NCBI GenBank assembly: GCA_003165595.1
Contig: PLWQ01000009.1
Coordinates: 141,516-205,515 of the forward strand
Direction: 5' to 3'
DNA from: Fibrobacterota bacterium
GTDB lineage: Bacteria > Fibrobacterota > Chitinivibrionia > Chitinivibrionales > FEN-1185
Length of the DNA: 64,000 bases
Below are positions 1 to 64,000 of this stretch, piece after piece. The notes below the pieces were generated by a model. The model had not been told where the DNA came from. It saw nothing but the letters and a program-made list of their open reading frames with translations, and did not search any database. The position numbers were made by a program, and so were the translations under genes. The first letter of the stretch is position 1; each line of letters opens with the position of its first letter.

Positions 1-66
1 AACTATTATCCATATCCGGGTGGAACTTTGTCAATTGTTTCGGCACAATGGGGCGCAGAGGGGTGA
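1..66 (+). CDS. Possible C-terminal end of a gene running in from the left
   Basis: Reading frame 1 is open from the window edge and ends at the TGA at 64-66. It gives about 21 residues rich in Tyr, Pro and Gly. A rho-independent terminator on the same strand begins 28 bases after the stop, as expected for the end of a plus-strand gene. The fragment is too short to identify, and the other two forward frames also run on for a while, so this is a tentative call that rests mainly on the terminator. Confidence 0.3.
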   Translation, partial: NYYPYPGGTLSIVSAQWGAEG

Positions 67-93
67 GGAGCGGCAAGACCATCAACCTGCGCG

Positions 94-116
94 GCCCGGC
101 TAATTGCCGGGCTTTT
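94..116 (+). terminator. Rho-independent terminator, plus strand
   Basis: A 7-bp perfect stem (GCCCGGC / GCCGGGC) with a TAATT loop is followed by TTTT. It is oriented to stop transcription arriving from the left edge. The stop codon of the convergent minus-strand esterase (100-102) lies inside the hairpin, so the two 3' ends touch. Confidence 0.6.
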
Positions 117-897
117 GGAGAATCCTGCTGAAATACAGCACGTGGAATTCGACGCACTGCCGGGCATATTCGAAGGAATGAGTGCCGGGCCTTTCGTAGT
201 ATTCATGTGGAACGCCAAGCGCGAGCAGTTTTTCGTGGGTGCGCCGGTTGCCCGGAAGCGCAAAATCCGACACACCGCAGTCCAGTATCAGGGCCTTACT
301 TTGGCCAACGAGCTTCTCGCACAACATCAGGAAGGAGGACGATTTCCACAGGCCGGCGCTTGTGCGGAATTCGCCGAGGACCTCGTGCAAATCCCATTGC
401 GATGGGAATTCGGTGAGGTCCATTATTCCGCTGATGCTGCCGGCGCCGCAGAAAAGGCTGCAATGCTTTGCAAGAATTGTCGCGGCCCCATGGCCGCCCA
501 TGCTTGACCCTATGATTGCACGACCCCGGGCTTGCGCCCATGTGCGATAATTTTTGTCGATAAAAGGGACCACATCATCAACGATATATGATTCAAACTT
601 GGAATCCGCTCGAACCGGGGAGTCCATATACCATGAATTGAAGTTGCCGTCCGGGCACACGAAGACGACGTGGTACCGATCCGCGTATTCATCAAGGGGC
701 GCCACTCTGGTCCATGTCAAGTAGTCTCCGCTGTATCCATGCAGCAGGTACACAACGGAGAAATGACTGCTGTTATTCTTGTATTCTTCCGGAGTTATGA
801 CGGCTGCGTTAAAGCTTTTCTTCATGTATGCGCTTGGTATGGAAACGACGCACGTCTGGCTCGCCTGGGTTATGGCAGCCAGCAGCAGTAAGCCCAT
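100..897 (-). CDS. Secreted alpha/beta-hydrolase esterase (esterase D / putative tributyrin esterase type)
   Basis: A serine esterase of the esterase-D-like alpha/beta hydrolase superfamily, probably exported. From the ATG at 897 it is 265 residues long and begins with a hydrophobic signal-like stretch (MGLLLLAAITQAS). The family landmarks are the LLHGYSGD oxyanion loop, the nucleophile elbow GSSMGG (Ser about residue 132) and a late GTHSF motif carrying the catalytic His (about 240). The acid is probably one of the Asp residues in DCGVSD. The reading frame stays open up to 1194, but that extension would translate inverted repeats and has no signal-peptide logic, so I reject it. An in-frame TTG at 912 is another possible start, and no good ribosome binding site is visible for either. 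The substrate is unknown; members of this family act on short-chain acyl or feruloyl esters. Confidence 0.72.
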   Translation of the reverse strand: MGLLLLAAITQASQTCVVSIPSAYMKKSFNAAVITPEEYKNNSSHFSVVYLLHGYSGDYLTWTRVAPLDEYADRYHVVFVCPDGNFNSWYMDSPVRADSKFESYIVDDVVPFIDKNYRTWAQARGRAIIGSSMGGHGAATILAKHCSLFCGAGSISGIMDLTEFPSQWDLHEVLGEFRTSAGLWKSSSFLMLCEKLVGQSKALILDCGVSDFALPGNRRTHEKLLALGVPHEYYERPGTHSFEYARQCVEFHVLYFSRILQKPGN

Positions 898-1222
898 TGC
901 ACTTTGACACAATGCTTTTTTGATGAGACGTGGAGCAGTAAAGAACCACGGCCATGGGTCGTGGCTTTTTTGTAACGTTGTGCGCCACGCCCATAGGGCG
1001 CGGTCTCTTTTCAGGAAAACGCCATAGGCTTCTCTCTTGTGCTTGTTTATGCTGCACAAAATGACGGGAAGACGGCATCGTGCGACGAACCGGGACGCTT
1101 CGAGAGTACAGCATACCCGGCGTTGCGCAGTGGAAATATTTCGGAAAATCATGGCATTGGTCATGCTGGCAGGCTTTGGGGGAGAAGCAATCAAATTACG
1201 GAAAAATATTTCTTGATCGAAC
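898..1222. other. Intergenic region with two inverted repeats
   Basis: About 325 bases lie between the esterase start and the folE stop. Two adjacent hairpins are visible: CCACG/CGTGG at 946-964, followed by a T-run on the plus strand, and GCGCC/GGCGC at 982-1001. The remainder shows no credible gene or clear promoter. The first hairpin could terminate plus-strand transcription, but no plus-strand gene lies just before it. It may instead belong to the same class of palindromes as the cluster near 19.8 kb. Confidence 0.5.
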
Positions 1223-1774
1223 CTAGCTTCTTGCCATGCCGATCAGGTTGAGAAATTCGTCTCTGGTGGCGTGCTCGGAACGAAAACTTCCGAGCATTGC
1301 CGACGTTATCATTTTGGAATTCTGTTTTGTGACCCCGCGCATCATCATGCACAAATGCTGCGCCTCGATTACAACGCCGACACCCTCCGCCTTGATCGGC
1401 TTCATAAGGCACGAAGCGATTTGCTGGGTGAGCCGCTCCTGCACCTGGAGACGCCTTGCAAAACAATCCACAAGCCTTGCCAGCTTGCTTACCCCGTACA
1501 CCTTGTCCTTGGAGATGTAGCCAATGTGGCATTTACCAAAAAAGGGAAGCATGTGATGTTCGCACAGACTGTAAAGTTCGATGTCCCTCACGATTATCAT
1601 GTGGTCGCAGTGCTCGTGGAATATGGCTTTTTTCAATATCTTGCCGGGATCTTCTTTGTATCCCTGGGTGAGATATTCCATCGAAAGCTTTACGCGCAGC
1701 GGGGTATTTTTGAGTCCTTCGCGATCGGGATCTTCCCCGATTTCCCTGAGAATTTTCCGTATGGCGTCTTCCAT
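1223..1774 (-). CDS. folE: GTP cyclohydrolase I
   Basis: Cytosolic GTP cyclohydrolase I converts GTP to 7,8-dihydroneopterin triphosphate, the first step of tetrahydrofolate (and queuosine precursor) synthesis. The protein is 183 residues, normal for the family. The zinc ligands are visible as Cys71 and His74 in LCEHHMLPF and Cys142 in [11 protein letters not shown]. The ATG at 1774 is chosen because GAGG stands 8 bases before it and the conserved helix [21 protein letters not shown] starts there. The longer open frame to 1903 would add 43 unconserved residues. The gene is divergent from the next one. folK for the same pathway lies 10 kb away. Confidence 0.96.
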
Positions 1775-1867
1775 GAATTTATCCTCGCGTTTATCACCGG
1801 CAAACAAAACGGGCGTCCAATTTAACATAATATATATTTTGAATGAATCCCACAGCGAGCGCATTTG

Positions 1868-1893
1868 AGGCTGCTCACCGGGGTGTACATCTG
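1868..1893 (+). repeat. Fragment of an interspersed repeat
   Basis: These 26 bases (beginning AGGCTGCTCACCGGGG) match the first part of the 42-bp repeat unit at 49491-49532 with only two C/T differences. It sits in the divergent promoter region between folE and the next gene. Its presence argues that the ATG at 1843 is not the true start of the downstream gene. Confidence 0.65.
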
Positions 1894-1932
1894 ACCCATA
1901 CAATCCTTTCTACCAAGGATCGCGCATCAACC

Positions 1933-2982
1933 GTGTTTTCCAGTGAATCAAGAAAGTCGTTCTCCAAAGCACTGCTTATGCTTTTGTTGCTGGCTGCCGT
2001 GTTGTTCGTGGGAACCTGCCTGCTCAGGATCGTTTCGTCGCCTGCCCGTCCCATCCATTCGATTCTTAGTTCGGAAACTCCCGGAGGAATTCCCTACGCC
2101 GACAACCAGAAGGATTCCGTGCAGAAAGGAATCGCGGGGCTTTGGTATAGCGCAGACACCGATGCGGGCGCGCCCTATCTTTGTACAACCGACAAGGTCG
2201 AACTCAAACCGAACGGTATTTACTGGAGAGTGAGAAGCACGTTGGCTCTTTTGCCTTCGGGCGATTCCGCAACGTACGCCGTTGCATCGACCGGGTACGT
2301 GAGCCCGTACAGTCACGCGGATTCGTCGCCGGATAGTATTTCATGTCAAGTACATTACATCGGCATAAGCGTTGCATCCGGTAACGACACCTGCTATGTA
2401 GAAATACAACGGCCGGATCCGTCCGCCTCGATTTTCCCTCAGCTCCAGGTGCAACCCAAGGCGGGTGAAGGCGCGGTGGACACCGTATGGAGCATTTACG
2501 CCGGCAGCCGGGACCTCTGGCTGGGAAATCACCGGTTTTCGCGCATCGACGCCTCGGGCTCAAGGACGGAAGGCTTCTTTGCAAAGGGGAGCACGGAAAT
2601 AGTCAACAAGTTCTCTCTGGGAAAATGCGCCGGCGAGCTGTCTTTGGAATTGTTCATCAAGCGTGTGCTCACCCGGGATTTCGGGAAACTCTCCGTGCCC
2701 GCACGAACAGGCGACGGTATCAGGACGACGGTGGAAAAGTACTACAAAGAACTCTTTGCCCAAAATCTTGCCCGGCGCGTTACCGTATTCAGAAAGGGAA
2801 GCGCGGTTGTCACCTTTTCGGTAAATGCTGCCGGGACAGTAAACGGTACCGCGCACGTGGCAAGCCGGCCCTGGAACATAAAGCTCGACAAGGAACTTGC
2901 CGAAGAAGTGCAATCGTGGGTGTTTCCTCGGTGCCCGTCGCAGAGTGAACCGGTGCAGGCAAGATTTGAAGTGTCGTATTGA
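1933..2982 (+). CDS. Membrane-anchored protein with TonB/AgmX-C-like C-terminal domain
   Basis: Function unknown. From a GTG start it is 349 residues: a short basic N-terminus, one membrane segment (LLMLLLLAAVLFVGTCLL), then a large extracytoplasmic part. The last 90 or so residues (GSAVVTFSVNAAGTV ... VQSWVFPRC ... ARFEVSY) have the pattern of the AgmX/TonB C-terminal fold, seen in energy-coupling and gliding-motility proteins. The middle looks like a lipocalin-like beta domain describing a reported value, but I cannot assign it. Start choice is uncertain: AAGGAT precedes the GTG by 12 bases, an ATG at 1978 lies inside the membrane segment, and the ATG at 1843 would translate the repeat fragment at 1868-1893. 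Confidence 0.6.
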   Translation: MFSSESRKSFSKALLMLLLLAAVLFVGTCLLRIVSSPARPIHSILSSETPGGIPYADNQKDSVQKGIAGLWYSADTDAGAPYLCTTDKVELKPNGIYWRVRSTLALLPSGDSATYAVASTGYVSPYSHADSSPDSISCQVHYIGISVASGNDTCYVEIQRPDPSASIFPQLQVQPKAGEGAVDTVWSIYAGSRDLWLGNHRFSRIDASGSRTEGFFAKGSTEIVNKFSLGKCAGELSLELFIKRVLTRDFGKLSVPARTGDGIRTTVEKYYKELFAQNLARRVTVFRKGSAVVTFSVNAAGTVNGTAHVASRPWNIKLDKELAEEVQSWVFPRCPSQSEPVQARFEVSY

Positions 2983-3029
2983 CGGGAATGCGAGACACAT
3001 TTCGCCAAAGGAAAGAGGAAGACGGGTTG

Positions 3030-3833
3030 ATGGACAAACTAGAAGACCTCAAAAGAATCATCGGGCGATATAAGTCGGCAGTTGTGGCTTTTTCGGGCGG
3101 CGTGGACAGCACGTTTTTAGCCTGGGCATGCGCATCGGTTCTGGGAGACAAGGTGCTGCTCGTAACGGCTCAATCCTCCACGTATCCCGCATCTGAGCTC
3201 GACGGCGCAAAACAATCGGCACAAGCCCTGGGATGCAAACACCGCATCATTGTTTCCGAGGAGATCGATATCCCCGGCTTCTCCGATAATCCGCCGAACC
3301 GATGTTACTATTGCAAGAGCGAGCTTTTTTCCAAGATACGCGATATTGCTCGCGCCGAAGGGTACGACGTGGTATTCGACGGCAGCAACATCGATGACAC
3401 AAGGGACTACCGTCCGGGAAGACAGGCGCTTGCCGAGCTCGGGATCAGCTCACCCATGATTGAGGCTAAGTTGACAAAGGATGAAATACGCGCCTATTCG
3501 AAACAGGCCGGCCTGCCCACGGCGACCAAGCCGTCGTTTGCCTGCCTCGCGTCGCGTTTTCCCTACGGCGAGCGGATCACCAAGGCCAAGCTCGGAAGGG
3601 TGGGGAAAGCGGAGGAATCGCTGCGCACCATGGGTTTTACGCAGTTCCGTGTCCGCAGTCATGGCGATCTGGCCAGACTCGAATTCATCGAACAGGAAAT
3701 TGACAAAGCGTGGGCCGGCCGCAGAGTAATCGAGGATGCGCTCAAACAGGCGGGCTTTACGTTCGTGGCAATCGATACAAGGGGATACCGCACCGGCGCC
3801 ATGAATGAAGCACTTGATATCGGCGAGAAATAG
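3030..3833 (+). CDS. larE: ATP-dependent sulfur transferase of the LarE family
   Basis: LarE adenylates and then thiolates the nicotinate-derived precursor of the nickel-pincer cofactor used by lactate racemase and related epimerases. The 267-residue protein has the PP-loop SGGVDS (22-27) and the LarE signature FACLASRFPYG with Cys172, the position of the sacrificial cysteine. Two further cysteines (92 and 95, in RCYYCK) accompany it. A three-cysteine set is the pattern I associate with LarE proteins that hold a [4Fe-4S] cluster and need not sacrifice a cysteine, but I cannot verify this here. The ATG at 3030 has an AGAGGAAG site before it; the frame is open upstream to 2979. No larA, larB or larC is in the window, so its client enzyme is unknown. 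Confidence 0.88.
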   Translation: MDKLEDLKRIIGRYKSAVVAFSGGVDSTFLAWACASVLGDKVLLVTAQSSTYPASELDGAKQSAQALGCKHRIIVSEEIDIPGFSDNPPNRCYYCKSELFSKIRDIARAEGYDVVFDGSNIDDTRDYRPGRQALAELGISSPMIEAKLTKDEIRAYSKQAGLPTATKPSFACLASRFPYGERITKAKLGRVGKAEESLRTMGFTQFRVRSHGDLARLEFIEQEIDKAWAGRRVIEDALKQAGFTFVAIDTRGYRTGAMNEALDIGEK

Positions 3834-3862
3834 CGGCCGCATACCGGGAGCAGGGGAAAGCC

Positions 3863-4225
3863 ATGGACGATTTCACCATGTATCTGGACGAACAATCACA
3901 AGTGATCCGCCAGCGTGTTGAGTGTGTTCTCGACGATGAGGTTTCCCGGCGGCTCTTCAATAAGACCGCCGAGCTTGCGGCGAAGCTCAAAGATCCCCGG
4001 AAGATTCGAATTCTTGCGGTTTCCGACACGTTTGGAAAACCAACTCCCGCCGCAAGACGAAGCCTGATGAACAATGTGAAAAGAAGCGAGCTGTATAAGC
4101 TGGCGATGGTTGGGAACAATCCCTTCATGCGGGCGGTCATTTCATTTTTTCTCAGCGTCGGCTCGACGGGCAAGGTCCGGCTATTCGAGAACGAAGACGA
4201 CGCTCTGGAATGGCTCAAGAAATAG
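3863..4225 (+). CDS. SpoIIAA-like / STAS-type small protein
   Basis: This 120-residue protein begins with MDDFTMYLDEQSQVI and ends ... KVRLFENEDDALEWLKK. The C-terminal 'F.n..dAl.WL' pattern, and a core of alternating strands with the helix AAELAAKLKDPRKIRILAV, are those of the SpoIIAA-like/STAS-SEC14 single-domain family. Members act in partner switching or as lipid/nucleotide-binding modules. A GGGAAAGCC site lies just before the ATG. It sits 37 bases upstream of a multi-PAS hybrid kinase on the same strand, so a role in that signalling chain is reasonable but inferred. Confidence 0.6.
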   Translation: MDDFTMYLDEQSQVIRQRVECVLDDEVSRRLFNKTAELAAKLKDPRKIRILAVSDTFGKPTPAARRSLMNNVKRSELYKLAMVGNNPFMRAVISFFLSVGSTGKVRLFENEDDALEWLKK

Positions 4226-4262
4226 GCTTTCCCTAATTGACGTCAACGCCGGAAGCGGTTCC

Positions 4263-7256
4263 ATGACTGATTCTCGTTCGAGCAAAGCCCCCGACGTCCA
4301 GGATTACCTCGAGAAAATGCTCGAGGTATTTGCGCATATCTCCGTTGGAGATTTCTCCAAGCGGATCGATGTATCCCGTTTGCCCCCGGACAACAACCTC
4401 ACCAGGATCCTCTGCGGTCTCGAAATGATGATGGACGACCTTGAGGAAGCCCATCGAGATCTTGCCGCCATAAAGAACAACCTGCAACACGAGGTAAACG
4501 AGCGAACCGGCCAACTCGAAACCGCCAATCTGCGTCTTAACTCCGAAATTGAGGAGCGCAAGAGAATCGAAGATGACCTTCGCGTGAGCGAAAGCCATTA
4601 CCGGCTGCTGGCCGAATCTGCGCATGACTTCATTTACATTCTCGATAAGGAAATGAGGATCACCTATGCCAACAGCGCTTCGCTCCGGTTTCTCGGGTTA
4701 ACCAGAGAGGAATTGTTCGGCAGACCGATAAGAAACCTGCTTCCGCTTTCCAACATCGGACTCACAAATGTGAACCTGTTCGAGGCAATTGAAACCGGCA
4801 TTCCGCTTTCGTATCGAAACGAGGTCTCATTCCCCAAGGGATCGCTGTGGCTCGACACGGTGCTTGTTCCTTTGCGGGATCCAAACGGCTCTATTGCTTC
4901 ACTCCTGGGAATCTCCCGCGATATCACCGACCAGATGAAATCGGCCGAAGCCCTCGCCGAACGGGAAAAGTTCCTTTCGGATGTTTTTGCGAGCATTCAG
5001 GACGGCATTAGCGTCCTGGACAAGGACCTGGCCATTATTCGCGTAAACTCCAGGATGGAGCAATGGTACGCGCACGCGCTTCCCCTCGTAGGCAAAAAAT
5101 GCTACGAGGTGTATCACGGAAGATCGGAGCCGTGTCATGTTTGCCCGAGTATTGTCGCCATGCGTACCGGCGCGACGGCCCACGAAATAGTGCCTTTGCA
5201 TGGCGTGGGCGGCGCCGTGGAAGGGTGGCTGGATTTGCATTCGTTTCCCGTGCTCGACACGGCGACCGGTAAGGTGAAAGGCGTTATAGAACACGTTCGC
5301 GACATCACGGAGCGAAAGACCGCCGAAGAAAAGGTGCGGCAGAGCGAGGAACGTTTCCGAAAGCTCGCCGAAACCGCAGGGGCGGGTATTTTCATCGTCA
5401 AGAATTCCCAATTCAGTTATGTGAATGCCTTTATCCAGCATTCCACAGGCTACTCGCACGACGAGCTGATCGGCATGAATTTTTGGGACCTGGTCCACCC
5501 CGAATTCCGGAAGAATCTGCAAGAACGGTACAAGGCGCGGATGCGAGGGCAGGAGGTCCCGAGCGAGTATGAATTCAAGTACGTCAAGAAAGACGGAAGT
5601 ATCGGGTGGGTGTCTCACAACGTTGGACTCATGGAATTTGAAGGTGGGCCGGCCGTTATCGGGACCCTGCATGAGATATCCGAGCGCAAGAGGGTCGAGG
5701 AGGCGCTTGGAGCCGAAAAAGAACTCCTGTCCGTTACGATGGAAAGCATCGATGACGGCGTGATCTCGGTTGATGCCGCGGGCACTATCCTTGCGATCAA
5801 CAGGAACGCCATGGCTCTGGCCTGCAGCGGCACGCAGGATACTGTGGGAAAGCACGTGGACGATGTCATGTGTTTTGTCGATGACACAACAAGAGAGCCG
5901 CGAAGCGGCGTCATTCGCGACATGCTGCAGCGACACGGCATGCAGCACTCCGAGCGCCGGGTCACGATACGAACCTCCCGGTCCGGCGTCAGGCTTGCGG
6001 ACCTTTCGGTTTCTCCCATCGCGGCGAAAGACGGCACAAAGATCGGGATGGTGCTTGTGTTCCGGGACATCACCGAGAAACAGAAAATGGAGGCTGAACT
6101 TTTCAAAGCAAGAAAGCTGGAGTCGCTGGGCGTTCTGGCGGGCGGCATTGCTCACGACTTCAACAACATTCTCACCGGCGTAATCACCAATCTTTTTATG
6201 GCAAAGGTAAAGGTGAAGGCCGACGCCGGTACGTACGAACTCCTTGCGGAAGCGGAGAAAGCATCATTCCGTGCAAGCAAGCTGGTAAAACAATTGCTCA
6301 CGTTCTCGAAGGGAGGCGCACCCGTAAAGGAAGCCGTTTCTCTAAAGAACCTGATAGAAGACTCGGTAGGCTTCTGTCTTTCGGGATCAAATGTCAATTA
6401 CAGGCTTGATATACCGGCCGACCTCCGGCTTGTGGAAGCCGACAAAGGTCAAATAGACCAGGTGCTCAACAATCTCGTTATTAATGCCGACCAGTCAATG
6501 CCGGGCGGCGGCACTATTGTGGTGTCTGCCGAAAACGTCACAATCGAATCATCCAAACTGGCCGCAGGAAATCCGCTTGGAGGCCTTCTCGAAGGCAACT
6601 ATGTCCGGGTTTCCGTCGCCGATGAAGGATCGGGCATACCCCGGGAAAATATGGAAAAGATTTTTGATCCGTATTTTACCACGAAGCCCAACGGCAACGG
6701 CCTGGGGCTCACCATCGCGTACTCAATCGTAAAAGGACATAAGGGAATCATAACGGTGGATTCATCACAGGGTAAAGGAACGGTGTTTTCGTTTCTTCTT
6801 CCCGTGGCAAAATCCGTGGAAAAGTCCGCCGCAAAGCAGTCGGCGGGCGCCGTGGAATCGAACGTCGCCTCCAGGATAAACGTGCTGGTGATGGACGACG
6901 ACAACTCGGTGAGAACCGTTATCAGTCAACTTCTCAAGAATTCCGGGTATTCTGTTTTCTGTACAGCCTCCGGGGAAGAAACCCTTTCCGCATACGATCG
7001 TGCGCTCAAGTCGGGTGCCCCCTTCGACATCGTGGTCATGGATCTCACAATCCCCTGCGGCATGGGCGGCAAGGAAGCGGTTGGCAAGCTCCTCAAACTT
7101 GACCCGAAAGCGAAAGTGGTGGTCTCCAGCGGCTATTCCAACGATTCGATCCTGGCGAATTTCCGGGAATACGGGTTTTGCGGCGTCATCGCAAAACCCT
7201 TCAACATCGACGAATTCCTGAGCGTCATACGCAAGGCAACCGATACGGCGAAGTAA
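4263..7256 (+). CDS. Multi-PAS hybrid sensor histidine kinase with C-terminal receiver
   Basis: A cytosolic hybrid histidine kinase of 997 residues with no membrane segment. Order: an N-terminal helical part with a coiled coil (about 60-105); four PAS domains starting near 108, 233, 358 and 481; a HisKA helix with the H-box GGIAHDFNNILTG (His631); an HATPase domain (about 725-850) with N-box NADQSMPGGG and G-box DEGSGIP; and a receiver (873-995) with acidic pair MDDDN, phospho-acceptor Asp927 (VMDLTIP) and conserved Lys in IAKPF. The second PAS carries a CHVC motif that might bind a metal or sense redox state. ATG 4263 is chosen because GGAAG precedes it; the open frame starting at 4110 overlaps the previous gene in another frame. 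No DNA-binding output domain is attached, so a downstream partner is missing. Confidence 0.93.
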   Translation: MTDSRSSKAPDVQDYLEKMLEVFAHISVGDFSKRIDVSRLPPDNNLTRILCGLEMMMDDLEEAHRDLAAIKNNLQHEVNERTGQLETANLRLNSEIEERKRIEDDLRVSESHYRLLAESAHDFIYILDKEMRITYANSASLRFLGLTREELFGRPIRNLLPLSNIGLTNVNLFEAIETGIPLSYRNEVSFPKGSLWLDTVLVPLRDPNGSIASLLGISRDITDQMKSAEALAEREKFLSDVFASIQDGISVLDKDLAIIRVNSRMEQWYAHALPLVGKKCYEVYHGRSEPCHVCPSIVAMRTGATAHEIVPLHGVGGAVEGWLDLHSFPVLDTATGKVKGVIEHVRDITERKTAEEKVRQSEERFRKLAETAGAGIFIVKNSQFSYVNAFIQHSTGYSHDELIGMNFWDLVHPEFRKNLQERYKARMRGQEVPSEYEFKYVKKDGSIGWVSHNVGLMEFEGGPAVIGTLHEISERKRVEEALGAEKELLSVTMESIDDGVISVDAAGTILAINRNAMALACSGTQDTVGKHVDDVMCFVDDTTREPRSGVIRDMLQRHGMQHSERRVTIRTSRSGVRLADLSVSPIAAKDGTKIGMVLVFRDITEKQKMEAELFKARKLESLGVLAGGIAHDFNNILTGVITNLFMAKVKVKADAGTYELLAEAEKASFRASKLVKQLLTFSKGGAPVKEAVSLKNLIEDSVGFCLSGSNVNYRLDIPADLRLVEADKGQIDQVLNNLVINADQSMPGGGTIVVSAENVTIESSKLAAGNPLGGLLEGNYVRVSVADEGSGIPRENMEKIFDPYFTTKPNGNGLGLTIAYSIVKGHKGIITVDSSQGKGTVFSFLLPVAKSVEKSAAKQSAGAVESNVASRINVLVMDDDNSVRTVISQLLKNSGYSVFCTASGEETLSAYDRALKSGAPFDIVVMDLTIPCGMGGKEAVGKLLKLDPKAKVVVSSGYSNDSILANFREYGFCGVIAKPFNIDEFLSVIRKATDTAK

Positions 7257-7291
7257 GCGGGAGACTCGCACTGGCAAGGGGGAAGATCATC

Positions 7292-9226
7292 ATGCCCATT
7301 GCAAGAAGAGTGATATGGATTGCGGTGTCCGTGGTTGCGGCCTTCTCGTGTGCGGTTGTTGTGGGCATTGTCAATCCCGGGGAGAAGGTGAATGCCCTGT
7401 GGGTGGTTACCGCTGCCGCGTGCTTTCTCGCGATATCCTACCGCTTCTACTCCAGCTTCATTGCGGCAAAAGTTCTGTCCCTCGACGAACGCCGAACAAC
7501 TCCCGCCCTGCGCCTCAACGACGGTCTTGACTACGATCCTACGAACAAATGGATTTTGTTTGGACATCATTTCGCGGCCATCGCGGGCGCCGGGCCGCTT
7601 ATTGGACCTATGCTTGCGGCACAGTTCGGATATCTTCCAGGCTTCCTCTGGATTCTCATTGGCTCCGCTTTTGCCGGCGCAGTGCACGATCTCGTGCTTC
7701 TCACCGTCTCGGTGCGCCGAAACGGCCAATCGCTTGCGCAGATCGCCAAGGACGAAATCGGCCCGGTGGGAGGATTTGCCGCGTCGATAGCAATTCTATT
7801 TATCATTATCGTTGCGCTGGCCGGACTCGGGCTTGCGGTGATTAATGCGCTCAAGCAGAATCCGTGGGGCACCTTTACCATCGGGCTCACCATTCCTATC
7901 GCGCTTGTGATGGGCCTGTATCTCAGGTTCTTTCGTCCCGGAAAAGTCGGCGAAGTGAGCGTTATCGGGGTGACGCTGCTGTTGCTTGCGGTCGTGATCG
8001 GCGGAAGGGTTCCTCACTGGCCCATAGCCCAATTCTTTACGCTCACCGACAAGCAGTTGGTTGTCGCGCTTATGTTTTATGGCTTTGTGGCGTCGGTCCT
8101 TCCGGTTTGGATGCTGTTGTGCCCTCGCGACTATTTGTCTACCTACATGAAAATCGGCACCATCGCGCTGCTCGCGCTGGGCGTGGTCTTCATGGCGCCC
8201 GTACTACAGATGCCGGCGGTTACGAAATTCGTTTCGGGCGGCGGGCCCGTTATCCCGGGCAAAGTGTTTCCTTTCATGTTCATTACCATTGCATGCGGAG
8301 CAATTTCCGGATTCCACGCTCTCATTGCCTCGGGCACAACGCCAAAGATGATAATGTCCGAAAAAGACCTCCGCATGATAGGGTATGGGGCGATGGTTGC
8401 CGAAGGGTTTGTTTCGATAATGGCGCTTATCGCGGCGACCATCCTCATCCCGGGCGACTATTTCGCAATCAATACGAAACTCCCGTTTGACGCGATCGCA
8501 GCCCTCGGATTCCCCGTTGACCAGATCAAAAACCTCTCGGCCATGGTCGGCTTGAACGTTGAAGGCAGGCCGGGCGGCGCGGTTTCGCTCGCGGTCGGCA
8601 TGACCACTATCCTTTCTCACATTCCGGGTATGCGTTCCATATTGCCTTACTGGTTCACCTTTGCCCTGATGTTTGAGGCGCTCTTTATTCTTACGACGGT
8701 CGACGCGGGCACACGCGTTGCGCGTTTTCTACTTCAGGAATTGGGTGGTCTGGTATACAAGCCGCTGGCGCGCCTCCGGTGGGCGCCCGGCATGCTCGGG
8801 ACAAGCGCGCTTGTGGTGGCGGCGTGGGGATATCTTATTTATCAAGGCAGTATAGCCACGATCTGGCCGATGTTCGGCGTGTCGAACCAGTTGCTCGCCG
8901 CCATCGCGCTGGGGGTCGGGACAACGGTGATAATCAAATACAAGAAAGTGAAATATATCTGGGTTACGCTCGTGCCTATGATCTTCATGTTTATCACGAC
9001 ATTCACCGCGGCATGGCAGCTGTTTTTCATGTTCCGGCATAAGGCGGTCTCGGCGTTACTCGCGGCCGACAAGCTCAACTTCAATCTCGATGCGGGACTT
9101 GTGGCGACCATGGCCGCGCTTGCGATTGTTGCGCTGGCCGACATGCTTTACAAGTGGTATGGATACCTGAACGGAACCCGGGAGATGGGGATGTCTGAAG
9201 TGGTGAAGCTGGCTTCAACCCCGTAA
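7292..9226 (+). CDS. cstA: Carbon starvation protein CstA family transporter
   Basis: An integral inner-membrane transporter of the CstA family, which takes up pyruvate or peptides during carbon limitation. The 644-residue protein has a chain of hydrophobic helices throughout and the family blocks FGHHFAAIAGAGPLIGP, SGFHALIASGTTPKM and TTVDAGTRVARF. The ATG at 7292 is preceded by AAGGGGGAAG at good spacing; the open frame starting at 7178 runs inside the kinase gene and is rejected. It lies 35 bases after the hybrid kinase, so the two may be co-transcribed. Kinase-controlled pyruvate transporters of this family are known (BtsT/YjiY), which makes the pairing suggestive. Confidence 0.94.
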   Translation: MPIARRVIWIAVSVVAAFSCAVVVGIVNPGEKVNALWVVTAAACFLAISYRFYSSFIAAKVLSLDERRTTPALRLNDGLDYDPTNKWILFGHHFAAIAGAGPLIGPMLAAQFGYLPGFLWILIGSAFAGAVHDLVLLTVSVRRNGQSLAQIAKDEIGPVGGFAASIAILFIIIVALAGLGLAVINALKQNPWGTFTIGLTIPIALVMGLYLRFFRPGKVGEVSVIGVTLLLLAVVIGGRVPHWPIAQFFTLTDKQLVVALMFYGFVASVLPVWMLLCPRDYLSTYMKIGTIALLALGVVFMAPVLQMPAVTKFVSGGGPVIPGKVFPFMFITIACGAISGFHALIASGTTPKMIMSEKDLRMIGYGAMVAEGFVSIMALIAATILIPGDYFAINTKLPFDAIAALGFPVDQIKNLSAMVGLNVEGRPGGAVSLAVGMTTILSHIPGMRSILPYWFTFALMFEALFILTTVDAGTRVARFLLQELGGLVYKPLARLRWAPGMLGTSALVVAAWGYLIYQGSIATIWPMFGVSNQLLAAIALGVGTTVIIKYKKVKYIWVTLVPMIFMFITTFTAAWQLFFMFRHKAVSALLAADKLNFNLDAGLVATMAALAIVALADMLYKWYGYLNGTREMGMSEVVKLASTP

Positions 9227-9239
9227 TTCTTTGCAAAAA

Positions 9240-9275
9240 CGCAAGATTGCTTCGCTTCGCTCGCAATGACAAAAC
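9240..9275. repeat. Dispersed intergenic repeat with an ATTGC/GCAAT hairpin
   Basis: The segment beginning AAGATTGCTTCGCTTCGCTC ends in GCAATGAC and contains an inverted pair ATTGC/GCAAT. This sequence (antisense reading 'SLRAKRSN') is a widely scattered intergenic repeat I recognise from many bacterial and archaeal genomes. Here it follows the cstA stop directly and may act as a stem-loop at the 3' end of that transcript. Confidence 0.6.
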
Positions 9276-9393
9276 GCGTTTTTGAATATTTAGAGGTCCC
9301 CATATGACGCTTGCTCAGGGACAAAAGACCGCGCATTTTACCCTTTCCACTTGCACTCGCGCTTTGGGATAAAATATTTTAATGGTTCTAAAC

Positions 9394-9468
9394 CGGAGTG
9401 TGGCCCAGCCTGGTTAGGGCACTTGGTTCGGGACCAAGTTGTCGGAGGTTCAAATCCTCTCACTCCGA
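9394..9468 (+). tRNA. tRNA-Pro (CGG)
   Basis: The cloverleaf is complete. The acceptor stem CGGAGTG pairs with CACTCCG. The D arm is GCCCAGCCTGGTTAGGGC. The anticodon stem CTTGG/CCAAG closes the loop TTCGGGA (anticodon CGG). The T arm is GGAGG-TTCAAAT-CCTCT. The CCA end is not encoded, and the gene is followed at once by a T-run that could end transcription. A possible promoter, TTGCAC at 9351 with TATTTT 18 bases further on, is weak. Confidence 0.97.
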
Positions 9469-9588
9469 TTTTTTTCCTTCCGCTGTTCCTTTTCCCCTAT
9501 TTTACCAGGGTGCATGCGGCGTCGGGTGCGGTCCCCGGTGCGGTTGTCGGCGTTCGTTCCACACTAACCAGGAATTCATCGTCGCCTT

Positions 9589-10905
9589 ATGGAAAAATCC
9601 CGGCTTCTCGGTGACATCTCCGACAGGACGTTCGACAACGGGCTCAAGGCAATCTGTCTGCGGAAGCCCGGCGCTCCCGTCGTATCCGTCCAGGTGTGGT
9701 ACAAGACGGGCAGCGCCAATGAACGGGATGGCATCAGGGGAATATCGCATTTCTTCGAGCATATGATGTTCCGCGGTTCCAAGAACGTGGGACCGGAGGA
9801 GCATGCCCGCCGAATTAACGATGTCGGTGGTCACTACAATGCTTTTACCGCGGAAGACGTGACGGCCTACCTCAACAGCGTGCCCAGGGATCATCTGGAC
9901 ATGGTGTTGTCTCTCGAATCCGACCGCATGAACGACCTTGCCATAAGCGAGAAGGTCCTGGAAACCGAGCGCAACGTTATCGTCGAGGAATTCCAGACCT
10001 ACATGAACAATCCTCTCACCAAGGCTTTTCTGGAATTCCGCAAGGAATTCTTCATGGGGCATCCCTACGAGTACTCTGCGCTGGGCCGCATGGAGGACAT
10101 CCGCGCCATCACCGTCCAGGATTGCATGGACTACTACCGGCGATGGTACACGCCCGACAATGCCTTGATTGTGGCGGTGGGCGATTTTGACAATTGCGAA
10201 TCCGTGTTCGAGAAAATAGGCAACTGTTTCGCAAGACACCCTGCCTCAGGCACGGCTGCGGTCGCGGCGCCGGCCGGCCCACCCCCGAATCGTTCGCTCA
10301 GGATGAAACGGGACGTGGATTTCGATGTTCCCATTTGCATCGTCGGATATCCGGCTCCTGCGGCATCGGACAAAGATGCGCTGCCGCTCGAAATCCTGCA
10401 GGTGGTGGTCTCACAGGGCGAATCGTCCCGTATGCACCGGGAAATCGTTCGGAAACATTCGCTGGCCGTGATGGCCGGCGGCATGAACCAGAGCCTCAAG
10501 CGGGCCGGCATGTCTATTTTCTTTGCAATGTTCACGCCCAATGTGTCACAGCGGCGGGTGGAAGAGGCCATCATCGAGCAAGTTGAAGCAGTGAGGACCG
10601 GCAGCATCACAAAGGCCGAGATGGAAAAAGTCAAAAATACCGTCTTGACAAACAGAGTTTACGAGCTGTATTCTGCAGATCATATTTGTCAGAAGCTTGC
10701 CTACTCGGAAACCATCGAAGGCGATTACAAACGCTGGGTTACGAGACTGTCGGAGCTCGAATCCCTGGATGTCGGCATTCTTGCCGACGCCGCCCGGCGG
10801 TACTGGGACGAATCAGCGCGTCATACGTTGTATTTGAAACCGAAGAAGGTTAATCCGTTGCTGTTTGCCGTTGGCATTGCGAGAAAATTAGCTCCCAAAC
10901 GCTAA
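9589..10905 (+). CDS. Zinc peptidase of family M16 (pitrilysin/insulinase type), catalytic member
   Basis: An M16 metallopeptidase of 438 residues, the size of single M16B subunits. The inverted zinc motif HFFEH is at residues 54-58, and the third ligand is Glu134 in VIVEEF, the expected 76 residues later. No signal peptide is visible. The following gene, 29 bases downstream on the same strand, encodes an M16-fold protein that lacks the zinc motif. Catalytic/non-catalytic pairs of this kind form heterodimers that degrade or process peptides. No good ribosome binding site is close to the ATG; an AGGA stands further away. The exact start is therefore moderately sure. Confidence 0.92.
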   Translation: MEKSRLLGDISDRTFDNGLKAICLRKPGAPVVSVQVWYKTGSANERDGIRGISHFFEHMMFRGSKNVGPEEHARRINDVGGHYNAFTAEDVTAYLNSVPRDHLDMVLSLESDRMNDLAISEKVLETERNVIVEEFQTYMNNPLTKAFLEFRKEFFMGHPYEYSALGRMEDIRAITVQDCMDYYRRWYTPDNALIVAVGDFDNCESVFEKIGNCFARHPASGTAAVAAPAGPPPNRSLRMKRDVDFDVPICIVGYPAPAASDKDALPLEILQVVVSQGESSRMHREIVRKHSLAVMAGGMNQSLKRAGMSIFFAMFTPNVSQRRVEEAIIEQVEAVRTGSITKAEMEKVKNTVLTNRVYELYSADHICQKLAYSETIEGDYKRWVTRLSELESLDVGILADAARRYWDESARHTLYLKPKKVNPLLFAVGIARKLAPKR

Positions 10906-10934
10906 GGGCGCGGGACAGAAACCGGGACAATCAC

Positions 10935-12266
10935 ATGGCCGAAAAACCCATTTACACGTTTCCCCCAATCGTCGAAGAGACGCTTGCCAACGGATTGCAC
11001 CTGATGCTTGTGGAAGATCACGAGCAGGAGGGGATAACGCTCGCTTTGCAGATGCCCTTTGGTGAATTCTGTGATCCCGTGTCACGGGAGGGAGCGGCCG
11101 AAATGGCCATCGGGGTGATGCTCAAAGGGCCGGCGTCGCTCTCGCCTGAAGAATTTTCGGAGAAACTGGAACACTCCGGCGCCAGCCTGTTTACCGATGT
11201 GGGAGATGAGCACTGCATTCTCGGAGGCAAGATGCTTGCCCGGTCGAGCGAGCAAATTATTCCGCTCTTCTGGGAGATGGTGTGCAATCCCGGGTTCAGG
11301 CCGAAGGAATTGGCACGCATTAAGCGCGAGACAATCACCGGACTTCAAGCCGAGCTCGCTGATCCGGCGTCCATCGCAAACAAGCATTTTGGTTGCGTAC
11401 TGTGCGGGCCCGACCATCCGATCGGCAGAATACAAACCATCCGGTCGGTCAAGAGAATCGGCATCAACCACGTCAAAGAATTGTGCGATTCCTATATTTC
11501 GCCCGTGCACGCGATTCTTGTTCTCGCCGGTGATTTTCGCGTTCACGAAATGTTTTCAAAATGGCGAGGGTTGTTTGAATCGTGGAAGAAAAGACCCGGT
11601 CGCGATCCCGTGATCGCCGGACCTTTGCCCCCGGTTTCCGGCAACAGAATCCGGCTCGTGGACAAAAAGGATCTTTCGCAGGTGTCTTTGATACTGGGAC
11701 ATCCGGCATGCAGCGAGCTCGACCCGCTGCGCAACGAACTCGCGATTGCAAACTACATACTCGGGGGAGGCAATTTTTCGTCGCGCCTCATGGCCCATGT
11801 GCGGTCCAAGGAGGGAAAAACGTACGGCATTTCTTCGCAACTGTCGTGCAGCAGGAACTACGGCATTTTCTCCATAGCAACATCCACCCAGAACAGCCAG
11901 GCGCAAGCGATGCTTGCCTCCATCATCCAGGTGTACCGTACGCTCTCGGACAAGGGTATCAGCCAGGATGAACTCGACAAGGCAAAACAGTTCGTAATCG
12001 GCAATATGGCTTTCCAACTTGAAGGCATCGTGAATGTCGCCGAAAAATTGTTGTGGCTCAAACAGTTCGGGCGGGATATTTCGTATGTGGAACGGTTCAA
12101 CGAACGAATCGCTTCCGTCACCGTCGAATCGGTCAACCACGCCATAAGCTTGTATCTTTCTTCTCCGGGATTCGCTATCGTCGCAGTCGGCAAAAAGGAA
12201 GAGATCGGCCCGGTTCTTTCGCAGCACGGGCCGGTGGAAACGGTCAATTTCCGGTCGCTGCTTTAG
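10935..12266 (+). CDS. Non-catalytic M16-family subunit
   Basis: A 443-residue protein of the M16 fold, paralogous to the gene just upstream. At the place of the zinc motif it reads SREGAAEMAIGV instead of HxxEH, so metal binding and catalysis should be lost. The C-terminal half keeps the family pattern, for example ILGGGNFSSRLMAHVRSKEGKTYG, including the Arg/Tyr region that binds substrate in M16 partner subunits. It most likely pairs with the upstream peptidase as in mitochondrial-processing-peptidase-like M16B dimers. The ATG has only a weak AG-rich site before it. Confidence 0.88.
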   Translation: MAEKPIYTFPPIVEETLANGLHLMLVEDHEQEGITLALQMPFGEFCDPVSREGAAEMAIGVMLKGPASLSPEEFSEKLEHSGASLFTDVGDEHCILGGKMLARSSEQIIPLFWEMVCNPGFRPKELARIKRETITGLQAELADPASIANKHFGCVLCGPDHPIGRIQTIRSVKRIGINHVKELCDSYISPVHAILVLAGDFRVHEMFSKWRGLFESWKKRPGRDPVIAGPLPPVSGNRIRLVDKKDLSQVSLILGHPACSELDPLRNELAIANYILGGGNFSSRLMAHVRSKEGKTYGISSQLSCSRNYGIFSIATSTQNSQAQAMLASIIQVYRTLSDKGISQDELDKAKQFVIGNMAFQLEGIVNVAEKLLWLKQFGRDISYVERFNERIASVTVESVNHAISLYLSSPGFAIVAVGKKEEIGPVLSQHGPVETVNFRSLL

Positions 12267-12368
12267 TCGATCGTTCTGCAAATATTCCGCCTCTGTGAAC
12301 AACCCTGAGCCGTTCAAATTCATCGATATGCATTGCCACGATTTTTGCTCCCGATCTATTTTAGGCAC

Positions 12369-12866
12369 ATGATTTCCGTTTTTCTGAGCCTCGGAACAAA
12401 CATGGGCAGGAGGCGCCGGTACATTGATAAAATGATAGCGCTGGTCTCGGGTTTCCTGTATAAGCCAATCAAGATTTCGCGCCTCATGGAAACAGAGCCA
12501 GTGGGGGTTTCGGCCGAACAGCAATGGTTTCTTAATTGCATCGTGTCGGGGAAGTACGACGGTACCCCGGAAGAATTGCTTGCCGAGTGCCTGGGTGCAG
12601 AACAAAAGCTGGGCCGCGTACGGGGAAAACAATTCGCGCCGCGCACCGCCGACATCGACGTGCTGATGTTCGGCAATCGCCGGATTGGCCGGAAAACACT
12701 CACCGTGCCTCATCCGTGCATTCTTGCGAGGCGGTTTTGTCTCGAAGGGTTGCGAGAAATAGCTCCGCGCACGAAAATCGCGGGCACCGGTTTGACCTGC
12801 GATCAGCATTACCGGAGAATGCCGCAACGGGTGAGGGTTCAAAAAATCAGATTCCTTGCGTGGTAG
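12369..12866 (+). CDS. folK: 2-amino-4-hydroxy-6-hydroxymethyldihydropteridine pyrophosphokinase
   Basis: HPPK transfers pyrophosphate from ATP to 6-hydroxymethyl-7,8-dihydropterin in folate synthesis. From ATG 12369 the 165-residue protein begins MISVFLSLGTNMG, as the family does. It contains ETEPVG, the signature RTADIDVLMFG with its two catalytic Asp residues, and VPHPCILARRF. The frame is open 12 codons upstream, but those residues do not fit the family. The C-terminal tail is diverged and basic. A deoxynucleoside kinase gene begins 28 bases after its stop; this folK-kinase pairing recurs in several phyla. Confidence 0.93.
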   Translation: MISVFLSLGTNMGRRRRYIDKMIALVSGFLYKPIKISRLMETEPVGVSAEQQWFLNCIVSGKYDGTPEELLAECLGAEQKLGRVRGKQFAPRTADIDVLMFGNRRIGRKTLTVPHPCILARRFCLEGLREIAPRTKIAGTGLTCDQHYRRMPQRVRVQKIRFLAW

Positions 12867-12894
12867 AAAAGTCCCCCGCAAGAAAGGATGTGTA

Positions 12895-13605
12895 ATGGCG
12901 GTACAGAAAGCCCCGCAGCTTCCACGGCATGTGCGATACCTGTGCGTCGAGGGCGTACTCGGGGTCGGAAAGACCGCGCTGTGCAATCTGTTGAGCCGGC
13001 GGCTGGGTGCCCGCCTCGTGCTGGAGGAGGGCGAGGAGAATCCGTTCCTGCCGAAGTTCTACAGGAACAGGAAGTCGTTTGCCTTTCAAACTCAGCTGTG
13101 GTTCCTGCTGTCGCGCTACCGCCAGCTTTCCGAGACCTTTACGCAGCTCGACCTTTTCCAGGACGTGAGCATTCTGGATTACATGTTTGCAAAAGACAAG
13201 ATATTCGCAAGTATCAATCTTGACGAAAACGAGCTGGCGCTCTACTGCAGGATCGCGGCCATCCTCGAACGAACCATTCCGGCGCCCGATTACGTTGTCT
13301 ACCTTCAGGCCTCCACCGACGTTCTTCTCAAACGTATTGAAAAACGGGGCAGACCATTTGAATCGTCCGTCGACAAGGATTATATCGATCTCCTCAATCA
13401 GGGGTATAACCATTTCTTCTTTCATTATACGGGCTCGCCGCTGCTGATTATCAATACGAACGACATCGACTTCGTCGAATACGAAGGTGATCTCGATGAA
13501 CTGGTACGGGAGATTTGCAAGGTGTCGCCCGGCAGCAACTACTATCAGCCTCTTGATTCAAAAACTCGGTCGTTTCTCGACAACAAGAAGAAAACGGAAC
13601 TGTAG
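12895..13605 (+). CDS. Deoxynucleoside kinase (dGK/dAK family)
   Basis: A salvage kinase that phosphorylates deoxynucleosides to monophosphates, 236 residues. It has the P-loop EGVLGVGKT at 19-27 and the substrate motif DYMFAKDKIFA, corresponding to the family D-R-S/K region. The LID-type segment LLKRIEKRGRPFE supplies the arginines that hold the phosphates. Which base it prefers cannot be read from sequence. ATG 12895 has an AGAAAGGAT site 5-6 bases before it; the upstream in-frame ATG at 12856 overlaps folK and lacks a site. Confidence 0.9.
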   Translation: MAVQKAPQLPRHVRYLCVEGVLGVGKTALCNLLSRRLGARLVLEEGEENPFLPKFYRNRKSFAFQTQLWFLLSRYRQLSETFTQLDLFQDVSILDYMFAKDKIFASINLDENELALYCRIAAILERTIPAPDYVVYLQASTDVLLKRIEKRGRPFESSVDKDYIDLLNQGYNHFFFHYTGSPLLIINTNDIDFVEYEGDLDELVREICKVSPGSNYYQPLDSKTRSFLDNKKKTEL

Positions 13606-13619
13606 AATCTGGCTCCGGC

Positions 13620-13940
13620 GAGCTCGTGCCTCGTCGTTTGCGCGCGGTCCTTGCGGCGGGTGCTCTATTTGCCTTTGTTTCGCGTTCGAACCAAAGTATT
13701 TTCGAGTGCTCTCGGTGAAGAACCTCGCAGCATCACACTCTTGCGAGCCTGCGAGGCATCTTCCATCCCTAAGGAAGAATAATTTTGTAGTCGTTTGCTG
13801 GCGCCGAAGCACCACGACTACGACTGCATACAAACACTGCAGGAGTAGACGCGACAGCGAACCTTCGGGGACCGCGATTACAGCCGGATGTACGCCAAAG
13901 TGAGCAGCCTGTAATCCGCAAACTTTTGGATTGAACCCTT
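13620..13940 (-). repeat. Interspersed non-coding element with hairpins
   Basis: The stretch between the deoxynucleoside kinase and panC (about 350 bases) holds no credible gene. Its right end (13863-13935, read on the minus strand) matches 49467-49582: both begin TTCAATCC/TTGAATCC, AAAGTTTGCG, then a unit of about 42 bases starting CAGGCTGCTCAC, and end TCCCCGAAG. This copy has one unit. Two perfect 8-bp stems are also visible: CCTCGCAG/CTGCGAGG at 13723-13756 and GTAGTCGT/ACGACTAC at 13787-13821. No transposase is present, so it resembles a non-autonomous or structural repeat. Confidence 0.7.
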
Positions 13941-13956
13941 CCAGCGGTTGCTGCAA

Positions 13957-14814
13957 ATGAAAATCGTGACGAATGCTTCTGAAATGAAGAACCTTTCCAT
14001 CACCTACGGGAAAGCGGGAAGGAGTCTTGGGCTTGTGCCCACCATGGGCGCCTTGCACGACGGCCACGTATCGTTGATAACCACAGCCAGGGAGCATTGC
14101 GATATCGTCGTGACCAGCATTTTTGTAAACCCCCTGCAATTCGCACCTTCCGAAGATTTTGCAAAATATCCGCGTCCTTTCGACAAGGATTGCGCCACCG
14201 CGGAAAAAGCCGGATGCGATGTCGTGTTTGCGCCCGACGCTAAGGAGATGTATCCGACCGGCTATTCGACGTTTGTGGATGTCGAAACTATCACCAGCTA
14301 CCTGTGCGGCGCCAACAGGCCCGGGCATTTCAAAGGCGTGGCCACCGTGGTTCTAAAGCTGTTCAACGTGGTGTCCCCGCAGGTAGCGGTATTCGGGCAA
14401 AAGGATGCACAACAGTGCCTCGTTATCCGGCGCATGGTGCGCGACCTCAATTGTTCAGTCCGACTTGTGTTCGCGCCAACCGTGCGTGAAAAGGACGGCC
14501 TCGCAATGAGTTCGCGGAATTCCTATTTGTCGAGCGACGAACGCGGCCAGGCGGTCTTTATTTACAAGGGAATTTGCGCCGCCGTTTCGCTGTACGGTGG
14601 GGGAGAACGCAACGGCGCGGCACTGCAGGGAACAATTGCAGGAGCTTTGAGCGGCGCGCCGCTATTGTCGGTGGAATATGTTGAGATCGTTGACATGGAT
14701 ACTGTTTCGCCGGTGTCCGTACTTGGCGCGCCGGCGCTTGCCGCAATTGCCGTCAGGACAAAACAGACTAAAACCAGGCTCATAGACAACGCAGTATTGG
14801 GAGGTACATTTTGA
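13957..14814 (+). CDS. panC: Pantothenate synthetase
   Basis: Joins pantoate and beta-alanine with ATP through a pantoyl-adenylate, the last step of vitamin B5 synthesis. The 285-residue protein has the nucleotide-binding PTMGALHDGH (28-37), FVNPLQFAPSEDFAKYPR, GKDAQQ-like FGQKDAQQ and the KMSKS-like AMSSRNSYLS. The ATG at 13957 gives the usual N-terminus MKIVTNASEM; a TTG three codons upstream is possible. No strong ribosome binding site is seen, and an interspersed repeat lies just upstream, so the promoter may be within or beside it. The stop overlaps the start of the glucanase gene. panB and panD are not in the window. Confidence 0.96.
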   Translation: MKIVTNASEMKNLSITYGKAGRSLGLVPTMGALHDGHVSLITTAREHCDIVVTSIFVNPLQFAPSEDFAKYPRPFDKDCATAEKAGCDVVFAPDAKEMYPTGYSTFVDVETITSYLCGANRPGHFKGVATVVLKLFNVVSPQVAVFGQKDAQQCLVIRRMVRDLNCSVRLVFAPTVREKDGLAMSSRNSYLSSDERGQAVFIYKGICAAVSLYGGGERNGAALQGTIAGALSGAPLLSVEYVEIVDMDTVSPVSVLGAPALAAIAVRTKQTKTRLIDNAVLGGTF

Positions 14815-16106
14815 AATCTCCAGCCGCAGCGCGGGTTCCGCTTGTGTTCAACCTGTTTCCCCGAAATTACTCTTCCATTGACGAATGGAGTTCCGGCGTC
14901 TCGCATGTTGCCGGCATGGGGTTCAACTGGATCTATGTGAACCCGTTCCACGCAACCGGGTTTTCGGGAAGCCTGTATGCAATCAAGAACTATTACCAGT
15001 TGAATCAGCTGTTCGTAAAGAAAGGTCACGACACCTCGGATTGGCGGCCGCTCAAGAAATTCGTGGCGGCATGTAAAGACGCAGCAATCGACGTCATGAT
15101 GGACCTCGTGGTTAATCATACTGCATTCGATTCGGTTCTGGTCAAGACCAATCCGCTGTGGTACAAGCGTGACGACAAGGGCAGGCTTGTGAGTCCGCAC
15201 GCAGTTGATCCGGCCGATTCGAACAACGTTACGGTATGGGGTGACCTGGCCGAAATAGACAATCTTGAAAGCAAAGATCGCAAAGGATTGTGGGACTATT
15301 GGGATAAACTTGTGTTGTACTTCCAGGAAATGGGAATCCGCGGATTCCGCTGCGATGCCGCGTATCAGGTTCCGGCCGGGCTGTGGAAGTTTCTTATTTC
15401 CGCCGCCAAGAAGCGTTATCCCCGGACGGTATTCCTTGCCGAGACCCTCGGGTGCACCATGGACGAAATCGGCGCGCTCAAGGGAACCGGGTTCGACTAT
15501 CTGTTCAATTCGTCGAAGTACTGGCAATTCGACAAACCCTGGTGCCTGGAACAGCACGAAGGGAACAAGAAAATCGCCCCTTCGATAAGCTTCCCGGAGT
15601 CTCACGACACCCCGCGGCTGGCGGGTGAGAAACCGGGCACGATCGAAGTGCAGAAAATGCGATACGCGTTTGGCGCGATGTTTTCCGAGGGGCTGCTCAT
15701 GGTGGGCGGATACGAATTCGGCGCAAAACACAAGACTGATGTGGTTAAAGGAACTCCAAAAGACGTGGAACCGCCGCAATGGGACATCAGTTCGTGGATA
15801 AAGCAAATGAATGAATGCAAACTGTCGGCGCCGGTTTTCTGCGAAGAAGGATCGTGGACCGCGCTTACCGAATACGACAAGGATTTTCTGTTTCTTCTAA
15901 AGCAGACGGATGGAAAGGGCGGGTCCGTTTTGGTTTGCGTCAATAAGGATCTCGAAAAGCCGGTCGAAGTTGTTCGGGAGGATTTCCCGGCAGAATATGC
16001 GCGCTGCACGTCAATGATCCGTCCGCTGTCGAACCCTTGTGCCGGATGTGCTGTGCCCGATCGGCTCACATTGGGTCCGGCGGAAGTCGTGTTCTTTACG
16101 CTCTGA
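14811..16106 (+). CDS. Alpha-amylase family (GH13) glycoside hydrolase
   Basis: A cytosolic GH13 enzyme of 431 residues without signal peptide. The (beta/alpha)8 barrel carries DLVVNH (region I), GFRCDAAY with nucleophile Asp182 (region II), FLAETLG with acid/base Glu211 (region III) and ESHDTPR with transition-state Asp266 (region IV). The C-terminal beta domain is short. The exact alpha-glucan specificity is not readable; it could trim glycogen or maltodextrins. It starts at a TTG with GGGAGG six bases before, and the TTGA junction makes it overlap the panC stop by 4 bases, so it is translationally coupled to a vitamin gene with no obvious functional link. Confidence 0.87.
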   Translation: MKSPAAARVPLVFNLFPRNYSSIDEWSSGVSHVAGMGFNWIYVNPFHATGFSGSLYAIKNYYQLNQLFVKKGHDTSDWRPLKKFVAACKDAAIDVMMDLVVNHTAFDSVLVKTNPLWYKRDDKGRLVSPHAVDPADSNNVTVWGDLAEIDNLESKDRKGLWDYWDKLVLYFQEMGIRGFRCDAAYQVPAGLWKFLISAAKKRYPRTVFLAETLGCTMDEIGALKGTGFDYLFNSSKYWQFDKPWCLEQHEGNKKIAPSISFPESHDTPRLAGEKPGTIEVQKMRYAFGAMFSEGLLMVGGYEFGAKHKTDVVKGTPKDVEPPQWDISSWIKQMNECKLSAPVFCEEGSWTALTEYDKDFLFLLKQTDGKGGSVLVCVNKDLEKPVEVVREDFPAEYARCTSMIRPLSNPCAGCAVPDRLTLGPAEVVFFTL

Positions 16107-16115
16107 TGCCGGGCG

Positions 16116-16655
16116 CTACCGGACGATGATGCTTCCGGTGGGAACTTTCAGCAAAACGAACAGGGTGTCCCCCGCAGCCTGTTGGCACATCGTAGCCGCG
16201 TAGGTGATCTCGCCGGAAACCCGTTCTCCAAACGAAATGTTGTGTCCGAGCGCCCTTGCTTTGAGATAAAGGGCCCATTGTCTGGCATCGTATTCTGCGG
16301 CGATTTTCCTGCCGGTTTCCCAAGCCCCCCGGGGATGCGACCTGTTGAACGTTCCTTTTCCGGCCGCAAGAAAACAGCCTGAAGTGGTGTCGAAGGATGC
16401 CTTTGCAAGAATGTGCGCCGTTTCCCCTGAGCGAGAGTTTGCGCGCAGCTCGTTTTCCAGCCCTACGAGAACCGGAAGCAGGGAACCGCACACTTCGGAA
16501 TCGGTCGGCACGCCAGAGCGCGCCGGAAGCGCGGGTTCGGAAGAACCGGCGGGGTTTTGATGTGCGCCCGGCGGCGGCGACGGCTGTTCTTTGCACGAAG
16601 AAACGACCAAAACAGTGGCCAGTAAAACGGTGGTTGCGAGGATGCGGCGCTTCAT
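16116..16655 (-). CDS. Putative lipoprotein
   Basis: 179 residues. The N-terminus MKRRILATTVLLATVLVVSSC is a type II signal peptide with a lipobox ending in Cys21. A Pro/Ser/Ala-rich linker and a small helical domain with two more cysteines follow. I do not recognise the domain. It is convergent with the glucanase (9 bases between stops) and divergent from the phosphatase gene at 16740; the 84-base divergent gap must hold both promoters (a TATAGT lies at 16697). Confidence 0.65.
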   Translation of the reverse strand: MKRRILATTVLLATVLVVSSCKEQPSPPPGAHQNPAGSSEPALPARSGVPTDSEVCGSLLPVLVGLENELRANSRSGETAHILAKASFDTTSGCFLAAGKGTFNRSHPRGAWETGRKIAAEYDARQWALYLKARALGHNISFGERVSGEITYAATMCQQAAGDTLFVLLKVPTGSIIVR

Positions 16656-16739
16656 GGTATTTTAGTTCCAGTTGGTTTGCGGAACCTTTTTAACAATATA
16701 GTTCTCTTCTCAAAAACCGGCCAAAGACTTTTCCAGACC

Positions 16740-17267
16740 ATGACAAACAAGAAGAAAGCCCTCTTCCTTGATCGAGACGGCATTATTAACGAAGACAGCG
16801 AGTACCCCCACAGGCCGGAAGATATCGTTTTCAAGCAGGAAATCTTCGGATTTTGCCGGGAAGCTTTGGCAAAGGGGTACATAGTCGTTGTTATGACCAA
16901 CCAAGCCGGAGTTGCAAAGGGAAAGTTCAGCGAAGACGATGTTCGTAAGCTTCATCGGTGGATGGGGGAGCAATTTCTGGAGAGAGGAATTCCAATCAGC
17001 GGGTTCTACTATTGCCCGTATCACAAAAACGGAACCGTGGAAGCCTATCGCCGGGACTCCGACTGCCGGAAGCCCAAGCCAGGCATGTTCCTGGCGGCCG
17101 CGCGGGACCTCGCTATCGACCTGTCGGCCTCTCTCATGATCGGCGATAAGGAATCGGATCGCATCGAACTGCCGGAACTGCGGTCCTACGTTGTCAAGAG
17201 CAGGTACTCGGACCGTACCTACGATTTCGAAACACTGGAACAGGCACGTTCCGTTTTGCAGAAATAG
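16740..17267 (+). CDS. HAD-family phosphatase, GmhB/HisB-N-like
   Basis: Probable D,D-heptose 1,7-bisphosphate phosphatase or a relative, 175 residues. HAD motifs are clear: FLDRDGIIN (Asp11, Asp13), VVMTNQAG and LMIGDKESD. The insert that holds zinc in E. coli GmhB (Cys92, His94, Cys107, Cys109) reads CPYHKNG ... DSDCRKPKPG here, so His becomes Tyr and one Cys becomes Ser. The zinc site is at best partial, and the substrate could differ from heptose bisphosphate. ATG 16740 is chosen as the start because family members begin just before the first HAD motif; the frame is open to 16677. It is followed after 9 bases by a polytopic membrane protein gene. Confidence 0.8.
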   Translation: MTNKKKALFLDRDGIINEDSEYPHRPEDIVFKQEIFGFCREALAKGYIVVVMTNQAGVAKGKFSEDDVRKLHRWMGEQFLERGIPISGFYYCPYHKNGTVEAYRRDSDCRKPKPGMFLAAARDLAIDLSASLMIGDKESDRIELPELRSYVVKSRYSDRTYDFETLEQARSVLQK

Positions 17268-17276
17268 GGAGACACT

Positions 17277-19709
17277 GTGGAAAAGACAAAGGCGGGCTCA
17301 ACAGGCGATAAAAACGGAATTATGCGGTCATCTCTATTCTCCAACGACCTGCTCTATGTAGGCATACTTGCCGTGTTCGTGGTGATTGTCTTTACGCCCT
17401 TTCTATTTTCGGACAAGATGCTGTTCGGGTCCGACACCATGGGCGGTCTTGACAGCCGCGTTTTTCTCAAAACGTCCATAGAAAAATATCACCAGTTTCC
17501 CATGTGGTTCAGCAGCCGGCTCGGCGGCATGCCGTCCATCGACGCGCTGTTCGGCGACGCCATGTATGCCCCCACGCTGGCGGTGAACGCGGTTCAGCCC
17601 ATTGCCCGCGCGCTTGGCTTGAGACTTGTGCTCCATGTTTTTCTCGCAGGGCTGTTCTTTTTTCTGCTTCTGCGCAAGGGGTTCAAGATGCCTGCGTTTG
17701 TCGCGTGTATCGGCGGCGCGCTGTACATGCTCAACCCCGAGTTTTTCTCTCTCGTGTATCCCGGGCACGACGGCAAGATGTTCGTTATCGCCTGGCTTCC
17801 GTTTGTCGTGTGGCGGACGAAATCCCTGGTCGAAACACCAAACCTCCTCAACTCGACGCTTCTGGCTCTGGGCGTTGCAATGTGCATGTTCACCTCCCAA
17901 ATCCAGATGTGCTATTTCATGATGTGGGGGATATTTCTCTACTGGCTGGTTGCCGTGGTCCTTTTGTGGACCAGGGAAAAGAAAGCGGTACCTCTTATAA
18001 AGATGAGCGGTTTTCTGTGCCTTGCGATTGTCCTCGGAATGGGTCTTTCGCTTATTCAGTTTCTGCCGCCGTTTATGTTCGTGCGGGATGCGTTTTCGGT
18101 GAGAGGCGTCGACCGCGGGTTCGAATATGCGGCCTCCTGGTCTTTGCATTGGCCCGAGGTGTTTTCCCTGTGGGTGCCGGAATTCGGCGGATTTGACATC
18201 GGCAACATACAAACGTATTGGAGCGAAAACCCTTTCAAACTCAATACGGAATACGCCGGCGCAATCGCGCTCATGTTTGCGGTTCTTGCGATTGTTCAAA
18301 AGCCCAAGCCCTGGCGGATCTTCTGGGGCGCCGTGGCCGCCCTTTCGCTCTTGTATTCTCTGGGTGCGCACACGCCCGTTTTTTATGCCGCCTACTACCT
18401 GATCCCGGGAGTAAAAAAGTTCCGGGCTGCAAGTATGCTCATGTTTTGGTTTTCTTTCGCAACCGTTCTGCTGTCGAGTCTGTTCCTAAAGGACGTGATG
18501 GCGGGATACTTTGACGGCTTGCCGGAGGCGATCAAGAAGAAATGGGGTAAGGGTTTGCTCGTTGCGCTGGGTGCAATTACGATTCTGGCAGCTTTGTTTT
18601 CGCTAAAGGGTTTTGTGGCGGGCCTGATGAACGTGCTCACCACGTCGCTTTCCGACACCCAGAAATTCGAAATATTCGACCGGAATTTTGCAAAGAATTT
18701 TGTTCCTTTTCTCTGGGTGTGGTGGCTTTTTGCGGGGGCAACACTGATGCTCCTCTGGGGAGTGATTTTCAACAAGGTGGGCAAACACGCCTTTCTTATC
18801 GCCGTGGCGGCGGTTGCGCTCATTGACGTCGCGAGAGTCGATGCACATTTTGTGACAACGGTCAATCCCAAGCCCTATTTCTATGCCGAGCAAGCCGTCG
18901 TTGATCTGCAGAACGAAATGAAACAGGAGCCATTCCGTTGTTTTGCGTTACCCGGTTCTCTTCCCAAGGGCGGGGAAGGAATATTGGGTCTTGAGGGCGT
19001 GGGCGGGTTCCACGACAACGAACTTCGCTGGTACAGGGAATTTCGCGGCGACCAGCAGGACCGCAATTACTACACGAATCTCCTTGGTGTGATGCAGGAC
19101 GGCAGGCCATACCTGAAGCCCGACATGCTTGGAAAGGGAAATTCGTTTCTCAACATCGCGAATGCAAAGTATTACCTCATACGCCAGGGAGAAACGCTTT
19201 ACAAAATACCAAACGACAGTGCGCTCAAAAGGATTTCGTACGTGCCAGGGTATGTCGTGATGGACAGCGCCCGGATCGAAGAAGCGCTCAAAACCGGCGG
19301 ATACGATTATCGCAGCGTTGTGGCGCTTCTGCAGGAACCGGCGCAGAAGCCCGCGCCCCGCGTCGATTCGGCTCCGGCAGGTCAGGCGTCTGTCAACTGG
19401 CTTGCCTATACGCCCAATTATCGAAAGGCCGAGGTGTCGGCAAAAAACGACGGCTTTCTCCGGGTTTCCGAAGTGTACTATCCTGGCTGGAAAATACTCG
19501 TAGACAAGAAGCAGGTTCCGGTGTACAGATCCGATCTAGCGTGGATGGCGGTCAACATAACAAAAGGCGAACACCTGGTGGAAATGATTCCACAATCGTT
19601 GTATTTGAAGAAAGCGGAAATAGTATCGTATCCGCTCATGATTCTCCTGGGATTGTACTGGATCGGAATCGGTGTGGCAAAGTCACTTAGAAGAAAGAAG
19701 TCTACGTAG
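17277..19709 (+). CDS. YfhO-like polytopic membrane protein
   Basis: An inner-membrane protein of 810 residues resembling the YfhO family of GT-C-fold proteins. There are about a dozen hydrophobic helices. The early loop GSDTMGGLDSR and the motif YPGHDGKMFVIAWLPF resemble the acidic loops where GT-C enzymes hold polyprenyl-phosphate sugars. A long extracytoplasmic domain (about 540-780), with a YfhO-type ending (YYPGWKILVDKKQVPVY), is closed by a final helix. Related proteins add sugars to cell-wall polymers; the acceptor here is unknown. It starts at GTG with GGGAG 5-6 bases before. Its position between a heptose-phosphatase-like gene and glycosyltransferase, methyltransferase and flippase genes supports a surface-glycan role. 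Confidence 0.8.
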   Translation: MEKTKAGSTGDKNGIMRSSLFSNDLLYVGILAVFVVIVFTPFLFSDKMLFGSDTMGGLDSRVFLKTSIEKYHQFPMWFSSRLGGMPSIDALFGDAMYAPTLAVNAVQPIARALGLRLVLHVFLAGLFFFLLLRKGFKMPAFVACIGGALYMLNPEFFSLVYPGHDGKMFVIAWLPFVVWRTKSLVETPNLLNSTLLALGVAMCMFTSQIQMCYFMMWGIFLYWLVAVVLLWTREKKAVPLIKMSGFLCLAIVLGMGLSLIQFLPPFMFVRDAFSVRGVDRGFEYAASWSLHWPEVFSLWVPEFGGFDIGNIQTYWSENPFKLNTEYAGAIALMFAVLAIVQKPKPWRIFWGAVAALSLLYSLGAHTPVFYAAYYLIPGVKKFRAASMLMFWFSFATVLLSSLFLKDVMAGYFDGLPEAIKKKWGKGLLVALGAITILAALFSLKGFVAGLMNVLTTSLSDTQKFEIFDRNFAKNFVPFLWVWWLFAGATLMLLWGVIFNKVGKHAFLIAVAAVALIDVARVDAHFVTTVNPKPYFYAEQAVVDLQNEMKQEPFRCFALPGSLPKGGEGILGLEGVGGFHDNELRWYREFRGDQQDRNYYTNLLGVMQDGRPYLKPDMLGKGNSFLNIANAKYYLIRQGETLYKIPNDSALKRISYVPGYVVMDSARIEEALKTGGYDYRSVVALLQEPAQKPAPRVDSAPAGQASVNWLAYTPNYRKAEVSAKNDGFLRVSEVYYPGWKILVDKKQVPVYRSDLAWMAVNITKGEHLVEMIPQSLYLKKAEIVSYPLMILLGLYWIGIGVAKSLRRKKST

Positions 19710-19779
19710 CGCAGGCCCAGGGCGGCTGGGGGCGGGCAAAGCGCCTCCAGGTGCAGCTTTCAAGAATGCATCGAGTAAA

Positions 19780-19922
19780 CAACCACCGCCACAGACCGTG
19801 GCTTTATTTCACTCCTGAAAGGGGTGGAATAAAGAAAGGCCGCGTCATTGCGGCGACGTTTAGCATTGCCCCACGACCAAAGGCCGTGGACCAAGCCGGA
19901 AACTCCCGAAGGGATTTCCGCT
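19780..19922. repeat. Cluster of consecutive hairpins between convergent genes
   Basis: Four inverted repeats follow one another: CCAC/GTGG near 19790; a 14-bp stem CTTTATTTCACTCC / GGGGTGGAATAAAG (19802-19834, loop TGAAA, two G-T pairs); CCACGACC ... CCGTGG near 19872; and CGGAAACTCCC/GGGATTTCCG near 19900. At least one should end transcription of the YfhO-like gene or the convergent glycosyltransferase. The number of stems is more than termination needs. Confidence 0.55.
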
Positions 19923-19928
19923 AATTTG

Positions 19929-21041
19929 CTACGCGGGCAATGAATTGAAGACTTCCCGGTAGAAATCCTCCTGGATTCCCGCGACTCTCTCTAAAGTGAA
20001 TTTGCGGGCCCAGATATAACCGTTCTTCCCCAATCGGATTCGCAGGTTCGAATCGCCGAGCAGCAAAGCCATTTTTTCAGCGAGCGCTTCCACATCTTCC
20101 GGCGGAACGAGAATGCCCGTCTCACCATCCTTGATTGCGTCGGAGAGCCCGCTGATTTTTGATCCAATCGTTGCCTTTGAACTCGCTGCCGCCTCTATTG
20201 CCGCAATGTTCCATCCTTCAAATCGTGACGGCATGCACACAATAGTAGCAAGGCGGAACAGCCGCTTCTTTTCCTCGTCGGAAGCGTTCACAACGCATTG
20301 AATTCTGCTGTGACACGGCGACTTATCAATCCTTTGCTTTACCCATGCAATGTCCGATTCCTTGCCTCGCCCCGCAATCACGAGCTTGTGAGCAGGATAG
20401 GCATCGGCAATTTTTTCGAACGCGGGGATGAGAACGTCGATTCCCTTCATGTGGACATCAATGCGGCCAAAGCAAAGTACCAAATGCCCGTCGCCTGTTG
20501 TTTCGGAGAACATGGTTGGGTCAAGACTCACGTAACCTGCCCTGGCTCTGACGTTGCCCCTACGCCTGGCAATGTCCTGGGCCATGGAATCGGTGAGCGT
20601 GATAAAATTGCGTGCAGTGTCGAGCACAAGACGCTCCATAAGGAAAGGAATCCACCCCGCCAATCCATATTTTCGTACGGATTCCCTGCCTGTTTCGTGG
20701 AAGAACAACACAACGGTTCTGCGCGGCTTGAAAAGGAAGGTGAGCACCGGGGAATAAATCGAGAAAGGAATGGCAATGATGTCTGCTCCGGAAAACAGGG
20801 ATTGGACTGTTGCGAAAAGGGAAAACGAAATTCTGCTCACAAGGTAGGATGCGCTAATCCCGAGGTGCCGGTGCAGGAAGTTGCGTTCATCAGCGTCGCG
20901 CGCTCCAGGAAAATTCCCCGTGTAGAATCGGATTTGATGCCGAGCGGAAATGGCGCGGTGGACGGCCAATTCACGAAAGGCACCGCCGCCCCCGCACCGC
21001 GGGTTGTTGACATCGTCGTAGCAATAGACGGAGATGTTCAC
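19929..21041 (-). CDS. Family 4 glycosyltransferase
   Basis: A cytosolic GT-B glycosyltransferase of family GT4, 370 residues. The N-terminal domain has the glycine-rich loop NPRCGGGGAF. The C-terminal domain contains LCFGRIDVHMKGIDVLIPAF and the GT4 E-x7-E motif region RFEGWNIAAIEAAASS, which binds the sugar nucleotide. The GTG at 21041 is chosen because AAAGGAGGAA lies at ideal spacing; the frame is open upstream to 21140 without such a site. Donor and acceptor are unknown. It is divergent from a methyltransferase gene and probably acts with it on an oligosaccharide made by this cluster. Confidence 0.88.
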   Translation of the reverse strand: MNISVYCYDDVNNPRCGGGGAFRELAVHRAISARHQIRFYTGNFPGARDADERNFLHRHLGISASYLVSRISFSLFATVQSLFSGADIIAIPFSIYSPVLTFLFKPRRTVVLFFHETGRESVRKYGLAGWIPFLMERLVLDTARNFITLTDSMAQDIARRRGNVRARAGYVSLDPTMFSETTGDGHLVLCFGRIDVHMKGIDVLIPAFEKIADAYPAHKLVIAGRGKESDIAWVKQRIDKSPCHSRIQCVVNASDEEKKRLFRLATIVCMPSRFEGWNIAAIEAAASSKATIGSKISGLSDAIKDGETGILVPPEDVEALAEKMALLLGDSNLRIRLGKNGYIWARKFTLERVAGIQEDFYREVFNSLPA

Positions 21042-21244
21042 GTTCTGTTCCTCCTTTGTAGACAAAAAATACATGGTTTCTGCAGCCTTCCGGACTTCAT
21101 CACGCTGTTTCGTTAAAAATCCATAGCACGCTTGGTCCATTACAGGTCTCGTTTCTTCCCATGCTAGGCATGATCAACATGATTTATCTTATGTTTTGCG
21201 TCAAAATATCCACTAATGGAGCCAAGACAGGATAGGATTGACAA

Positions 21245-21949
21245 GTGCAATCAACAAATTTTGACAAGAAGTTCTATGACCAGGCTTATTACAGCAAACA
21301 TTTGGAACGACTCGACAGAAAAGATCGGTTTACCCGAGTAAAGACTGCAAGGGTTCTTTCGCTGCTTTCACCTGGGAAAGGTGAGAGGATCGTAGATCTG
21401 GGATGCGGCATTGGAACCATGATGATTCTTCTGGCTTCCTCGGAGGCGACAATGTTCGGCGCGGATTACTCCCCCAAGTCTCTTGCTTTAGCAAAAAAAT
21501 GCTTCAAGAGGGAGGAACCTTCTCGTATTTTTCGCGGCATATGCTGTGACGGGCGCATGCTGGCGATGCAGAGTGGTTCCGTTGATGGGGTGATGGCAGT
21601 TGATTTCACAGAGCACCTCGATAATAGCCTTCTTCTTCCGACAATCAAGGAAGTGTACAGGATACTAAAAGATGACGGAAGGTTTGTAATTTACACGCCG
21701 AACAATGGACACTTTTTTGAGCTATTGAAAGCGCACAATTTCATACTGAAAAAAGACGTTTCTCACGTCGGGTTGCGAACCATGAAGGAGTACCTGGATA
21801 TTTTGACCCAAGCGGGTTTTTCGATCAGCAATCACTACTTTGAGCCGACCCACATTCCTGTCTTCAATCAGGTGGAAAAACTTCTTATGCATGTGCCCTG
21901 GTTGAGGAACCTGGCGCGACGCAGGATCTGCATTCGTGCGGTCAAGTAA
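21245..21949 (+). CDS. Class I SAM-dependent methyltransferase
   Basis: 234 residues. The SAM-binding motif I is VDLGCGIGTMM, followed by an acidic residue at the end of strand 2 (GADYS), and VMAVDFTEHL corresponds to motif IV of the UbiE/Methyltransf_11 group. Such enzymes in glycan clusters usually methylate sugar hydroxyls or lipid-linked intermediates, but the target cannot be read here. It starts at GTG with AGGA eight bases before. The divergent gap to the glycosyltransferase is about 200 bases. Confidence 0.85.
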   Translation: MQSTNFDKKFYDQAYYSKHLERLDRKDRFTRVKTARVLSLLSPGKGERIVDLGCGIGTMMILLASSEATMFGADYSPKSLALAKKCFKREEPSRIFRGICCDGRMLAMQSGSVDGVMAVDFTEHLDNSLLLPTIKEVYRILKDDGRFVIYTPNNGHFFELLKAHNFILKKDVSHVGLRTMKEYLDILTQAGFSISNHYFEPTHIPVFNQVEKLLMHVPWLRNLARRRICIRAVK

Positions 21950-22137
21950 CCAATGTGACTTTTCTCCACGAGTCGCCCCGCAATTCGACCTGTTTTCTTA
22001 CAGAAAACACTTTTTATTGTAACAACCAGTTTATTATTGACAAATCTGCTAAAAGTTGATATCTTTACCATGTCGGGTTGCACGGGCGACGAACAATTGT
22101 AGCTTGGTCACATAGTATGAGCCTGAAAGGAGTCCAC

Positions 22138-23202
22138 ATGGCAAGGTTCAAGGGTCCACGGTTCCTGGTACTGAACTTGGTCTTCTGTTTGTTGCTGACG
22201 GTTGGCTGCAAGAGCCCACAACAAGCCATTTTGAGTGCGGCCCCGACAGGTGTTGGAACCGCATTGCTGAAAATAGCTGTGGTCAGAAATTCTCCTTTCC
22301 AACAAATAGCGCGCACGGCTATTTTGACTATTTCTGCGCAGGACATGATTACGATGGTAAATTCTCTTTCTCTCACCGATTCATCCGTTGAAGGGACAAT
22401 CACGGGAATCCCGGCGGGCCAAAATCGCCTCTTTGATGTTTTGGTTTACGATTCTGCAGAAAAGATGCAATACCGGGGCTCAGCCCGGGGAGACGTCGTC
22501 GCCGACAGCACGGTTCACATTTTCCTGACCATCGCCCGTTTGACCGGCACTGCTGTTATCGACGGCTCGATTCAGGAAGCGGGATCGGGAACCGAGCCAT
22601 CCGTCTTTGCGCTTGCAATAGACTCCAATACTGTTGCCTTGTGGAATTTCAATCAGATGAGTGGTGCCACTATTTTGGATGAGAGTGGATATGGAAACAA
22701 CGGCTTGGCTTTTGGCAACGCGAGTTTGATTACTGACTCCTGGGGAACGGGGCTGAGCCTTCCAGGAGGCGGTGGAGTGAAAGTTTCCGATGTAACCACC
22801 CTGAGGCTTTCGAATTTCGAAATTACCGCACGGGTTTATCCAACTTCATTTTCAAACTACAATAATATTGTTGTCAAAGAGCCAGGCGGAAGTGCATCTC
22901 CAGGGGGTTACATCCTGAGGTTCGATGATAATGGCTACATCCACGGCTACGTAAAGAATTGGAGTTGGGTCTCGGTCGGAACAAAGACGGCAGTTACTTT
23001 GAATACGTGGTATCTCATTCGCTTGGTGAAGACCGCAACAAGTTTTACGCTGTATGTGAACAACGACCTTATTGACTCAATCAGTACAACCGTAGATCCG
23101 GGAAGTGAGATTGGTGATTTGGGAATTGGTTACGATGTTAATAAGGTGGAAGATAGGGATTTTATCGGATATATCGATGCAATAAAAATAGACAAATTGT
23201 GA
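22138..23202 (+). CDS. LamG-domain lipoprotein
   Basis: 354 residues. The N-terminus MARFKGPRFLVLNLVFC leads to a lipobox LLLTVGC, so the mature protein is lipid-anchored. An Ig-like region (about 30-150) precedes a C-terminal LamG/concanavalin-A-like lectin domain (about 165-354; VALWNFNQMSGATILDESG ... GYIDAIKID), which commonly binds carbohydrate. ATG 22138 is preceded by AAAGGAG at the right distance, so the longer TTG-started frame at 22078 is rejected. The start of the LamG domain is very close in pattern to that of the 600-residue LamG protein 4 kb away. Confidence 0.85.
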   Translation: MARFKGPRFLVLNLVFCLLLTVGCKSPQQAILSAAPTGVGTALLKIAVVRNSPFQQIARTAILTISAQDMITMVNSLSLTDSSVEGTITGIPAGQNRLFDVLVYDSAEKMQYRGSARGDVVADSTVHIFLTIARLTGTAVIDGSIQEAGSGTEPSVFALAIDSNTVALWNFNQMSGATILDESGYGNNGLAFGNASLITDSWGTGLSLPGGGGVKVSDVTTLRLSNFEITARVYPTSFSNYNNIVVKEPGGSASPGGYILRFDDNGYIHGYVKNWSWVSVGTKTAVTLNTWYLIRLVKTATSFTLYVNNDLIDSISTTVDPGSEIGDLGIGYDVNKVEDRDFIGYIDAIKIDKL

Positions 23203-23235
23203 TTAATCTGCGGCAGTAGCGCTTCGGTAATGTTG

Positions 23236-23274
23236 GAAACGGGAACTGTCCGAAAAAGCGGAGGTTCCCGTTTC
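23236..23274. terminator. Bidirectional terminator hairpin
   Basis: A perfect 11-bp stem GAAACGGGAAC / GTTCCCGTTTC encloses a 17-base loop. It lies between the convergent LamG lipoprotein and methyltransferase genes and would serve both ends; the flanking T-tracts are short. Confidence 0.65.
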
Positions 23275-23317
23275 GTTTGAGAGAAACGGGTATTTGAGGG
23301 AAACGGATTCGAGGAGA

Positions 23318-23998
23318 CTACGATTTCTGCTTTGGAATCACTCCCAAGATGAAGTTGTTCCTGTACCCAAGCAAGGACAAGATCTTGTGCCCAATTGTCA
23401 GCGGCTTGAGCTCCCCATAGTACCGCAATTCCATGTCGTATTTCTTTAGAATCCTCTTCCACGAAGACAATGGCATATGTCTCGCATTGGCCCACCATGG
23501 AAAATACCAAATTGATGGAACACAGAAGGCAATACCCTTTCGTGATTTAGCCAGCATGTTGTCGATAATACGGCATATTTGATCATCATTAAAATGCTCC
23601 AACACGCCATGTGAAACGTAGACATCAACTTCCGGCATTGTTTCGACTTTGAGCGCATCACCGTACTGGATGGTTTGCTTGCCGCCGTCTTTTTGTGCAT
23701 AGGCGGTTGCTTCATCGATCACGCCTCTGTTATTATCGATGACCATTACCTTATACCCCATCCATGATAGGGTGGTTGAAATCAAGCCTTCACCTGCACC
23801 GACCTCAGCAACGTCAACCGGATTGAACCTGCGAACAGCCTCAATTAGAGGTGCATGAGTCCATAACATAAGGAACCTGGTTTGAAGGGAATGTGGGGAT
23901 GCATATTCTTCGTCCCAGGAATTGAACTTCTTGTTGATGATCGGTAGCTTTTTGAGAATTTCCTTGAGGAAGGATTCCCGAATGTGGCCTTCTTGCAT
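23318..23998 (-). CDS. Class I SAM-dependent methyltransferase
   Basis: 226 residues. Motif I is VAEVGAGEGLISTTL, the acidic end of strand 2 is MVIDNNRG, and YVSHGVLEHFND marks the Methyltransf_11/25 type. ATG 23998 has an AAAGGAG site eight bases before; an open frame continues to 24073. It is distinct from the methyltransferase at 21.2 kb. The target is unknown; the setting between lectin-domain proteins and a flippase-like gene suggests glycan or lipid modification. Confidence 0.82.
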   Translation of the reverse strand: MQEGHIRESFLKEILKKLPIINKKFNSWDEEYASPHSLQTRFLMLWTHAPLIEAVRRFNPVDVAEVGAGEGLISTTLSWMGYKVMVIDNNRGVIDEATAYAQKDGGKQTIQYGDALKVETMPEVDVYVSHGVLEHFNDDQICRIIDNMLAKSRKGIAFCVPSIWYFPWWANARHMPLSSWKRILKKYDMELRYYGELKPLTIGHKILSLLGYRNNFILGVIPKQKS

Positions 23999-24223
23999 GC
24001 GTGAGACTCCTTTATTTGAATTTACCCTGGATTCACGTTGCTGCAAATGTTCTATTTGGACAGATCGAGGCAATCTCCAAGGATAAGTGCAGACTACAAA
24101 ATAACCATCGCGTATTCCTTAAACAAGCGAGGGATCTATAAAGCGTTGAGAATGCGCTGCAAAGCGCAAAGTATATTTTGACCATGGGTATCTGCCATCT
24201 TAACTAATTCCCATGAAACCACC

Positions 24224-25195
24224 GTGAACTTTCATCCAATTGTCAAGAAACACTGGCCGACAATCAAGACTGTTCTTCGCTATGCAGTTGCGATTGTGCC
24301 GATTGTTTGGATATTCTCACAAATCAATCCTGCCAGGATTCTAGTTGCCCTTGGGCACACCAAATGGTGGACCGCGCCGGTGGTTGCCTTCTATGTAATT
24401 CTCGGAATGTATTTGCAGGGTATTCGCTGGTGGCTTTTGTTAAAAGCCTTCATCCCCGAAATCCCGTACTCGCTGACAATGCGGGCTCATTTTCTAGGCA
24501 TATATTACTCTCCAAACAATGCGATTCAGGAAGTGGTACGGACCGTATTGATTGCAAACAAATACGACTACAAAATTTGCTGGAGTTCAACCTGGATAGC
24601 CAAGATTTTCGGAATGTTGGTCCTTGCCATTTTGTCGGTATATGGGTTACTCACCTTAAACAAATCGGGCTTGCCGCAAGGATTTGCTCAGTCTACTATT
24701 TCAGCTTTTGCCCTATTGATATTAATGACGGTTCTGACCTTTTCCAGGCGTACCAGCAGACCGATCATGAAGGTTCTGCGCAAGATTGCTCCTCAAGGAA
24801 TTCGCAAAGCAATCGAGAATGTGTATGAAGCCATACACGAATACAAAAGCAAAGGAAGAGTGCTGGTATTTTCTTTCATCTTCACTATGTTCATTCAGAT
24901 GATCTTGATCGCGGGCGTCGCGTTCTTGATTTACGGAATAACATCGTCTTTCCAGTTGAATTCCTGCCTGGCATTTATTCCTTTGATTGAAATTGCTTGC
25001 GTGGCTTTACCGATAACTCCCAACGGAATAGGGATACGGGAACCGTTGTCAGCATTGATGTTTAAACAAATGGGGTTGAGCGTCGAGCAGCTCGGTATCT
25101 ATATAGCAATGTACTACTTTGCGTTTAGTCTTAAACTTGTAGGCGGGTTGCCATTGCTCTGCGACCTGATCAAAAGAAGAAAAAGCGAGAGATAG
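24224..25195 (+). CDS. Flippase-like membrane protein (LPG synthase TM / UPF0104 family)
   Basis: A 323-residue polytopic inner-membrane protein with about seven to eight helices and the pattern of the lysylphosphatidylglycerol-synthase transmembrane domain family: KWWTAPVVAFYVILGMYLQGIRWWLLLKA near the start, and a late PNGIGIREPLSA motif. Family members are linked to moving or modifying lipid-linked substrates and are frequent in glycan clusters. It starts at a GTG. Upstream lies a small hairpin (TGCGC/GCGCA near 24152-24168) in the divergent promoter region. The gene is visibly richer in A and T than the 0-20 kb genes. Confidence 0.82.
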   Translation: MNFHPIVKKHWPTIKTVLRYAVAIVPIVWIFSQINPARILVALGHTKWWTAPVVAFYVILGMYLQGIRWWLLLKAFIPEIPYSLTMRAHFLGIYYSPNNAIQEVVRTVLIANKYDYKICWSSTWIAKIFGMLVLAILSVYGLLTLNKSGLPQGFAQSTISAFALLILMTVLTFSRRTSRPIMKVLRKIAPQGIRKAIENVYEAIHEYKSKGRVLVFSFIFTMFIQMILIAGVAFLIYGITSSFQLNSCLAFIPLIEIACVALPITPNGIGIREPLSALMFKQMGLSVEQLGIYIAMYYFAFSLKLVGGLPLLCDLIKRRKSER

Positions 25196-25390
25196 AGGGC
25201 GGTGCTGGCCTCGAAAGAAGAGTAAGGTGAAAGATGCTGTTGCTGTGTAGCCTCGCGCGGTTGGCGTCGATGCCTGCCACTCCTCGCCGGGAACAAAACC
25301 TCCACATTCCCCCAATTGCAGACAGACACCACAATTCTGGGACAAAGGATGGCGCCTTCGGGACCCCTCACAACCGACGCCCCAAAGGCC

Positions 25391-27193
25391 TCATCTCCTG
25401 AGTAATACCTCCGCCGAAACAGTGCGGTTTCCTGCAACTATCCGCAGCAAATATACCCCGTCTGCGCCCACGATATTATTGATAGTCACCAGCCCTGCCG
25501 GATCGGGATGGAGATGGCAGATTCTGGATATGCACTTGCCGCAAAGGCTGTAAATTGAGAGGTCCACATTGCCAATAGGCGAGCGGGAGAGAAGAATTCT
25601 CGTGCCCGTTGGAGTAGACCAGATTTTCGAGATGGACATGACAATGTCCGGTTTTCCTCTACTGCAAATTGCTCCGCTCGTAACTATGTCAAGGCTGTCG
25701 ACGGGGCTGAACAGTTGAGAATTTCTGCTACAACTCACTCGCCAATACCATTCGCCGCCGCCAAGATCCGCAGACGGAATGTAGAAGGAATCCGTCAATG
25801 GGATGATGAACGGGCTTGCAAATACGATGTTGCTCGCCAATTCAAAAGTGTAGGATTTGGCGTTGTTGACGTTATTCCACCTAAAGGCGGGCCTTGATGT
25901 TGAGACAATAGCGCCATCATAACGAATGAGGAGTGGTATGGAGTCTGACACGATTTGGAACGCATCTACTTGTGACCAACTGTCGATCAAGTTGGACTTG
26001 ACGCGCCAATAGATGGAGCCTGCGGAAAGTTCGGTGCTCGATGTAAATTGGGTGTCGGAAGTGGGAACGACTAAGGCTGGATTCATGAAAATGCTGTTGT
26101 AGGCTACTTGGAGTGTGTACGAAGATGCAGCAGGCACGGAATACCATTTTAGCGAAGGCCTCGTATTTTCCGTAACCTTTGGGACGTATGGGATCAGTAC
26201 CGGAACCCGCGGATCTTGAACCACGAACGATCCGATTTCCGAATAAATCACTAGACTATCATTTATGCCGGCAACGACTTGCCAGTAAATCGTATCTATA
26301 GGAAGGTCAACCGGAACCTTGTAGCTGGTGTCGGCTACAGGAGTTCGAATATAGGGATTGGAGAAGGACTTTATTGTGTCGATCAGGACGGAATAACCTG
26401 CCGCCTGAGGGACCGAATGCCAAGTCAGAATTGGCATTCGATTCGTAGAGGGGCTTGCAACCGGAATGAGCATTGGATAGATTGTCTGAAGCGAAGGATT
26501 ATTGTACAAGTCTGTGACTTCCGCTTGGCTGAGAACCCTGTTATAAATCCGGATTGCATCAATCGTTCCATGGAAGGGCATGTTGTACAGTGAACTGCCT
26601 ATATTCTTCCTTGCGCCAATGCTAACGGGTTCTGAGGTTTGGTACAAAGACGATGGCGGTGCCTGGCTTGCCTTCAGGACGCCATTGACATATAGCTTCA
26701 TTAGATTGCTTCCCTCGTCCAATGCTGCAACAATATGGTCCCAATGGTTGCTTGGGAATACTCCGGATTCGAGCATCGTTACCGTAGCATACTTGTCCCT
26801 TGCGAAAAACCTGTATCCGCCCAGCGAGGCATCAATACAATATTGTTCATTTCCACCAGTGCCTCTAGTGATAATACCCGCGTCTTGAACTTGTTGAGGA
26901 GTGCCATTCACCCATACAGAGATGCTGAACGATGGAGAGGCCGTAAAATTGAGTGAGCTGCCATTTGATATGACCACATAACTGCTCACTCCATCAAAGT
27001 TCAAGGCCTCGCCCTCAATGCCGGTTGTCCACTTAGCTCCAACGATTGTGCCATCATTCGCATTGCCACTTCTGTCATGCAGCACATTCCCGGTGCCTTC
27101 GTTGAAATCCCACAGGGCGACAATGTCGGACGCTGAAACTGCGGACAGACATGCAAATCCCAAAATGCAAAAAATGCAAATAAGACCGCGCAT
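25391..27193 (-). CDS. Secreted LamG protein with Fn3/Ig-like repeats and Por-type C-terminal domain
   Basis: 600 residues with a Sec signal peptide (MRGLICIFCILGFACLSAVSA). The order is a LamG lectin-like domain (about 22-215; starts DIVALWDFNEGTG and ends GTIDAIRIYNRVLSQAEV), then three beta domains of about 95 residues. Each beta domain opens with a 'P.l.W.sv..A..Y...i' pattern (near 245, 345 and 440). Last is a C-terminal beta-sandwich (about 530-600: VDLSIYSLCGKC ... GVYLLRIVAGNRTVSAEVLLRR), matching the tail that directs proteins to type IX secretion. It should be exported to the cell surface and bind glycans. No enzyme domain is visible. Confidence 0.85.
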   Translation of the reverse strand: MRGLICIFCILGFACLSAVSASDIVALWDFNEGTGNVLHDRSGNANDGTIVGAKWTTGIEGEALNFDGVSSYVVISNGSSLNFTASPSFSISVWVNGTPQQVQDAGIITRGTGGNEQYCIDASLGGYRFFARDKYATVTMLESGVFPSNHWDHIVAALDEGSNLMKLYVNGVLKASQAPPSSLYQTSEPVSIGARKNIGSSLYNMPFHGTIDAIRIYNRVLSQAEVTDLYNNPSLQTIYPMLIPVASPSTNRMPILTWHSVPQAAGYSVLIDTIKSFSNPYIRTPVADTSYKVPVDLPIDTIYWQVVAGINDSLVIYSEIGSFVVQDPRVPVLIPYVPKVTENTRPSLKWYSVPAASSYTLQVAYNSIFMNPALVVPTSDTQFTSSTELSAGSIYWRVKSNLIDSWSQVDAFQIVSDSIPLLIRYDGAIVSTSRPAFRWNNVNNAKSYTFELASNIVFASPFIIPLTDSFYIPSADLGGGEWYWRVSCSRNSQLFSPVDSLDIVTSGAICSRGKPDIVMSISKIWSTPTGTRILLSRSPIGNVDLSIYSLCGKCISRICHLHPDPAGLVTINNIVGADGVYLLRIVAGNRTVSAEVLLRR

Positions 27194-27561
27194 GAGGCCC
27201 CCTGATTGTGATTGTATAAAGTCCTATTGGGACAGAAAATACCCTTGATAATATACCATTGTTCTTCGCGGCCGGCAATTAGAAATGTCAAGAAGATTGC
27301 GTAAAACAAGTCGGTTGCCGCATTGGGTCACAAATCATTATCGCTTTCAATTCAACTTCAAGATTGGCTGAATGCGTGCGGGCGGAGTATGGTAAAGGTG
27401 GCCGCAATTCCCGAGAGGCCCTGGAAGCATGGAGCAACCCACATTCAGCGCGCAATATTTCCAGGATACTTGTAATTTTTGTCTCAATCTTCTATTTTTG
27501 TGTGTCCTAATTTTGACAGCCCAGCTATTTTTTCAACAATCATGAAAAAGGAGCAACTACC
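27194..27561. promoter_or_regulatory. Divergent intergenic region
   Basis: About 370 AT-rich bases separate the LamG protein and the phosphofructokinase, which point away from each other, so both promoters must be here. A TTGACA at 27513-27518 is a consensus -35 box facing the phosphofructokinase, but no good -10 lies 17 bases after it. No small gene or repeat is seen. Confidence 0.35.
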
Positions 27562-28776
27562 GTGGCCAAACTTGTGGGAAAAGCAGTAATCGCGCAGGGC
27601 GGCGGCCCGACCGCAGTCATCAACCAGAGCCTTGTGGGCGCCGTTTTGCAGGCGAGGAAATATGCGTGCATCGACAACATATATGGCGCTCTTCACGGGG
27701 TGAGCGGCATCGTCAATGAGGATTTTGTCGACCTTACTCAGGCCACGACGCATAACCTGGAAAGGGTGGCTGTCTCTCCTTCATCGGCAATGCTTTCGAC
27801 CCGCGACAAACCGGACGCGGAGTACTGCGGCAAGATTTTTAAAGTCCTCAAGGCGCATGATGTTCGGTATTTCTATTATATCGGCGGAAATGATTCTGCA
27901 GATACCTGCAGAATCGTCAACGAAAATGCAAAGAAGGCCGGGTACGAACTTCGTGTCGTGCACATACCAAAAACCATCGACAACGATCTGCGAGTTACGG
28001 ACCACTGCCCGGGTTTTGGGTCGGCAGGACGGTTTGTGAGCCTTGCGTTTGCCGGTCTCAACCTGGATAACCGCAGCCTTCCGGGCGTGTATATCGCGGT
28101 CATCATGGGGCGAAATGCGGGTTTCCTTACAGCCGCGTCGGTATTTGCCAAAAAATACCCGGATGACGGTCCGCATTGCATATACCTTCCCGAGAAACCG
28201 TTTTCTCAGGATAAGTTTCTCTCAGACGTCGACAAGTACTACAAAAAATACGGAAGGTGCGTGATCGCGGCGTCGGAAGGTATCACCGACAAAGACGGCA
28301 CGCCCATTATCGCCGCCTTGACAAAAAACAGCGAGAAAGATGCTCATGGCAATGTTCAGCTTTCCGGCACCGGCGCACTTGGTGACGCGCTTTCGAACCT
28401 GGTCAAGGAAAAGCTCAAGATCAAGCGGGTGCGATGCGACACTTTCGGTTACCTGCAGCGAAGTTTCCTGAGTGTTGTTTCGGAAATCGACGCGCAGGAA
28501 GCTCGCGAAGTGGGTGAGAAGGCTGTGCAGTTCTCGGTGTGGGCCGATATCGACGGCAGCGTGGCAATCCGAAGAACAGGCGACTATTCGGTGGAATATT
28601 TTCTTACGCCTCTCGAAACCGTCGCGCGCGATGCCAAGAAAATGGCCGATGAATTCATCGACGCGGAGAATTCGACCGTCACCGAAGCATTCAAACAGTA
28701 CGCTCGTCCCCTAATCGGGCCGATGCCCGAGTACGAGCGCATTTCCGCTCCGCTGGTAAGCAAGTTGCTGGCATAA
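27562..28776 (+). CDS. Phosphofructokinase, PPi-dependent type
   Basis: A cytosolic glycolytic enzyme that phosphorylates fructose 6-phosphate, 404 residues. The N-terminal phosphate-donor loop is IAQGGGPTAVINQS. The signature YYIGGNDSADT carries Asp where ATP-using enzymes have Gly, and PKTIDNDL is the catalytic loop. Together with the length this points to pyrophosphate as donor and a reversible reaction. MGRNAGFLTAAS and PEKPFS fit the same subfamily. The GTG start has AAGGAG eight bases before it. Confidence 0.92.
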   Translation: MAKLVGKAVIAQGGGPTAVINQSLVGAVLQARKYACIDNIYGALHGVSGIVNEDFVDLTQATTHNLERVAVSPSSAMLSTRDKPDAEYCGKIFKVLKAHDVRYFYYIGGNDSADTCRIVNENAKKAGYELRVVHIPKTIDNDLRVTDHCPGFGSAGRFVSLAFAGLNLDNRSLPGVYIAVIMGRNAGFLTAASVFAKKYPDDGPHCIYLPEKPFSQDKFLSDVDKYYKKYGRCVIAASEGITDKDGTPIIAALTKNSEKDAHGNVQLSGTGALGDALSNLVKEKLKIKRVRCDTFGYLQRSFLSVVSEIDAQEAREVGEKAVQFSVWADIDGSVAIRRTGDYSVEYFLTPLETVARDAKKMADEFIDAENSTVTEAFKQYARPLIGPMPEYERISAPLVSKLLA

Positions 28777-28875
28777 TAGGGGTGGTCGCGGTCCAACGGT
28801 ATTGCCTCTGGCAGCTTAGCTGCTTTCAGATGTTTTCTCTTGCAGGCAGGCCCGGCGCATTTTCGTGCTCCGGGC

Positions 28876-29739
28876 ATGTTTCTTTATGAAGGACGACTGG
28901 AACAAGCTTTGAACATTTTTGCCACGATTCACAAGAGCATTTTTTCCGGCGAGTTCTACGAGGGTATACCTGCGATGCCCGGCCGAAAGGCGCTGCAATT
29001 CCTTCTTGTGATTTGCCTGAGTACTGCAATCATCTGCGGGTTTTCGCATCTGTATTATGCGCTGGACCCGGAGGCAGGTCTTGCCGCAGAGACTGCCGGA
29101 TCACTGGGCGGCATTGAGATCACAAACGGCGTGCTTAATCCTCACAGAACCGTGCCTTACATTCCGGACAATTTGCGGGTATCGCGAATGTTCGAATTGC
29201 TTTTTTGTCTTCCGCGGTCTTCCGCTCTGGTTCCTGATTCCTTTGTTGTTGTTGACACGTCTGCAAAATCGTCGGCACATCTTGGTCCCAACACGATGTT
29301 TCTTCTTACTGCGCGCCGCCTGATCGTCAACCCGGGATCGCAGCACTCCTATGGAAAATCGTATACGGATCTCCTGGGAAAGCTGCATGTGATCGCGGAA
29401 AAGGGTTCGATCCAGAAAGTGCTGTTGCACAGGGTTGGATTTCTTGCCCTTTTCTACTGTGTGTGGACAGGAGTCTCAAACGCCGTGGTTTATCTCCTGA
29501 GTATTGCCTTTCTATCACTTGCGGCATATATTTTTAGACTCGAACGTTCGCGAGGCCTGGCAGATTTTCTCAAAATGGCGTGTTTTGCAGGTTCGCCCGT
29601 GTATGTCGGCACGAACATAGTCGCCCTTTCCGGCACAAGCATATCTTGGACGTGGCAGGTACTTATTTTGCTTTCAACATTTGTCATGTTCAGAGGCGTT
29701 CGCCACATCTCGCAATCCGCCCACGACTCCGACGCGTAG
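28876..29739 (+). CDS. DUF1189-like membrane protein
   Basis: 287 residues with four or five membrane helices. The N-terminal motif IHKSIFSGEFYEGIP, followed by a basic segment and a helix (ALQFLLVICLSTAIICGF), is the start of DUF1189 proteins. An extracytoplasmic part (about 60-175) lies before the C-terminal helices. Its function is unknown. The start is uncertain: the frame is open to a TTG at 28840, and no ribosome binding site is clear for the ATG at 28876. It is followed after 18 bases by another unknown gene. Confidence 0.6.
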   Translation: MFLYEGRLEQALNIFATIHKSIFSGEFYEGIPAMPGRKALQFLLVICLSTAIICGFSHLYYALDPEAGLAAETAGSLGGIEITNGVLNPHRTVPYIPDNLRVSRMFELLFCLPRSSALVPDSFVVVDTSAKSSAHLGPNTMFLLTARRLIVNPGSQHSYGKSYTDLLGKLHVIAEKGSIQKVLLHRVGFLALFYCVWTGVSNAVVYLLSIAFLSLAAYIFRLERSRGLADFLKMACFAGSPVYVGTNIVALSGTSISWTWQVLILLSTFVMFRGVRHISQSAHDSDA

Positions 29740-29757
29740 GAGAGAAGGATAGCTGGT

Positions 29758-30624
29758 ATGCTCCTCGGAATCCAGCAGAAAAAAGGGGATCCCGCCAAGC
29801 TCGACGGCCGGCTTACGGTTTATGCCATTCTCGATATAGATCCTTCCGACCTGCTTGCCATGAAACACCCGATTGCATCGATGGTGCACGATGGACTCCT
29901 TGTGGCACAGGGCAACTACCGTGAGCAGAACAACCTTCGGGATTTTCTCAAGTCGGAAATGGGAGTTTCTCTCGAAGATGGTCTCGAGGAATTTCTCGAC
30001 AAACTTGGCGGGCTGGAATCCGCGCTGGATCCCGAAAAGCTGCGGGATCGCATAGAAAACATCGATGATCTTGAAGATTTCATACCAACGCCAGCCAAGA
30101 TCGTCCCATTTACCTCGGAGGATGATGTGCTGTCCCAGGAGGGAGACGTTTACTTCGCGGGGACATTCAAGAACGTCGGCAATGCCATCCTGAGTGTCAA
30201 TTCGGTACCCATCTTGTACCAGGCAAGGTTTCGGGAACAGGAAATTCAAAAAGTCCGCAATGAGATAGAGTTGTTGACCTCCCAGATCGAAAAGAACGCT
30301 CCCCCCCGTGAAAAACTTCTTTCCCCGGACATGAAGGTTGAAGGGAAGATTATGAAGGAGTTTATCCCGAACATGCTGTATTGCCGCAAGGAGAAAAAAG
30401 TATTTGGCGCGGCCGAGAAGCTGTTCCGGGATTTCATGCACGATTACAAGAACGGGGAAGATATAAACGCCATCGTGAGGATCATTGCCGACGACCATGA
30501 ACTTACCTCCCGGCATTTCAAGCTTCTGGAATTGTACGCGAAGAAAATATCACGAATCATGGAAGAAGATTTCGCTGAGGCGGAGAAACTCCAGAATGAC
30601 ATCACGGCTCTCGCACAGCAATAG
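29758..30624 (+). CDS. Unknown cytosolic protein with a central coiled coil
   Basis: 288 residues with no signal peptide or membrane segment. I do not recognise it. The N-terminal half is acidic with short predicted helices (GVSLEDGLEEFLDKLGGLES). A coiled coil spans about 160-185 (FREQEIQKVRNEIELLTSQI), and the C-terminal part is helical and charged, ending in MEEDFAEAEKLQNDITALAQQ. GGAGAGAAGGA precedes the ATG. Its own terminator follows directly, and a PAS hybrid kinase starts 93 bases on, so it could be a partner or target of that kinase; this is inference only. Confidence 0.7.
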   Translation: MLLGIQQKKGDPAKLDGRLTVYAILDIDPSDLLAMKHPIASMVHDGLLVAQGNYREQNNLRDFLKSEMGVSLEDGLEEFLDKLGGLESALDPEKLRDRIENIDDLEDFIPTPAKIVPFTSEDDVLSQEGDVYFAGTFKNVGNAILSVNSVPILYQARFREQEIQKVRNEIELLTSQIEKNAPPREKLLSPDMKVEGKIMKEFIPNMLYCRKEKKVFGAAEKLFRDFMHDYKNGEDINAIVRIIADDHELTSRHFKLLELYAKKISRIMEEDFAEAEKLQNDITALAQQ

Positions 30625-30665
30625 AAACAACAGGGCTCGCGCCTGAAATCCCTGCTGTTTCTATT
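30624..30665 (+). terminator. Rho-independent terminator
   Basis: The stem GAAACAACAGGG / CCCTGCTGTTTC (12 bp, one A-C mismatch) starts at the stop codon of the preceding gene and is followed by TATT. It separates that gene from the downstream kinase gene. Confidence 0.6.
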
Positions 30666-30717
30666 CACGTGATGATGCGGGCGAAGAACCCTTTTAGCCC
30701 GTCAATCACCCAACGAT

Positions 30718-32436
30718 ATGGGAAATTCCTTGATGCTTTTCGGCAAACATATCGCCCCGCCAGACATCCAAAGTGACGTAACGCTCATGGCGCGCATCGT
30801 CGAGCATACACGCATCAACATCATTATTACCGACCCCGAAGGTTCCATTCTGTATGCCAACGCCTGTGCCGAACGCGATCTCAAAGTATCGCGCGACAAG
30901 CTCCGCGGAATGTCGATCGAATCTCTCATATCAGATGTGGGCGACGGCATGCCGTGGAAGGATTTGCAGGCCAGCCTTGTCCACGACAGGTCATGCGAAG
31001 GCAGAGTGCGTCTGCTGTGCAAAGGCGCCGCCGAATTGACATGTTCGCTTCACGCATTCGCCATCGATGATACCGCCGCGGCCAGGAACGTGTTCGTTTT
31101 TCAATTCCAGGACGTTACCGCAGAAATCAAGTCGGTGGACCAGATCGAGCGCAAGAACATTGAGATGGCAAAAATAAATACCGAACTTATCCGTTCCAAC
31201 GCCGACCTCAAACGCGTGAGTGAGCTGAAGTCCAATTTCTTGAGTATAGCTTCGCATGAGCTCAAGACCCCGCTCACGTCCATCAAAGGCTACTCCGATA
31301 TCATCATCGACACCATGAAGGACAAGCTCGACAGCGGAGTCTTCCGGATGATCGAAAGCATAAACCGAGCTTCCGACAGGCTTCACCGGGTTGTGAATAA
31401 CATTCTCGACGTCACCCGCATCGAGCAGAAGCGCCTCAGGCTCAAACCGGAGACCATGGATCTTGCGGCGGTGGCGCGCGAATGCATCGAAGAACTCGTT
31501 CAATTTTCTTCAATACGCAGCATCAAGTTCGAATGCATCGCGGCCGACAACCTTCCCGTGTTCCTGGGCGATACCATGCGGATGCAGCAGGTGTTTACCA
31601 ACCTGTTTTCGAACGCTCTCAAATTCTCCCCCGACAATTCCACGGTTGAAGTCCATATCGGTATGCTCAACAAATCGGAATTTCATATCGTTGTCAAGGA
31701 TCAGGGCATCGGCATCGAAAAGTCGGAGCAGAAGAAGGTGTTCGACCCCTTCTACGAAATTGGGAGCACCAACCGGCACAGCACCGATTTTTCAAAGTTC
31801 ATGGGCGGCGGTACCGGGCTCGGTTTGTCTATCGTCAAAGGGGTCATCGAACGACACGGCGGCAGGATCTGGGTGGAAAGCGAAGGGCCTTCCCTGAGCG
31901 TCAAGTTCCCGGGAAGCGAATTTCACATCGTGCTTCCCATTGAAGCAAAAATCGAATGGGACGACGACGAAACGCGAACCATCAAGCTTGCAGAGCTGCA
32001 GGAAGTGAAAATCAAGGAGCGTGATTCGGCCGAAGAAAACATCGAAATGAAGCCGGTGATACTCTTTATTGACAGCGACCGTGAAGCCATCGAAATAGCC
32101 AAAATGGTTCTGGAAAATGCATTTGAGGTCCTCGTTGCCGAGACCGGCGAAATCGGTCTGTCCATGGCGTTCGATCGCCTGCCGTCGGTGATCCTTGTAG
32201 ATTCGTTCTTGCCGGGGATGGATGGGTATCGTGTTTGCAGAATATTGCGCAGCCAGGAAGAAACAAAGAATATCCCCATTGCGTTCTTCTCGGCCGGGTC
32301 GCAAAGCAGCGAGATACAGAAATGCTTCGCTTCAGGCGCGGATGACTTTATTGTCAAGCCGTTTTCCGGAAAGGAATTGGTCGAAAAGATATGGCGGCTG
32401 CTCATGAAAAAGAAGGAACAACAGAACTTCAAATAA
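30718..32436 (+). CDS. PAS-domain hybrid sensor histidine kinase
   Basis: A soluble 572-residue hybrid kinase. It has a single PAS domain (about 20-140), a coiled coil, then HisKA with SIASHELKTPLTSIKGY (His180). The HATPase domain (about 260-410) has an N-box near NLFSNALKFSPDN and G-boxes DQGIGIE and GGGTGLGLS. The C-terminal receiver (445-570) has phospho-acceptor Asp495 (LVDSFLPGMDG) and IVKPFSG. In the receiver the usual Asp-Asp pair is spaced as Asp-Ser-Asp (FIDSDRE), which may alter magnesium binding. No output domain is attached. A strong bidirectional terminator follows. Confidence 0.93.
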   Translation: MGNSLMLFGKHIAPPDIQSDVTLMARIVEHTRINIIITDPEGSILYANACAERDLKVSRDKLRGMSIESLISDVGDGMPWKDLQASLVHDRSCEGRVRLLCKGAAELTCSLHAFAIDDTAAARNVFVFQFQDVTAEIKSVDQIERKNIEMAKINTELIRSNADLKRVSELKSNFLSIASHELKTPLTSIKGYSDIIIDTMKDKLDSGVFRMIESINRASDRLHRVVNNILDVTRIEQKRLRLKPETMDLAAVARECIEELVQFSSIRSIKFECIAADNLPVFLGDTMRMQQVFTNLFSNALKFSPDNSTVEVHIGMLNKSEFHIVVKDQGIGIEKSEQKKVFDPFYEIGSTNRHSTDFSKFMGGGTGLGLSIVKGVIERHGGRIWVESEGPSLSVKFPGSEFHIVLPIEAKIEWDDDETRTIKLAELQEVKIKERDSAEENIEMKPVILFIDSDREAIEIAKMVLENAFEVLVAETGEIGLSMAFDRLPSVILVDSFLPGMDGYRVCRILRSQEETKNIPIAFFSAGSQSSEIQKCFASGADDFIVKPFSGKELVEKIWRLLMKKKEQQNFK

Positions 32437-32450
32437 GACTTTTTGCAGTT

Positions 32451-32495
32451 AAAAAAGAAGAGGAACCGTTCTTGTGCGGCTCCTCTTCTTTTTGT
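32451..32495. terminator. Strong bidirectional terminator
   Basis: A long stem AAGAAGAGGAACCG / CGGCTCCTCTTCTT has an A-run before and a T-run after it. It sits between the convergent kinase and SH3-like protein genes and should work in both directions. Confidence 0.88.
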
Positions 32496-32514
32496 TTGCT
32501 GTTGTAGGCCGGCA

Positions 32515-32964
32515 TTACTTCGACTGTCGCTCCACGGTTTCTCTGTCGACGTTTTCGCGAAGAGCATCGGCAAACGAACGGTCCAGTTTGATGGGATCTG
32601 CGTTCGGATTGTCGGCGTCAATGATGTACACCGGTGTGGGATTGTCGAGGTAGCCGATAACTTCGGCGTCGTCGAAGACAAATGTTTTGCTTTTTCCCGT
32701 GGCGACAACCACGCGTTTCTCGATCCATCCGGTTTCACCATCGGCCTTTTGAACCTTGTAGTGGTTCCTGCCAGACGAAAGAATAAGCAGGCGGTCGTTT
32801 GTGCCCGCTGTAAAGATAGGCTTTTCGTACAGTTCGCGTATCTCATTCTTAAAAACGCCGACATCGTTGGTAGTCGGTGTAACGTATTTTTCGGCATTCT
32901 TCTGGGCGAAGGCCATGCCTGCCATAAGGGTCAATACAAGTAAAGCTACAAATTTTAATCGCAT
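32515..32964 (-). CDS. Secreted SH3-like small protein
   Basis: 149 residues. The signal peptide MRLKFVALLVLTLMAGMAFA is followed by a bacterial SH3-type beta-barrel (IFTAGTNDRLLILSSGRNHYKVQKADGETGWIEKRVV). A polar tail mentions no known motif. ATG 32964 has AAGGAG at ideal spacing; the frame is open to 33039. The SH3 core is of the same type as the two SH3 modules near 57-58 kb (KKGD..., GW.E/GWIF), suggesting an expanded family in this genome. It is probably periplasmic. Confidence 0.75.
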   Translation of the reverse strand: MRLKFVALLVLTLMAGMAFAQKNAEKYVTPTTNDVGVFKNEIRELYEKPIFTAGTNDRLLILSSGRNHYKVQKADGETGWIEKRVVVATGKSKTFVFDDAEVIGYLDNPTPVYIIDADNPNADPIKLDRSFADALRENVDRETVERQSK

Positions 32965-33137
32965 AACGTACTCCTTCTTGAACCAAATGTGGAGAAACCG
33001 TTCATCCGTAATTATAAATGATTCGTTGAAAAGAAGCAAGCGGGAAAAAACGAATTGCGCGTGACGTTTCTACCTCCTTCTTGCATGCAGTGATGCTGCG
33101 ATGACGGTTCGGCCAAGCGTTGTTTAACCATCTACCG

Positions 33138-34586
33138 TTACGCAAAGGCAAAGTCCATGTCGCGTGCGGCCTTGACTTCGTCGAGGCGGCCCACGGGAGT
33201 TGACACGGGCGAATCGTGAAGCAGCGACGGGTTCTCCCGCGCTTCGACGGCAATCGCCTCCATGGCAGCCACGAATGCGTCCAGAGTTTCCTTGCTTTCC
33301 GTTTCGGTCGGTTCAATCATGAGCGCTTCCTTGACAATGAGCGGAAAATAGACCGTGGGCGGGTGAAACCCCAAGTCTATGAGCCGTTTTGCAATGTCGA
33401 GGGCGTTCACTCCGTTCTTCGCCTGCCTGGCGGCGGAAATCACGCATTCATGCATGCAGGTACGGTCGAAAGGTACGTCAAATGATCGTTTAAGCCGGGC
33501 CATCACGTAATTGGCGTTTAGAACGGCATTGTCGCTCACTTCCGCAAGGCCATCGTGGCCCAGCAGAAGGATATAGGCATATGCCTTGAGACACACGCCA
33601 AAATTTCCGTAGAACGGCGCAATATACCCGATTGATTTCGGGTAACCGTAGTTGAGGGAATAGGTGTTGTCCGGTCTCTTCACGATGCGAGAAATGGGCA
33701 GAAATTCCTCGAGTTTCTTCTTGACTCCCACCGGACCCGCGCCGGGCCCGCCGCCGCCGTGCGGCGTGCCGAATGTCTTGTGAAGATTGATGTGCACCAC
33801 ATCGAAATCAGCGTCGCCTGGCCTGAATTTTCCCACGACCGCATTGAGGTTCGCCCCGTCGTAGTAGAGAAGCGCATCGTGGCGGTGGGCGCACTCGGCG
33901 ATCTTCCCGATTTGTGAATTGAATATGCCGAGCGTATTCGGATTTGTCATCATGATGGCCGCGGTCTGAGGGCCTATCATGGTTTCGAGCACGGCAAGAT
34001 CGATGACCCCGGTTTCCCGGTTGGTGGGAACGGAGCGCACCCGGTATCCGGCAATGGCGGCGCTGGAAGGATTGGTTCCGTGTGCCTCGTCGGGAATAAG
34101 GACTTCGGTCCTGACGTTGCCCCGGTCCCGGTGGTAGGCCGCAACAAGCATCATGCCCGTGAGCTCACCATGCGCTCCCGCCATGGGTTGCAGTGTAAAG
34201 GCGTCCATTCCAGAAATTTCGCACAGTACTCGTTCCAGTTCGTAAAGAACCGCAAGGGCGCCCTGGGTGAGCATGCCGCCGCGCCGTAACTGCGGCAGCA
34301 GGGGGTGGAGCGAGCAAAAACCTTCGAGCTGGGCTATTTTCTCACAGACCTTCGGGTTGTACTTCATAGTGCAGGATCCGAGCGGATAAAAATTGGTGTC
34401 CACGCCGAAGTTGCAGCGGGAAAGGGCTGTAAAATGGCGAACCACGTCGAGCTCCGACAGCTCGCACAAATCCGCGTCTCGCGTTCGCCCGTATTTCTTT
34501 TCGACGGAAATCATTGTGGGAACATCGAGCGCCGGCAGGCTGACGCCTTTTCTGTCTTGCACCGATTTCTTGAAGATTATTTCCAT
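33138..34586 (-). CDS. gcvPB: Glycine dehydrogenase (decarboxylating) subunit 2
   Basis: The PLP-carrying half of the two-subunit P protein of the glycine cleavage system. With gcvPA it decarboxylates glycine and passes the aminomethyl group to lipoyl-GcvH. The 482-residue protein has the PLP lysine Lys270 in NLHKTFGTPHGGGGPG, plus PMAGAHGEL and NPNTLG. It is the last gene of gcvT-gcvH-gcvPA-gcvPB, 77 bases after gcvPA. lpd (L protein) is not in the window. Confidence 0.97.
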   Translation of the reverse strand: MEIIFKKSVQDRKGVSLPALDVPTMISVEKKYGRTRDADLCELSELDVVRHFTALSRCNFGVDTNFYPLGSCTMKYNPKVCEKIAQLEGFCSLHPLLPQLRRGGMLTQGALAVLYELERVLCEISGMDAFTLQPMAGAHGELTGMMLVAAYHRDRGNVRTEVLIPDEAHGTNPSSAAIAGYRVRSVPTNRETGVIDLAVLETMIGPQTAAIMMTNPNTLGIFNSQIGKIAECAHRHDALLYYDGANLNAVVGKFRPGDADFDVVHINLHKTFGTPHGGGGPGAGPVGVKKKLEEFLPISRIVKRPDNTYSLNYGYPKSIGYIAPFYGNFGVCLKAYAYILLLGHDGLAEVSDNAVLNANYVMARLKRSFDVPFDRTCMHECVISAARQAKNGVNALDIAKRLIDLGFHPPTVYFPLIVKEALMIEPTETESKETLDAFVAAMEAIAVEARENPSLLHDSPVSTPVGRLDEVKAARDMDFAFA

Positions 34587-34663
34587 GTTGTTGTCCGTGT
34601 TTCTACTGGATATAGTCGTGATTTGCCATGCGGTGGTTCACGCAGGTTGACGCAACCCTGCAT

Positions 34664-36004
34664 TTACCCGGTTGTGAGAACATGTTCCAGCGTCTCCGCA
34701 AATGCCCCGATTTCGTACTTGGTCCGTTTTTCCGTGACGGCGACAAGCAGGTAATTGTCCATGTCCGGATAGTACCGGCCGAGCGGAAAACCGGGGGCAA
34801 TACCCAGTTCTATCATTTTACCGGCTGCTTCCGCAGCATCAATGGGAAGCCTGACAGTAAATTCGTTGAATGTCGGGCTGGACTCCATCACTTTTACTTC
34901 CGGAATCGCCTTGAGCCTTTCCTTTGCGTAATGGGCTTTGTTAAGGCACAGCGACGCCACTTCCTTGAGGCCCTGCTTACCCATAAGGCTCAGGTAGGCA
35001 TGCGCCCGCAAGGCGCACAGCGCCTCGTTGGTACAGATGTTGGACATCGCCTTCTCCCGCCTTATATGCTGCTCCCGCGCCTGAAGGGTGAGGACGAAAC
35101 CCTGTCTTCCTCTATTGTCAACCGTTCGCCCGACAAGGCGGCCGGGCATCTTCCGAACCAGGTTCTTTGATGTTGCCATGAAGCCGAGGTATGGACCGCC
35201 GAACGATAGCGGAAGTCCCAGTGACTGACCTTCACCGGTAGCAATGTCGATGCCGGTTTCACCCGGCGATTTCAAGAGGGCAAGCGCGATGGGGTACACC
35301 GACTGGATAGCAAGGATGCCCATCGCATGGCACCGTTGTGCAATGTCGGTGTGATCGTCGATAACGCCGAAGAAATTCGGATTCTGAAGTACAACCGCGG
35401 CCGTAGTAGAATCGAGGGCGTCAAAGACCCGCTCCCGGTCGCTCTGTCCATGCGAAACCGGCACTTCGTGAAAATCGATTGACAAGTTGGCCGTGTAACA
35501 GTACAGCATCTGGCGGTAAATCGGATTTACTCCCCCATCTACGATAATTTTGGGCCGTTGTGTAGCCCTGATCGCCATCTGACAGGCTTCGTACAGGGCG
35601 GTGCCGCCGTCGTATAACGAAGCGTTCGAAACCTCCATGTCCGTAAGACGGCACATGGCCGATTGGTATTCGTAAATTGCCTGAAGCGTTCCTTGGGAGA
35701 GTTCGGGTTGATAGGGTGTATACGCGGTGTAGAACTCGCTGCGGCCCGCTATAGCGTCCACTGCTGCGGGGATAAAATGGTCGTAGAACCCGCCGCCCAC
35801 GAAATTGGTAAGGTGTGAATAGTTTTGAGATGCCAGGGCGGTCATGGCTGCCAGCACCTCTTGTTCGGATTTTCCCGGTGGAAGCCTACTTGCCCTTGGC
35901 TTAAGCTCGCGGGGTATGTCGGCGAAAAGTACTTCCAGATTCGGCACGCCGCACGTTGCGAGCATTGCCTCGCGCTGCGCAGCTGTATTGGCGACGTAGC
36001 TCAT
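34664..36004 (-). CDS. gcvPA: Glycine dehydrogenase (decarboxylating) subunit 1
   Basis: The non-PLP half of the split P protein, 446 residues, the normal size. Typical blocks are NFVGGGFYDHFIPAAVD, AYTPYQPELSQGTLQAIYEYQ and GPYLGFMATSK. The start codon overlaps the gcvH stop by 4 bases (ATGA), so translation is coupled. The split P protein is common outside the proteobacteria. Confidence 0.97.
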   Translation of the reverse strand: MSYVANTAAQREAMLATCGVPNLEVLFADIPRELKPRASRLPPGKSEQEVLAAMTALASQNYSHLTNFVGGGFYDHFIPAAVDAIAGRSEFYTAYTPYQPELSQGTLQAIYEYQSAMCRLTDMEVSNASLYDGGTALYEACQMAIRATQRPKIIVDGGVNPIYRQMLYCYTANLSIDFHEVPVSHGQSDRERVFDALDSTTAAVVLQNPNFFGVIDDHTDIAQRCHAMGILAIQSVYPIALALLKSPGETGIDIATGEGQSLGLPLSFGGPYLGFMATSKNLVRKMPGRLVGRTVDNRGRQGFVLTLQAREQHIRREKAMSNICTNEALCALRAHAYLSLMGKQGLKEVASLCLNKAHYAKERLKAIPEVKVMESSPTFNEFTVRLPIDAAEAAGKMIELGIAPGFPLGRYYPDMDNYLLVAVTEKRTKYEIGAFAETLEHVLTTG

Positions 36005-36396
36005 TTGTCCGACTCCGCGAATGCATCGTAGGCCGCGCCATCCATGAGGCCGGCAAGGTCCGCGCCGTTAAAATTGGTGATCTTGAACAACCATGCAGAG
36101 CCGTAAGGATCTTTGTTTATTTCTTCGGGCTTGGCGTCGAGCAGGGTATTTGTCTCGGCAATGTCGCCGGATACCGGAGCATATATGTCGCTGGCGGCCT
36201 TGACGGATTCTATGACCGAGCAACTTTCTCCTTTTCCAACCTTCTTCCCGATTGCCGGAAGCTCAATAAAGGTAATGTCCCCCAGCGCCTTCTGAGCGTG
36301 GTACGATATTCCTACAATCGCCAGGCCGGCGTCGACTTTGACCCATTCGTGCGTGGTGGTGTATTTTCTATCGGCGGGTGTTGGGACAATGGCCAC
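36001..36396 (-). CDS. gcvH: Glycine cleavage system H protein
   Basis: The lipoyl carrier of the glycine cleavage system, 131 residues. Lipoylated Lys66 lies in SVIESVKAASDIYAP, and the family start RKYTTTHEWV is present. A GTG start at 36396 is chosen because AAGGAGGAA stands 4-6 bases before it; the ATG at 36468 lies inside the gcvT end and has no site. Confidence 0.97.
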   Translation of the reverse strand: MAIVPTPADRKYTTTHEWVKVDAGLAIVGISYHAQKALGDITFIELPAIGKKVGKGESCSVIESVKAASDIYAPVSGDIAETNTLLDAKPEEINKDPYGSAWLFKITNFNGADLAGLMDGAAYDAFAESDK

Positions 36397-36425
36397 GTGC
36401 TTCCTCCTTGGTTGACAGTTAGTAA

Positions 36426-37523
36426 TCAGGTCAGAAATTCTGATATCGCCCGCCGGGCGGTCGCCCACTGGTAGAATGGCATGGTGGTGAGCGTGGCGGG
36501 CAACTGGTTCTTCCCGGCCGCCACAACCACGCGCCGACCAACGACGCTGTGTGGAACGGCAACATATCCCATTGCGATAGCGCGCTCAAGGCAAGGGGAG
36601 AAGCTTCCGCTCGTAACCACGCCAATCGGTTCGCCCGATTCGGCGTATATGCGGTCGCCGCTGCGTGCAGTTCGCCTGCCATCGAGCGTGATTCCGCGTA
36701 ATAACTCTTGTGTGTTCGCGGGATCGAGCACAGCGCTCGATCCGATAAATGTCTTGTCCGATGAAATCGCCCTGGAAAACCCGGACTGCGCCGCGTTGCG
36801 GTTCTCGTCCAGCTCGTGTCCGTACAAGGGAAAACCCATTTCCAATCGAAGCGTATCGCGAGCGCCGAGCCCCGCGGGTTTTGCGCCCAGGGCAAGACAA
36901 TCGTCCCAGAATTGAACTGTTTGCCGCTCATCCAGGTAAATCTCAAACCCTATTTCTCCGGTATAGCCGGTTCGGCTCACGATGATCCTCTTGCCTTTGT
37001 AAACGTTGTACATCCAACGATAGTATTTGAGGCCGGAGATCGGATCTGCCAGAAGTTTGCCGATTATGCGCGGGGAAGAAGGGCCTTGCAAATCGATCTT
37101 TCCTGTTTCCTGAGAAACGTTCGACAATAATGTGGCAGGTGATATGTGATTCTTAACCCAATCAAAATCAGCATCTTGTGTTCCAGCGTTCACAACCATG
37201 AAGAATTCGCCGCTGCCCATTCGGTACACAATTTGATCGTCGAGAACCCCTCCTTCTTCGTTGCAGATGAATCCGTACCTGCATTGGCCAATTTGCATTG
37301 AAGCCACCGGGCACGATACGATTCCGTCAAGGTCCGCTGCAGCCTTGGGCCCTTTGATAATGAATTCACCCATATGGCAGGTGTCGAATACCGTAGCAGA
37401 TTCCCGGGTATGGAAGTGTTCGGCGATAATGCCCTCATACTGAATGGGCATGTCGAATCCGCCAAAGGGCGCCATGGTAGCGCCCCGAGAAACATGGGAT
37501 GGGTAGAGAAAGGTTTTTTTCAT
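36426..37523 (-). CDS. gcvT: Glycine cleavage system T protein (aminomethyltransferase)
   Basis: Transfers the methylene group from aminomethyl-lipoyl-GcvH to tetrahydrofolate, releasing ammonia. The 365-residue protein starts MKKTFLYPSHVSRGATMAPFG and has FDTCHMGEF and ARDTLRLEMGFPLYGHELD of the folate-binding barrel. ATG 37523 fits the family N-terminus, with GGGGAAA 11 bases upstream; the frame is open to 37589. First gene of the gcv operon. Only about 70 bases separate it from the preceding gene, leaving no room for a glycine riboswitch. Confidence 0.96.
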   Translation of the reverse strand: MKKTFLYPSHVSRGATMAPFGGFDMPIQYEGIIAEHFHTRESATVFDTCHMGEFIIKGPKAAADLDGIVSCPVASMQIGQCRYGFICNEEGGVLDDQIVYRMGSGEFFMVVNAGTQDADFDWVKNHISPATLLSNVSQETGKIDLQGPSSPRIIGKLLADPISGLKYYRWMYNVYKGKRIIVSRTGYTGEIGFEIYLDERQTVQFWDDCLALGAKPAGLGARDTLRLEMGFPLYGHELDENRNAAQSGFSRAISSDKTFIGSSAVLDPANTQELLRGITLDGRRTARSGDRIYAESGEPIGVVTSGSFSPCLERAIAMGYVAVPHSVVGRRVVVAAGKNQLPATLTTMPFYQWATARRAISEFLT

Positions 37524-37592
37524 TGCAACGCGTTTCCCCAAAAAAAATACATCGCAACTAAGCAACGGCAAAGCAAGAAAACCTAGCAATTA

Positions 37593-38873
37593 CTATCGCG
37601 CCAGTTCATCTTGGTCGAAAATTCCTAGAAGCCTGGTCTCGTTGATTGCGGTAATCCCCTTGCCTCTTGCCCAGGCACAAACGCCCTGCAAGGAACTGGC
37701 GGATGAGAGTCTGGTAGTCCGGGATTCGAAAACACTTATGCCGCCTTCTTCTTGTCTTGCGTACTGGAAGCCCATCGGGTTTTCCGGAAACCGAACTATA
37801 GCATTGCGTGATCCTTCCCCGAGGTAGGCATCGGGACCGTACGCGGCCAATGCAACATCATTTTCCAGACGGAATTCCCCCCGCATGTCAATGGACGTCG
37901 AGTTCGGCGGTAGAGCAAGTATATCGATTCGATAGGTGGTACATTCCAGCGTCAGAATAACAACGGTCCATTTGATGGAAATCCCGGTCGATGTAGCGCA
38001 CGCGTAAACGAATTTTGTCCCCGCCATTTTCGGCCTAACAATGTTGGATACTTCGGGGGAAAGGAGTGGACTCACCGTTTCTCCTCCTGCAAGCAAGTGC
38101 AGGCCGAGCTCGCCGTCCAGCGCAAACCGTTTGAACGGATGCACGATGCCGGTTGCGTCCCTGTTGAGAAAAAAGGAAAGTACCGGGGCTGCAGCGTGCT
38201 GTGCGAGAAATGAATGAGTCTTTCCGCCGGATTCCCAGTCGAGCGCCTCAACCGAAGGCGCGACGTGTACTTCGTCCGAATCGTGGATACCCTCTGTTTT
38301 CTGTGAAAGGATCCATGCGCTCCACAGATAGCCGAGAACAGCTGCGTGTTCATCTGCCGCCAACTTGTGCATTGACTTTCTCAGCGCGAGAAAACAGGTA
38401 TGCGCCGAGCGTTTGGCAACCCCTTCGGAGGCGTTGGGGCACCAGCATGCGTAGATCATGCCTTCAATCAAGAAGCAATACATCGACGCAGCTGCGACAT
38501 CGGTTGAAAGCCCTGTGGCCGCGAGATCACTTTGCGCGCAAAAACACAGCAGTCTCATGAGCGTCGAACCGCTATGACGAAACGGATGCATGGCAGGATC
38601 TGCGCCATCCAGGACTGCCAGCAAGGCCGTGTGCGCCTCCAAAAACAGCGAAACGAATGCATTGCCTGCCATCCCAAGAATCGCCGGAAGCCGCATTGGG
38701 TTGGCCTGGCTCGCTTTTCCTGCCGCCGCCCAGAGAAATTGCTTTACGCCTGCCAGCGATTCTTCGGTTTGGCATACCTGCGATCGCGCCAGAACCAAGG
38801 GAAGCACCGAGAGGCTTTGGGTTGGGTTTCTCTGAATGTCCAGAATGAGATATTTGTAAGCTGTTGAATCCAT
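37593..38873 (-). CDS. Hypothetical protein
   Basis: 426 residues that I do not recognise. No signal peptide or membrane helix is visible. The N-terminal half (1-190) is helical and rich in Ala, Leu, Cys and Met. The C-terminal half (about 200-426) has alternating beta strands (VYACATSTGISIKWTVVILTLE), like a beta-sandwich such as those following helical toroids in heparinase II/III or similar proteins, but no catalytic motif can be pointed out. It lies 69 bases before gcvT and 10 bases after a DJ-1 family gene on the same strand, so it may share their transcript. Confidence 0.65.
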   Translation of the reverse strand: MDSTAYKYLILDIQRNPTQSLSVLPLVLARSQVCQTEESLAGVKQFLWAAAGKASQANPMRLPAILGMAGNAFVSLFLEAHTALLAVLDGADPAMHPFRHSGSTLMRLLCFCAQSDLAATGLSTDVAAASMYCFLIEGMIYACWCPNASEGVAKRSAHTCFLALRKSMHKLAADEHAAVLGYLWSAWILSQKTEGIHDSDEVHVAPSVEALDWESGGKTHSFLAQHAAAPVLSFFLNRDATGIVHPFKRFALDGELGLHLLAGGETVSPLLSPEVSNIVRPKMAGTKFVYACATSTGISIKWTVVILTLECTTYRIDILALPPNSTSIDMRGEFRLENDVALAAYGPDAYLGEGSRNAIVRFPENPMGFQYARQEEGGISVFESRTTRLSSASSLQGVCAWARGKGITAINETRLLGIFDQDELAR

Positions 38874-38883
38874 GCGACCATGT

Positions 38884-39426
38884 TTAATCGTATACGATGG
38901 CCCGCGAGACCGCTCCGGCTATTTCTTTGCCTGCAAGGTAGGTCGCGATCGCCAGCGCAAAAGGAACTGCCGTGCCTGCTCCTCTGCTGGTAATGACATT
39001 GCCGTCAACCACAACGTGCTCTGCCGCAAAAACCGCACCAAGGAGTTTACTTTCATCGCCCGGGAAACAGGTTGCCCTCTTGTTAAGAAGTATCCCGGCT
39101 TTCCCGAAAACGGCGGGCGCCGCGCAAATTGCGGCGCAAAGTTTGCCGGCGGAAAACATCTGTTTTACTAGTTCGATAACGGAAACCGACTCGAGTAGAT
39201 GTTTGTGGCCCGGACCGCCCGGCAATATCAACGCATCGGGGAGGGGAGAAATCCGGCCAAGTACGGATTCAACTATTATGGTGATGTTATGAGAACCTGT
39301 AACCGTCAGTGACGAAAGCCCGACGATGGTAATATTTACGCCTGCACGCCGTAGCAGGTCAATGGGCGTTATGGCCTCAACTTCTTCAAAACCGTCAGCA
39401 AGGATGATCGTTGCCGTCTTGTTCAT
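38884..39426 (-). CDS. DJ-1/PfpI family protein
   Basis: A cytosolic 180-residue protein of the DJ-1/YajL branch. The nucleophile Cys101 is in CAAICAAPAVF and the partner Glu15 is in DGFEEVEAITP. Members are proposed glyoxalases, deglycases or oxidative-stress chaperones; which applies is not readable. It appears to be the first gene of a minus-strand group leading into the gcv operon. Confidence 0.9.
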   Translation of the reverse strand: MNKTATIILADGFEEVEAITPIDLLRRAGVNITIVGLSSLTVTGSHNITIIVESVLGRISPLPDALILPGGPGHKHLLESVSVIELVKQMFSAGKLCAAICAAPAVFGKAGILLNKRATCFPGDESKLLGAVFAAEHVVVDGNVITSRGAGTAVPFALAIATYLAGKEIAGAVSRAIVYD

Positions 39427-39764
39427 GGCTATGCCCTCTTATGAGATTGCGAGTCCTGATTCTCCCCACCAGACTATAACGCATAAAGATATACTGCGCG
39501 TTTGACTTGTGCAAAAGCATAGCGCTTTCCATGTTCCTTTGAATCCCGTCGCCAGGAATATTCCATTTCCGACACCCGCCCCAAATACCTCGTTTTGGGA
39601 TTCTTTCCCTTGCCTTTTTCCAAAAAACATACATATATTACGAATAGGCGAGGACTGGACAAATCGGTCGGGTTCACCTGATCAGGTCTTACTCAGGTGG
39701 ATGCATATGCCAAGTGGGGGCTTGGTAACGGTCGTGTTCGTTAAAAATTAACCAGGAGTTCCCA
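39427..39764. promoter_or_regulatory. Divergent intergenic region with structured leader
   Basis: About 340 bases hold the promoters of the DJ-1 gene (left) and the vWA gene (right). Close to the vWA gene, 39675-39726 can fold into two hairpins: CACCTGA/TCAGGTG (39675-39681 with 39693-39699; it also contains the 12-base palindrome ACCTGATCAGGT) and GCCAAG/CTTGGT (39709-39726, loop TGGGGG). The pair is bracketed by direct CGGTCG repeats at 39665 and 39729. An AGGAG ribosome site follows. It looks like a structured 5' leader, but it does not match a riboswitch class I know. Confidence 0.4.
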
Positions 39765-42017
39765 ATGGTGCACGGTTTCGGTCCGCGCGTTTTGGCTTGT
39801 CACATTCTCTTTCTCACCCTCATTTTTTGCACCTTTGTGCTGGCCGACGAGAGGTGCGCCCTCACCTTTTCCGGGTGCCCGGAGACATTCAACGGCGACA
39901 CCATAAAGGTCCCGGACAATGTCGTTAAAATCTACTCCCTCGTGCATGCCTGCAAGGCATCGCAAACAATTCATATTGGGGGAAGCGGCAGTTCCTCGAT
40001 TCTGTTTGTGATCGACAACACGGGAAGCATGCTGGGACCAAAAGGAAACGATCCCACCGGCGCCCGTTTCAAGGTTGTCAGTGCTCTCCTTGATACGATC
40101 TATGCGAAGCAGCCCGATGCTCAGGTTGGGTTGATCGTTTTTCGCGAGCATCTCTACTTCGACACCACCACAACGCAGTACTATTACACGCAATATTTCA
40201 AGGCACTGCATCCCGTCCTGGACAACAGTCCGACTCAGGCCTACCTGCCCTTCATGGGGCTCAGCACTACATACAACGGCAAGACAGGAATTACTATTCT
40301 CAAGGACATCCTTACCACCAATGCTACGGGAGACAGCTTGGTCTACCGTCCTCTGTACACCCGCAACGACAACGGCGGCGAAACCAACATCAACGGCGCT
40401 TTCATTGCCGCTAAGCAAGTATTTCAAGCCGCATCGAATCCGCCGCAAAATCAGTTCATGATTTTCCTTTCCGACGGGGAACCGGCGGGAACAACACAGG
40501 CGAACCTGGATCCGAATTGGTTCTCAACGGCGGCCGGTGTCGCCGGCCTTCCCACGACATTTACCGTGTTTTTCAACAAGGCGGGAACCCAGCCCGCATT
40601 GCTCACCACAATGACGACCAACATTCAAAATAATGGGTATTCAGCGACAAACCCGGGAAGCAATATCTGGTCTTTGGCGAATGTAAATTACAATACGCTC
40701 ATGAACCTGCTGATGAACAACATCATATCGAATATTCTCGTTTCCGGCAACCCGACCAAAATGACGCTCAACAACAGTACTTCCACCATTTATATCGACA
40801 GTTCGTTCTTCTTTACCGACAGTTTTCCAATTGCCCAGACCCCTACGCTTTTCACCATGAACATCAGTTATCGTTATGTCAATCCAACGACCCAGATTCT
40901 TTCGGACACCGTCGTACCTATCCGTTTCTATCTTGAGAGGAGCTTGCAGGCCGCGCTGCCGGCCGGCCTCGGGACCGTGTGTCAGCAGATTGTCCCGCCG
41001 GTGGGCAGCATACCGGTAACCGCCACGCTTCTTGACACAAACCATAACGGCCATCTTGACAGAATAGACATCACCTGGACTGCCGATTCAACCATTACGG
41101 GAAATCCAACCGTCGCAAACTTCATTCAGACCCTGGTGATAACCACTCTGGACGGCAAAAAGGATACTCTCCACGCGGTTTCCATCCAGATGGACCTTGC
41201 AAACAAGACGATCCACATAATTTTGAGTGAGAACGTGGGACCTGAATACGAGACCGCATGGCAGCCGAATCCCGCAATCACACTTACGAACTATCAGATG
41301 ACAGCATCAGGAAGCTGGTTCATAGTTACCGCGGTGGTCGACGGAGCTTCGCCCGTCATCAAGAGCGTTTGTTTCGTTCCCATGCCCGGTGCGGACACGC
41401 TGCACGTGGAGTTCAGCGAACCGCTTGCAGGCCAGAAACCGGCCGTCGATCCTTACAATTCGTTTACATTGTACTATCAAAATGGGACGGCGTATCCCTT
41501 TGCGGTGAAGAATCCGACATACAAAGTGGTGGGTGACTTGGTCGTTTACGATCTTCAAGCCCATACGCTCACCAGTGCCGACAGCATCGTTGAAGGAAAC
41601 AGGCCGGCTTTTCGCTTGTCCCCGTGCGGCGATGTGTCAATCATCGTTAATTACCTTGCTGTAGGAAATCCATTTATTCCCGGGAAGACCGTTGTCCCGC
41701 CGTCGCTGCGCAACCCGAACAGCACCTCCACTTCCGGATCCCGCATCGAGGTGTCGCTCATTCCGGCAATCCAGGGGGATCTCGGGAAAGGAGTGACAGG
41801 TTCGCTCACCATTTTTGATGCAGTTGGTAATGTCGTGGCAGACCGTGTCCAAATGTTTGCCGATGCCACCGCAGTAAAGCTCTTCTGGGTATGGGATGGC
41901 AAGACACGGACCGGTTCGTGGGCGGCGCCGGGGACCTATCTGGCAAGAATCGTCATAGACGATCAGGTGCGAGGTACCAAACAGACATTGCGCGTGAATG
42001 TTGGAATCAAACACTAG
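39765..42017 (+). CDS. Secreted von Willebrand factor A domain protein with FlgD-like C-terminal domain
   Basis: 750 residues. A Sec signal peptide (cleavage near residue 27) is followed by a vWA domain (about 75-320). Its metal-ion adhesion motif is DNTGSM (Asp84), DxTxS rather than DxSxS, with later NGGETNINGA and FLSDGEP. Beta-rich regions follow (about 330-640). The C-terminus (about 660-750) has LTIFDAVGNVVADRV and WDGKTRTGSWAAPGTYLARI, the FlgD Ig-like/type IX tail pattern. Probably a cell-surface adhesion or matrix protein. The ATG is preceded by AGGAG. Confidence 0.85.
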   Translation: MVHGFGPRVLACHILFLTLIFCTFVLADERCALTFSGCPETFNGDTIKVPDNVVKIYSLVHACKASQTIHIGGSGSSSILFVIDNTGSMLGPKGNDPTGARFKVVSALLDTIYAKQPDAQVGLIVFREHLYFDTTTTQYYYTQYFKALHPVLDNSPTQAYLPFMGLSTTYNGKTGITILKDILTTNATGDSLVYRPLYTRNDNGGETNINGAFIAAKQVFQAASNPPQNQFMIFLSDGEPAGTTQANLDPNWFSTAAGVAGLPTTFTVFFNKAGTQPALLTTMTTNIQNNGYSATNPGSNIWSLANVNYNTLMNLLMNNIISNILVSGNPTKMTLNNSTSTIYIDSSFFFTDSFPIAQTPTLFTMNISYRYVNPTTQILSDTVVPIRFYLERSLQAALPAGLGTVCQQIVPPVGSIPVTATLLDTNHNGHLDRIDITWTADSTITGNPTVANFIQTLVITTLDGKKDTLHAVSIQMDLANKTIHIILSENVGPEYETAWQPNPAITLTNYQMTASGSWFIVTAVVDGASPVIKSVCFVPMPGADTLHVEFSEPLAGQKPAVDPYNSFTLYYQNGTAYPFAVKNPTYKVVGDLVVYDLQAHTLTSADSIVEGNRPAFRLSPCGDVSIIVNYLAVGNPFIPGKTVVPPSLRNPNSTSTSGSRIEVSLIPAIQGDLGKGVTGSLTIFDAVGNVVADRVQMFADATAVKLFWVWDGKTRTGSWAAPGTYLARIVIDDQVRGTKQTLRVNVGIKH

Positions 42018-42060
42018 CCAACCGCTTAACCGCAGGACGGTGCGTTGATTTTCCGTCTGT

Positions 42061-42091
42061 GAAGCGCCGGGTCCCAGCGATCCGGCGCTTC
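42061..42091. terminator. Hairpin between convergent genes
   Basis: A perfect 10-bp stem GAAGCGCCGG / CCGGCGCTTC has an 11-base loop. No T-run follows on either strand, so it may block transcription or protect the 3' ends rather than act as a classic terminator. Confidence 0.6.
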
Positions 42092-42110
42092 ATGTAAACG
42101 GCTGGGGTTC

Positions 42111-43316
42111 CTACTTCGGGATTTTGAGTTTGAAGATGGTCTGGTGTCGTATCCGAGGAAACAGTTGGTGTAGAGCCAGAGACAAAATCGTACGCCCATC
42201 CGGCTTGTCCGCCGTAATCGACGTGGCGGCGGATCCATTAATAGAGACAAAAGAGCCCGCGTTTGAACTTTCGGCAAACGAACAGGTTGCCGACGCAAGT
42301 CCTTTCGAGCTCACATGGAGCGTATCCCGGGTCCAATAGGCGCCCAGCTCGGCCCCGGCCGCGTTCTTTTGCAGTTCCCATCCTATGCAATTCGGCGGAA
42401 GGTTCGGATACCCGGGCGTAAAGACCCACGAAATCGAGTTCCGCGCCGGCGACCTGCTCCAGGTCCGAATGACAGCCGCGAGATTTCCGTATTCCTTTTG
42501 CCGGTAATCGAAGCCGTGCTTCTCGTCGGGATATTCCCTGTGGTCAACGTTCACTCCGTTCTGCTCAAGCCATGAGAGAAACTGCATCACCTGAGACAGG
42601 GGATAGATCCGGTCTTGTCCCGCGTTTATATTGAGCAGCGGCCGCTGCATGATGTTCCTCGGGTATATGTTCATTCCCAGGGAAACAAGCATGCCGCCGT
42701 ACCCGGAAACCGCAATGAACCCCGCAAACGGATCGCATATCGTGTTGGCGGCGCAATAGCTCCCGGTCGCACCGTCGGATACGCCGGCAAGAAACACCTT
42801 GTCCGGATTGATCGGGTAACACAACGTCATTAAGCGAACCGTTTGCAGAACTCGCGACATGCCGGCCGGGCTCCACCACGGCGCGTCCCTGTTTGCAGAC
42901 GGGCTTGCGAGAAACAGATTGAATGTGTCCGCAAGGGAGGAGAGCATGTCGTAGGCAAGCTCCCCCTTTGTGGTAAGCGCGGTGCCCGTTCCTCCGTGCA
43001 GGTAGACAATAAGGGGATACAGCGTGTCGTACCGGACGGATGCGGGTGTTTTCCAGCCGACCGTGTACGATGAATTGAATGTGTCAAGCAACACCGCCGT
43101 GCGGGCGCCCAGCGGGCCGCGATTTGCAAGGATCGCCTCGCATGCAAGGGAGTCTTGTTTCTCATTAAAACCCTTATATGACAAAAGGGAATCGGTGAGC
43201 GCGGGCGAGGGGTTGACGAACCACCGGCCGTACAGCTCCGCCGCATGGGGCGGCATGGTCACCTGGTTTTGACAAAACAGGAGAAGCAGGAAACTTGCTA
43301 CAAGGAAATGCTTCAT
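42111..43316 (-). CDS. Secreted alpha/beta hydrolase (PHB-depolymerase / dienelactone-hydrolase-like)
   Basis: 401 residues with a signal-like N-terminus (MKHFLVASFLLLLFC; the Cys could be a lipidation site). The oxyanion loop is VYLHGGTGT, the nucleophile Ser180 is in LAGVSDGATG, Asp235 is in NAGQDRIYP and His267 is in EKHGFDY, which completes a triad. A separate beta domain of about 110 residues follows (290-401). Similar enzymes cleave esters in polymers or acetylated glycans. It is downstream of a STAS gene on the same strand (51 bases apart). Confidence 0.78.
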   Translation of the reverse strand: MKHFLVASFLLLLFCQNQVTMPPHAAELYGRWFVNPSPALTDSLLSYKGFNEKQDSLACEAILANRGPLGARTAVLLDTFNSSYTVGWKTPASVRYDTLYPLIVYLHGGTGTALTTKGELAYDMLSSLADTFNLFLASPSANRDAPWWSPAGMSRVLQTVRLMTLCYPINPDKVFLAGVSDGATGSYCAANTICDPFAGFIAVSGYGGMLVSLGMNIYPRNIMQRPLLNINAGQDRIYPLSQVMQFLSWLEQNGVNVDHREYPDEKHGFDYRQKEYGNLAAVIRTWSRSPARNSISWVFTPGYPNLPPNCIGWELQKNAAGAELGAYWTRDTLHVSSKGLASATCSFAESSNAGSFVSINGSAATSITADKPDGRTILSLALHQLFPRIRHQTIFKLKIPK

Positions 43317-43367
43317 GCGTAGGCGAAGGGAATGCCGGCCGTTATGGCGAAGCGGTGAACGAGAAGG

Positions 43368-43730
43368 TTACTGGCGCCCTGCGGTCATGCTCCGCTCGAA
43401 GTCTGCGCGCGAACGGTAAATGGGTACAAATGAATCAAAACCGACAATGGTAATAATTCCCATGATGTCTTCATTCACGCCGAAAACAACGAGCCCGCCT
43501 TGCTTTTCCTTGAGACGGTTCTGGTAGTTGAGCATAAGCGTCATCGCGCTGGAATCGAGATGGGTGGTATTGGTAAGATCGAGCGCGATTTTTGGGGTCT
43601 GCTGTTCCTTGAGCGGCTCAAGCACTTTTCTGATTTCGGCGACGAATTTGATCACGAACTTTCCATCGATTGCCACGATATTCCAGGAGTTCCATGACTC
43701 CGCGGAGACTTTTATGGGGGATTGTTCCAT
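43368..43730 (-). CDS. STAS-domain anti-sigma factor antagonist
   Basis: 120 residues forming a single STAS domain. The switch serine lies in THLDSSAMTLML (Ser60/61), the site phosphorylated by the cognate anti-sigma kinase in partner switching. A nearby candidate kinase domain is the HATPase half of the regulator at 47500. An AT-rich gap of about 185 bases upstream probably contains its promoter. Confidence 0.85.
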   Translation of the reverse strand: MEQSPIKVSAESWNSWNIVAIDGKFVIKFVAEIRKVLEPLKEQQTPKIALDLTNTTHLDSSAMTLMLNYQNRLKEKQGGLVVFGVNEDIMGIITIVGFDSFVPIYRSRADFERSMTAGRQ

Positions 43731-43914
43731 AACATCCGCTTTCTAGGCGTTCCGCCGCATAATGGAGGTGTCGTGAAATACTGAACAAACCGTTAGGCTT
43801 CGCTGTACCTAAAATAGTTATTGTCTCTGGCAAGGTAAATGCTAATTGATGATTGTAGGACATATTGCCGAACCCCGCACACACGCGGCGTGGCGCCCTG
43901 CGCCTGCGGTCAGT

Positions 43915-45105
43915 TCAACCGCTGGTCTTTGTCCCACTATACAGCTCGTACTCGTACAGGCGGCACTCGATTGTGCCGTTGAGGAAGGCGGTTTTGCGAC
44001 CGGCCTTGAGCCCGATCTTTTTCACAAGATCAAAATTTCCCGAGAAGACGTAGCCCGTGTATCCCGAGCACCGTTGTTTAAGGAAGTCGCCGATTCCTTT
44101 GTAAAGGATCGGAAGCTGCGCCACATCTCCAAGGCGATACCCGTATTCCGGATTCATGATGACAATGCCGGGACCGGATGGAATCGGAGTCGCGTCGAAA
44201 TCGCAGGTCTCGAACCGTACGCACGAATCGACACCGGCAGCCGTGGCATTCTTTGTGGCGTTTGCAATCGCGCTGGCATCTATATCAGTTGCGATGATTT
44301 CCGCGCCGAGTGCGGTTTTCTCCAGAGAACGAAATCTGGCCAGCACCTTGGAGAAATCATTGCGGTCAAAGGGGATAAGATGCATGAAACCGAAGTTGGC
44401 TCGTATCGTGCCGGGCTTCCTCCCGAGCGCCATGAGCGCAGCTTCAACGGCAAGCGTTCCGCTCCCGCACATGGGATTGACAAAATGTGTTCTTCCCGTC
44501 CATCGTGTGGCACGTATGACTCCGGCGGCCAGACTTTCCTGCATCGGCGCGCCTCCGGGATAGAGCCGGTAACCGCGCCGCGACAGCGCCTCACCGGACG
44601 TGTCGATGTACAGGATACAGAGTTCGTCCTGCCAGTACAAATGCACCACGGCCCCGTCTCTATGTGGCCCGCTATCGCATCGTTTGCCGGTCTTGGACAC
44701 CAGCCTGTCGACAATGGCGTCCTTGCACCTTAGATTTGCATATCGCGTGTCGGTGATTGATGCGGTCTTTACGGTTGAGGTCACCGTAAGTGTCGTGTCG
44801 AGCGGGATGAGCCGCTCCCAGTCCAGAGACGATACCGCAGTATAAAGTTCGTCCGGAGTCGCGCAGGTTTGCGCAAGTACCTGGTACAAAACATGGTGAG
44901 CGGTTGAAAGTGACAGGTTGAGAATGATGCAATCGTGCAGCGTGCCGCGGGTGCGTACCCCGGTATAAAATTGCCCCGATATCGCCATGCCCAGCTCTGC
45001 AATTTCGGACCGCACAGAGTCCGACAATCCTTTTGGGCAGGTAACGAGAATATCCGACGTATCTCGTGCAAAATCGCGCGGAAGCATTCGAAATAATCGC
45101 CTCAT
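43915..45105 (-). CDS. THUMP-domain class I RNA methyltransferase (RlmL-N/YpsC type)
   Basis: 396 residues from ATG 45105. A THUMP RNA-binding domain (about 25-160) is followed by a Rossmann methyltransferase with VNPMCGSGTLAVEAA as SAM motif I and MNPEYGYRLG (Asn about 318) in place of the usual N-P-P-Y, the N2-guanine methylation motif. Relatives modify G2445 of 23S rRNA. The Pro-to-Glu change in motif IV is seen in some family members. The frame is open to 45198, and no strong ribosome site marks either start. Confidence 0.87.
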   Translation of the reverse strand: MRRLFRMLPRDFARDTSDILVTCPKGLSDSVRSEIAELGMAISGQFYTGVRTRGTLHDCIILNLSLSTAHHVLYQVLAQTCATPDELYTAVSSLDWERLIPLDTTLTVTSTVKTASITDTRYANLRCKDAIVDRLVSKTGKRCDSGPHRDGAVVHLYWQDELCILYIDTSGEALSRRGYRLYPGGAPMQESLAAGVIRATRWTGRTHFVNPMCGSGTLAVEAALMALGRKPGTIRANFGFMHLIPFDRNDFSKVLARFRSLEKTALGAEIIATDIDASAIANATKNATAAGVDSCVRFETCDFDATPIPSGPGIVIMNPEYGYRLGDVAQLPILYKGIGDFLKQRCSGYTGYVFSGNFDLVKKIGLKAGRKTAFLNGTIECRLYEYELYSGTKTSG

Positions 45106-45213
45106 GTTGCAGGTATCAAGATTAAGAGGCGAAAAAATACATTGTCGTGAGCCCTCGCAGAACGACTGTTTAGGACCTGTGCGCCGGGCACGTTGCAAAG
45201 CCGAGGGATCACG

Positions 45214-47433
45214 CTATCGCATGGCGGCAGCCAGCGGATGCCAGGATGGTATGGCGCTTTCCACGCGTGGCGGGGATGCCTTGCCAAAAGTGACGATTGT
45301 TGCTCCTTTTATGTCGGACGGAGCGAGGACCGAATCCGTGCACGAAACCGATGTCCCGGAGATGCTCACCGATACACGATTGCGCTCCGGGAAAATGGAG
45401 TCCACGCTACCGGGCATGATAGAAAGAGTGCACGAGGGCGCGGCAACCAAAAGACGCGGCGCATGTACGGTGGTACAACATGCTCCGTATTCACGCGCAA
45501 AGGAAAGAAAGTCGGGGCAGATGGATGCAAAGCTGTCTACCGACATCACCGTGCGGACATGATTATCGCTCAGAACAGGCTCCAAGGATTGAATGGTGTT
45601 GCAGGGATCCTCCGTCAGGAAAATGGCGTTGACCGTTGAACCTGGTGATTGCCTCAGCCACGGTTGAATGATGCGGGAATACGTTGTTTTAGAAATTCCT
45701 TTTCCGTCAAATCCGATTATCCAGACGCTTCGATTGGGCCAGCGCACAGCGGTAAGGTGTGCTTTTTTGACCGAAAACAGCACCATCTGCCCAGGAGAAC
45801 GGTTCATCTGCCAAAGCACGAGCACCGTCGACACTGTCAGGAGAAATCCGCCTGCAATCATCATGTATCGTCGAACAAAACCTTGTTTGACTGCACAGAG
45901 GCCCACGAGAAACCATGCATACGATACATACACTCCGGGAAGGAATTTGGGAAACGCCACCGTAGAGAACTGCAGGCTTGAAATTGAACCCGCACTTCTT
46001 ATCATCACGTCAATGCACAACTCTGCCGCTGCCATGATAAGAGGGACTGCGGCCGGCAAGAAAACCTGGAGAAGAAATCCAGCCATGGAAATCCACATAG
46101 AAACCGACATCAAGGTGATGGCGAACAGGTTGACAATTATTCCCGAGATCGACAGTGTTCCGAAATGATAGGCGATGATGGGCGCAGTCGAAAAGAACGC
46201 TGCGACGGAGATGAAAAGGGGAGAGGCAAGCGGCGAAAGGACTTTCTTGAGCGGGAACATGCCGGAATCGTTCCACAACCGCATAAGCACCGGATAGAGC
46301 GCTCCTATGGCTGCCGTTGCACAAAAGGACAATTGGTACCCCGGCTCAAAAAGCGACAAAGGAGAAAACAGCAGCCACACTATGCCTGCAATGCCGAGCG
46401 AATTGAGCATCCTCGGTCTTCTTTGAAACAAAAAGGAAACCAGCACAACGCTGGTCATGACAACTGCCCTAAACAGCGAAGGGATGGGGCCGATAAATAA
46501 AAGGTACGACCAAACGCAAACGAGTACGATTCCTACCTTCCCACCTTTCGGAATGGGCACCAGGAAAAGAGCCGCGAACAGCGCAGCCGATACAATGGCC
46601 AAGTTGAATCCCGACAGCGCCAGCAGGTGATAGATGCCGGCCCTAAAGAATATCCCTTTCATGCTTTCCGTAAGATCGCTTCTGTCGTTGAGGAAGGAAG
46701 CGACGATAATCGCCCTGTAGTCGCTGTTACGAATTGACAGAGCGGCTTTATACACTGTGGTGCGTGCATACCGGGAAAGCGCATTCCAGAATCCCCGACC
46801 TTCACTACAGACGACAATGGAATCGCAATTGAAACCGCCCCAGGTGTCGTTTGACAAAAGGTAGCTGTAGTTGTCGAAAGCCCCGGGGTTTACCGCCGGC
46901 CGCGGCGGAACATACCGGCCTGCGAGGGTGACTCTCCCCGCGAAGCACGGTTCCTTCCCGCTGCGGCAATCAAGCACTTTATTCCTCAACACTCCTTGCT
47001 GTGTTCCGGAAAAGACCGAATCGCATCGTACCGGAAAAACGAATGCGCCACTGGACAGCACCGGGGAAGACAGTACCGTGCCGGTGAGATAACCGTGTTC
47101 GGTGCCGGATAAAAACGGCCGGGCCGCCGAAAATTCAATACATTGGTGAACGAGCGACAGGCCAGTGACCGCCGCACCGGCGACGAAAAAGGCGGCAAAG
47201 CGCCTGCGGGGCCGTGTCAAAAGAATGCCGCCGCACAGCGATAAAATGATTGCAGCGATGAGAACGGCATTATACAATATCGAAGCAAAATGCTGGGTGC
47301 GCAGGACATAGTATCCGGCAACGATACCGGCCGACAATCCGATCCAACCGACAAGGCCGGGGAGTCGCAGCCAGTCTCCAAAGAGGGGAAACGCTCGCGC
47401 CGTGCGTTTGAAGAATTCGATACCTTTGTACAT
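45214..47433 (-). CDS. comEC: ComEC/Rec2 family DNA uptake channel with degraded C-terminal domain
   Basis: An inner-membrane protein of 739 residues. The N-terminal DUF4131 part (about 25-210) is followed by the Competence domain (about 225-510) with the hallmark FFRAGIYHLLALSGFNLAIV. The C-terminal 190 residues line up with the metallo-beta-lactamase-like nuclease domain of ComEC, but the metal motif HxHxDH reads TEDPCNT (after AIFL), and the first strand has lost DVGQGD (VLFSVKKAHLTAV). It could still be a channel for single-stranded DNA entry but probably not a nuclease. It is divergent from the next gene with only 66 bases between. Confidence 0.88.
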   Translation of the reverse strand: MYKGIEFFKRTARAFPLFGDWLRLPGLVGWIGLSAGIVAGYYVLRTQHFASILYNAVLIAAIILSLCGGILLTRPRRRFAAFFVAGAAVTGLSLVHQCIEFSAARPFLSGTEHGYLTGTVLSSPVLSSGAFVFPVRCDSVFSGTQQGVLRNKVLDCRSGKEPCFAGRVTLAGRYVPPRPAVNPGAFDNYSYLLSNDTWGGFNCDSIVVCSEGRGFWNALSRYARTTVYKAALSIRNSDYRAIIVASFLNDRSDLTESMKGIFFRAGIYHLLALSGFNLAIVSAALFAALFLVPIPKGGKVGIVLVCVWSYLLFIGPIPSLFRAVVMTSVVLVSFLFQRRPRMLNSLGIAGIVWLLFSPLSLFEPGYQLSFCATAAIGALYPVLMRLWNDSGMFPLKKVLSPLASPLFISVAAFFSTAPIIAYHFGTLSISGIIVNLFAITLMSVSMWISMAGFLLQVFLPAAVPLIMAAAELCIDVMIRSAGSISSLQFSTVAFPKFLPGVYVSYAWFLVGLCAVKQGFVRRYMMIAGGFLLTVSTVLVLWQMNRSPGQMVLFSVKKAHLTAVRWPNRSVWIIGFDGKGISKTTYSRIIQPWLRQSPGSTVNAIFLTEDPCNTIQSLEPVLSDNHVRTVMSVDSFASICPDFLSFAREYGACCTTVHAPRLLVAAPSCTLSIMPGSVDSIFPERNRVSVSISGTSVSCTDSVLAPSDIKGATIVTFGKASPPRVESAIPSWHPLAAAMR

Positions 47434-47499
47434 CGAACATCAAAATACGATTTTGGACAAACGACAACTCCACAAAAAAGCAACATTTGGGAAACAACA

Positions 47500-48435
47500 A
47501 TGAGCGCGGTTTCCAAGAAAGACATCTGCATTCTTGTCGTTGACGACGAGAAAGAGATGCGCGAGATGATCGTGGACTATTTGGACAACGAGGGATATAG
47601 TACGCTCGCGGCCGCAAACGGGAGGGAAGCACTCGATGCGGTACTCCCAACCCGCAAGATCGATCTCGTTCTTTCCGACATCAACATGCCGGTGATGAAG
47701 GGCTTCGAATTGCTCAAGGAAGTCCGCGAGAAATACCCTTATATCAAACGGGTGCTTATTACCGCCTACAACGTAGAGGACTATCTCGAACTGGCGATGA
47801 AACATGATGTGGGCAATATTTTCGTCAAGTCGACGCCGTTCAATTTTTATGAATTGTCAACAATGCTTGAGAACCTCATTTCCGGCGACATCTTCGGGGT
47901 GTCCAAGTACTTTGAAAAACCGGTGCTGGAGAAGAAATTCGTCATAAAGAAGGGCAACCGGCTCGACTCATATGCAAACGAAATTGTGGCACACCTTCCC
48001 AATGTGACCGGCGCGAAAAAAGTTGAGCTTGTTCTTATCGAGCTGCTCGCCAATGCCGTCTTCTACGGCATCCGGAAAGAAAGGGCCGACAACAAGGAAG
48101 CATGGGACTACGATTTCGAACTCGCCGACAATGATGCTCCGTGCGTCACGCTTATCGCCGACATGGAGAAATTCGGCATTTCCGTCTTGGACAGGGGAGG
48201 CAGGCTCAGCAAAAATGATGTGCTGTACTGGCTCAACAGGCAGGTGACGCGAGACGGTGCAGGTGTGCCGCTCGGCGTCTACGACTCGCACGGCAGAGGC
48301 TTTTACATTGCGCGCGAATATATAGACAGGCTTATTATCAACATCGACAGGAACATGCGTACCGAAATTATTATGATCAACTATATTTCCCAGAACTACA
48401 CCGGATACAAGCCGCTGTATATCAACGAAATATGA
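47500..48435 (+). CDS. Response regulator fused to an anti-sigma-type ATPase domain
   Basis: 311 residues. The receiver (9-125) is complete: Asp15/Asp16, phospho-acceptor Asp60 (LSDINMPVM), the Thr/Ser region LITAY and Lys110 (FVKSTPF). The C-terminal part (about 145-305) is an HATPase of the RsbW/SpoIIAB type, with N-box ELLANAVFYG (Asn185) and G-box-like SVLDRGGRLS and DSHGRGFYIAREY, and no HisKA helix. Such fusions control partner-switch kinases by phosphorylation. The stop overlaps the start of the pseudouridine synthase. ATG 47500 follows GGGAAAC; the frame is open to 47290. Confidence 0.85.
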   Translation: MSAVSKKDICILVVDDEKEMREMIVDYLDNEGYSTLAAANGREALDAVLPTRKIDLVLSDINMPVMKGFELLKEVREKYPYIKRVLITAYNVEDYLELAMKHDVGNIFVKSTPFNFYELSTMLENLISGDIFGVSKYFEKPVLEKKFVIKKGNRLDSYANEIVAHLPNVTGAKKVELVLIELLANAVFYGIRKERADNKEAWDYDFELADNDAPCVTLIADMEKFGISVLDRGGRLSKNDVLYWLNRQVTRDGAGVPLGVYDSHGRGFYIAREYIDRLIINIDRNMRTEIIMINYISQNYTGYKPLYINEI

Positions 48436-49373
48436 TGCTTACATCGCGAATTACTCAAGGTCACCGGAAGCCTTCGCTTGTCTCCTATCTTTCAAACCGT
48501 TTCACCTATCTTTCCAAAGAAGAATGGCTCAAAAGGATCCAGGATCACAGCGTGCTCGTGAACAATGCACCGTCGCTTCCGGACACGGTGCTCAACTCCG
48601 GGGATATTGTATCGTACGATCTTCCGGAGTTTGCGGAACCGGAAGCCGACACCAATTACAGTATCGTTTACGAAGACGAATGTATCATGGCGGTCGACAA
48701 ACCGGGAAATCTCCTTGTGCACAAGGCGGGCAGGTCGATTACCAAGAACCTCGTCTTTCTCCTGCGCCACTGCTCGGCGAACCCATTGTATGCGTCGGTC
48801 CACGCGGTGAGCAGGCTCGACCGCGAGACATCGGGGCTCGTGCTGTTCGCCAAGAACATGGACTGCCTGAGGCGTCTGCACCGTGACTTTGCGGCAGGCT
48901 CTGTTGCAAAGGAATATCTCGCGGTTGTCCACAACTCTCCCAGGGAGAAATCAATGACGGTGGATCTGCCGATCGGGCAGGACGTTGCCTCGGCGGTAAC
49001 CTACAAATTTGCCGTGGATGCGGCACATGGGAAATGCGCGAGAACCGTGATTGAAACCGTGAGCAGTGTAGGAACATATGCCCTCGTCAGGGCCAGGCCC
49101 TTCACGGGCAGGACGCACCAGATCCGGATCCATTGCGCGGCCATCGGCACTCCGGTGGTGGGCGACAAGCTCTACGGTATGGACGAAGCCGCCTACTTGG
49201 CGTGGCGCAATGACCCGCCGGGAAACTTCCACCTTCTCGAATTCCCCCGCCAGGCGCTCCATTGCCGGACTCTTAGCTTTGAGCACCCTGTGCATCGATC
49301 GCCGCTGACACTCAACGCGCCGCTTCCTCAAGACATGGCGGCATTAATTGACAAATTAGGATTGGCGCTCTAG
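48432..49373 (+). CDS. RluA-family 23S rRNA/tRNA pseudouridine synthase
   Basis: 313 residues: an S4-like RNA-binding N-terminus (about 15-65), then the synthase domain with catalytic Asp130 in VSRLDRETSGLVLFAKN, plus RPFTGRTHQIRIHCAAIGTPVVGD. The target uridine cannot be read. Its ATG overlaps the preceding stop by 4 bases (ATGA). A repeat element follows within 100 bases of the stop. Confidence 0.93.
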   Translation: MMLTSRITQGHRKPSLVSYLSNRFTYLSKEEWLKRIQDHSVLVNNAPSLPDTVLNSGDIVSYDLPEFAEPEADTNYSIVYEDECIMAVDKPGNLLVHKAGRSITKNLVFLLRHCSANPLYASVHAVSRLDRETSGLVLFAKNMDCLRRLHRDFAAGSVAKEYLAVVHNSPREKSMTVDLPIGQDVASAVTYKFAVDAAHGKCARTVIETVSSVGTYALVRARPFTGRTHQIRIHCAAIGTPVVGDKLYGMDEAAYLAWRNDPPGNFHLLEFPRQALHCRTLSFEHPVHRSPLTLNAPLPQDMAALIDKLGLAL

Positions 49374-49466
49374 GCTGTGGTGCAAATGCGATTGCCCGAA
49401 ACAAGGGCTACGTCACCGTATTACGATCGACGGAGGCGGATCCCCAGCAGGGGCAGCAAGACTGCC

Positions 49467-49590
49467 TTGAATCCCAAAGTTTGCGCACTACAGGCTGCTC
49501 ACCGGGGCGTACATCCGGTCCTAGTCGCGGTTCAGGCTGCTTCACTGGAGCCTAAATCCGGTTGTAATCGAGGTCCCCGAAGCTTGTGCT
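49467..49590 (+). repeat. Interspersed element with two tandem 42-bp units
   Basis: The element begins TTGAATCCCAAAGTTTGCG and holds two units of exactly 42 bases, 49491-49532 and 49533-49574. Both start CAGGCTGCT; their later parts have diverged (ACATCCGG versus AAATCCGG, then TCGCGGTT versus TCGAGGT). It ends TCCCCGAAG. The copy at 13863-13935 has one unit in the opposite orientation, and a fragment occurs at 1868. A CCCC-AGCA-GGGG hairpin precedes it (49442-49453). It lies between the convergent rluA-type and rsmI genes. Confidence 0.75.
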
Positions 49591-49600
49591 ACGGGGTTCT

Positions 49601-50308
49601 TTACTCGACCTGTTGTGGCTGATTCGACGCATAGGGCGGGACACGGGTGTTGAACATCACAACCATTTCGCCCTTTGGCGTCTTTTTTGAAAAAACCGCG
49701 ATCAGGGCCTGCGGCGTTCCGCGAAGAAATTCCTCGTGCATCTTAGTGAGTTCCCGAGCAATCACCACCGCCACGTCCCCGAGTATTTCATGCATGTCAT
49801 GGAGAACCTTGAGAATGCGGTATGGGGATTCGTAGAAGACAACAGTTCGAGGCTCCGCCTTCATTTCCTCGAAGAACCGCCGCCTGCGGCCGCTCTTGAC
49901 GGGAAGGAAGTTCTCGAATATAAACCTGTCGGTGGGAAGGCCGCTGCACACAATCGCCGCGATGGCGGCGCAGGCGCCCGGCACAGGCACAACCAGAATT
50001 CCTTCCCGCACCGCTTCCCGCACCAGGTAGAATGCCTCATCGGCGATTCCCGGAGTGCCGGCATCGCAAATGATTGCAACATCGCGGCCATCCTTGATCA
50101 TTGAAATAATGCGAGGAGTCGTCTTCTCCTTGTTGAAATCGTGGAACGCCACGAGGTCGGGAGCCGCTCCAATATGGTTGAGCAGCACCCGCGAGTGTCG
50201 CGTGTCTTCCGCGAGCACGGTGGGAACAGCGGCAAGCACTTGCTTTGCGCGCACGCTGATGTCGTCAAGGTTGCCTATGGGGGTAGACACGACGTAGAGG
50301 GTGGCCAT
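49601..50308 (-). CDS. rsmI: 16S rRNA 2'-O-ribose C1402 methyltransferase
   Basis: 235 residues of the SAM-dependent RsmI family in the tetrapyrrole-methylase fold. Typical blocks are LYVVSTPIGNLDDI, VLAEDTRHSRVLLNH, ICDAGTPGIADE and FYESPYRI. It methylates C1402 of 16S rRNA with RsmH. Its start shares one base with the stop of the C25 protease (TGATG), so it is the last gene of the lpxK-to-rsmI unit. Its 3' end runs to within a few bases of the 49.5 kb repeat. Confidence 0.96.
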   Translation of the reverse strand: MATLYVVSTPIGNLDDISVRAKQVLAAVPTVLAEDTRHSRVLLNHIGAAPDLVAFHDFNKEKTTPRIISMIKDGRDVAIICDAGTPGIADEAFYLVREAVREGILVVPVPGACAAIAAIVCSGLPTDRFIFENFLPVKSGRRRRFFEEMKAEPRTVVFYESPYRILKVLHDMHEILGDVAVVIARELTKMHEEFLRGTPQALIAVFSKKTPKGEMVVMFNTRVPPYASNQPQQVE

Positions 50309-53300
50309 CAGTACCCTTCAAGCTTTGCGATGCGGATAATGGCGGTGGCGCTTTTCGAACCGTTTTTCACCGACAGCTTGGCATAGTATGTTCCGTTTGC
50401 AATGCGGTAGCCTTGGGAAGTTTTCCCATCCCAGGGAACCTCCTGATACCCGATGATCCCGGTGTTGTTCTGCCATGACCAGGCTACCCGGCTTCCTATA
50501 GTGTACACGACAATCGACGCCGACTGCGCCACATCCGTAAGAAGGAAAGCAAAACGGATTGTCTGAATCGTCTTGCCGGAATTGTCTTGCTTTGCCGTAA
50601 AGGGGTTCGGATGGCATGAAAAATTCTTGATAGTGAGGTCTTCGCCGGGCAAGAAGGCGAATGTCGTCACGGCCACGTTGCCCGCGAAATCTTCGGCCAT
50701 CACTGTCAGAGAATCGACATTCGATTCCTTTTTCGGGTATGCCGTGCACGATATCTGAGTCAAATCCGATTGCACGGGGATATGCGACACGAGCGCGGTG
50801 TCGAGGCTTTTCTTGTCGAGCAACACTCTAACGGAAGAGGGGACAATGGCGGAGGCGTCCGAGAGAAACAAGTTGAAGGGCTTACCCTTGGCCGCGTAGT
50901 CCAGAAAGGTGAGGTTGCGACCGTCTACGGATGCCTGAATTTGCGGCGGCTGATTGTCGGAAAGCAATCCGAGAGCAAACGGACCGCTTCTTGTAGCGTG
51001 CATCACGCATTTCATTTTGGCCGAATCTGCAGAACCGGGCTCGCTGCGCCAGGCATTAAGAAGCGAATCGAAGAGCAGCACCCGAAGCCGCGCGGTGGCG
51101 GGGTAGGCGGCAAGACGTTTTGCGGTGGGCAGCGTGCTGTCGCGGGGAGAACGATAGAATGTCCATGCCAGGCTGTCTGCGGCCGAAAGTGCCGGCCGCG
51201 ACCACACAATGAACCGCGACACGGAATCGTCGGAAAGCGGCGTCCAGTACGATTCGGTCCGAAGCGGGTGCTGAAGCGCGATTGTGTCGGCAACAAGGAA
51301 GATGCGGCGCCTGGGTGCAAGCGTTGCCAAAGGAGAAACACATACCGTGTGCCCGGCCGCGCACAGCGTATCGGCGCTTGTGGCCATGTCGGCACGGGCG
51401 AGGCGGACGCTGCGACGCGCGATGTTGTTGTCGCGGGAGATTTCGTCAAACGAACCAGACGGGTTGGCAATTGCTGTTATCTGTAATGTCCCCTGTGTAT
51501 CCGGAAGCGCGACCGAAAAGGGTTTCGTCTTTCCAGGCAGCAGGGAGTCTGAAAAAAGTATCGTCGCTAGCGGCTTTCCCTGCACGGATGAGCCGATGTA
51601 GAACGTCACCCCGAATGGGGGTGCACTGGCATTGCCGCCATTGAGGATTTGACACTGTGCAAACAGGGAGTCGTTGTACCATACAACGTTCACGCCGCTC
51701 GGCGCAAACATAAGATCCGGCCTTCCAAGAATTGTAAATGCATATATGTCGGTGGTGTCTGAAAATCCGTTTCCGATCACCCTGAATTTTACAAGCAGCT
51801 CGTCTCCCACCATGCCGTTAAACGCAATGGGAATCCTTGCGTTGGTTCGCCAGGTACCCGTACTGTCGGCAAACATCGAGATTCCTTGGAAAGACGGATT
51901 CGTCACGTACCGTGGTATCACCGAATAAAGACACAGCACCGCGTCGGCCTTTCGCGAACTGTCGAGTATTTCAATTGTTGTCGAAACGTTTACGCTGTCG
52001 CCATAGTGGACCGGTGCAGGCGAAACTGCTACGTTCCGGAATAGGACCGTACTTTTCGAAAATGTCGAGGAGCCCCGCAGTTCTTGAGAGTCGTTCCAGG
52101 CAAATGCTCTCACGAGGCCGCGGGATGTCTTGAGGGAATCCTTGACGGGACACACGCCACGAATGGAGTCGGAGCGAACGTCCCAGGAAAACTGGTTCCA
52201 GGTGAGAAAATCGGCGCCCAGTGTTACCCTTGCCTGGCCACTCTGAATCGGCGCGCAATATCCTCGCACAGAAAGAGTGTCCTGCGGCCGCATCGCGGTT
52301 TTCCCCACGGTGAGCCGAAGAGAATCCGGAGCAAGCGCCCACGGCAGCGCCGGGTCGCCCAGAAAATTGTATTCCCGGACAAGCGCGGTGAATTCCGTTC
52401 CGAATCTAACGAGCATATTCATCTTCGCGTACGAAAGCAGATCGCCCACGCTCTCAAAGCTCCCGGCTACGGCATTCTGGAGCATAAGTCGATTCATGAT
52501 CAGGTTCCCGCGTTTCGAGGTGTATGCCGAAGCGCCAAAGAAGCCGACGCAACCGTTCTTCTTGACGCGAAGGAATTCTTCCCCCAACGACTGGTAGTCG
52601 ACGCTTTCGAAATCTGCGGTGAGGCATGTAAAGCTGAATACGATCGGCAGCCGCCCGGCGCGGTCCCATTGTCCATTGTAGAGTTTGTCGAGATCGGTAT
52701 AGCTAAAGAACTTACTGTCGGACCACACCAGCCCGCCGCCGTGGCCGTCGAAATTGATGGCGTAGACGCCAGCGTTAATCAACCCGGCCAGGTCTGTGGA
52801 CGCGTTTGACTGGTCGTGATAATAGCGTGATTGCGGATCACCGTCCAGGCGGTACACGTTCATGGCCGGGCCAATGACCTCGGTCTGGGTATTGTCGTTG
52901 AACGCGGTAAAATCGCTTTCCGCGCCGCCGACAAGCAGAAGGTTGTCGTGCCAGGGTCCGGATGCACGTTGCGTCAGGTACCCGACAGTCTTGGACACTA
53001 TGTTCTGCAGCTCGGTCCGGTTTTCGGCGGGGAAACGGCCCACGTTGATATCAGGGAAATCATCGTCACTCAAAAATGCGGCGAAATAGCCGTCGTCCGA
53101 GGCGGGCCCCCAGCCGGGCACGCCGCTGAGATGCGTGGGGACGATATTGCGACCGCGGTTGACTTTGTCGAGGTCGTAGGAGGTGTCGCCGCCGAGCAGA
53201 AGATAGCGGGGGTGTTTTGTGGCCGACAGCGAGAAAACGTACCGGAGAAACGTTCGAATGGCTTCCGGGTCCGCAATGCCGCCGGAAAAGGCGTTATAGA

Positions 53301-55068
53301 CATCCGAAATGTCGGCGAGCGCGACGGTCCAGCCTTTCTTTGCATAGGCGTTGACAAAAGGTTTAAAGTCGTTAAAGAAACTGTCCACGGTAACAACGAT
53401 ATAGTCGGCCTGAGCGAAGCCGCTCCAATCGCGACGGACAGTATCGAGAGACATATCGGCTGGAGCGAGCCGCATCGATACGTTCTGCGCAAGGAAAGAA
53501 TGCACCGTTGCAAGGCTGTCCTGGAACACGAGCGAATAGGACGGCTTCCCGCCGACGCTCGCGCTTTGCACGGTAAACCCGGTAAAGAGGCGGAAATTGC
53601 CGATGTCCCACAAGTCAAACGAACCCGACGAGAACCCCTTGACCTCAAACTGGTAGATACCATTGACATCTGCGCCGCTGTTCTTGAAAAGCAAATGGTC
53701 TTTGTCGGCGGTAAAGTTGCGGTAGTATTCAATTTCGATCCAGTTGAGTGCCGACAGGTCCGGATAGGTTGGCACCTTCTGGCCGCTGCCGTTGGGCACT
53801 CTGTTGAACGTGATCTTGTTGGTGTCGTTCTGGAATAATGACGATGGAAACGGCGAAGAAACAAAATCGAATTTACTCTGGCCATCCCATTCCGCGATTT
53901 GTTCCTGCCCTCCCGGCGAGTTGTCGTTGAGGTAGATATACAAACGGTGGTTTGGAGACACCGACGCGACGTTGGTCATTCCTTGAAAACGGATGTGCAA
54001 ACGCGCGGTGAGGGAGGGATCCGTGGACGTAGTCGGGGAAGGAATATCAAGAGTGAAATTGGTAATTGCGCTGGCGCCGATTATGCCCCAGTACCAGTTG
54101 TCGTCAAGATTCTGCGACGAATCGCCTATTTCGCTCACCGCATTGACGTTCCCCAGAAACAGCACCAGGCTATCCTTTTCCAGGTGCAGGGTATCGTAGA
54201 ACTCGTGCGCAAGGATTTCCGTTGAGGTCCCCTGACTATACACGGTTGCATCTTTTCGCTGACCGCCAGAAGTCTCCGCCACGCGGATTCCGGGCGCACC
54301 GCCTTCCCATGTGAGCCAGTACACGTTCGTATTTGAGAATTGAGACAGTGACGTGCCTGATCCTCGTAAGAACTTGCCGTAGAACATGATTATGTCGTTA
54401 TCCTGAAGAACAGCATGAAAGTTGTTTGAAACGTAAAGGGGCACTTCAACGCCGCTGTTGTAAAGCTTGTAGACAGAGCCGGGGATTGTTGCGATGGGAA
54501 CACCGAGCTTCCGCAGGGAAGCCCCGTTGATCTGATAAATTCCGTCCTTTTCGACCGAGACCTTTACGCCTCTCGAAAAAATGGTGCCTGGTTGGGGCGT
54601 AGCAAGCGATTTTGCGAGGCTCGTGAAAGTACCGAGATAGACAACGGAGTTCTTGATATATGCTTTGGACCCGGCCAGCGCACCCGTACTCGCAGTGATG
54701 GTGATGGTCCCATTCGCAATTGCTATCTTGGGGCCTTTGCCCGCTTGTCTGTATGGCGAGAAAGAAAACCATTGGAGAAAACTTGAGCCGGCCAACCCTT
54801 TGTGGACCAACGACGCGGGCATGACTGTGTGCGAATTGGCGAAAGAGTCGGACTGAACCCGAAGGCTCAGCGTCTGGGTCGGGGAAGATGATACTGCGAG
54901 GATAAAGGAAGACTGCTCAGAAATATGCGCAACTTCGAACTTGTCAAGGCTAAACCCGATGCTAACTGCGCTGGTTGTCGCGCTGCGGATCGAATAGGAT
55001 ATCGCGCGGGTCGGCGACGCAACGGACAATGCCCACCAAATTGCGACAAGAACGATTCTACCTTGCAT
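50308..55068 (-). CDS. Giant gingipain-type C25 cysteine peptidase, PorU-like
   Basis: 1586 residues, exported by a Sec signal (about 1-22). The C25 caspase-like catalytic domain lies at about 560-930, with catalytic His about 776 in NFDGHGGG and Cys about 815 in FSFTCLTADFE; LLGGDTSYDLDKV and GRFPAENRTEL are family landmarks. A CARDB-like Ig domain follows (about 1120-1215), and the C-terminus (about 1505-1586; VPWDGKTSQGYRIANGTYYA) is a FlgD-type beta-sandwich. PorU, the sortase of type IX secretion, is a C25 enzyme of similar layout that cuts C-terminal signals; a surface protease of the gingipain type is the alternative. It starts 11 bases inside the upstream lipoprotein gene with AAGG before the ATG. 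Confidence 0.9.
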   Translation of the reverse strand: MQGRIVLVAIWWALSVASPTRAISYSIRSATTSAVSIGFSLDKFEVAHISEQSSFILAVSSSPTQTLSLRVQSDSFANSHTVMPASLVHKGLAGSSFLQWFSFSPYRQAGKGPKIAIANGTITITASTGALAGSKAYIKNSVVYLGTFTSLAKSLATPQPGTIFSRGVKVSVEKDGIYQINGASLRKLGVPIATIPGSVYKLYNSGVEVPLYVSNNFHAVLQDNDIIMFYGKFLRGSGTSLSQFSNTNVYWLTWEGGAPGIRVAETSGGQRKDATVYSQGTSTEILAHEFYDTLHLEKDSLVLFLGNVNAVSEIGDSSQNLDDNWYWGIIGASAITNFTLDIPSPTTSTDPSLTARLHIRFQGMTNVASVSPNHRLYIYLNDNSPGGQEQIAEWDGQSKFDFVSSPFPSSLFQNDTNKITFNRVPNGSGQKVPTYPDLSALNWIEIEYYRNFTADKDHLLFKNSGADVNGIYQFEVKGFSSGSFDLWDIGNFRLFTGFTVQSASVGGKPSYSLVFQDSLATVHSFLAQNVSMRLAPADMSLDTVRRDWSGFAQADYIVVTVDSFFNDFKPFVNAYAKKGWTVALADISDVYNAFSGGIADPEAIRTFLRYVFSLSATKHPRYLLLGGDTSYDLDKVNRGRNIVPTHLSGVPGWGPASDDGYFAAFLSDDDFPDINVGRFPAENRTELQNIVSKTVGYLTQRASGPWHDNLLLVGGAESDFTAFNDNTQTEVIGPAMNVYRLDGDPQSRYYHDQSNASTDLAGLINAGVYAINFDGHGGGLVWSDSKFFSYTDLDKLYNGQWDRAGRLPIVFSFTCLTADFESVDYQSLGEEFLRVKKNGCVGFFGASAYTSKRGNLIMNRLMLQNAVAGSFESVGDLLSYAKMNMLVRFGTEFTALVREYNFLGDPALPWALAPDSLRLTVGKTAMRPQDTLSVRGYCAPIQSGQARVTLGADFLTWNQFSWDVRSDSIRGVCPVKDSLKTSRGLVRAFAWNDSQELRGSSTFSKSTVLFRNVAVSPAPVHYGDSVNVSTTIEILDSSRKADAVLCLYSVIPRYVTNPSFQGISMFADSTGTWRTNARIPIAFNGMVGDELLVKFRVIGNGFSDTTDIYAFTILGRPDLMFAPSGVNVVWYNDSLFAQCQILNGGNASAPPFGVTFYIGSSVQGKPLATILFSDSLLPGKTKPFSVALPDTQGTLQITAIANPSGSFDEISRDNNIARRSVRLARADMATSADTLCAAGHTVCVSPLATLAPRRRIFLVADTIALQHPLRTESYWTPLSDDSVSRFIVWSRPALSAADSLAWTFYRSPRDSTLPTAKRLAAYPATARLRVLLFDSLLNAWRSEPGSADSAKMKCVMHATRSGPFALGLLSDNQPPQIQASVDGRNLTFLDYAAKGKPFNLFLSDASAIVPSSVRVLLDKKSLDTALVSHIPVQSDLTQISCTAYPKKESNVDSLTVMAEDFAGNVAVTTFAFLPGEDLTIKNFSCHPNPFTAKQDNSGKTIQTIRFAFLLTDVAQSASIVVYTIGSRVAWSWQNNTGIIGYQEVPWDGKTSQGYRIANGTYYAKLSVKNGSKSATAIIRIAKLEGY

Positions 55069-55804
55069 ACAGCCTTCTTACCGCCATGGACTGGGCATTG
55101 AGCGCCGGCACTTCCAATTTGATTGCCCAGGTATATCCGCCGGGCGACAGGGGAAACAGCGATGCGGGGATTTGGTTTGCCGACTGCACCGTATCGCCCT
55201 GGTAGGAATAGACGGGCACGATTGGCTGCGGCGCGCTCCATAAGAGTCCAGCCGTGTCACCGTAGAGCATCGAATATGTGTAGTACCCCGCCATAACGGA
55301 TGTCACATACCATACGAGGGAGTCATTTGAAATGGTATCTGATTCGACCGGACTCACAGGAATGGGCTGCCACGCGAGTACCAGGGAATCGATGGCGCTT
55401 GTGTCGCTGGTTCGGCCGACAGAGTCGATAGCGAACATTTGAAAGAATATGGTCTTGTACGAAAGCAGACCCGGGAACCCAACGTTGTCCGCGTTCTCAT
55501 GGTAGTCGAAAACGTTGCCGGGAATCGACCGTGCCAGCAAGGTGAAAGAGCTGTCACCCATAGTCTTCTGAAAAATCACAAATTCCCTTACGCCAAGCGA
55601 ACCGTTGGCAGGCATCTGCCAGCGTACATGAATGGCAGGCCGGAATCCGGGAGTAGACTGGAACGAAAATGCGTCCACGCCGACTTGTGTTATGATCGGA
55701 GCCGTGAGCGTCGCAGGAGGGAACGGTTCCGGCGAGGGGCATGACCCGTCCATCAGGAGCGCGGCCAAAGGAGCGAACAGGAGCACTCGGGCTCGCAGTT
55801 TCAC
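55058..55804 (-). CDS. Lipoprotein with Fn3-like domain
   Basis: 248 residues. The N-terminus VKLRARVLLFAPLAALLMDGSC has a lipobox and should be lipid-anchored. The rest is beta-rich with an Fn3-like stretch (PAIHVRWQMPANGSLGVREF) and no enzyme motif. The GTG start overlaps the ruvX stop by 4 bases (GTGA) and has GAGGGA before it. Its end overlaps the start of the C25 protease by 11 bases, so the two products are probably made together. A T9SS outer-membrane partner role is possible but inferred. Confidence 0.75.
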   Translation of the reverse strand: MKLRARVLLFAPLAALLMDGSCPSPEPFPPATLTAPIITQVGVDAFSFQSTPGFRPAIHVRWQMPANGSLGVREFVIFQKTMGDSSFTLLARSIPGNVFDYHENADNVGFPGLLSYKTIFFQMFAIDSVGRTSDTSAIDSLVLAWQPIPVSPVESDTISNDSLVWYVTSVMAGYYTYSMLYGDTAGLLWSAPQPIVPVYSYQGDTVQSANQIPASLFPLSPGGYTWAIKLEVPALNAQSMAVRRLYAR

Positions 55805-56211
55805 TGTGATTCCCTCATGTATTCCTCGAGGATGAGGCATGCGGCAACTTTATCGGTATTACCCTTGTTTTGCCGGTACTTTCTCTTCCGATATCGAATG
55901 ATAACATTGGCACGTTTCGAAGTCAAACTTTCGTCCACAAAATGAACGGGGAGCCCGGTCATCCGACCGAGTCGGACTGCAAAGGCACGGATTTCCTGCG
56001 ACATTACGGTTTCGCCGCCATCTTCATCGAGGGGAAGCCCAACCACGATCTGGGACGCCTGTTCCCGCTTGGCTGTGCCGCAAAGGGAGTCGAGGTACTG
56101 CGGAGTTGTTTTCCTATCGAGTGTGGGAAGGCTTCGAATGAACTCGCCGTTTTCGTCGGTTATCGCGATGCCGATTCTTCGCTGTCCATAATCAACGCCG
56201 ATGAGCTTCAT
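55801..56211 (-). CDS. ruvX: Putative Holliday junction resolvase / pre-16S rRNA nuclease YqgF
   Basis: 136 residues with the RNase-H-like fold. The catalytic acidic residues are Asp7 in VDYGQRRIGIA, Glu in VDESLTSKRA and Asp in TDKVAACLILEEY. ATG 56211 lies 20 bases inside the end of the upstream gene; the frame is open to 56415, but the extra 68 residues match nothing. The family processes 16S rRNA 5' ends, which would fit the presence of rsmI at the end of the same unit. Confidence 0.93.
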   Translation of the reverse strand: MKLIGVDYGQRRIGIAITDENGEFIRSLPTLDRKTTPQYLDSLCGTAKREQASQIVVGLPLDEDGGETVMSQEIRAFAVRLGRMTGLPVHFVDESLTSKRANVIIRYRKRKYRQNKGNTDKVAACLILEEYMRESQ

Positions 56212-57973
56212 CAACGGTTTTCGTCCATTCCATGAGAATTTCGAGCGTGGAAAGATCAACGTTCTTCGTCTGGCTTGTTTTGTCAAGCACGAAGTGGAAA
56301 TGACCTTTCTTGAGATTGAGCATTTCGAACACCGCTTCCCGGCCCTGCTGCGTTTGTGTCGCGGCGTAGGAGAGCCGGCCCTGTTCAAAGTATATGAGCC
56401 CAAAGGGCTTGTCAATTACGACATAGAGACAGCCGGTCTTGCTGCCGATCTCAATGAACTGCATCACTTCAATCAGGCTTCCTTGTCCTATTTCTCCTCC
56501 GAGAGCGGATGTTTCAACGCTCTTTCGGATCGATTTTGTTCCTGTCAGCGACATAATGAGGGGAGTCACCAGCCTGAAGACATCCCTGTCGGAAAATGCC
56601 ATGCCGAGAAAATGAACATTTTGCATGGCGGCGCGTTTTGCTAGGGTTTCGGCGCCGGGAACATTGTAGAAAATGACGAGGATATCCGAGGCGGACCGTT
56701 TGGTCGCAATTGTTGATTCAAGGAAGGAGAGAGCGTTGTCCTCCACCTGCCAGTCGATCACGATGACGTCAGGCACGTAGTGCGCCAACAGGCTTGCGGC
56801 ACGTTCGAACGTCGATGCCGTTTCGATCTGGAAACCAATCTCGGAGAAACATTTCGACAGGGTTGTTGTCGTGTCGGTAAGAGAATACTGAATCTGCTTT
56901 TCCGATTTGGCAATTACGAGAAGATCCTTCTTGACCGCAACTTTCCGCATCGGCTTTGTTCGAAGCGAAATGACGATCAGGAGAATCACCAGGCCGAGCA
57001 AAAGGACTCCCACTCCGCCCAGGAGCGCAAATAGAACAATCTGTGGAATTTTTGTCGTTGCAGGAGGGGTATCCACGATTCGTCCATAGCGACGATCCAC
57101 CCATCCGACGTGCGCGCCAAACTGGATTTTGCACCATGACGTGCCCGCGTAAAGGAGCGGGTAGCACTCGCTGTTTCGCGCGATACCTAGAATGGGAGAT
57201 TCCGGGCTTACGGATGCAAGAATTCTTGCCGGACTCTCGGTAATCTCGAAAAACTTCTGGCCTGTTCCCTGCTGGCCGGCCTGATTATCACCGGATTGCG
57301 ATTTTTCGGAAAGGGACTTGGCCTGCTGCAAAGGCTGGATGGAACGGGAGACTGCGCCGGCAGACCCCTCGGACGCCAACGCCGGACCTTCTTTGCTTGC
57401 AGGAATAGGCATAACGGAAGCCGGAGGAAGGTCCACGGTGACGTTGAGCGGTCTCTTCTGCTTACGAGGGCTTTTCCTTTGTGTCGTCTCCCCGGAAGTT
57501 TCCTGTTTCTCCTCAGGACGCGAAGGGGCGTTTTCAACGACAGGTTGCTCCTTCGGAATTTCCTGTGCGGAATTCTGCGGTGCAACAGGCGGTGCGGCAA
57601 TCTTTGAAGGAGCCGGAACCTGCGGCGGTTGGGGAGGAGGCGGGGAAGCGGACGGTTGGCTTTGCTTTGCCGGTTGCGGCGCGGCTGGCGGAGGCGTTGC
57701 GGCGGAGCCGGCTTCGACAACTTCGACATTGGCCTGGAATATCCATCCGATGCTGCCCTTGAAGTCTACGTTGAACCAGTCGCCCTTTTTGGTTATGACT
57801 TTGCAGCGATCACCCTTCTTGACCATGCCCACCAGCTTGGCGTCGCCGTAGGGCATGAGCATCACCCTCGCAATATCCTTGTTCACCACAACATAGCTGT
57901 TATCGGCGCCGGAATTGGCAAAAGCAAATAGCAGGAAAGCTATTGTCGTAAAGGATAGTCGAGGGTGTTTCAT
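56192..57973 (-). CDS. SH3-membrane-pseudoreceiver-DUF4388 fusion protein
   Basis: 593 residues, an unusual envelope-to-cytoplasm architecture. A signal/anchor at 1-23 is followed by a first SH3-like domain (about 25-88; KKGDRCKVITKKGDWFNV ... GWIFQANVEV), a long Pro/Gln/Ser-rich linker (about 90-245) and a second SH3-like domain (about 250-310; GWVDRRYGRI). A membrane helix (about 318-345) leads to a receiver-like fold (about 355-470) and a C-terminal DUF4388/PATAN domain (about 480-593; GSLIEVMQFIEIGSKTGCLYV ... GRLSYAATQTQQGREAVFEML). In the receiver the Asp of VIVIDWQ remains, but the acidic pair is gone (LLVIAKSEK), so phosphorylation is doubtful. It starts 9 bases after the SH3-membrane gene. 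Confidence 0.85.
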   Translation of the reverse strand: MKHPRLSFTTIAFLLFAFANSGADNSYVVVNKDIARVMLMPYGDAKLVGMVKKGDRCKVITKKGDWFNVDFKGSIGWIFQANVEVVEAGSAATPPPAAPQPAKQSQPSASPPPPQPPQVPAPSKIAAPPVAPQNSAQEIPKEQPVVENAPSRPEEKQETSGETTQRKSPRKQKRPLNVTVDLPPASVMPIPASKEGPALASEGSAGAVSRSIQPLQQAKSLSEKSQSGDNQAGQQGTGQKFFEITESPARILASVSPESPILGIARNSECYPLLYAGTSWCKIQFGAHVGWVDRRYGRIVDTPPATTKIPQIVLFALLGGVGVLLLGLVILLIVISLRTKPMRKVAVKKDLLVIAKSEKQIQYSLTDTTTTLSKCFSEIGFQIETASTFERAASLLAHYVPDVIVIDWQVEDNALSFLESTIATKRSASDILVIFYNVPGAETLAKRAAMQNVHFLGMAFSDRDVFRLVTPLIMSLTGTKSIRKSVETSALGGEIGQGSLIEVMQFIEIGSKTGCLYVVIDKPFGLIYFEQGRLSYAATQTQQGREAVFEMLNLKKGHFHFVLDKTSQTKNVDLSTLEILMEWTKTVDEAHRR

Positions 57974-57982
57974 GGCGCGCTG

Positions 57983-58354
57983 TCATACTTCAACGGCTTT
58001 TTGTTTGTAAATGTACATCGACACACCGACGAGTGTGCCCAGGAGAAGGATGACGAAAACAAAGAATGTCCCCAGAGGAAGATATTGAGGATTGTTTACT
58101 ACGACGCCGGCCTTTTGTTCAAGCCAGCCGACTTTGTCTTTGATCTTTATCTGATACCAGGATTTGCCTTCATACACAAGCTCGAAATGATCGCCCTTCT
58201 TTGCGACGATAATAACATTTGATTTGGGATCCAAAAACTCATATACATTGACAAAGGGATTCTTGATCTCCACATACTTTGCGGCGGCATTCGAAGCGGA
58301 GTAGGAGACTAGCAGGAAGAAGAAACTTAGAAGCGAAACTGTCAGCTGCTTCAT
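57983..58354 (-). CDS. Small SH3-like membrane protein
   Basis: 123 residues: signal peptide (MKQLTVSLLSFFFLLVSYSASNA), one SH3-like domain (about 30-85; AKKGDHFELVYEGKSWYQIKIKDKVGWLEQ) and a C-terminal membrane helix (about 95-116) with a short cytoplasmic tail. The layout equals the N-terminal sensor part of the next gene in miniature. ATG 58354 has AGGAGG eight bases before it, and the start overlaps the lpxK stop. A tandem duplication that later gained cytoplasmic domains is a reasonable origin. Confidence 0.82.
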   Translation of the reverse strand: MKQLTVSLLSFFFLLVSYSASNAAAKYVEIKNPFVNVYEFLDPKSNVIIVAKKGDHFELVYEGKSWYQIKIKDKVGWLEQKAGVVVNNPQYLPLGTFFVFVILLLGTLVGVSMYIYKQKAVEV

Positions 58355-59433
58355 GTACAATACCTCCTCTTAGGGATGTATGACTGTATTAAATCGTTCA
58401 AATGCTCAAAGAAACTCTCTCGCGACGGACCATCGGCGAACGATACATCTATTTTAAGATACCAAATATCCGGGCCATTTACAAGTTTTATGGTGCGCAA
58501 TCTAAAGGCATCCTTTTCGGTGGTGACAATGCCGTCGCATTGCACCCCGTACAGCCCTTCTATCTCATTGATCGTGAAGACATGATGGTCGTCGAAGAAA
58601 TGCGAAGCGCATGGCCGGATGCCCATATCTGCAAGGAGCATCGAGAATCGATCCGGCCGCGCTATTCCCGACAGCAGCAGGGGGCTTCTGAAGGGCAAAA
58701 TCTTGGACGTCTCGCCGGTGCCAAGTTTCCGCCACTCACGGGGAACCTGAAACAAGACAAATATGCCTTTGCCCGGAAACTGAAGCTGGAGTTTTTCCCG
58801 AGTACGAATGCACGCATGCTTTTCTTGCATGCTGCCGATGATGCAGATGAAATTCGCGCGTTTCAAATTGACAAGCGGCTCACGAAGCGTTCCCGCTGGA
58901 ATGAGGCTGTCCGCAAAGGGGTCCGGCGGAATGCACACAATATCCGCCGTCCGTTTCACTTGCCGGTGCTGAAAGCCGTCGTCGAGGATAAACATGGTGT
59001 TGCGGGGAACAAGATTGCACAGGTCGCGGGCACTCTTGCGTCTGCTGGAACATATCCCGAGCCACGATTGCGGCAGGGCCTCGTGAAGCAGGGCGGGCTC
59101 GTCGCCAACCTGGCTCCACGAGACGGGCTCGCCGGGTTTACAAATTACCATTTCCTTGCGAGCCCTGCCATAACCTCTGCTGAGAAAGGCCACAAAATAC
59201 CCTTGTTTCACCAATTGCCGGGCAACGAAGAGGCTCATGGGGGTTTTCCCGGTACCGCCCGCATGAACGCCACCCACGCTGATCACCGGTCTCCCGACTT
59301 CCTGAGAAAGCGCGGCAATGTTGTCGTAAAGGAAGTTCCTGAGAGACACCACGCCCTCGTAGGCCGACGACAAAACACGTGGCAGCGCTCCATTGCCAAA
59401 AGGTCGCAATCGGATTTCATGTGCGATATTCAC
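58351..59433 (-). CDS. lpxK: Tetraacyldisaccharide 4'-kinase
   Basis: Phosphorylates the 4' position of the lipid A precursor at the inner membrane, showing that the organism makes lipid A. The 360-residue protein has the P-loop VGGVHAGGTGKTP and FILDDGFQHRQVKRTADIV, with DDGFQH as the LpxK signature; the substrate-facing N-terminus is intact. A GTG at 59433 is preferred (GAGAG six bases before it); a TTG one codon upstream is possible. First gene of the unit that runs to rsmI. No other lpx gene is in the window. Confidence 0.94.
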   Translation of the reverse strand: MNIAHEIRLRPFGNGALPRVLSSAYEGVVSLRNFLYDNIAALSQEVGRPVISVGGVHAGGTGKTPMSLFVARQLVKQGYFVAFLSRGYGRARKEMVICKPGEPVSWSQVGDEPALLHEALPQSWLGICSSRRKSARDLCNLVPRNTMFILDDGFQHRQVKRTADIVCIPPDPFADSLIPAGTLREPLVNLKRANFICIIGSMQEKHACIRTREKLQLQFPGKGIFVLFQVPREWRKLGTGETSKILPFRSPLLLSGIARPDRFSMLLADMGIRPCASHFFDDHHVFTINEIEGLYGVQCDGIVTTEKDAFRLRTIKLVNGPDIWYLKIDVSFADGPSRESFFEHLNDLIQSYIPKRRYCT

Positions 59434-59587
59434 CAAGAACTCTCGTGCTGACTAGTAAGATGTCCGCTGAGCGACAATCGAAAATAATATACGTGATGAA
59501 ATCGGTCCCGGCGTCCCCGTCGAAATTGGATAGTGCGCCTGCATACCAATTCGTGTGAAGTGGGGGAGAGTCGATCCGCTGGTTATT

Positions 59588-60493
59588 CTAGGCAACAGCA
59601 AAGACAACCCTGGATCTTTGCGCGAGATCGGGGTCTATTCGTATTTCTTTCCACTCGTTCCTACGCAACAGGTCGACCACTTGCTGCCCCTGCGTCGCGC
59701 CGATCTCGCAATACAATCTGCCGCCCGGCGCAAGAATCCTTTTGGATTCCCTGGCAAGTATATCGTAAAAATCAAGTCCGTTCCTGCCGCCGTCGAGAGC
59801 CTCGTGCGGTTCAAACAGCTTGACGCTGTCGTCAAGCTGCAGCATCTCGCCATCGGAAACATACGGCGGATTACTTACGATAAAATCGAAACAGGCAGCT
59901 GGGTTGCCCGCGATGACGCCAAAGGATGGTTCACTGTGCGAACGCCCAATTCTCCCTGCCTCAGACAACGTTCTGATTGCAGAGAACGCGTTGCAACACA
60001 AAAGCTTTACCTTGGACGGCGGGCAATTGATACGTGCGATTCTCAACGCCGCAGGTGAGACATCGATACCCACGCCGTGCCACCGGGGACGGTTGAGCGC
60101 AAGTGCCGCGCAAATAGCCCCGCTTCCGACGCCAAAATCAAGATAGCTCTCATAGTTTGCCATTTCGTGCCCAAGCACGGTTTCTACCAGTATTTCCGTT
60201 TCCGGACGCGGGATGAGCACATCCGGACCCACCACCAGCGAAAGTGAATGGAAATGGGCGATCCCAAGTACGTACTGCAGGGGCTCGCCGGTAAGCCGGC
60301 GTTTGACAAATGTGTCGACACGAGCGCATTGCTGTTCGTCGACCAGTCGGGTGGGTGAGAGGTACAAGTCGCTTCTTTGACAACGCAGGACGTGCTGCAG
60401 AATGCGTTCGGCTTCGGAAAGAGAAAGTTCGTCGGCTATGGGGAGAAGCGCGTCGCGCGTGGAGCGCAAAAGTGCGGAAAAGGTTATGGCCAT
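59588..60493 (-). CDS. prmC: Release factor glutamine methyltransferase
   Basis: Methylates the Gln of the GGQ motif in release factors. The 301-residue protein has a helical N-terminal domain, SAM motif LDFGVGSGAICAAL and the catalytic NPPYVSDGEM. It follows prfA (its substrate) by 24 bases on the same strand, a classic pairing. Confidence 0.96.
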   Translation of the reverse strand: MAITFSALLRSTRDALLPIADELSLSEAERILQHVLRCQRSDLYLSPTRLVDEQQCARVDTFVKRRLTGEPLQYVLGIAHFHSLSLVVGPDVLIPRPETEILVETVLGHEMANYESYLDFGVGSGAICAALALNRPRWHGVGIDVSPAALRIARINCPPSKVKLLCCNAFSAIRTLSEAGRIGRSHSEPSFGVIAGNPAACFDFIVSNPPYVSDGEMLQLDDSVKLFEPHEALDGGRNGLDFYDILARESKRILAPGGRLYCEIGATQGQQVVDLLRRNEWKEIRIDPDLAQRSRVVFAVA

Positions 60494-60517
60494 AGCGGGC
60501 CCATCGGGAGTAAAGTC

Positions 60518-61594
60518 TTACGACGTTGTACTGGTAAGCCGGATTCGCTCGTTGAGATCGGCTGCGGAAAGCTTGTCAATCACTTCCTGCAAATCGCCGT
60601 TGATGATTGCATCCAGTTTGTACAGCGTCAAATTGATTCTGTGGTCGCTCAGGCGGTTTTGAGGGAAATTATAGGTCCTTATTTTCTCGCTCCGGTCCCC
60701 GGAGCCCACCATGCTCTTCCGGCTTGCCGATTCCTGGGCCTGTTTCTCGGACATGCGCAGATCGAACAGCCGCGAAGAAAGGATTTTCATGGCGCGCGCC
60801 TTGTTCTTGTGCTGCGATTTTTCGTCCTGGCAAGTGACCACGAGGCCTGTGGCAAGGTGGACGATTCGCACCGCGGATTCGGTTTTGTTAACGTGCTGGC
60901 CGCCCTTGCCGCCTGCTCGAAACACGTCGATACGGATTTCCGAGGGGTCTATGCTGACCTCTAGGTCGTCCGCTTCCGGAAACACCGCAACCGAAGCTGC
61001 CGACGTGTGAATTCGGCCCTGCGCCTCCGTCTGCGGCACGCGTTGCACGCGGTGGACGCCCGACTCGTATTTAAAAGTTCCGTAGGCCCCGTCGCCCTTT
61101 ACAAGGAAAATGATTTCTTTTATTGCGCCGATGTCGCCGTAGCTCGAGCTGAGGACCTCGAGTGTCCATCCCTTGTTCTCAACAAAGTGGGTATACATTC
61201 TGTAAAGATCCGACGCGAAAATGCCGGCCTCTATGCCTCCGGTCCCGGCACGGATTTCCACGAGCGCATTCTTCATGTCGCGGGGATCTTGGGGAACCAG
61301 ATAATATTTGATCTTCTGTTCGAGCCCGGGCAGTTCCTGTTGAATCCGCTCGTTTTCCTCTTTCGCCATCAGGCGCAATTCGAGGTCGGATTCGGATGCG
61401 AGCAGCTCCGTGTTGCCGGCCAGCATCTTCACCATGCCAAGATATTTGAGATACTCCGGCATATTTCGTTTGACGGAATTGTATTCCCTGCCGAGATTTT
61501 CAAGCAGGCTGGGGTTTGACGTGACCTTGGGGGAGGCGAGCTGTTCTTCAAGTTCTTTTTGCCGAGAAATAAGTTCCAGAATCTTTTCGATCAT
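60518..61594 (-). CDS. prfA: Peptide chain release factor 1
   Basis: 358 residues. The GGQ motif is in RAGGKGGQHVNKTES, and the stop-codon reading motif is P-Q-T in VQRVPQTEAQGRIHTSA, where E. coli RF1 has P-A-T. The P-x-T form marks RF1 (UAA/UAG) rather than RF2. The start at 61594 overlaps the DUF1385 stop by 4 bases (ATGA); the open frame to 61900 is rejected because it runs inside that gene. Confidence 0.97.
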   Translation of the reverse strand: MIEKILELISRQKELEEQLASPKVTSNPSLLENLGREYNSVKRNMPEYLKYLGMVKMLAGNTELLASESDLELRLMAKEENERIQQELPGLEQKIKYYLVPQDPRDMKNALVEIRAGTGGIEAGIFASDLYRMYTHFVENKGWTLEVLSSSYGDIGAIKEIIFLVKGDGAYGTFKYESGVHRVQRVPQTEAQGRIHTSAASVAVFPEADDLEVSIDPSEIRIDVFRAGGKGGQHVNKTESAVRIVHLATGLVVTCQDEKSQHKNKARAMKILSSRLFDLRMSEKQAQESASRKSMVGSGDRSEKIRTYNFPQNRLSDHRINLTLYKLDAIINGDLQEVIDKLSAADLNERIRLTSTTS

Positions 61595-62547
61595 AGGGAC
61601 GCTTTCAGGGCGGCCGACGCAATTTGGAGCTGTTCGTCGTTCGGTTTCTTGGTGGTTATTTTCTGAAGCCACAAACCCGGCATGACAAGGAATCTGACCG
61701 GCCAGACACGCTGGAACCTGTCGGAGAACCTGAGGGCTTCGTAGGAACAGCCGGCGACGAGTGGAATGAGCGCAATGTGAACCAGGAGACGCAAAAACAC
61801 GTTGGGGTAGGGGCCCGCGAAAAGAGTCACTATCACATCGATAATCGAGAAAACAAATATGCAGATGATTGCCACCATTAGCAGAAAGCTTGTGCCGCAC
61901 CGCGGATGCAGCGTTGAATATGCGCGCATATTCTCTAATGTTAATTCCTTGCCGTCTTCGAAGGCAAATATCGCCTTGTGTTCCGCGCCGTGATACTCAA
62001 ATACCCGCCGTATATCCTTCCAGAGGCTGATTCCCATAAGGTAGAACAGAAAAAGTGCAATGCGAATGGCGCCCGCGCAGCCGTTGAACGCGAAAACGGA
62101 ATTCTTGAAGAGAATCTGGGAAACAAGCATAGGGAGATACATGAACAAGCCCAGACAAACAATGAGGGCAACCGCAAAACTCATAGCATAAGCGATGTTA
62201 TCCGACGATTGAGAGGTTCTGGAGGGTTCGCGTTGTTCGCCGGCCGCGATTTGCGCCGACCGTGTGAGCGCCTTGTAGCCGATTTTAAGCGACTCGTACA
62301 AACTAATTGCACCCCTCACGATCGGCGCCCCGAACGCCCTGTGCTGCTTGACAAGTGAAACGAATGGGAATCTTTCTATAACGGTCTCGCCGGAAGGTCT
62401 GCGCACGGCCCAGGATATTTTCTGCTTACTTCGCATCATGACACCCTCAATTACGGCCTGGCCGCCAACCTTGGTCTTCTTCATTGCCATCTTGGCGAGG
62501 AACAGGGGAAATAGAGCCATGGAAGTGAGGTATGGGTGCTTTTTCAT
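61591..62547 (-). CDS. DUF1385 membrane protein (YqhQ-like)
   Basis: 318 residues with four or five membrane helices. The family landmarks are VGGQAVIEGVMMRS near the start, EYHGAEHKAIFAFE with its conserved histidines, and STLHPRCGTSFLL. The His/Glu/Cys set suggests metal binding, but the role is unknown. Its position between rpmE and prfA is conserved in many bacteria. The exact start is unsure: ATGs at codons 1, 10, 20 and 22 all lack a clear ribosome site. Confidence 0.9.
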   Translation of the reverse strand: MKKHPYLTSMALFPLFLAKMAMKKTKVGGQAVIEGVMMRSKQKISWAVRRPSGETVIERFPFVSLVKQHRAFGAPIVRGAISLYESLKIGYKALTRSAQIAAGEQREPSRTSQSSDNIAYAMSFAVALIVCLGLFMYLPMLVSQILFKNSVFAFNGCAGAIRIALFLFYLMGISLWKDIRRVFEYHGAEHKAIFAFEDGKELTLENMRAYSTLHPRCGTSFLLMVAIICIFVFSIIDVIVTLFAGPYPNVFLRLLVHIALIPLVAGCSYEALRFSDRFQRVWPVRFLVMPGLWLQKITTKKPNDEQLQIASAALKASL

Positions 62548-62626
62548 GCGAAGAGCCCCTTGCAGAAAAAAGGAACGGGCACGAGAGGACTTATCCTCTC
62601 TGCCCGCTCACAGAACCCAGCAAACA

Positions 62627-62839
62627 CTACGATTCTTTTTTTGTTCCGGCATACCGCTTGTTGAACCGTTCGACTCTTCCGGCGCTGTCAATGAGCTTTT
62701 GCTTGCCGGTGTAAAACGGATGGCATTTGTTGCAAATGTCGATGTGCGTGCTCTTGATAGTAGACTTTGTTTCGATCACGTTGCCGCAAGAACAGGTAAA
62801 GGTTGCGGCTTCGTATTTGGGATGAATCTTTTCCTTCAC
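62627..62839 (-). CDS. rpmE: Ribosomal protein bL31, zinc-binding form
   Basis: 70 residues. The zinc cysteines TCSCGN and [15 protein letters not shown] mark the C+ (zinc-containing) type, so zinc-limitation replacement by a C- paralogue is possible in this species. It starts at GTG with GGAGG at good distance. First gene of rpmE-DUF1385-prfA-prmC. Confidence 0.97.
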
Positions 62840-63747
62840 GAAAACCTCCAGAGCGGGTATTGTAAAAGTAATTGGGTAAAAAATAGTTCAATGCACGAAT
62901 GTATGTCAAGAAATGAAGGCCCGGAGGAGGTGGGGACGGGATTCGGTCAGCAAGCCGGATGCTTTCCAAAGGACCGGTTGGGATGTTTAGTATTGTTTAC
63001 ATAATATATATTATGCGACATCTTTGGCCAACTTCCATAGTGAGACAGGCCTTCTATCGCGCCGCCTTTTCGAATCGATTTCAATTCAATTTCATGCGCT
63101 CTCCCGCGCCTTTTTGATCCCACAAATCCTGCCTTTGCGTAAATTCCTACACTTCTTGATGTTCTCATTCCATTGCAAAGAATTTTCTTGAAAATTCATT
63201 TGGATTCTCTTCCCAGCACCATCATGAATTGCGGACTCACGCTGTTTAATCCTGTGCGTTTTTCAGACACAGCCCGGGCAACCCGACTTTGACCGGAATC
63301 AGCCCAGAACCTGATGTTAGATTCCGGCCTGCTCAGTTGGCTTAAGGAGCTTAGGTTCAGTAACTTGTAACGGAACTGCTGGCGGACCTTTATTCAGAAC
63401 TCGGCCGAATTGGCCATCCCTTTGGAAATAATTACAGTCGTAATACATTCAAAATAAGCATGATAAGTAACTTGTTCATGGGAACCTGGAATCTCGGCTC
63501 AGACCGGCTTCGTCCTAATCATCTCAGCAATATAGTTTAAACCTATAATATTTAGCCAAATAGCACAGTTAATCTCATCTAGAATACCATGTCGTACCGG
63601 CAATTGCTCAAGGCTATCCCTTTTGGAACATCAACAAACCAAATACTTATCGCTAAAGTTTTCGGCAATACGGCCGATATAGCATATAGGGGATTACATA
63701 TACGGTGTTATGATTGATTAAAGACCCACACATTGGGAGGTGCTCTT
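62840..63747. other. Long region without a convincing gene
   Basis: About 900 bases hold no open frame with a ribosome site and no family I recognise. GC is lower than in the genes. An AT palindrome ATAATATATATTAT lies at about 63002-63015, and the rpmE promoter must be in the left part. A short minus-strand frame at 62947-63168 is not credible. A decayed gene, a non-coding RNA or a long leader for the small gene at 63748 are all possible. Confidence 0.4.
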
Positions 63748-63924
63748 ATGAAAGTTGACCACGTACATGCCGCTGCAAACGCGGCTGTACAACAGCCCAA
63801 ACCTGCTGCGCAACAGCCGACAAATGTTGCCGAGAATAACAAGCGTGCGCAACAGGCTCAGCCTCAACCGGTGCCCAAGAACAATCAACCCAATGCTGCC
63901 GGCGAGCTGAATATCACGGCATAG
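63748..63924 (+). CDS. Very small Gln/Pro/Ala/Asn-rich protein
   Basis: 58 residues, starting MKVDHVHAAANAAVQQPKPA and ending NAAGELNITA. It is low-complexity, likely disordered, with no signal peptide and no cysteine. The gene looks real because of GGGAGG eight bases before the ATG and a strong terminator 21 bases after the stop. A TATGAT box at about 63708 could be a -10 element. I do not recognise a family. Small Q/P-rich proteins of this kind exist among flagellar/motility-associated and gas-vesicle-like accessory proteins, but nothing here ties it to them. Confidence 0.7.
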   Translation: MKVDHVHAAANAAVQQPKPAAQQPTNVAENNKRAQQAQPQPVPKNNQPNAAGELNITA

Positions 63925-63944
63925 TGGTTGATTTTGAGGGACAG

Positions 63945-63978
63945 GAAGAAGCCCCGGCAATCGGGGCTTCTTCTATTT
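63945..63978 (+). terminator. Strong rho-independent terminator
   Basis: A 12-bp perfect stem GAAGAAGCCCCG / CGGGGCTTCTTC encloses a short GCAAT-type loop and is followed by TATTT. It ends the small Gln/Pro-rich gene. Confidence 0.9.
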
Positions 63979-64000
63979 GTTGGCCAGTCGGATTCTCTTC

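Follow-up and report, generated by a model that had tools for sequence, protein, structure and literature searches.

Within the stretch of Fibrobacterota DNA analyzed here, referred to as the window and spanning 64,000 nucleotides, the functional unit of a tightly packed seven-gene cluster is, on the evidence of gene order, a pair of genes that encode a lipoprotein and a long protein of peptidase family C25 (hereafter the cassette). We favour, with some reserve, the view that this pair acts together with a PorV-like shuttle, encoded elsewhere in the genome, as a second sortase-like surface complex made up of the long C25 protein, an FN3-type lipoprotein and the PorV-like protein. What leads to this view is the kinship of the C25 protein with PorU, its invariant histidine and cysteine, its placement in a clade of its own, its constant pairing with the lipoprotein, and the co-occurrence of the PorV-like gene. 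Together, the cassette and this outer-membrane gene suggest that the surface protein-processing machinery exists in a second version, for the most part uncharacterised; the points of greatest interest are its lipoprotein partner and the fact that genes at separate loci are lost in concert. To our knowledge, nearly all that is known of type IX secretion comes from Bacteroidota, with a single sortase. If several FCB phyla possess, in addition to PorU, another sortase-like lineage with a barrel and a lipoprotein of its own, lost as a set, surface attachment would have parallel routes; the finding yields a concrete three-gene set to test.

Table 1. Genes of the seven-gene row and sites within the C25 protein (positions in the window)
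Feature	Position	Strand	Basis or role
rsmI, 16S rRNA 2'-O-methyltransferase	49601..50308	-	TIGR00096, 227 bits, above cut-off; neighbour
Long C25 protein, 1586 aa	50308..55068	-	PF01364, E 4.8e-70; NF033707, 256 bits
C-terminal domain of C25, residues 1441-1586, putatively type IX CTD-like	50311..50748	-	FlgD_ig match
Catalytic Cys815 (TCLT) of C25	52624..52626	-	invariant; alignment to PorU/gingipain
Catalytic His776 (GHGGG) of C25	52741..52743	-	invariant; alignment to PorU/gingipain
Lipoprotein, 248 aa, GTG start, predicted tandem FN3-type fold	55058..55804	-	Cys22, structure model; C25 partner
ruvX/yqgF	55801..56211	-	PF03652, 119 bits; neighbour
SH3-TM-degenerate receiver-like-DUF4388 protein, 593 aa	56192..57973	-	SH3_3 and DUF4388 above cut-off; neighbour
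SH3-TM protein, 123 aa	57983..58354	-	weak SH3_3 match; TM 97-115; neighbour
lpxK, tetraacyldisaccharide 4'-kinase	58351..59433	-	TIGR00682, 153 bits, above cut-off; neighbour

The long C25 protein comprises a signal peptide, a PorU-like N-terminal region, the C25 catalytic domain, a CARDB domain and an FlgD_ig-like C-terminal domain, and it belongs to peptidase family C25 with 237 bits against a PF01364 gathering score of 23. His776 and Cys815 are invariant in 17 orthologues, the former aligned with the GHG motif of PorU and the gingipains and the latter with the TC of PorU and the AC of the gingipains. The match to the PorU model NF033707 spans residues 168-932 and includes the N-terminal region, the best sequence match in the PDB is PorU (6za2), and Foldseek ranks the same entry first for a structure model of residues 22-935 (mean pLDDT 75), the alignment covering 877 columns although the TM-score over the whole is low, at 0.41; taken by itself, the catalytic domain is closest to gingipain R (Z 40). 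At its C terminus the window protein scores weakly against FlgD_ig (19.4 bits, cut-off 27); orthologues in three genomes (G006, G026 and G019) exceed this cut-off, and that at L124 exceeds the one of TIGR04183. The C-terminal domain has a mean pairwise identity of 58%, compared with 56% for the catalytic domain, and such conservation would suit a domain that remains on the protein and has a binding partner better than one that serves as a throw-away signal; it is probably retained.

The preliminary description had set the enzyme beside the PorU-type C25 enzymes, which holds in so far as the protein is PorU-related and a type IX system is present, as indicated by SprA translocon matches in 60 of 60 relatives (57 above the cut-off), but the protein is not the genome's canonical PorU. 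There are four C25 genes in the source genome, two of which score 508 and 474 bits against NF033707 (cut-off 420), compared with 256 bits for the window protein; this difference, and a clade separate from canonical PorU, led us to reject the window protein as the genome's PorU and to regard the 508- and 474-bit genes as the candidates. The two candidate canonical PorU genes of the source genome (G000) lie on C41 (L054) and at C14:122591-123700 (L055), the related genome G001 having given one, and a possible propeller protein was noticed by eye near canonical PorU at L054:462-2705. A tree built from 80 C25 domains separates canonical PorU from the long C25 proteins, each group being a clade with support of 100/100, and places all long C25 proteins of Fibrobacterota in a single clade (100/99); the tree entry CAN_L221 duplicates the gene L161, and its label as canonical is wrong. 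Full-length relatives at 23-28% identity were found in records of KSB1, Calditrichota and Neomarinimicrobiota in a scan of named genomes, and the long C25 proteins form a well-supported PorU-like clade shared with these phyla and distinct from canonical PorU. A C25 protein above the PorU cut-off is also present in 18 of the 19 long-C25 genomes of other groups; G075 has none. The long C25 proteins therefore share with PorU the C25 domain with its histidine and cysteine, a related N-terminal region and a C-terminal domain, but differ from it in length (~1550-1690 aa compared with ~1350), in falling below the NF033707 cut-off, in coexisting with a canonical PorU and in being paired with an FN3 lipoprotein.

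The long C25 gene of KSB1, Calditrichota and Neomarinimicrobiota is followed by a PorV/PorQ-type gene, often with a 4-base overlap, and such a neighbour is a further point of likeness to PorU; in many cases a gene for a lipoprotein of ~250 aa with FN3-like sequence comes next. The PorV-like proteins of these loci score 65-101 bits against NF033709 (cut-off 90). The arrangement recalls NCBIfam's putative PorU2 (NF052324) and PorV2 (NF052325), likewise a second PorU-like and a second PorV-like protein, to which our proteins give partial matches; the scores, however, fall well short of the cut-offs (the window C25 protein reaches 177 of 450 bits and those of the other phyla 163-254; the PorV-like protein of the source genome reaches 39 of 325), no lipoprotein family is named there, and the Fibrobacterota barrel gene is unlinked. 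A literature search that covered few subscription journals found no paper on PorU2, PorU paralogues or a type IX FN3 lipoprotein. At three of the loci in KSB1 and Calditrichota (L142:2869-3654, L144:8342-9145 and L163:4403-5212), a CdaA-type diadenylate cyclase gene, with DAC and CdaA_N matches above cut-off, lies just upstream, giving the order cdaA, long C25, PorV-like, lipoprotein. A further clade (100/100) of C25 proteins of ~1900 aa from the same two phyla (L153, L155, L156, L158 and L159) is encoded next to a glycosyltransferase family 4 (WecA/MraY-type) gene, with a DUF92 membrane protein gene downstream in L158.

The lipoprotein of the window is taken to start at GTG 55804 because of its 4-base GTGA overlap with ruvX, and the longer reading frame from ATG 55840 was rejected. 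Its lipobox Cys22 follows a signal peptide and is invariant in 19 sequences, the -3 position not being canonical, and its structure is predicted as two FN3-type domains (pLDDT 90.5) that match known FN3 domains at Z ~12, so that the FN3 fold is well matched at the level of the predicted structure. Searches of 167 genomes of the phylum place the lipoprotein gene beside the C25 gene in all 19 genomes of the order in which that side of C25 is assembled; G002, whose contig starts inside C25, was left out of the count. No Pfam or NCBIfam model covers these lipoproteins above its cut-off. Comparison of the Fibrobacterota group with that of the other phyla by profile gave E 3.5e-9 over 164 columns, which could reflect general FN3 similarity; as such similarity is common, the constant position of the gene is the stronger argument.

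The main rival to a sortase-like complex is that the C25 protein is a dedicated gingipain-type secreted protease with its own barrel shuttle, the lipoprotein serving as inhibitor, chaperone or surface holder. The protein resembles the gingipains RgpB and Kgp, which are C25 peptidases and cargo, in its catalytic fold, for which gingipain R is the best fit, in its histidine and cysteine, and in its putative CTD-like end; moreover, loss of the module leaves the number of CTD proteins unchanged. We nevertheless hold this explanation to be somewhat unlikely, since the PorU model match takes in the N-terminal region, PorU is the best match of the whole structure model, and the C-terminal domain is unusually conserved, while a single, deeply conserved copy with dedicated partners, one of them PorV-type, is more typical of a system component than of a cargo protease. 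A sortase-like complex, which we prefer, would resemble the PorQ-PorU-PorV-PorZ attachment complex in joining a sortase to an outer-membrane barrel at the surface, and would differ from it in the FN3 lipoprotein partner.

As the preliminary description had stated, the seven genes are all on the minus strand and every junction is an overlap or a gap of at most 9 bases; its title, which spoke of two rRNA genes, is to be read as two rRNA-related genes (ruvX/yqgF and rsmI). From lpxK to rsmI the junctions are an overlap of 4 bases (ATGA) with the SH3-TM gene, a gap of 9 bases to the SH3-DUF4388 gene, and overlaps of 20 bases with ruvX, 4 bases (GTGA) with the lipoprotein gene, 11 bases with C25 and 1 base (TGATG) with rsmI, and a gap of ~150 bases separates prmC from lpxK. 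Neither promoter-like (5 compared with 6.7 in shuffles) nor terminator-like patterns (12 compared with 14.5) are in excess in the region, and the internal signals that would have spoken against a single unit are thus no more frequent than chance provides. The same gene order and strand recur in relatives of the same order, which public records name Chitinivibrionales, Chitinispirillaceae or Fibrobacter sp., although their C25 proteins are only 34-43% (about 40%) identical to that of the window; contigs that extend far enough mostly show DUF1385-prfA-prmC upstream of the row. Since the 20-base SH3-DUF4388/ruvX and 11-base lipoprotein/C25 overlaps are also repeated in many of these diverged relatives, the packing is more than chance, and the row is an old, operon-like arrangement.

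The cassette is nonetheless separable from this row. G001, a 96% complete genome of the same genus, has lpxK, both SH3 genes, ruvX and rsmI in order, with 63 bases from the ruvX stop to the rsmI start and without the lipoprotein and C25 genes; G030, G036 and G037 have the same junction, and G010, also without the pair, has two small unrelated genes in the slot (L099:10382-11111), which by eye resemble a nucleotidyltransferase/HEPN pair. On a tree of lpxK, the SH3-DUF4388 gene and ruvX from 29 genomes, the presence of the cassette requires five independent changes, each of them imposed by branches with good support, and we read these as losses because G041, from another family of the phylum, carries the cassette in the same slot. 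Conversely, elsewhere in the phylum, L227 and L228 carry the pair next to rsmI and yield no lpxK, SH3 or ruvX match, and L223 has it with none of the lpxK, SH3, ruvX or rsmI neighbours. As the row persists without the cassette and the pair exists without the row, the unit is the pair, and lpxK and the SH3 genes its neighbourhood.

These gene losses bear directly on the earlier proposal that a single module couples lipid A synthesis, through lpxK, and SH3 envelope sensors to cargo processing by C25. Tight junctions and an order conserved within the order would suit it, as would the linkage of Porphyromonas cargo to A-LPS (PMC10202324), but the arrangement of lpxK and the SH3 genes is unaltered where the cassette is absent, the pair occurs without them, and the partner that co-varies with the pair is a PorV-like gene at another locus; we therefore consider such coupling very unlikely and reject it as an argument from gene order. 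Lipid A may still have a biochemical role, but neither the cassette-negative genomes nor the pairs elsewhere in the phylum lend it support by gene order, and lpxK is probably just a neighbour. The earlier interpretation holds in part: the lipoprotein does belong with C25, and the third partner lies outside the window.

This third partner was found with a profile built from the PorV-like proteins of the other phyla and run against 20 cassette-positive and 20 cassette-negative genomes of the order. One strong match (100-171 bits) was obtained in 18 of the 20 positives, the two exceptions being only 68% and 77% complete, and in none of the negatives, where nothing exceeded 49 bits. In the source genome the gene lies at C39:17981-18955, unlinked to the cassette, and its product scores 62 bits against the PorV/PorQ family NF033709 (cut-off 90). 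It belongs to a conserved locus, M23 peptidase-yjbQ-PorV-like-fliN-like-hldD, from which it is missing in cassette-negative genomes: G001, G012 and G037 retain yjbQ and the genes that follow, and G036 and G004 retain other flanking genes, so that two unlinked loci change together. The cassette and the PorV-like gene co-vary in 5 of 5 independent pairs, a number that cannot give p < 0.0625, and a Fisher test that ignores kinship gives p 3e-9; lipoprotein, C25 and PorV-like genes are thus well supported, at the level of genomes, as a three-part genetic unit. To the idea that the joint absence is an artefact, produced by genomes that are reduced or incomplete and have shed many surface genes together, we give almost no weight, for although several negatives are small (genus g4, 2.0-2.9 Mb), several assemblies incomplete and many of them fragmented, all three genes are lacking from G001 (4.3 Mb, 96% complete), G010 (100%), G030 (98%) and G037 (5.5 Mb, 99%), with both slots read and flanking genes present in G001 and G037.

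In the known system, cargo reaches PorU on PorV; PorU cuts off the CTD and joins the cargo to A-LPS, which PorZ supplies (PMC10202324), and other CTD types are served by dedicated barrel shuttles (PMC12618676). By analogy with both we propose a second attachment complex, and we infer in the same way the type and activity of the C25 enzyme, its surface location, its substrate and its acceptor. The C25 protein would be exported by way of Sec and the translocon SprA, would keep its conserved C-terminal domain and would be held through it at the surface by the PorV-like barrel; the FN3 lipoprotein, as anchor or accessory, may fix or present the enzyme or its substrate at the outer membrane, and C25 would cleave or transpeptidate a small set of substrates. 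That a whole cargo class is lost with the cassette was rejected, since CTD counts are alike in G000 and G001 (TIGR04183, 106 compared with 110, with only 150 candidates scored in these two genomes and G026; FlgD_ig, 31 compared with 30), and absence of the module without fewer CTD proteins suggests that the substrate set is probably small. The lines of natural loss, for instance two members of one genus, are places to seek the missing substrate. More speculatively, and with considerable doubt on our part, the three proteins could form a second type IX attachment route in several FCB phyla, one that attaches selected proteins not to A-LPS but to some other acceptor, perhaps the lipoprotein or a glycan that it holds.

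As for the neighbours of the cassette, LpxK, RuvX and RsmI each exceed curated cut-offs, and together with the SH3 genes they are an inherited neighbourhood that is probably co-transcribed. The SH3-DUF4388 protein is conserved across the order; it has one transmembrane segment (317-335), a DUF4388 domain at its end and between them a receiver-like part that is below the Pfam cut-off (Response_reg, E 0.09 only), in which, by eye, the acidic pair is missing but an Asp remains close to where phosphorylation usually occurs. Such a protein could carry an envelope signal into the cytoplasm.
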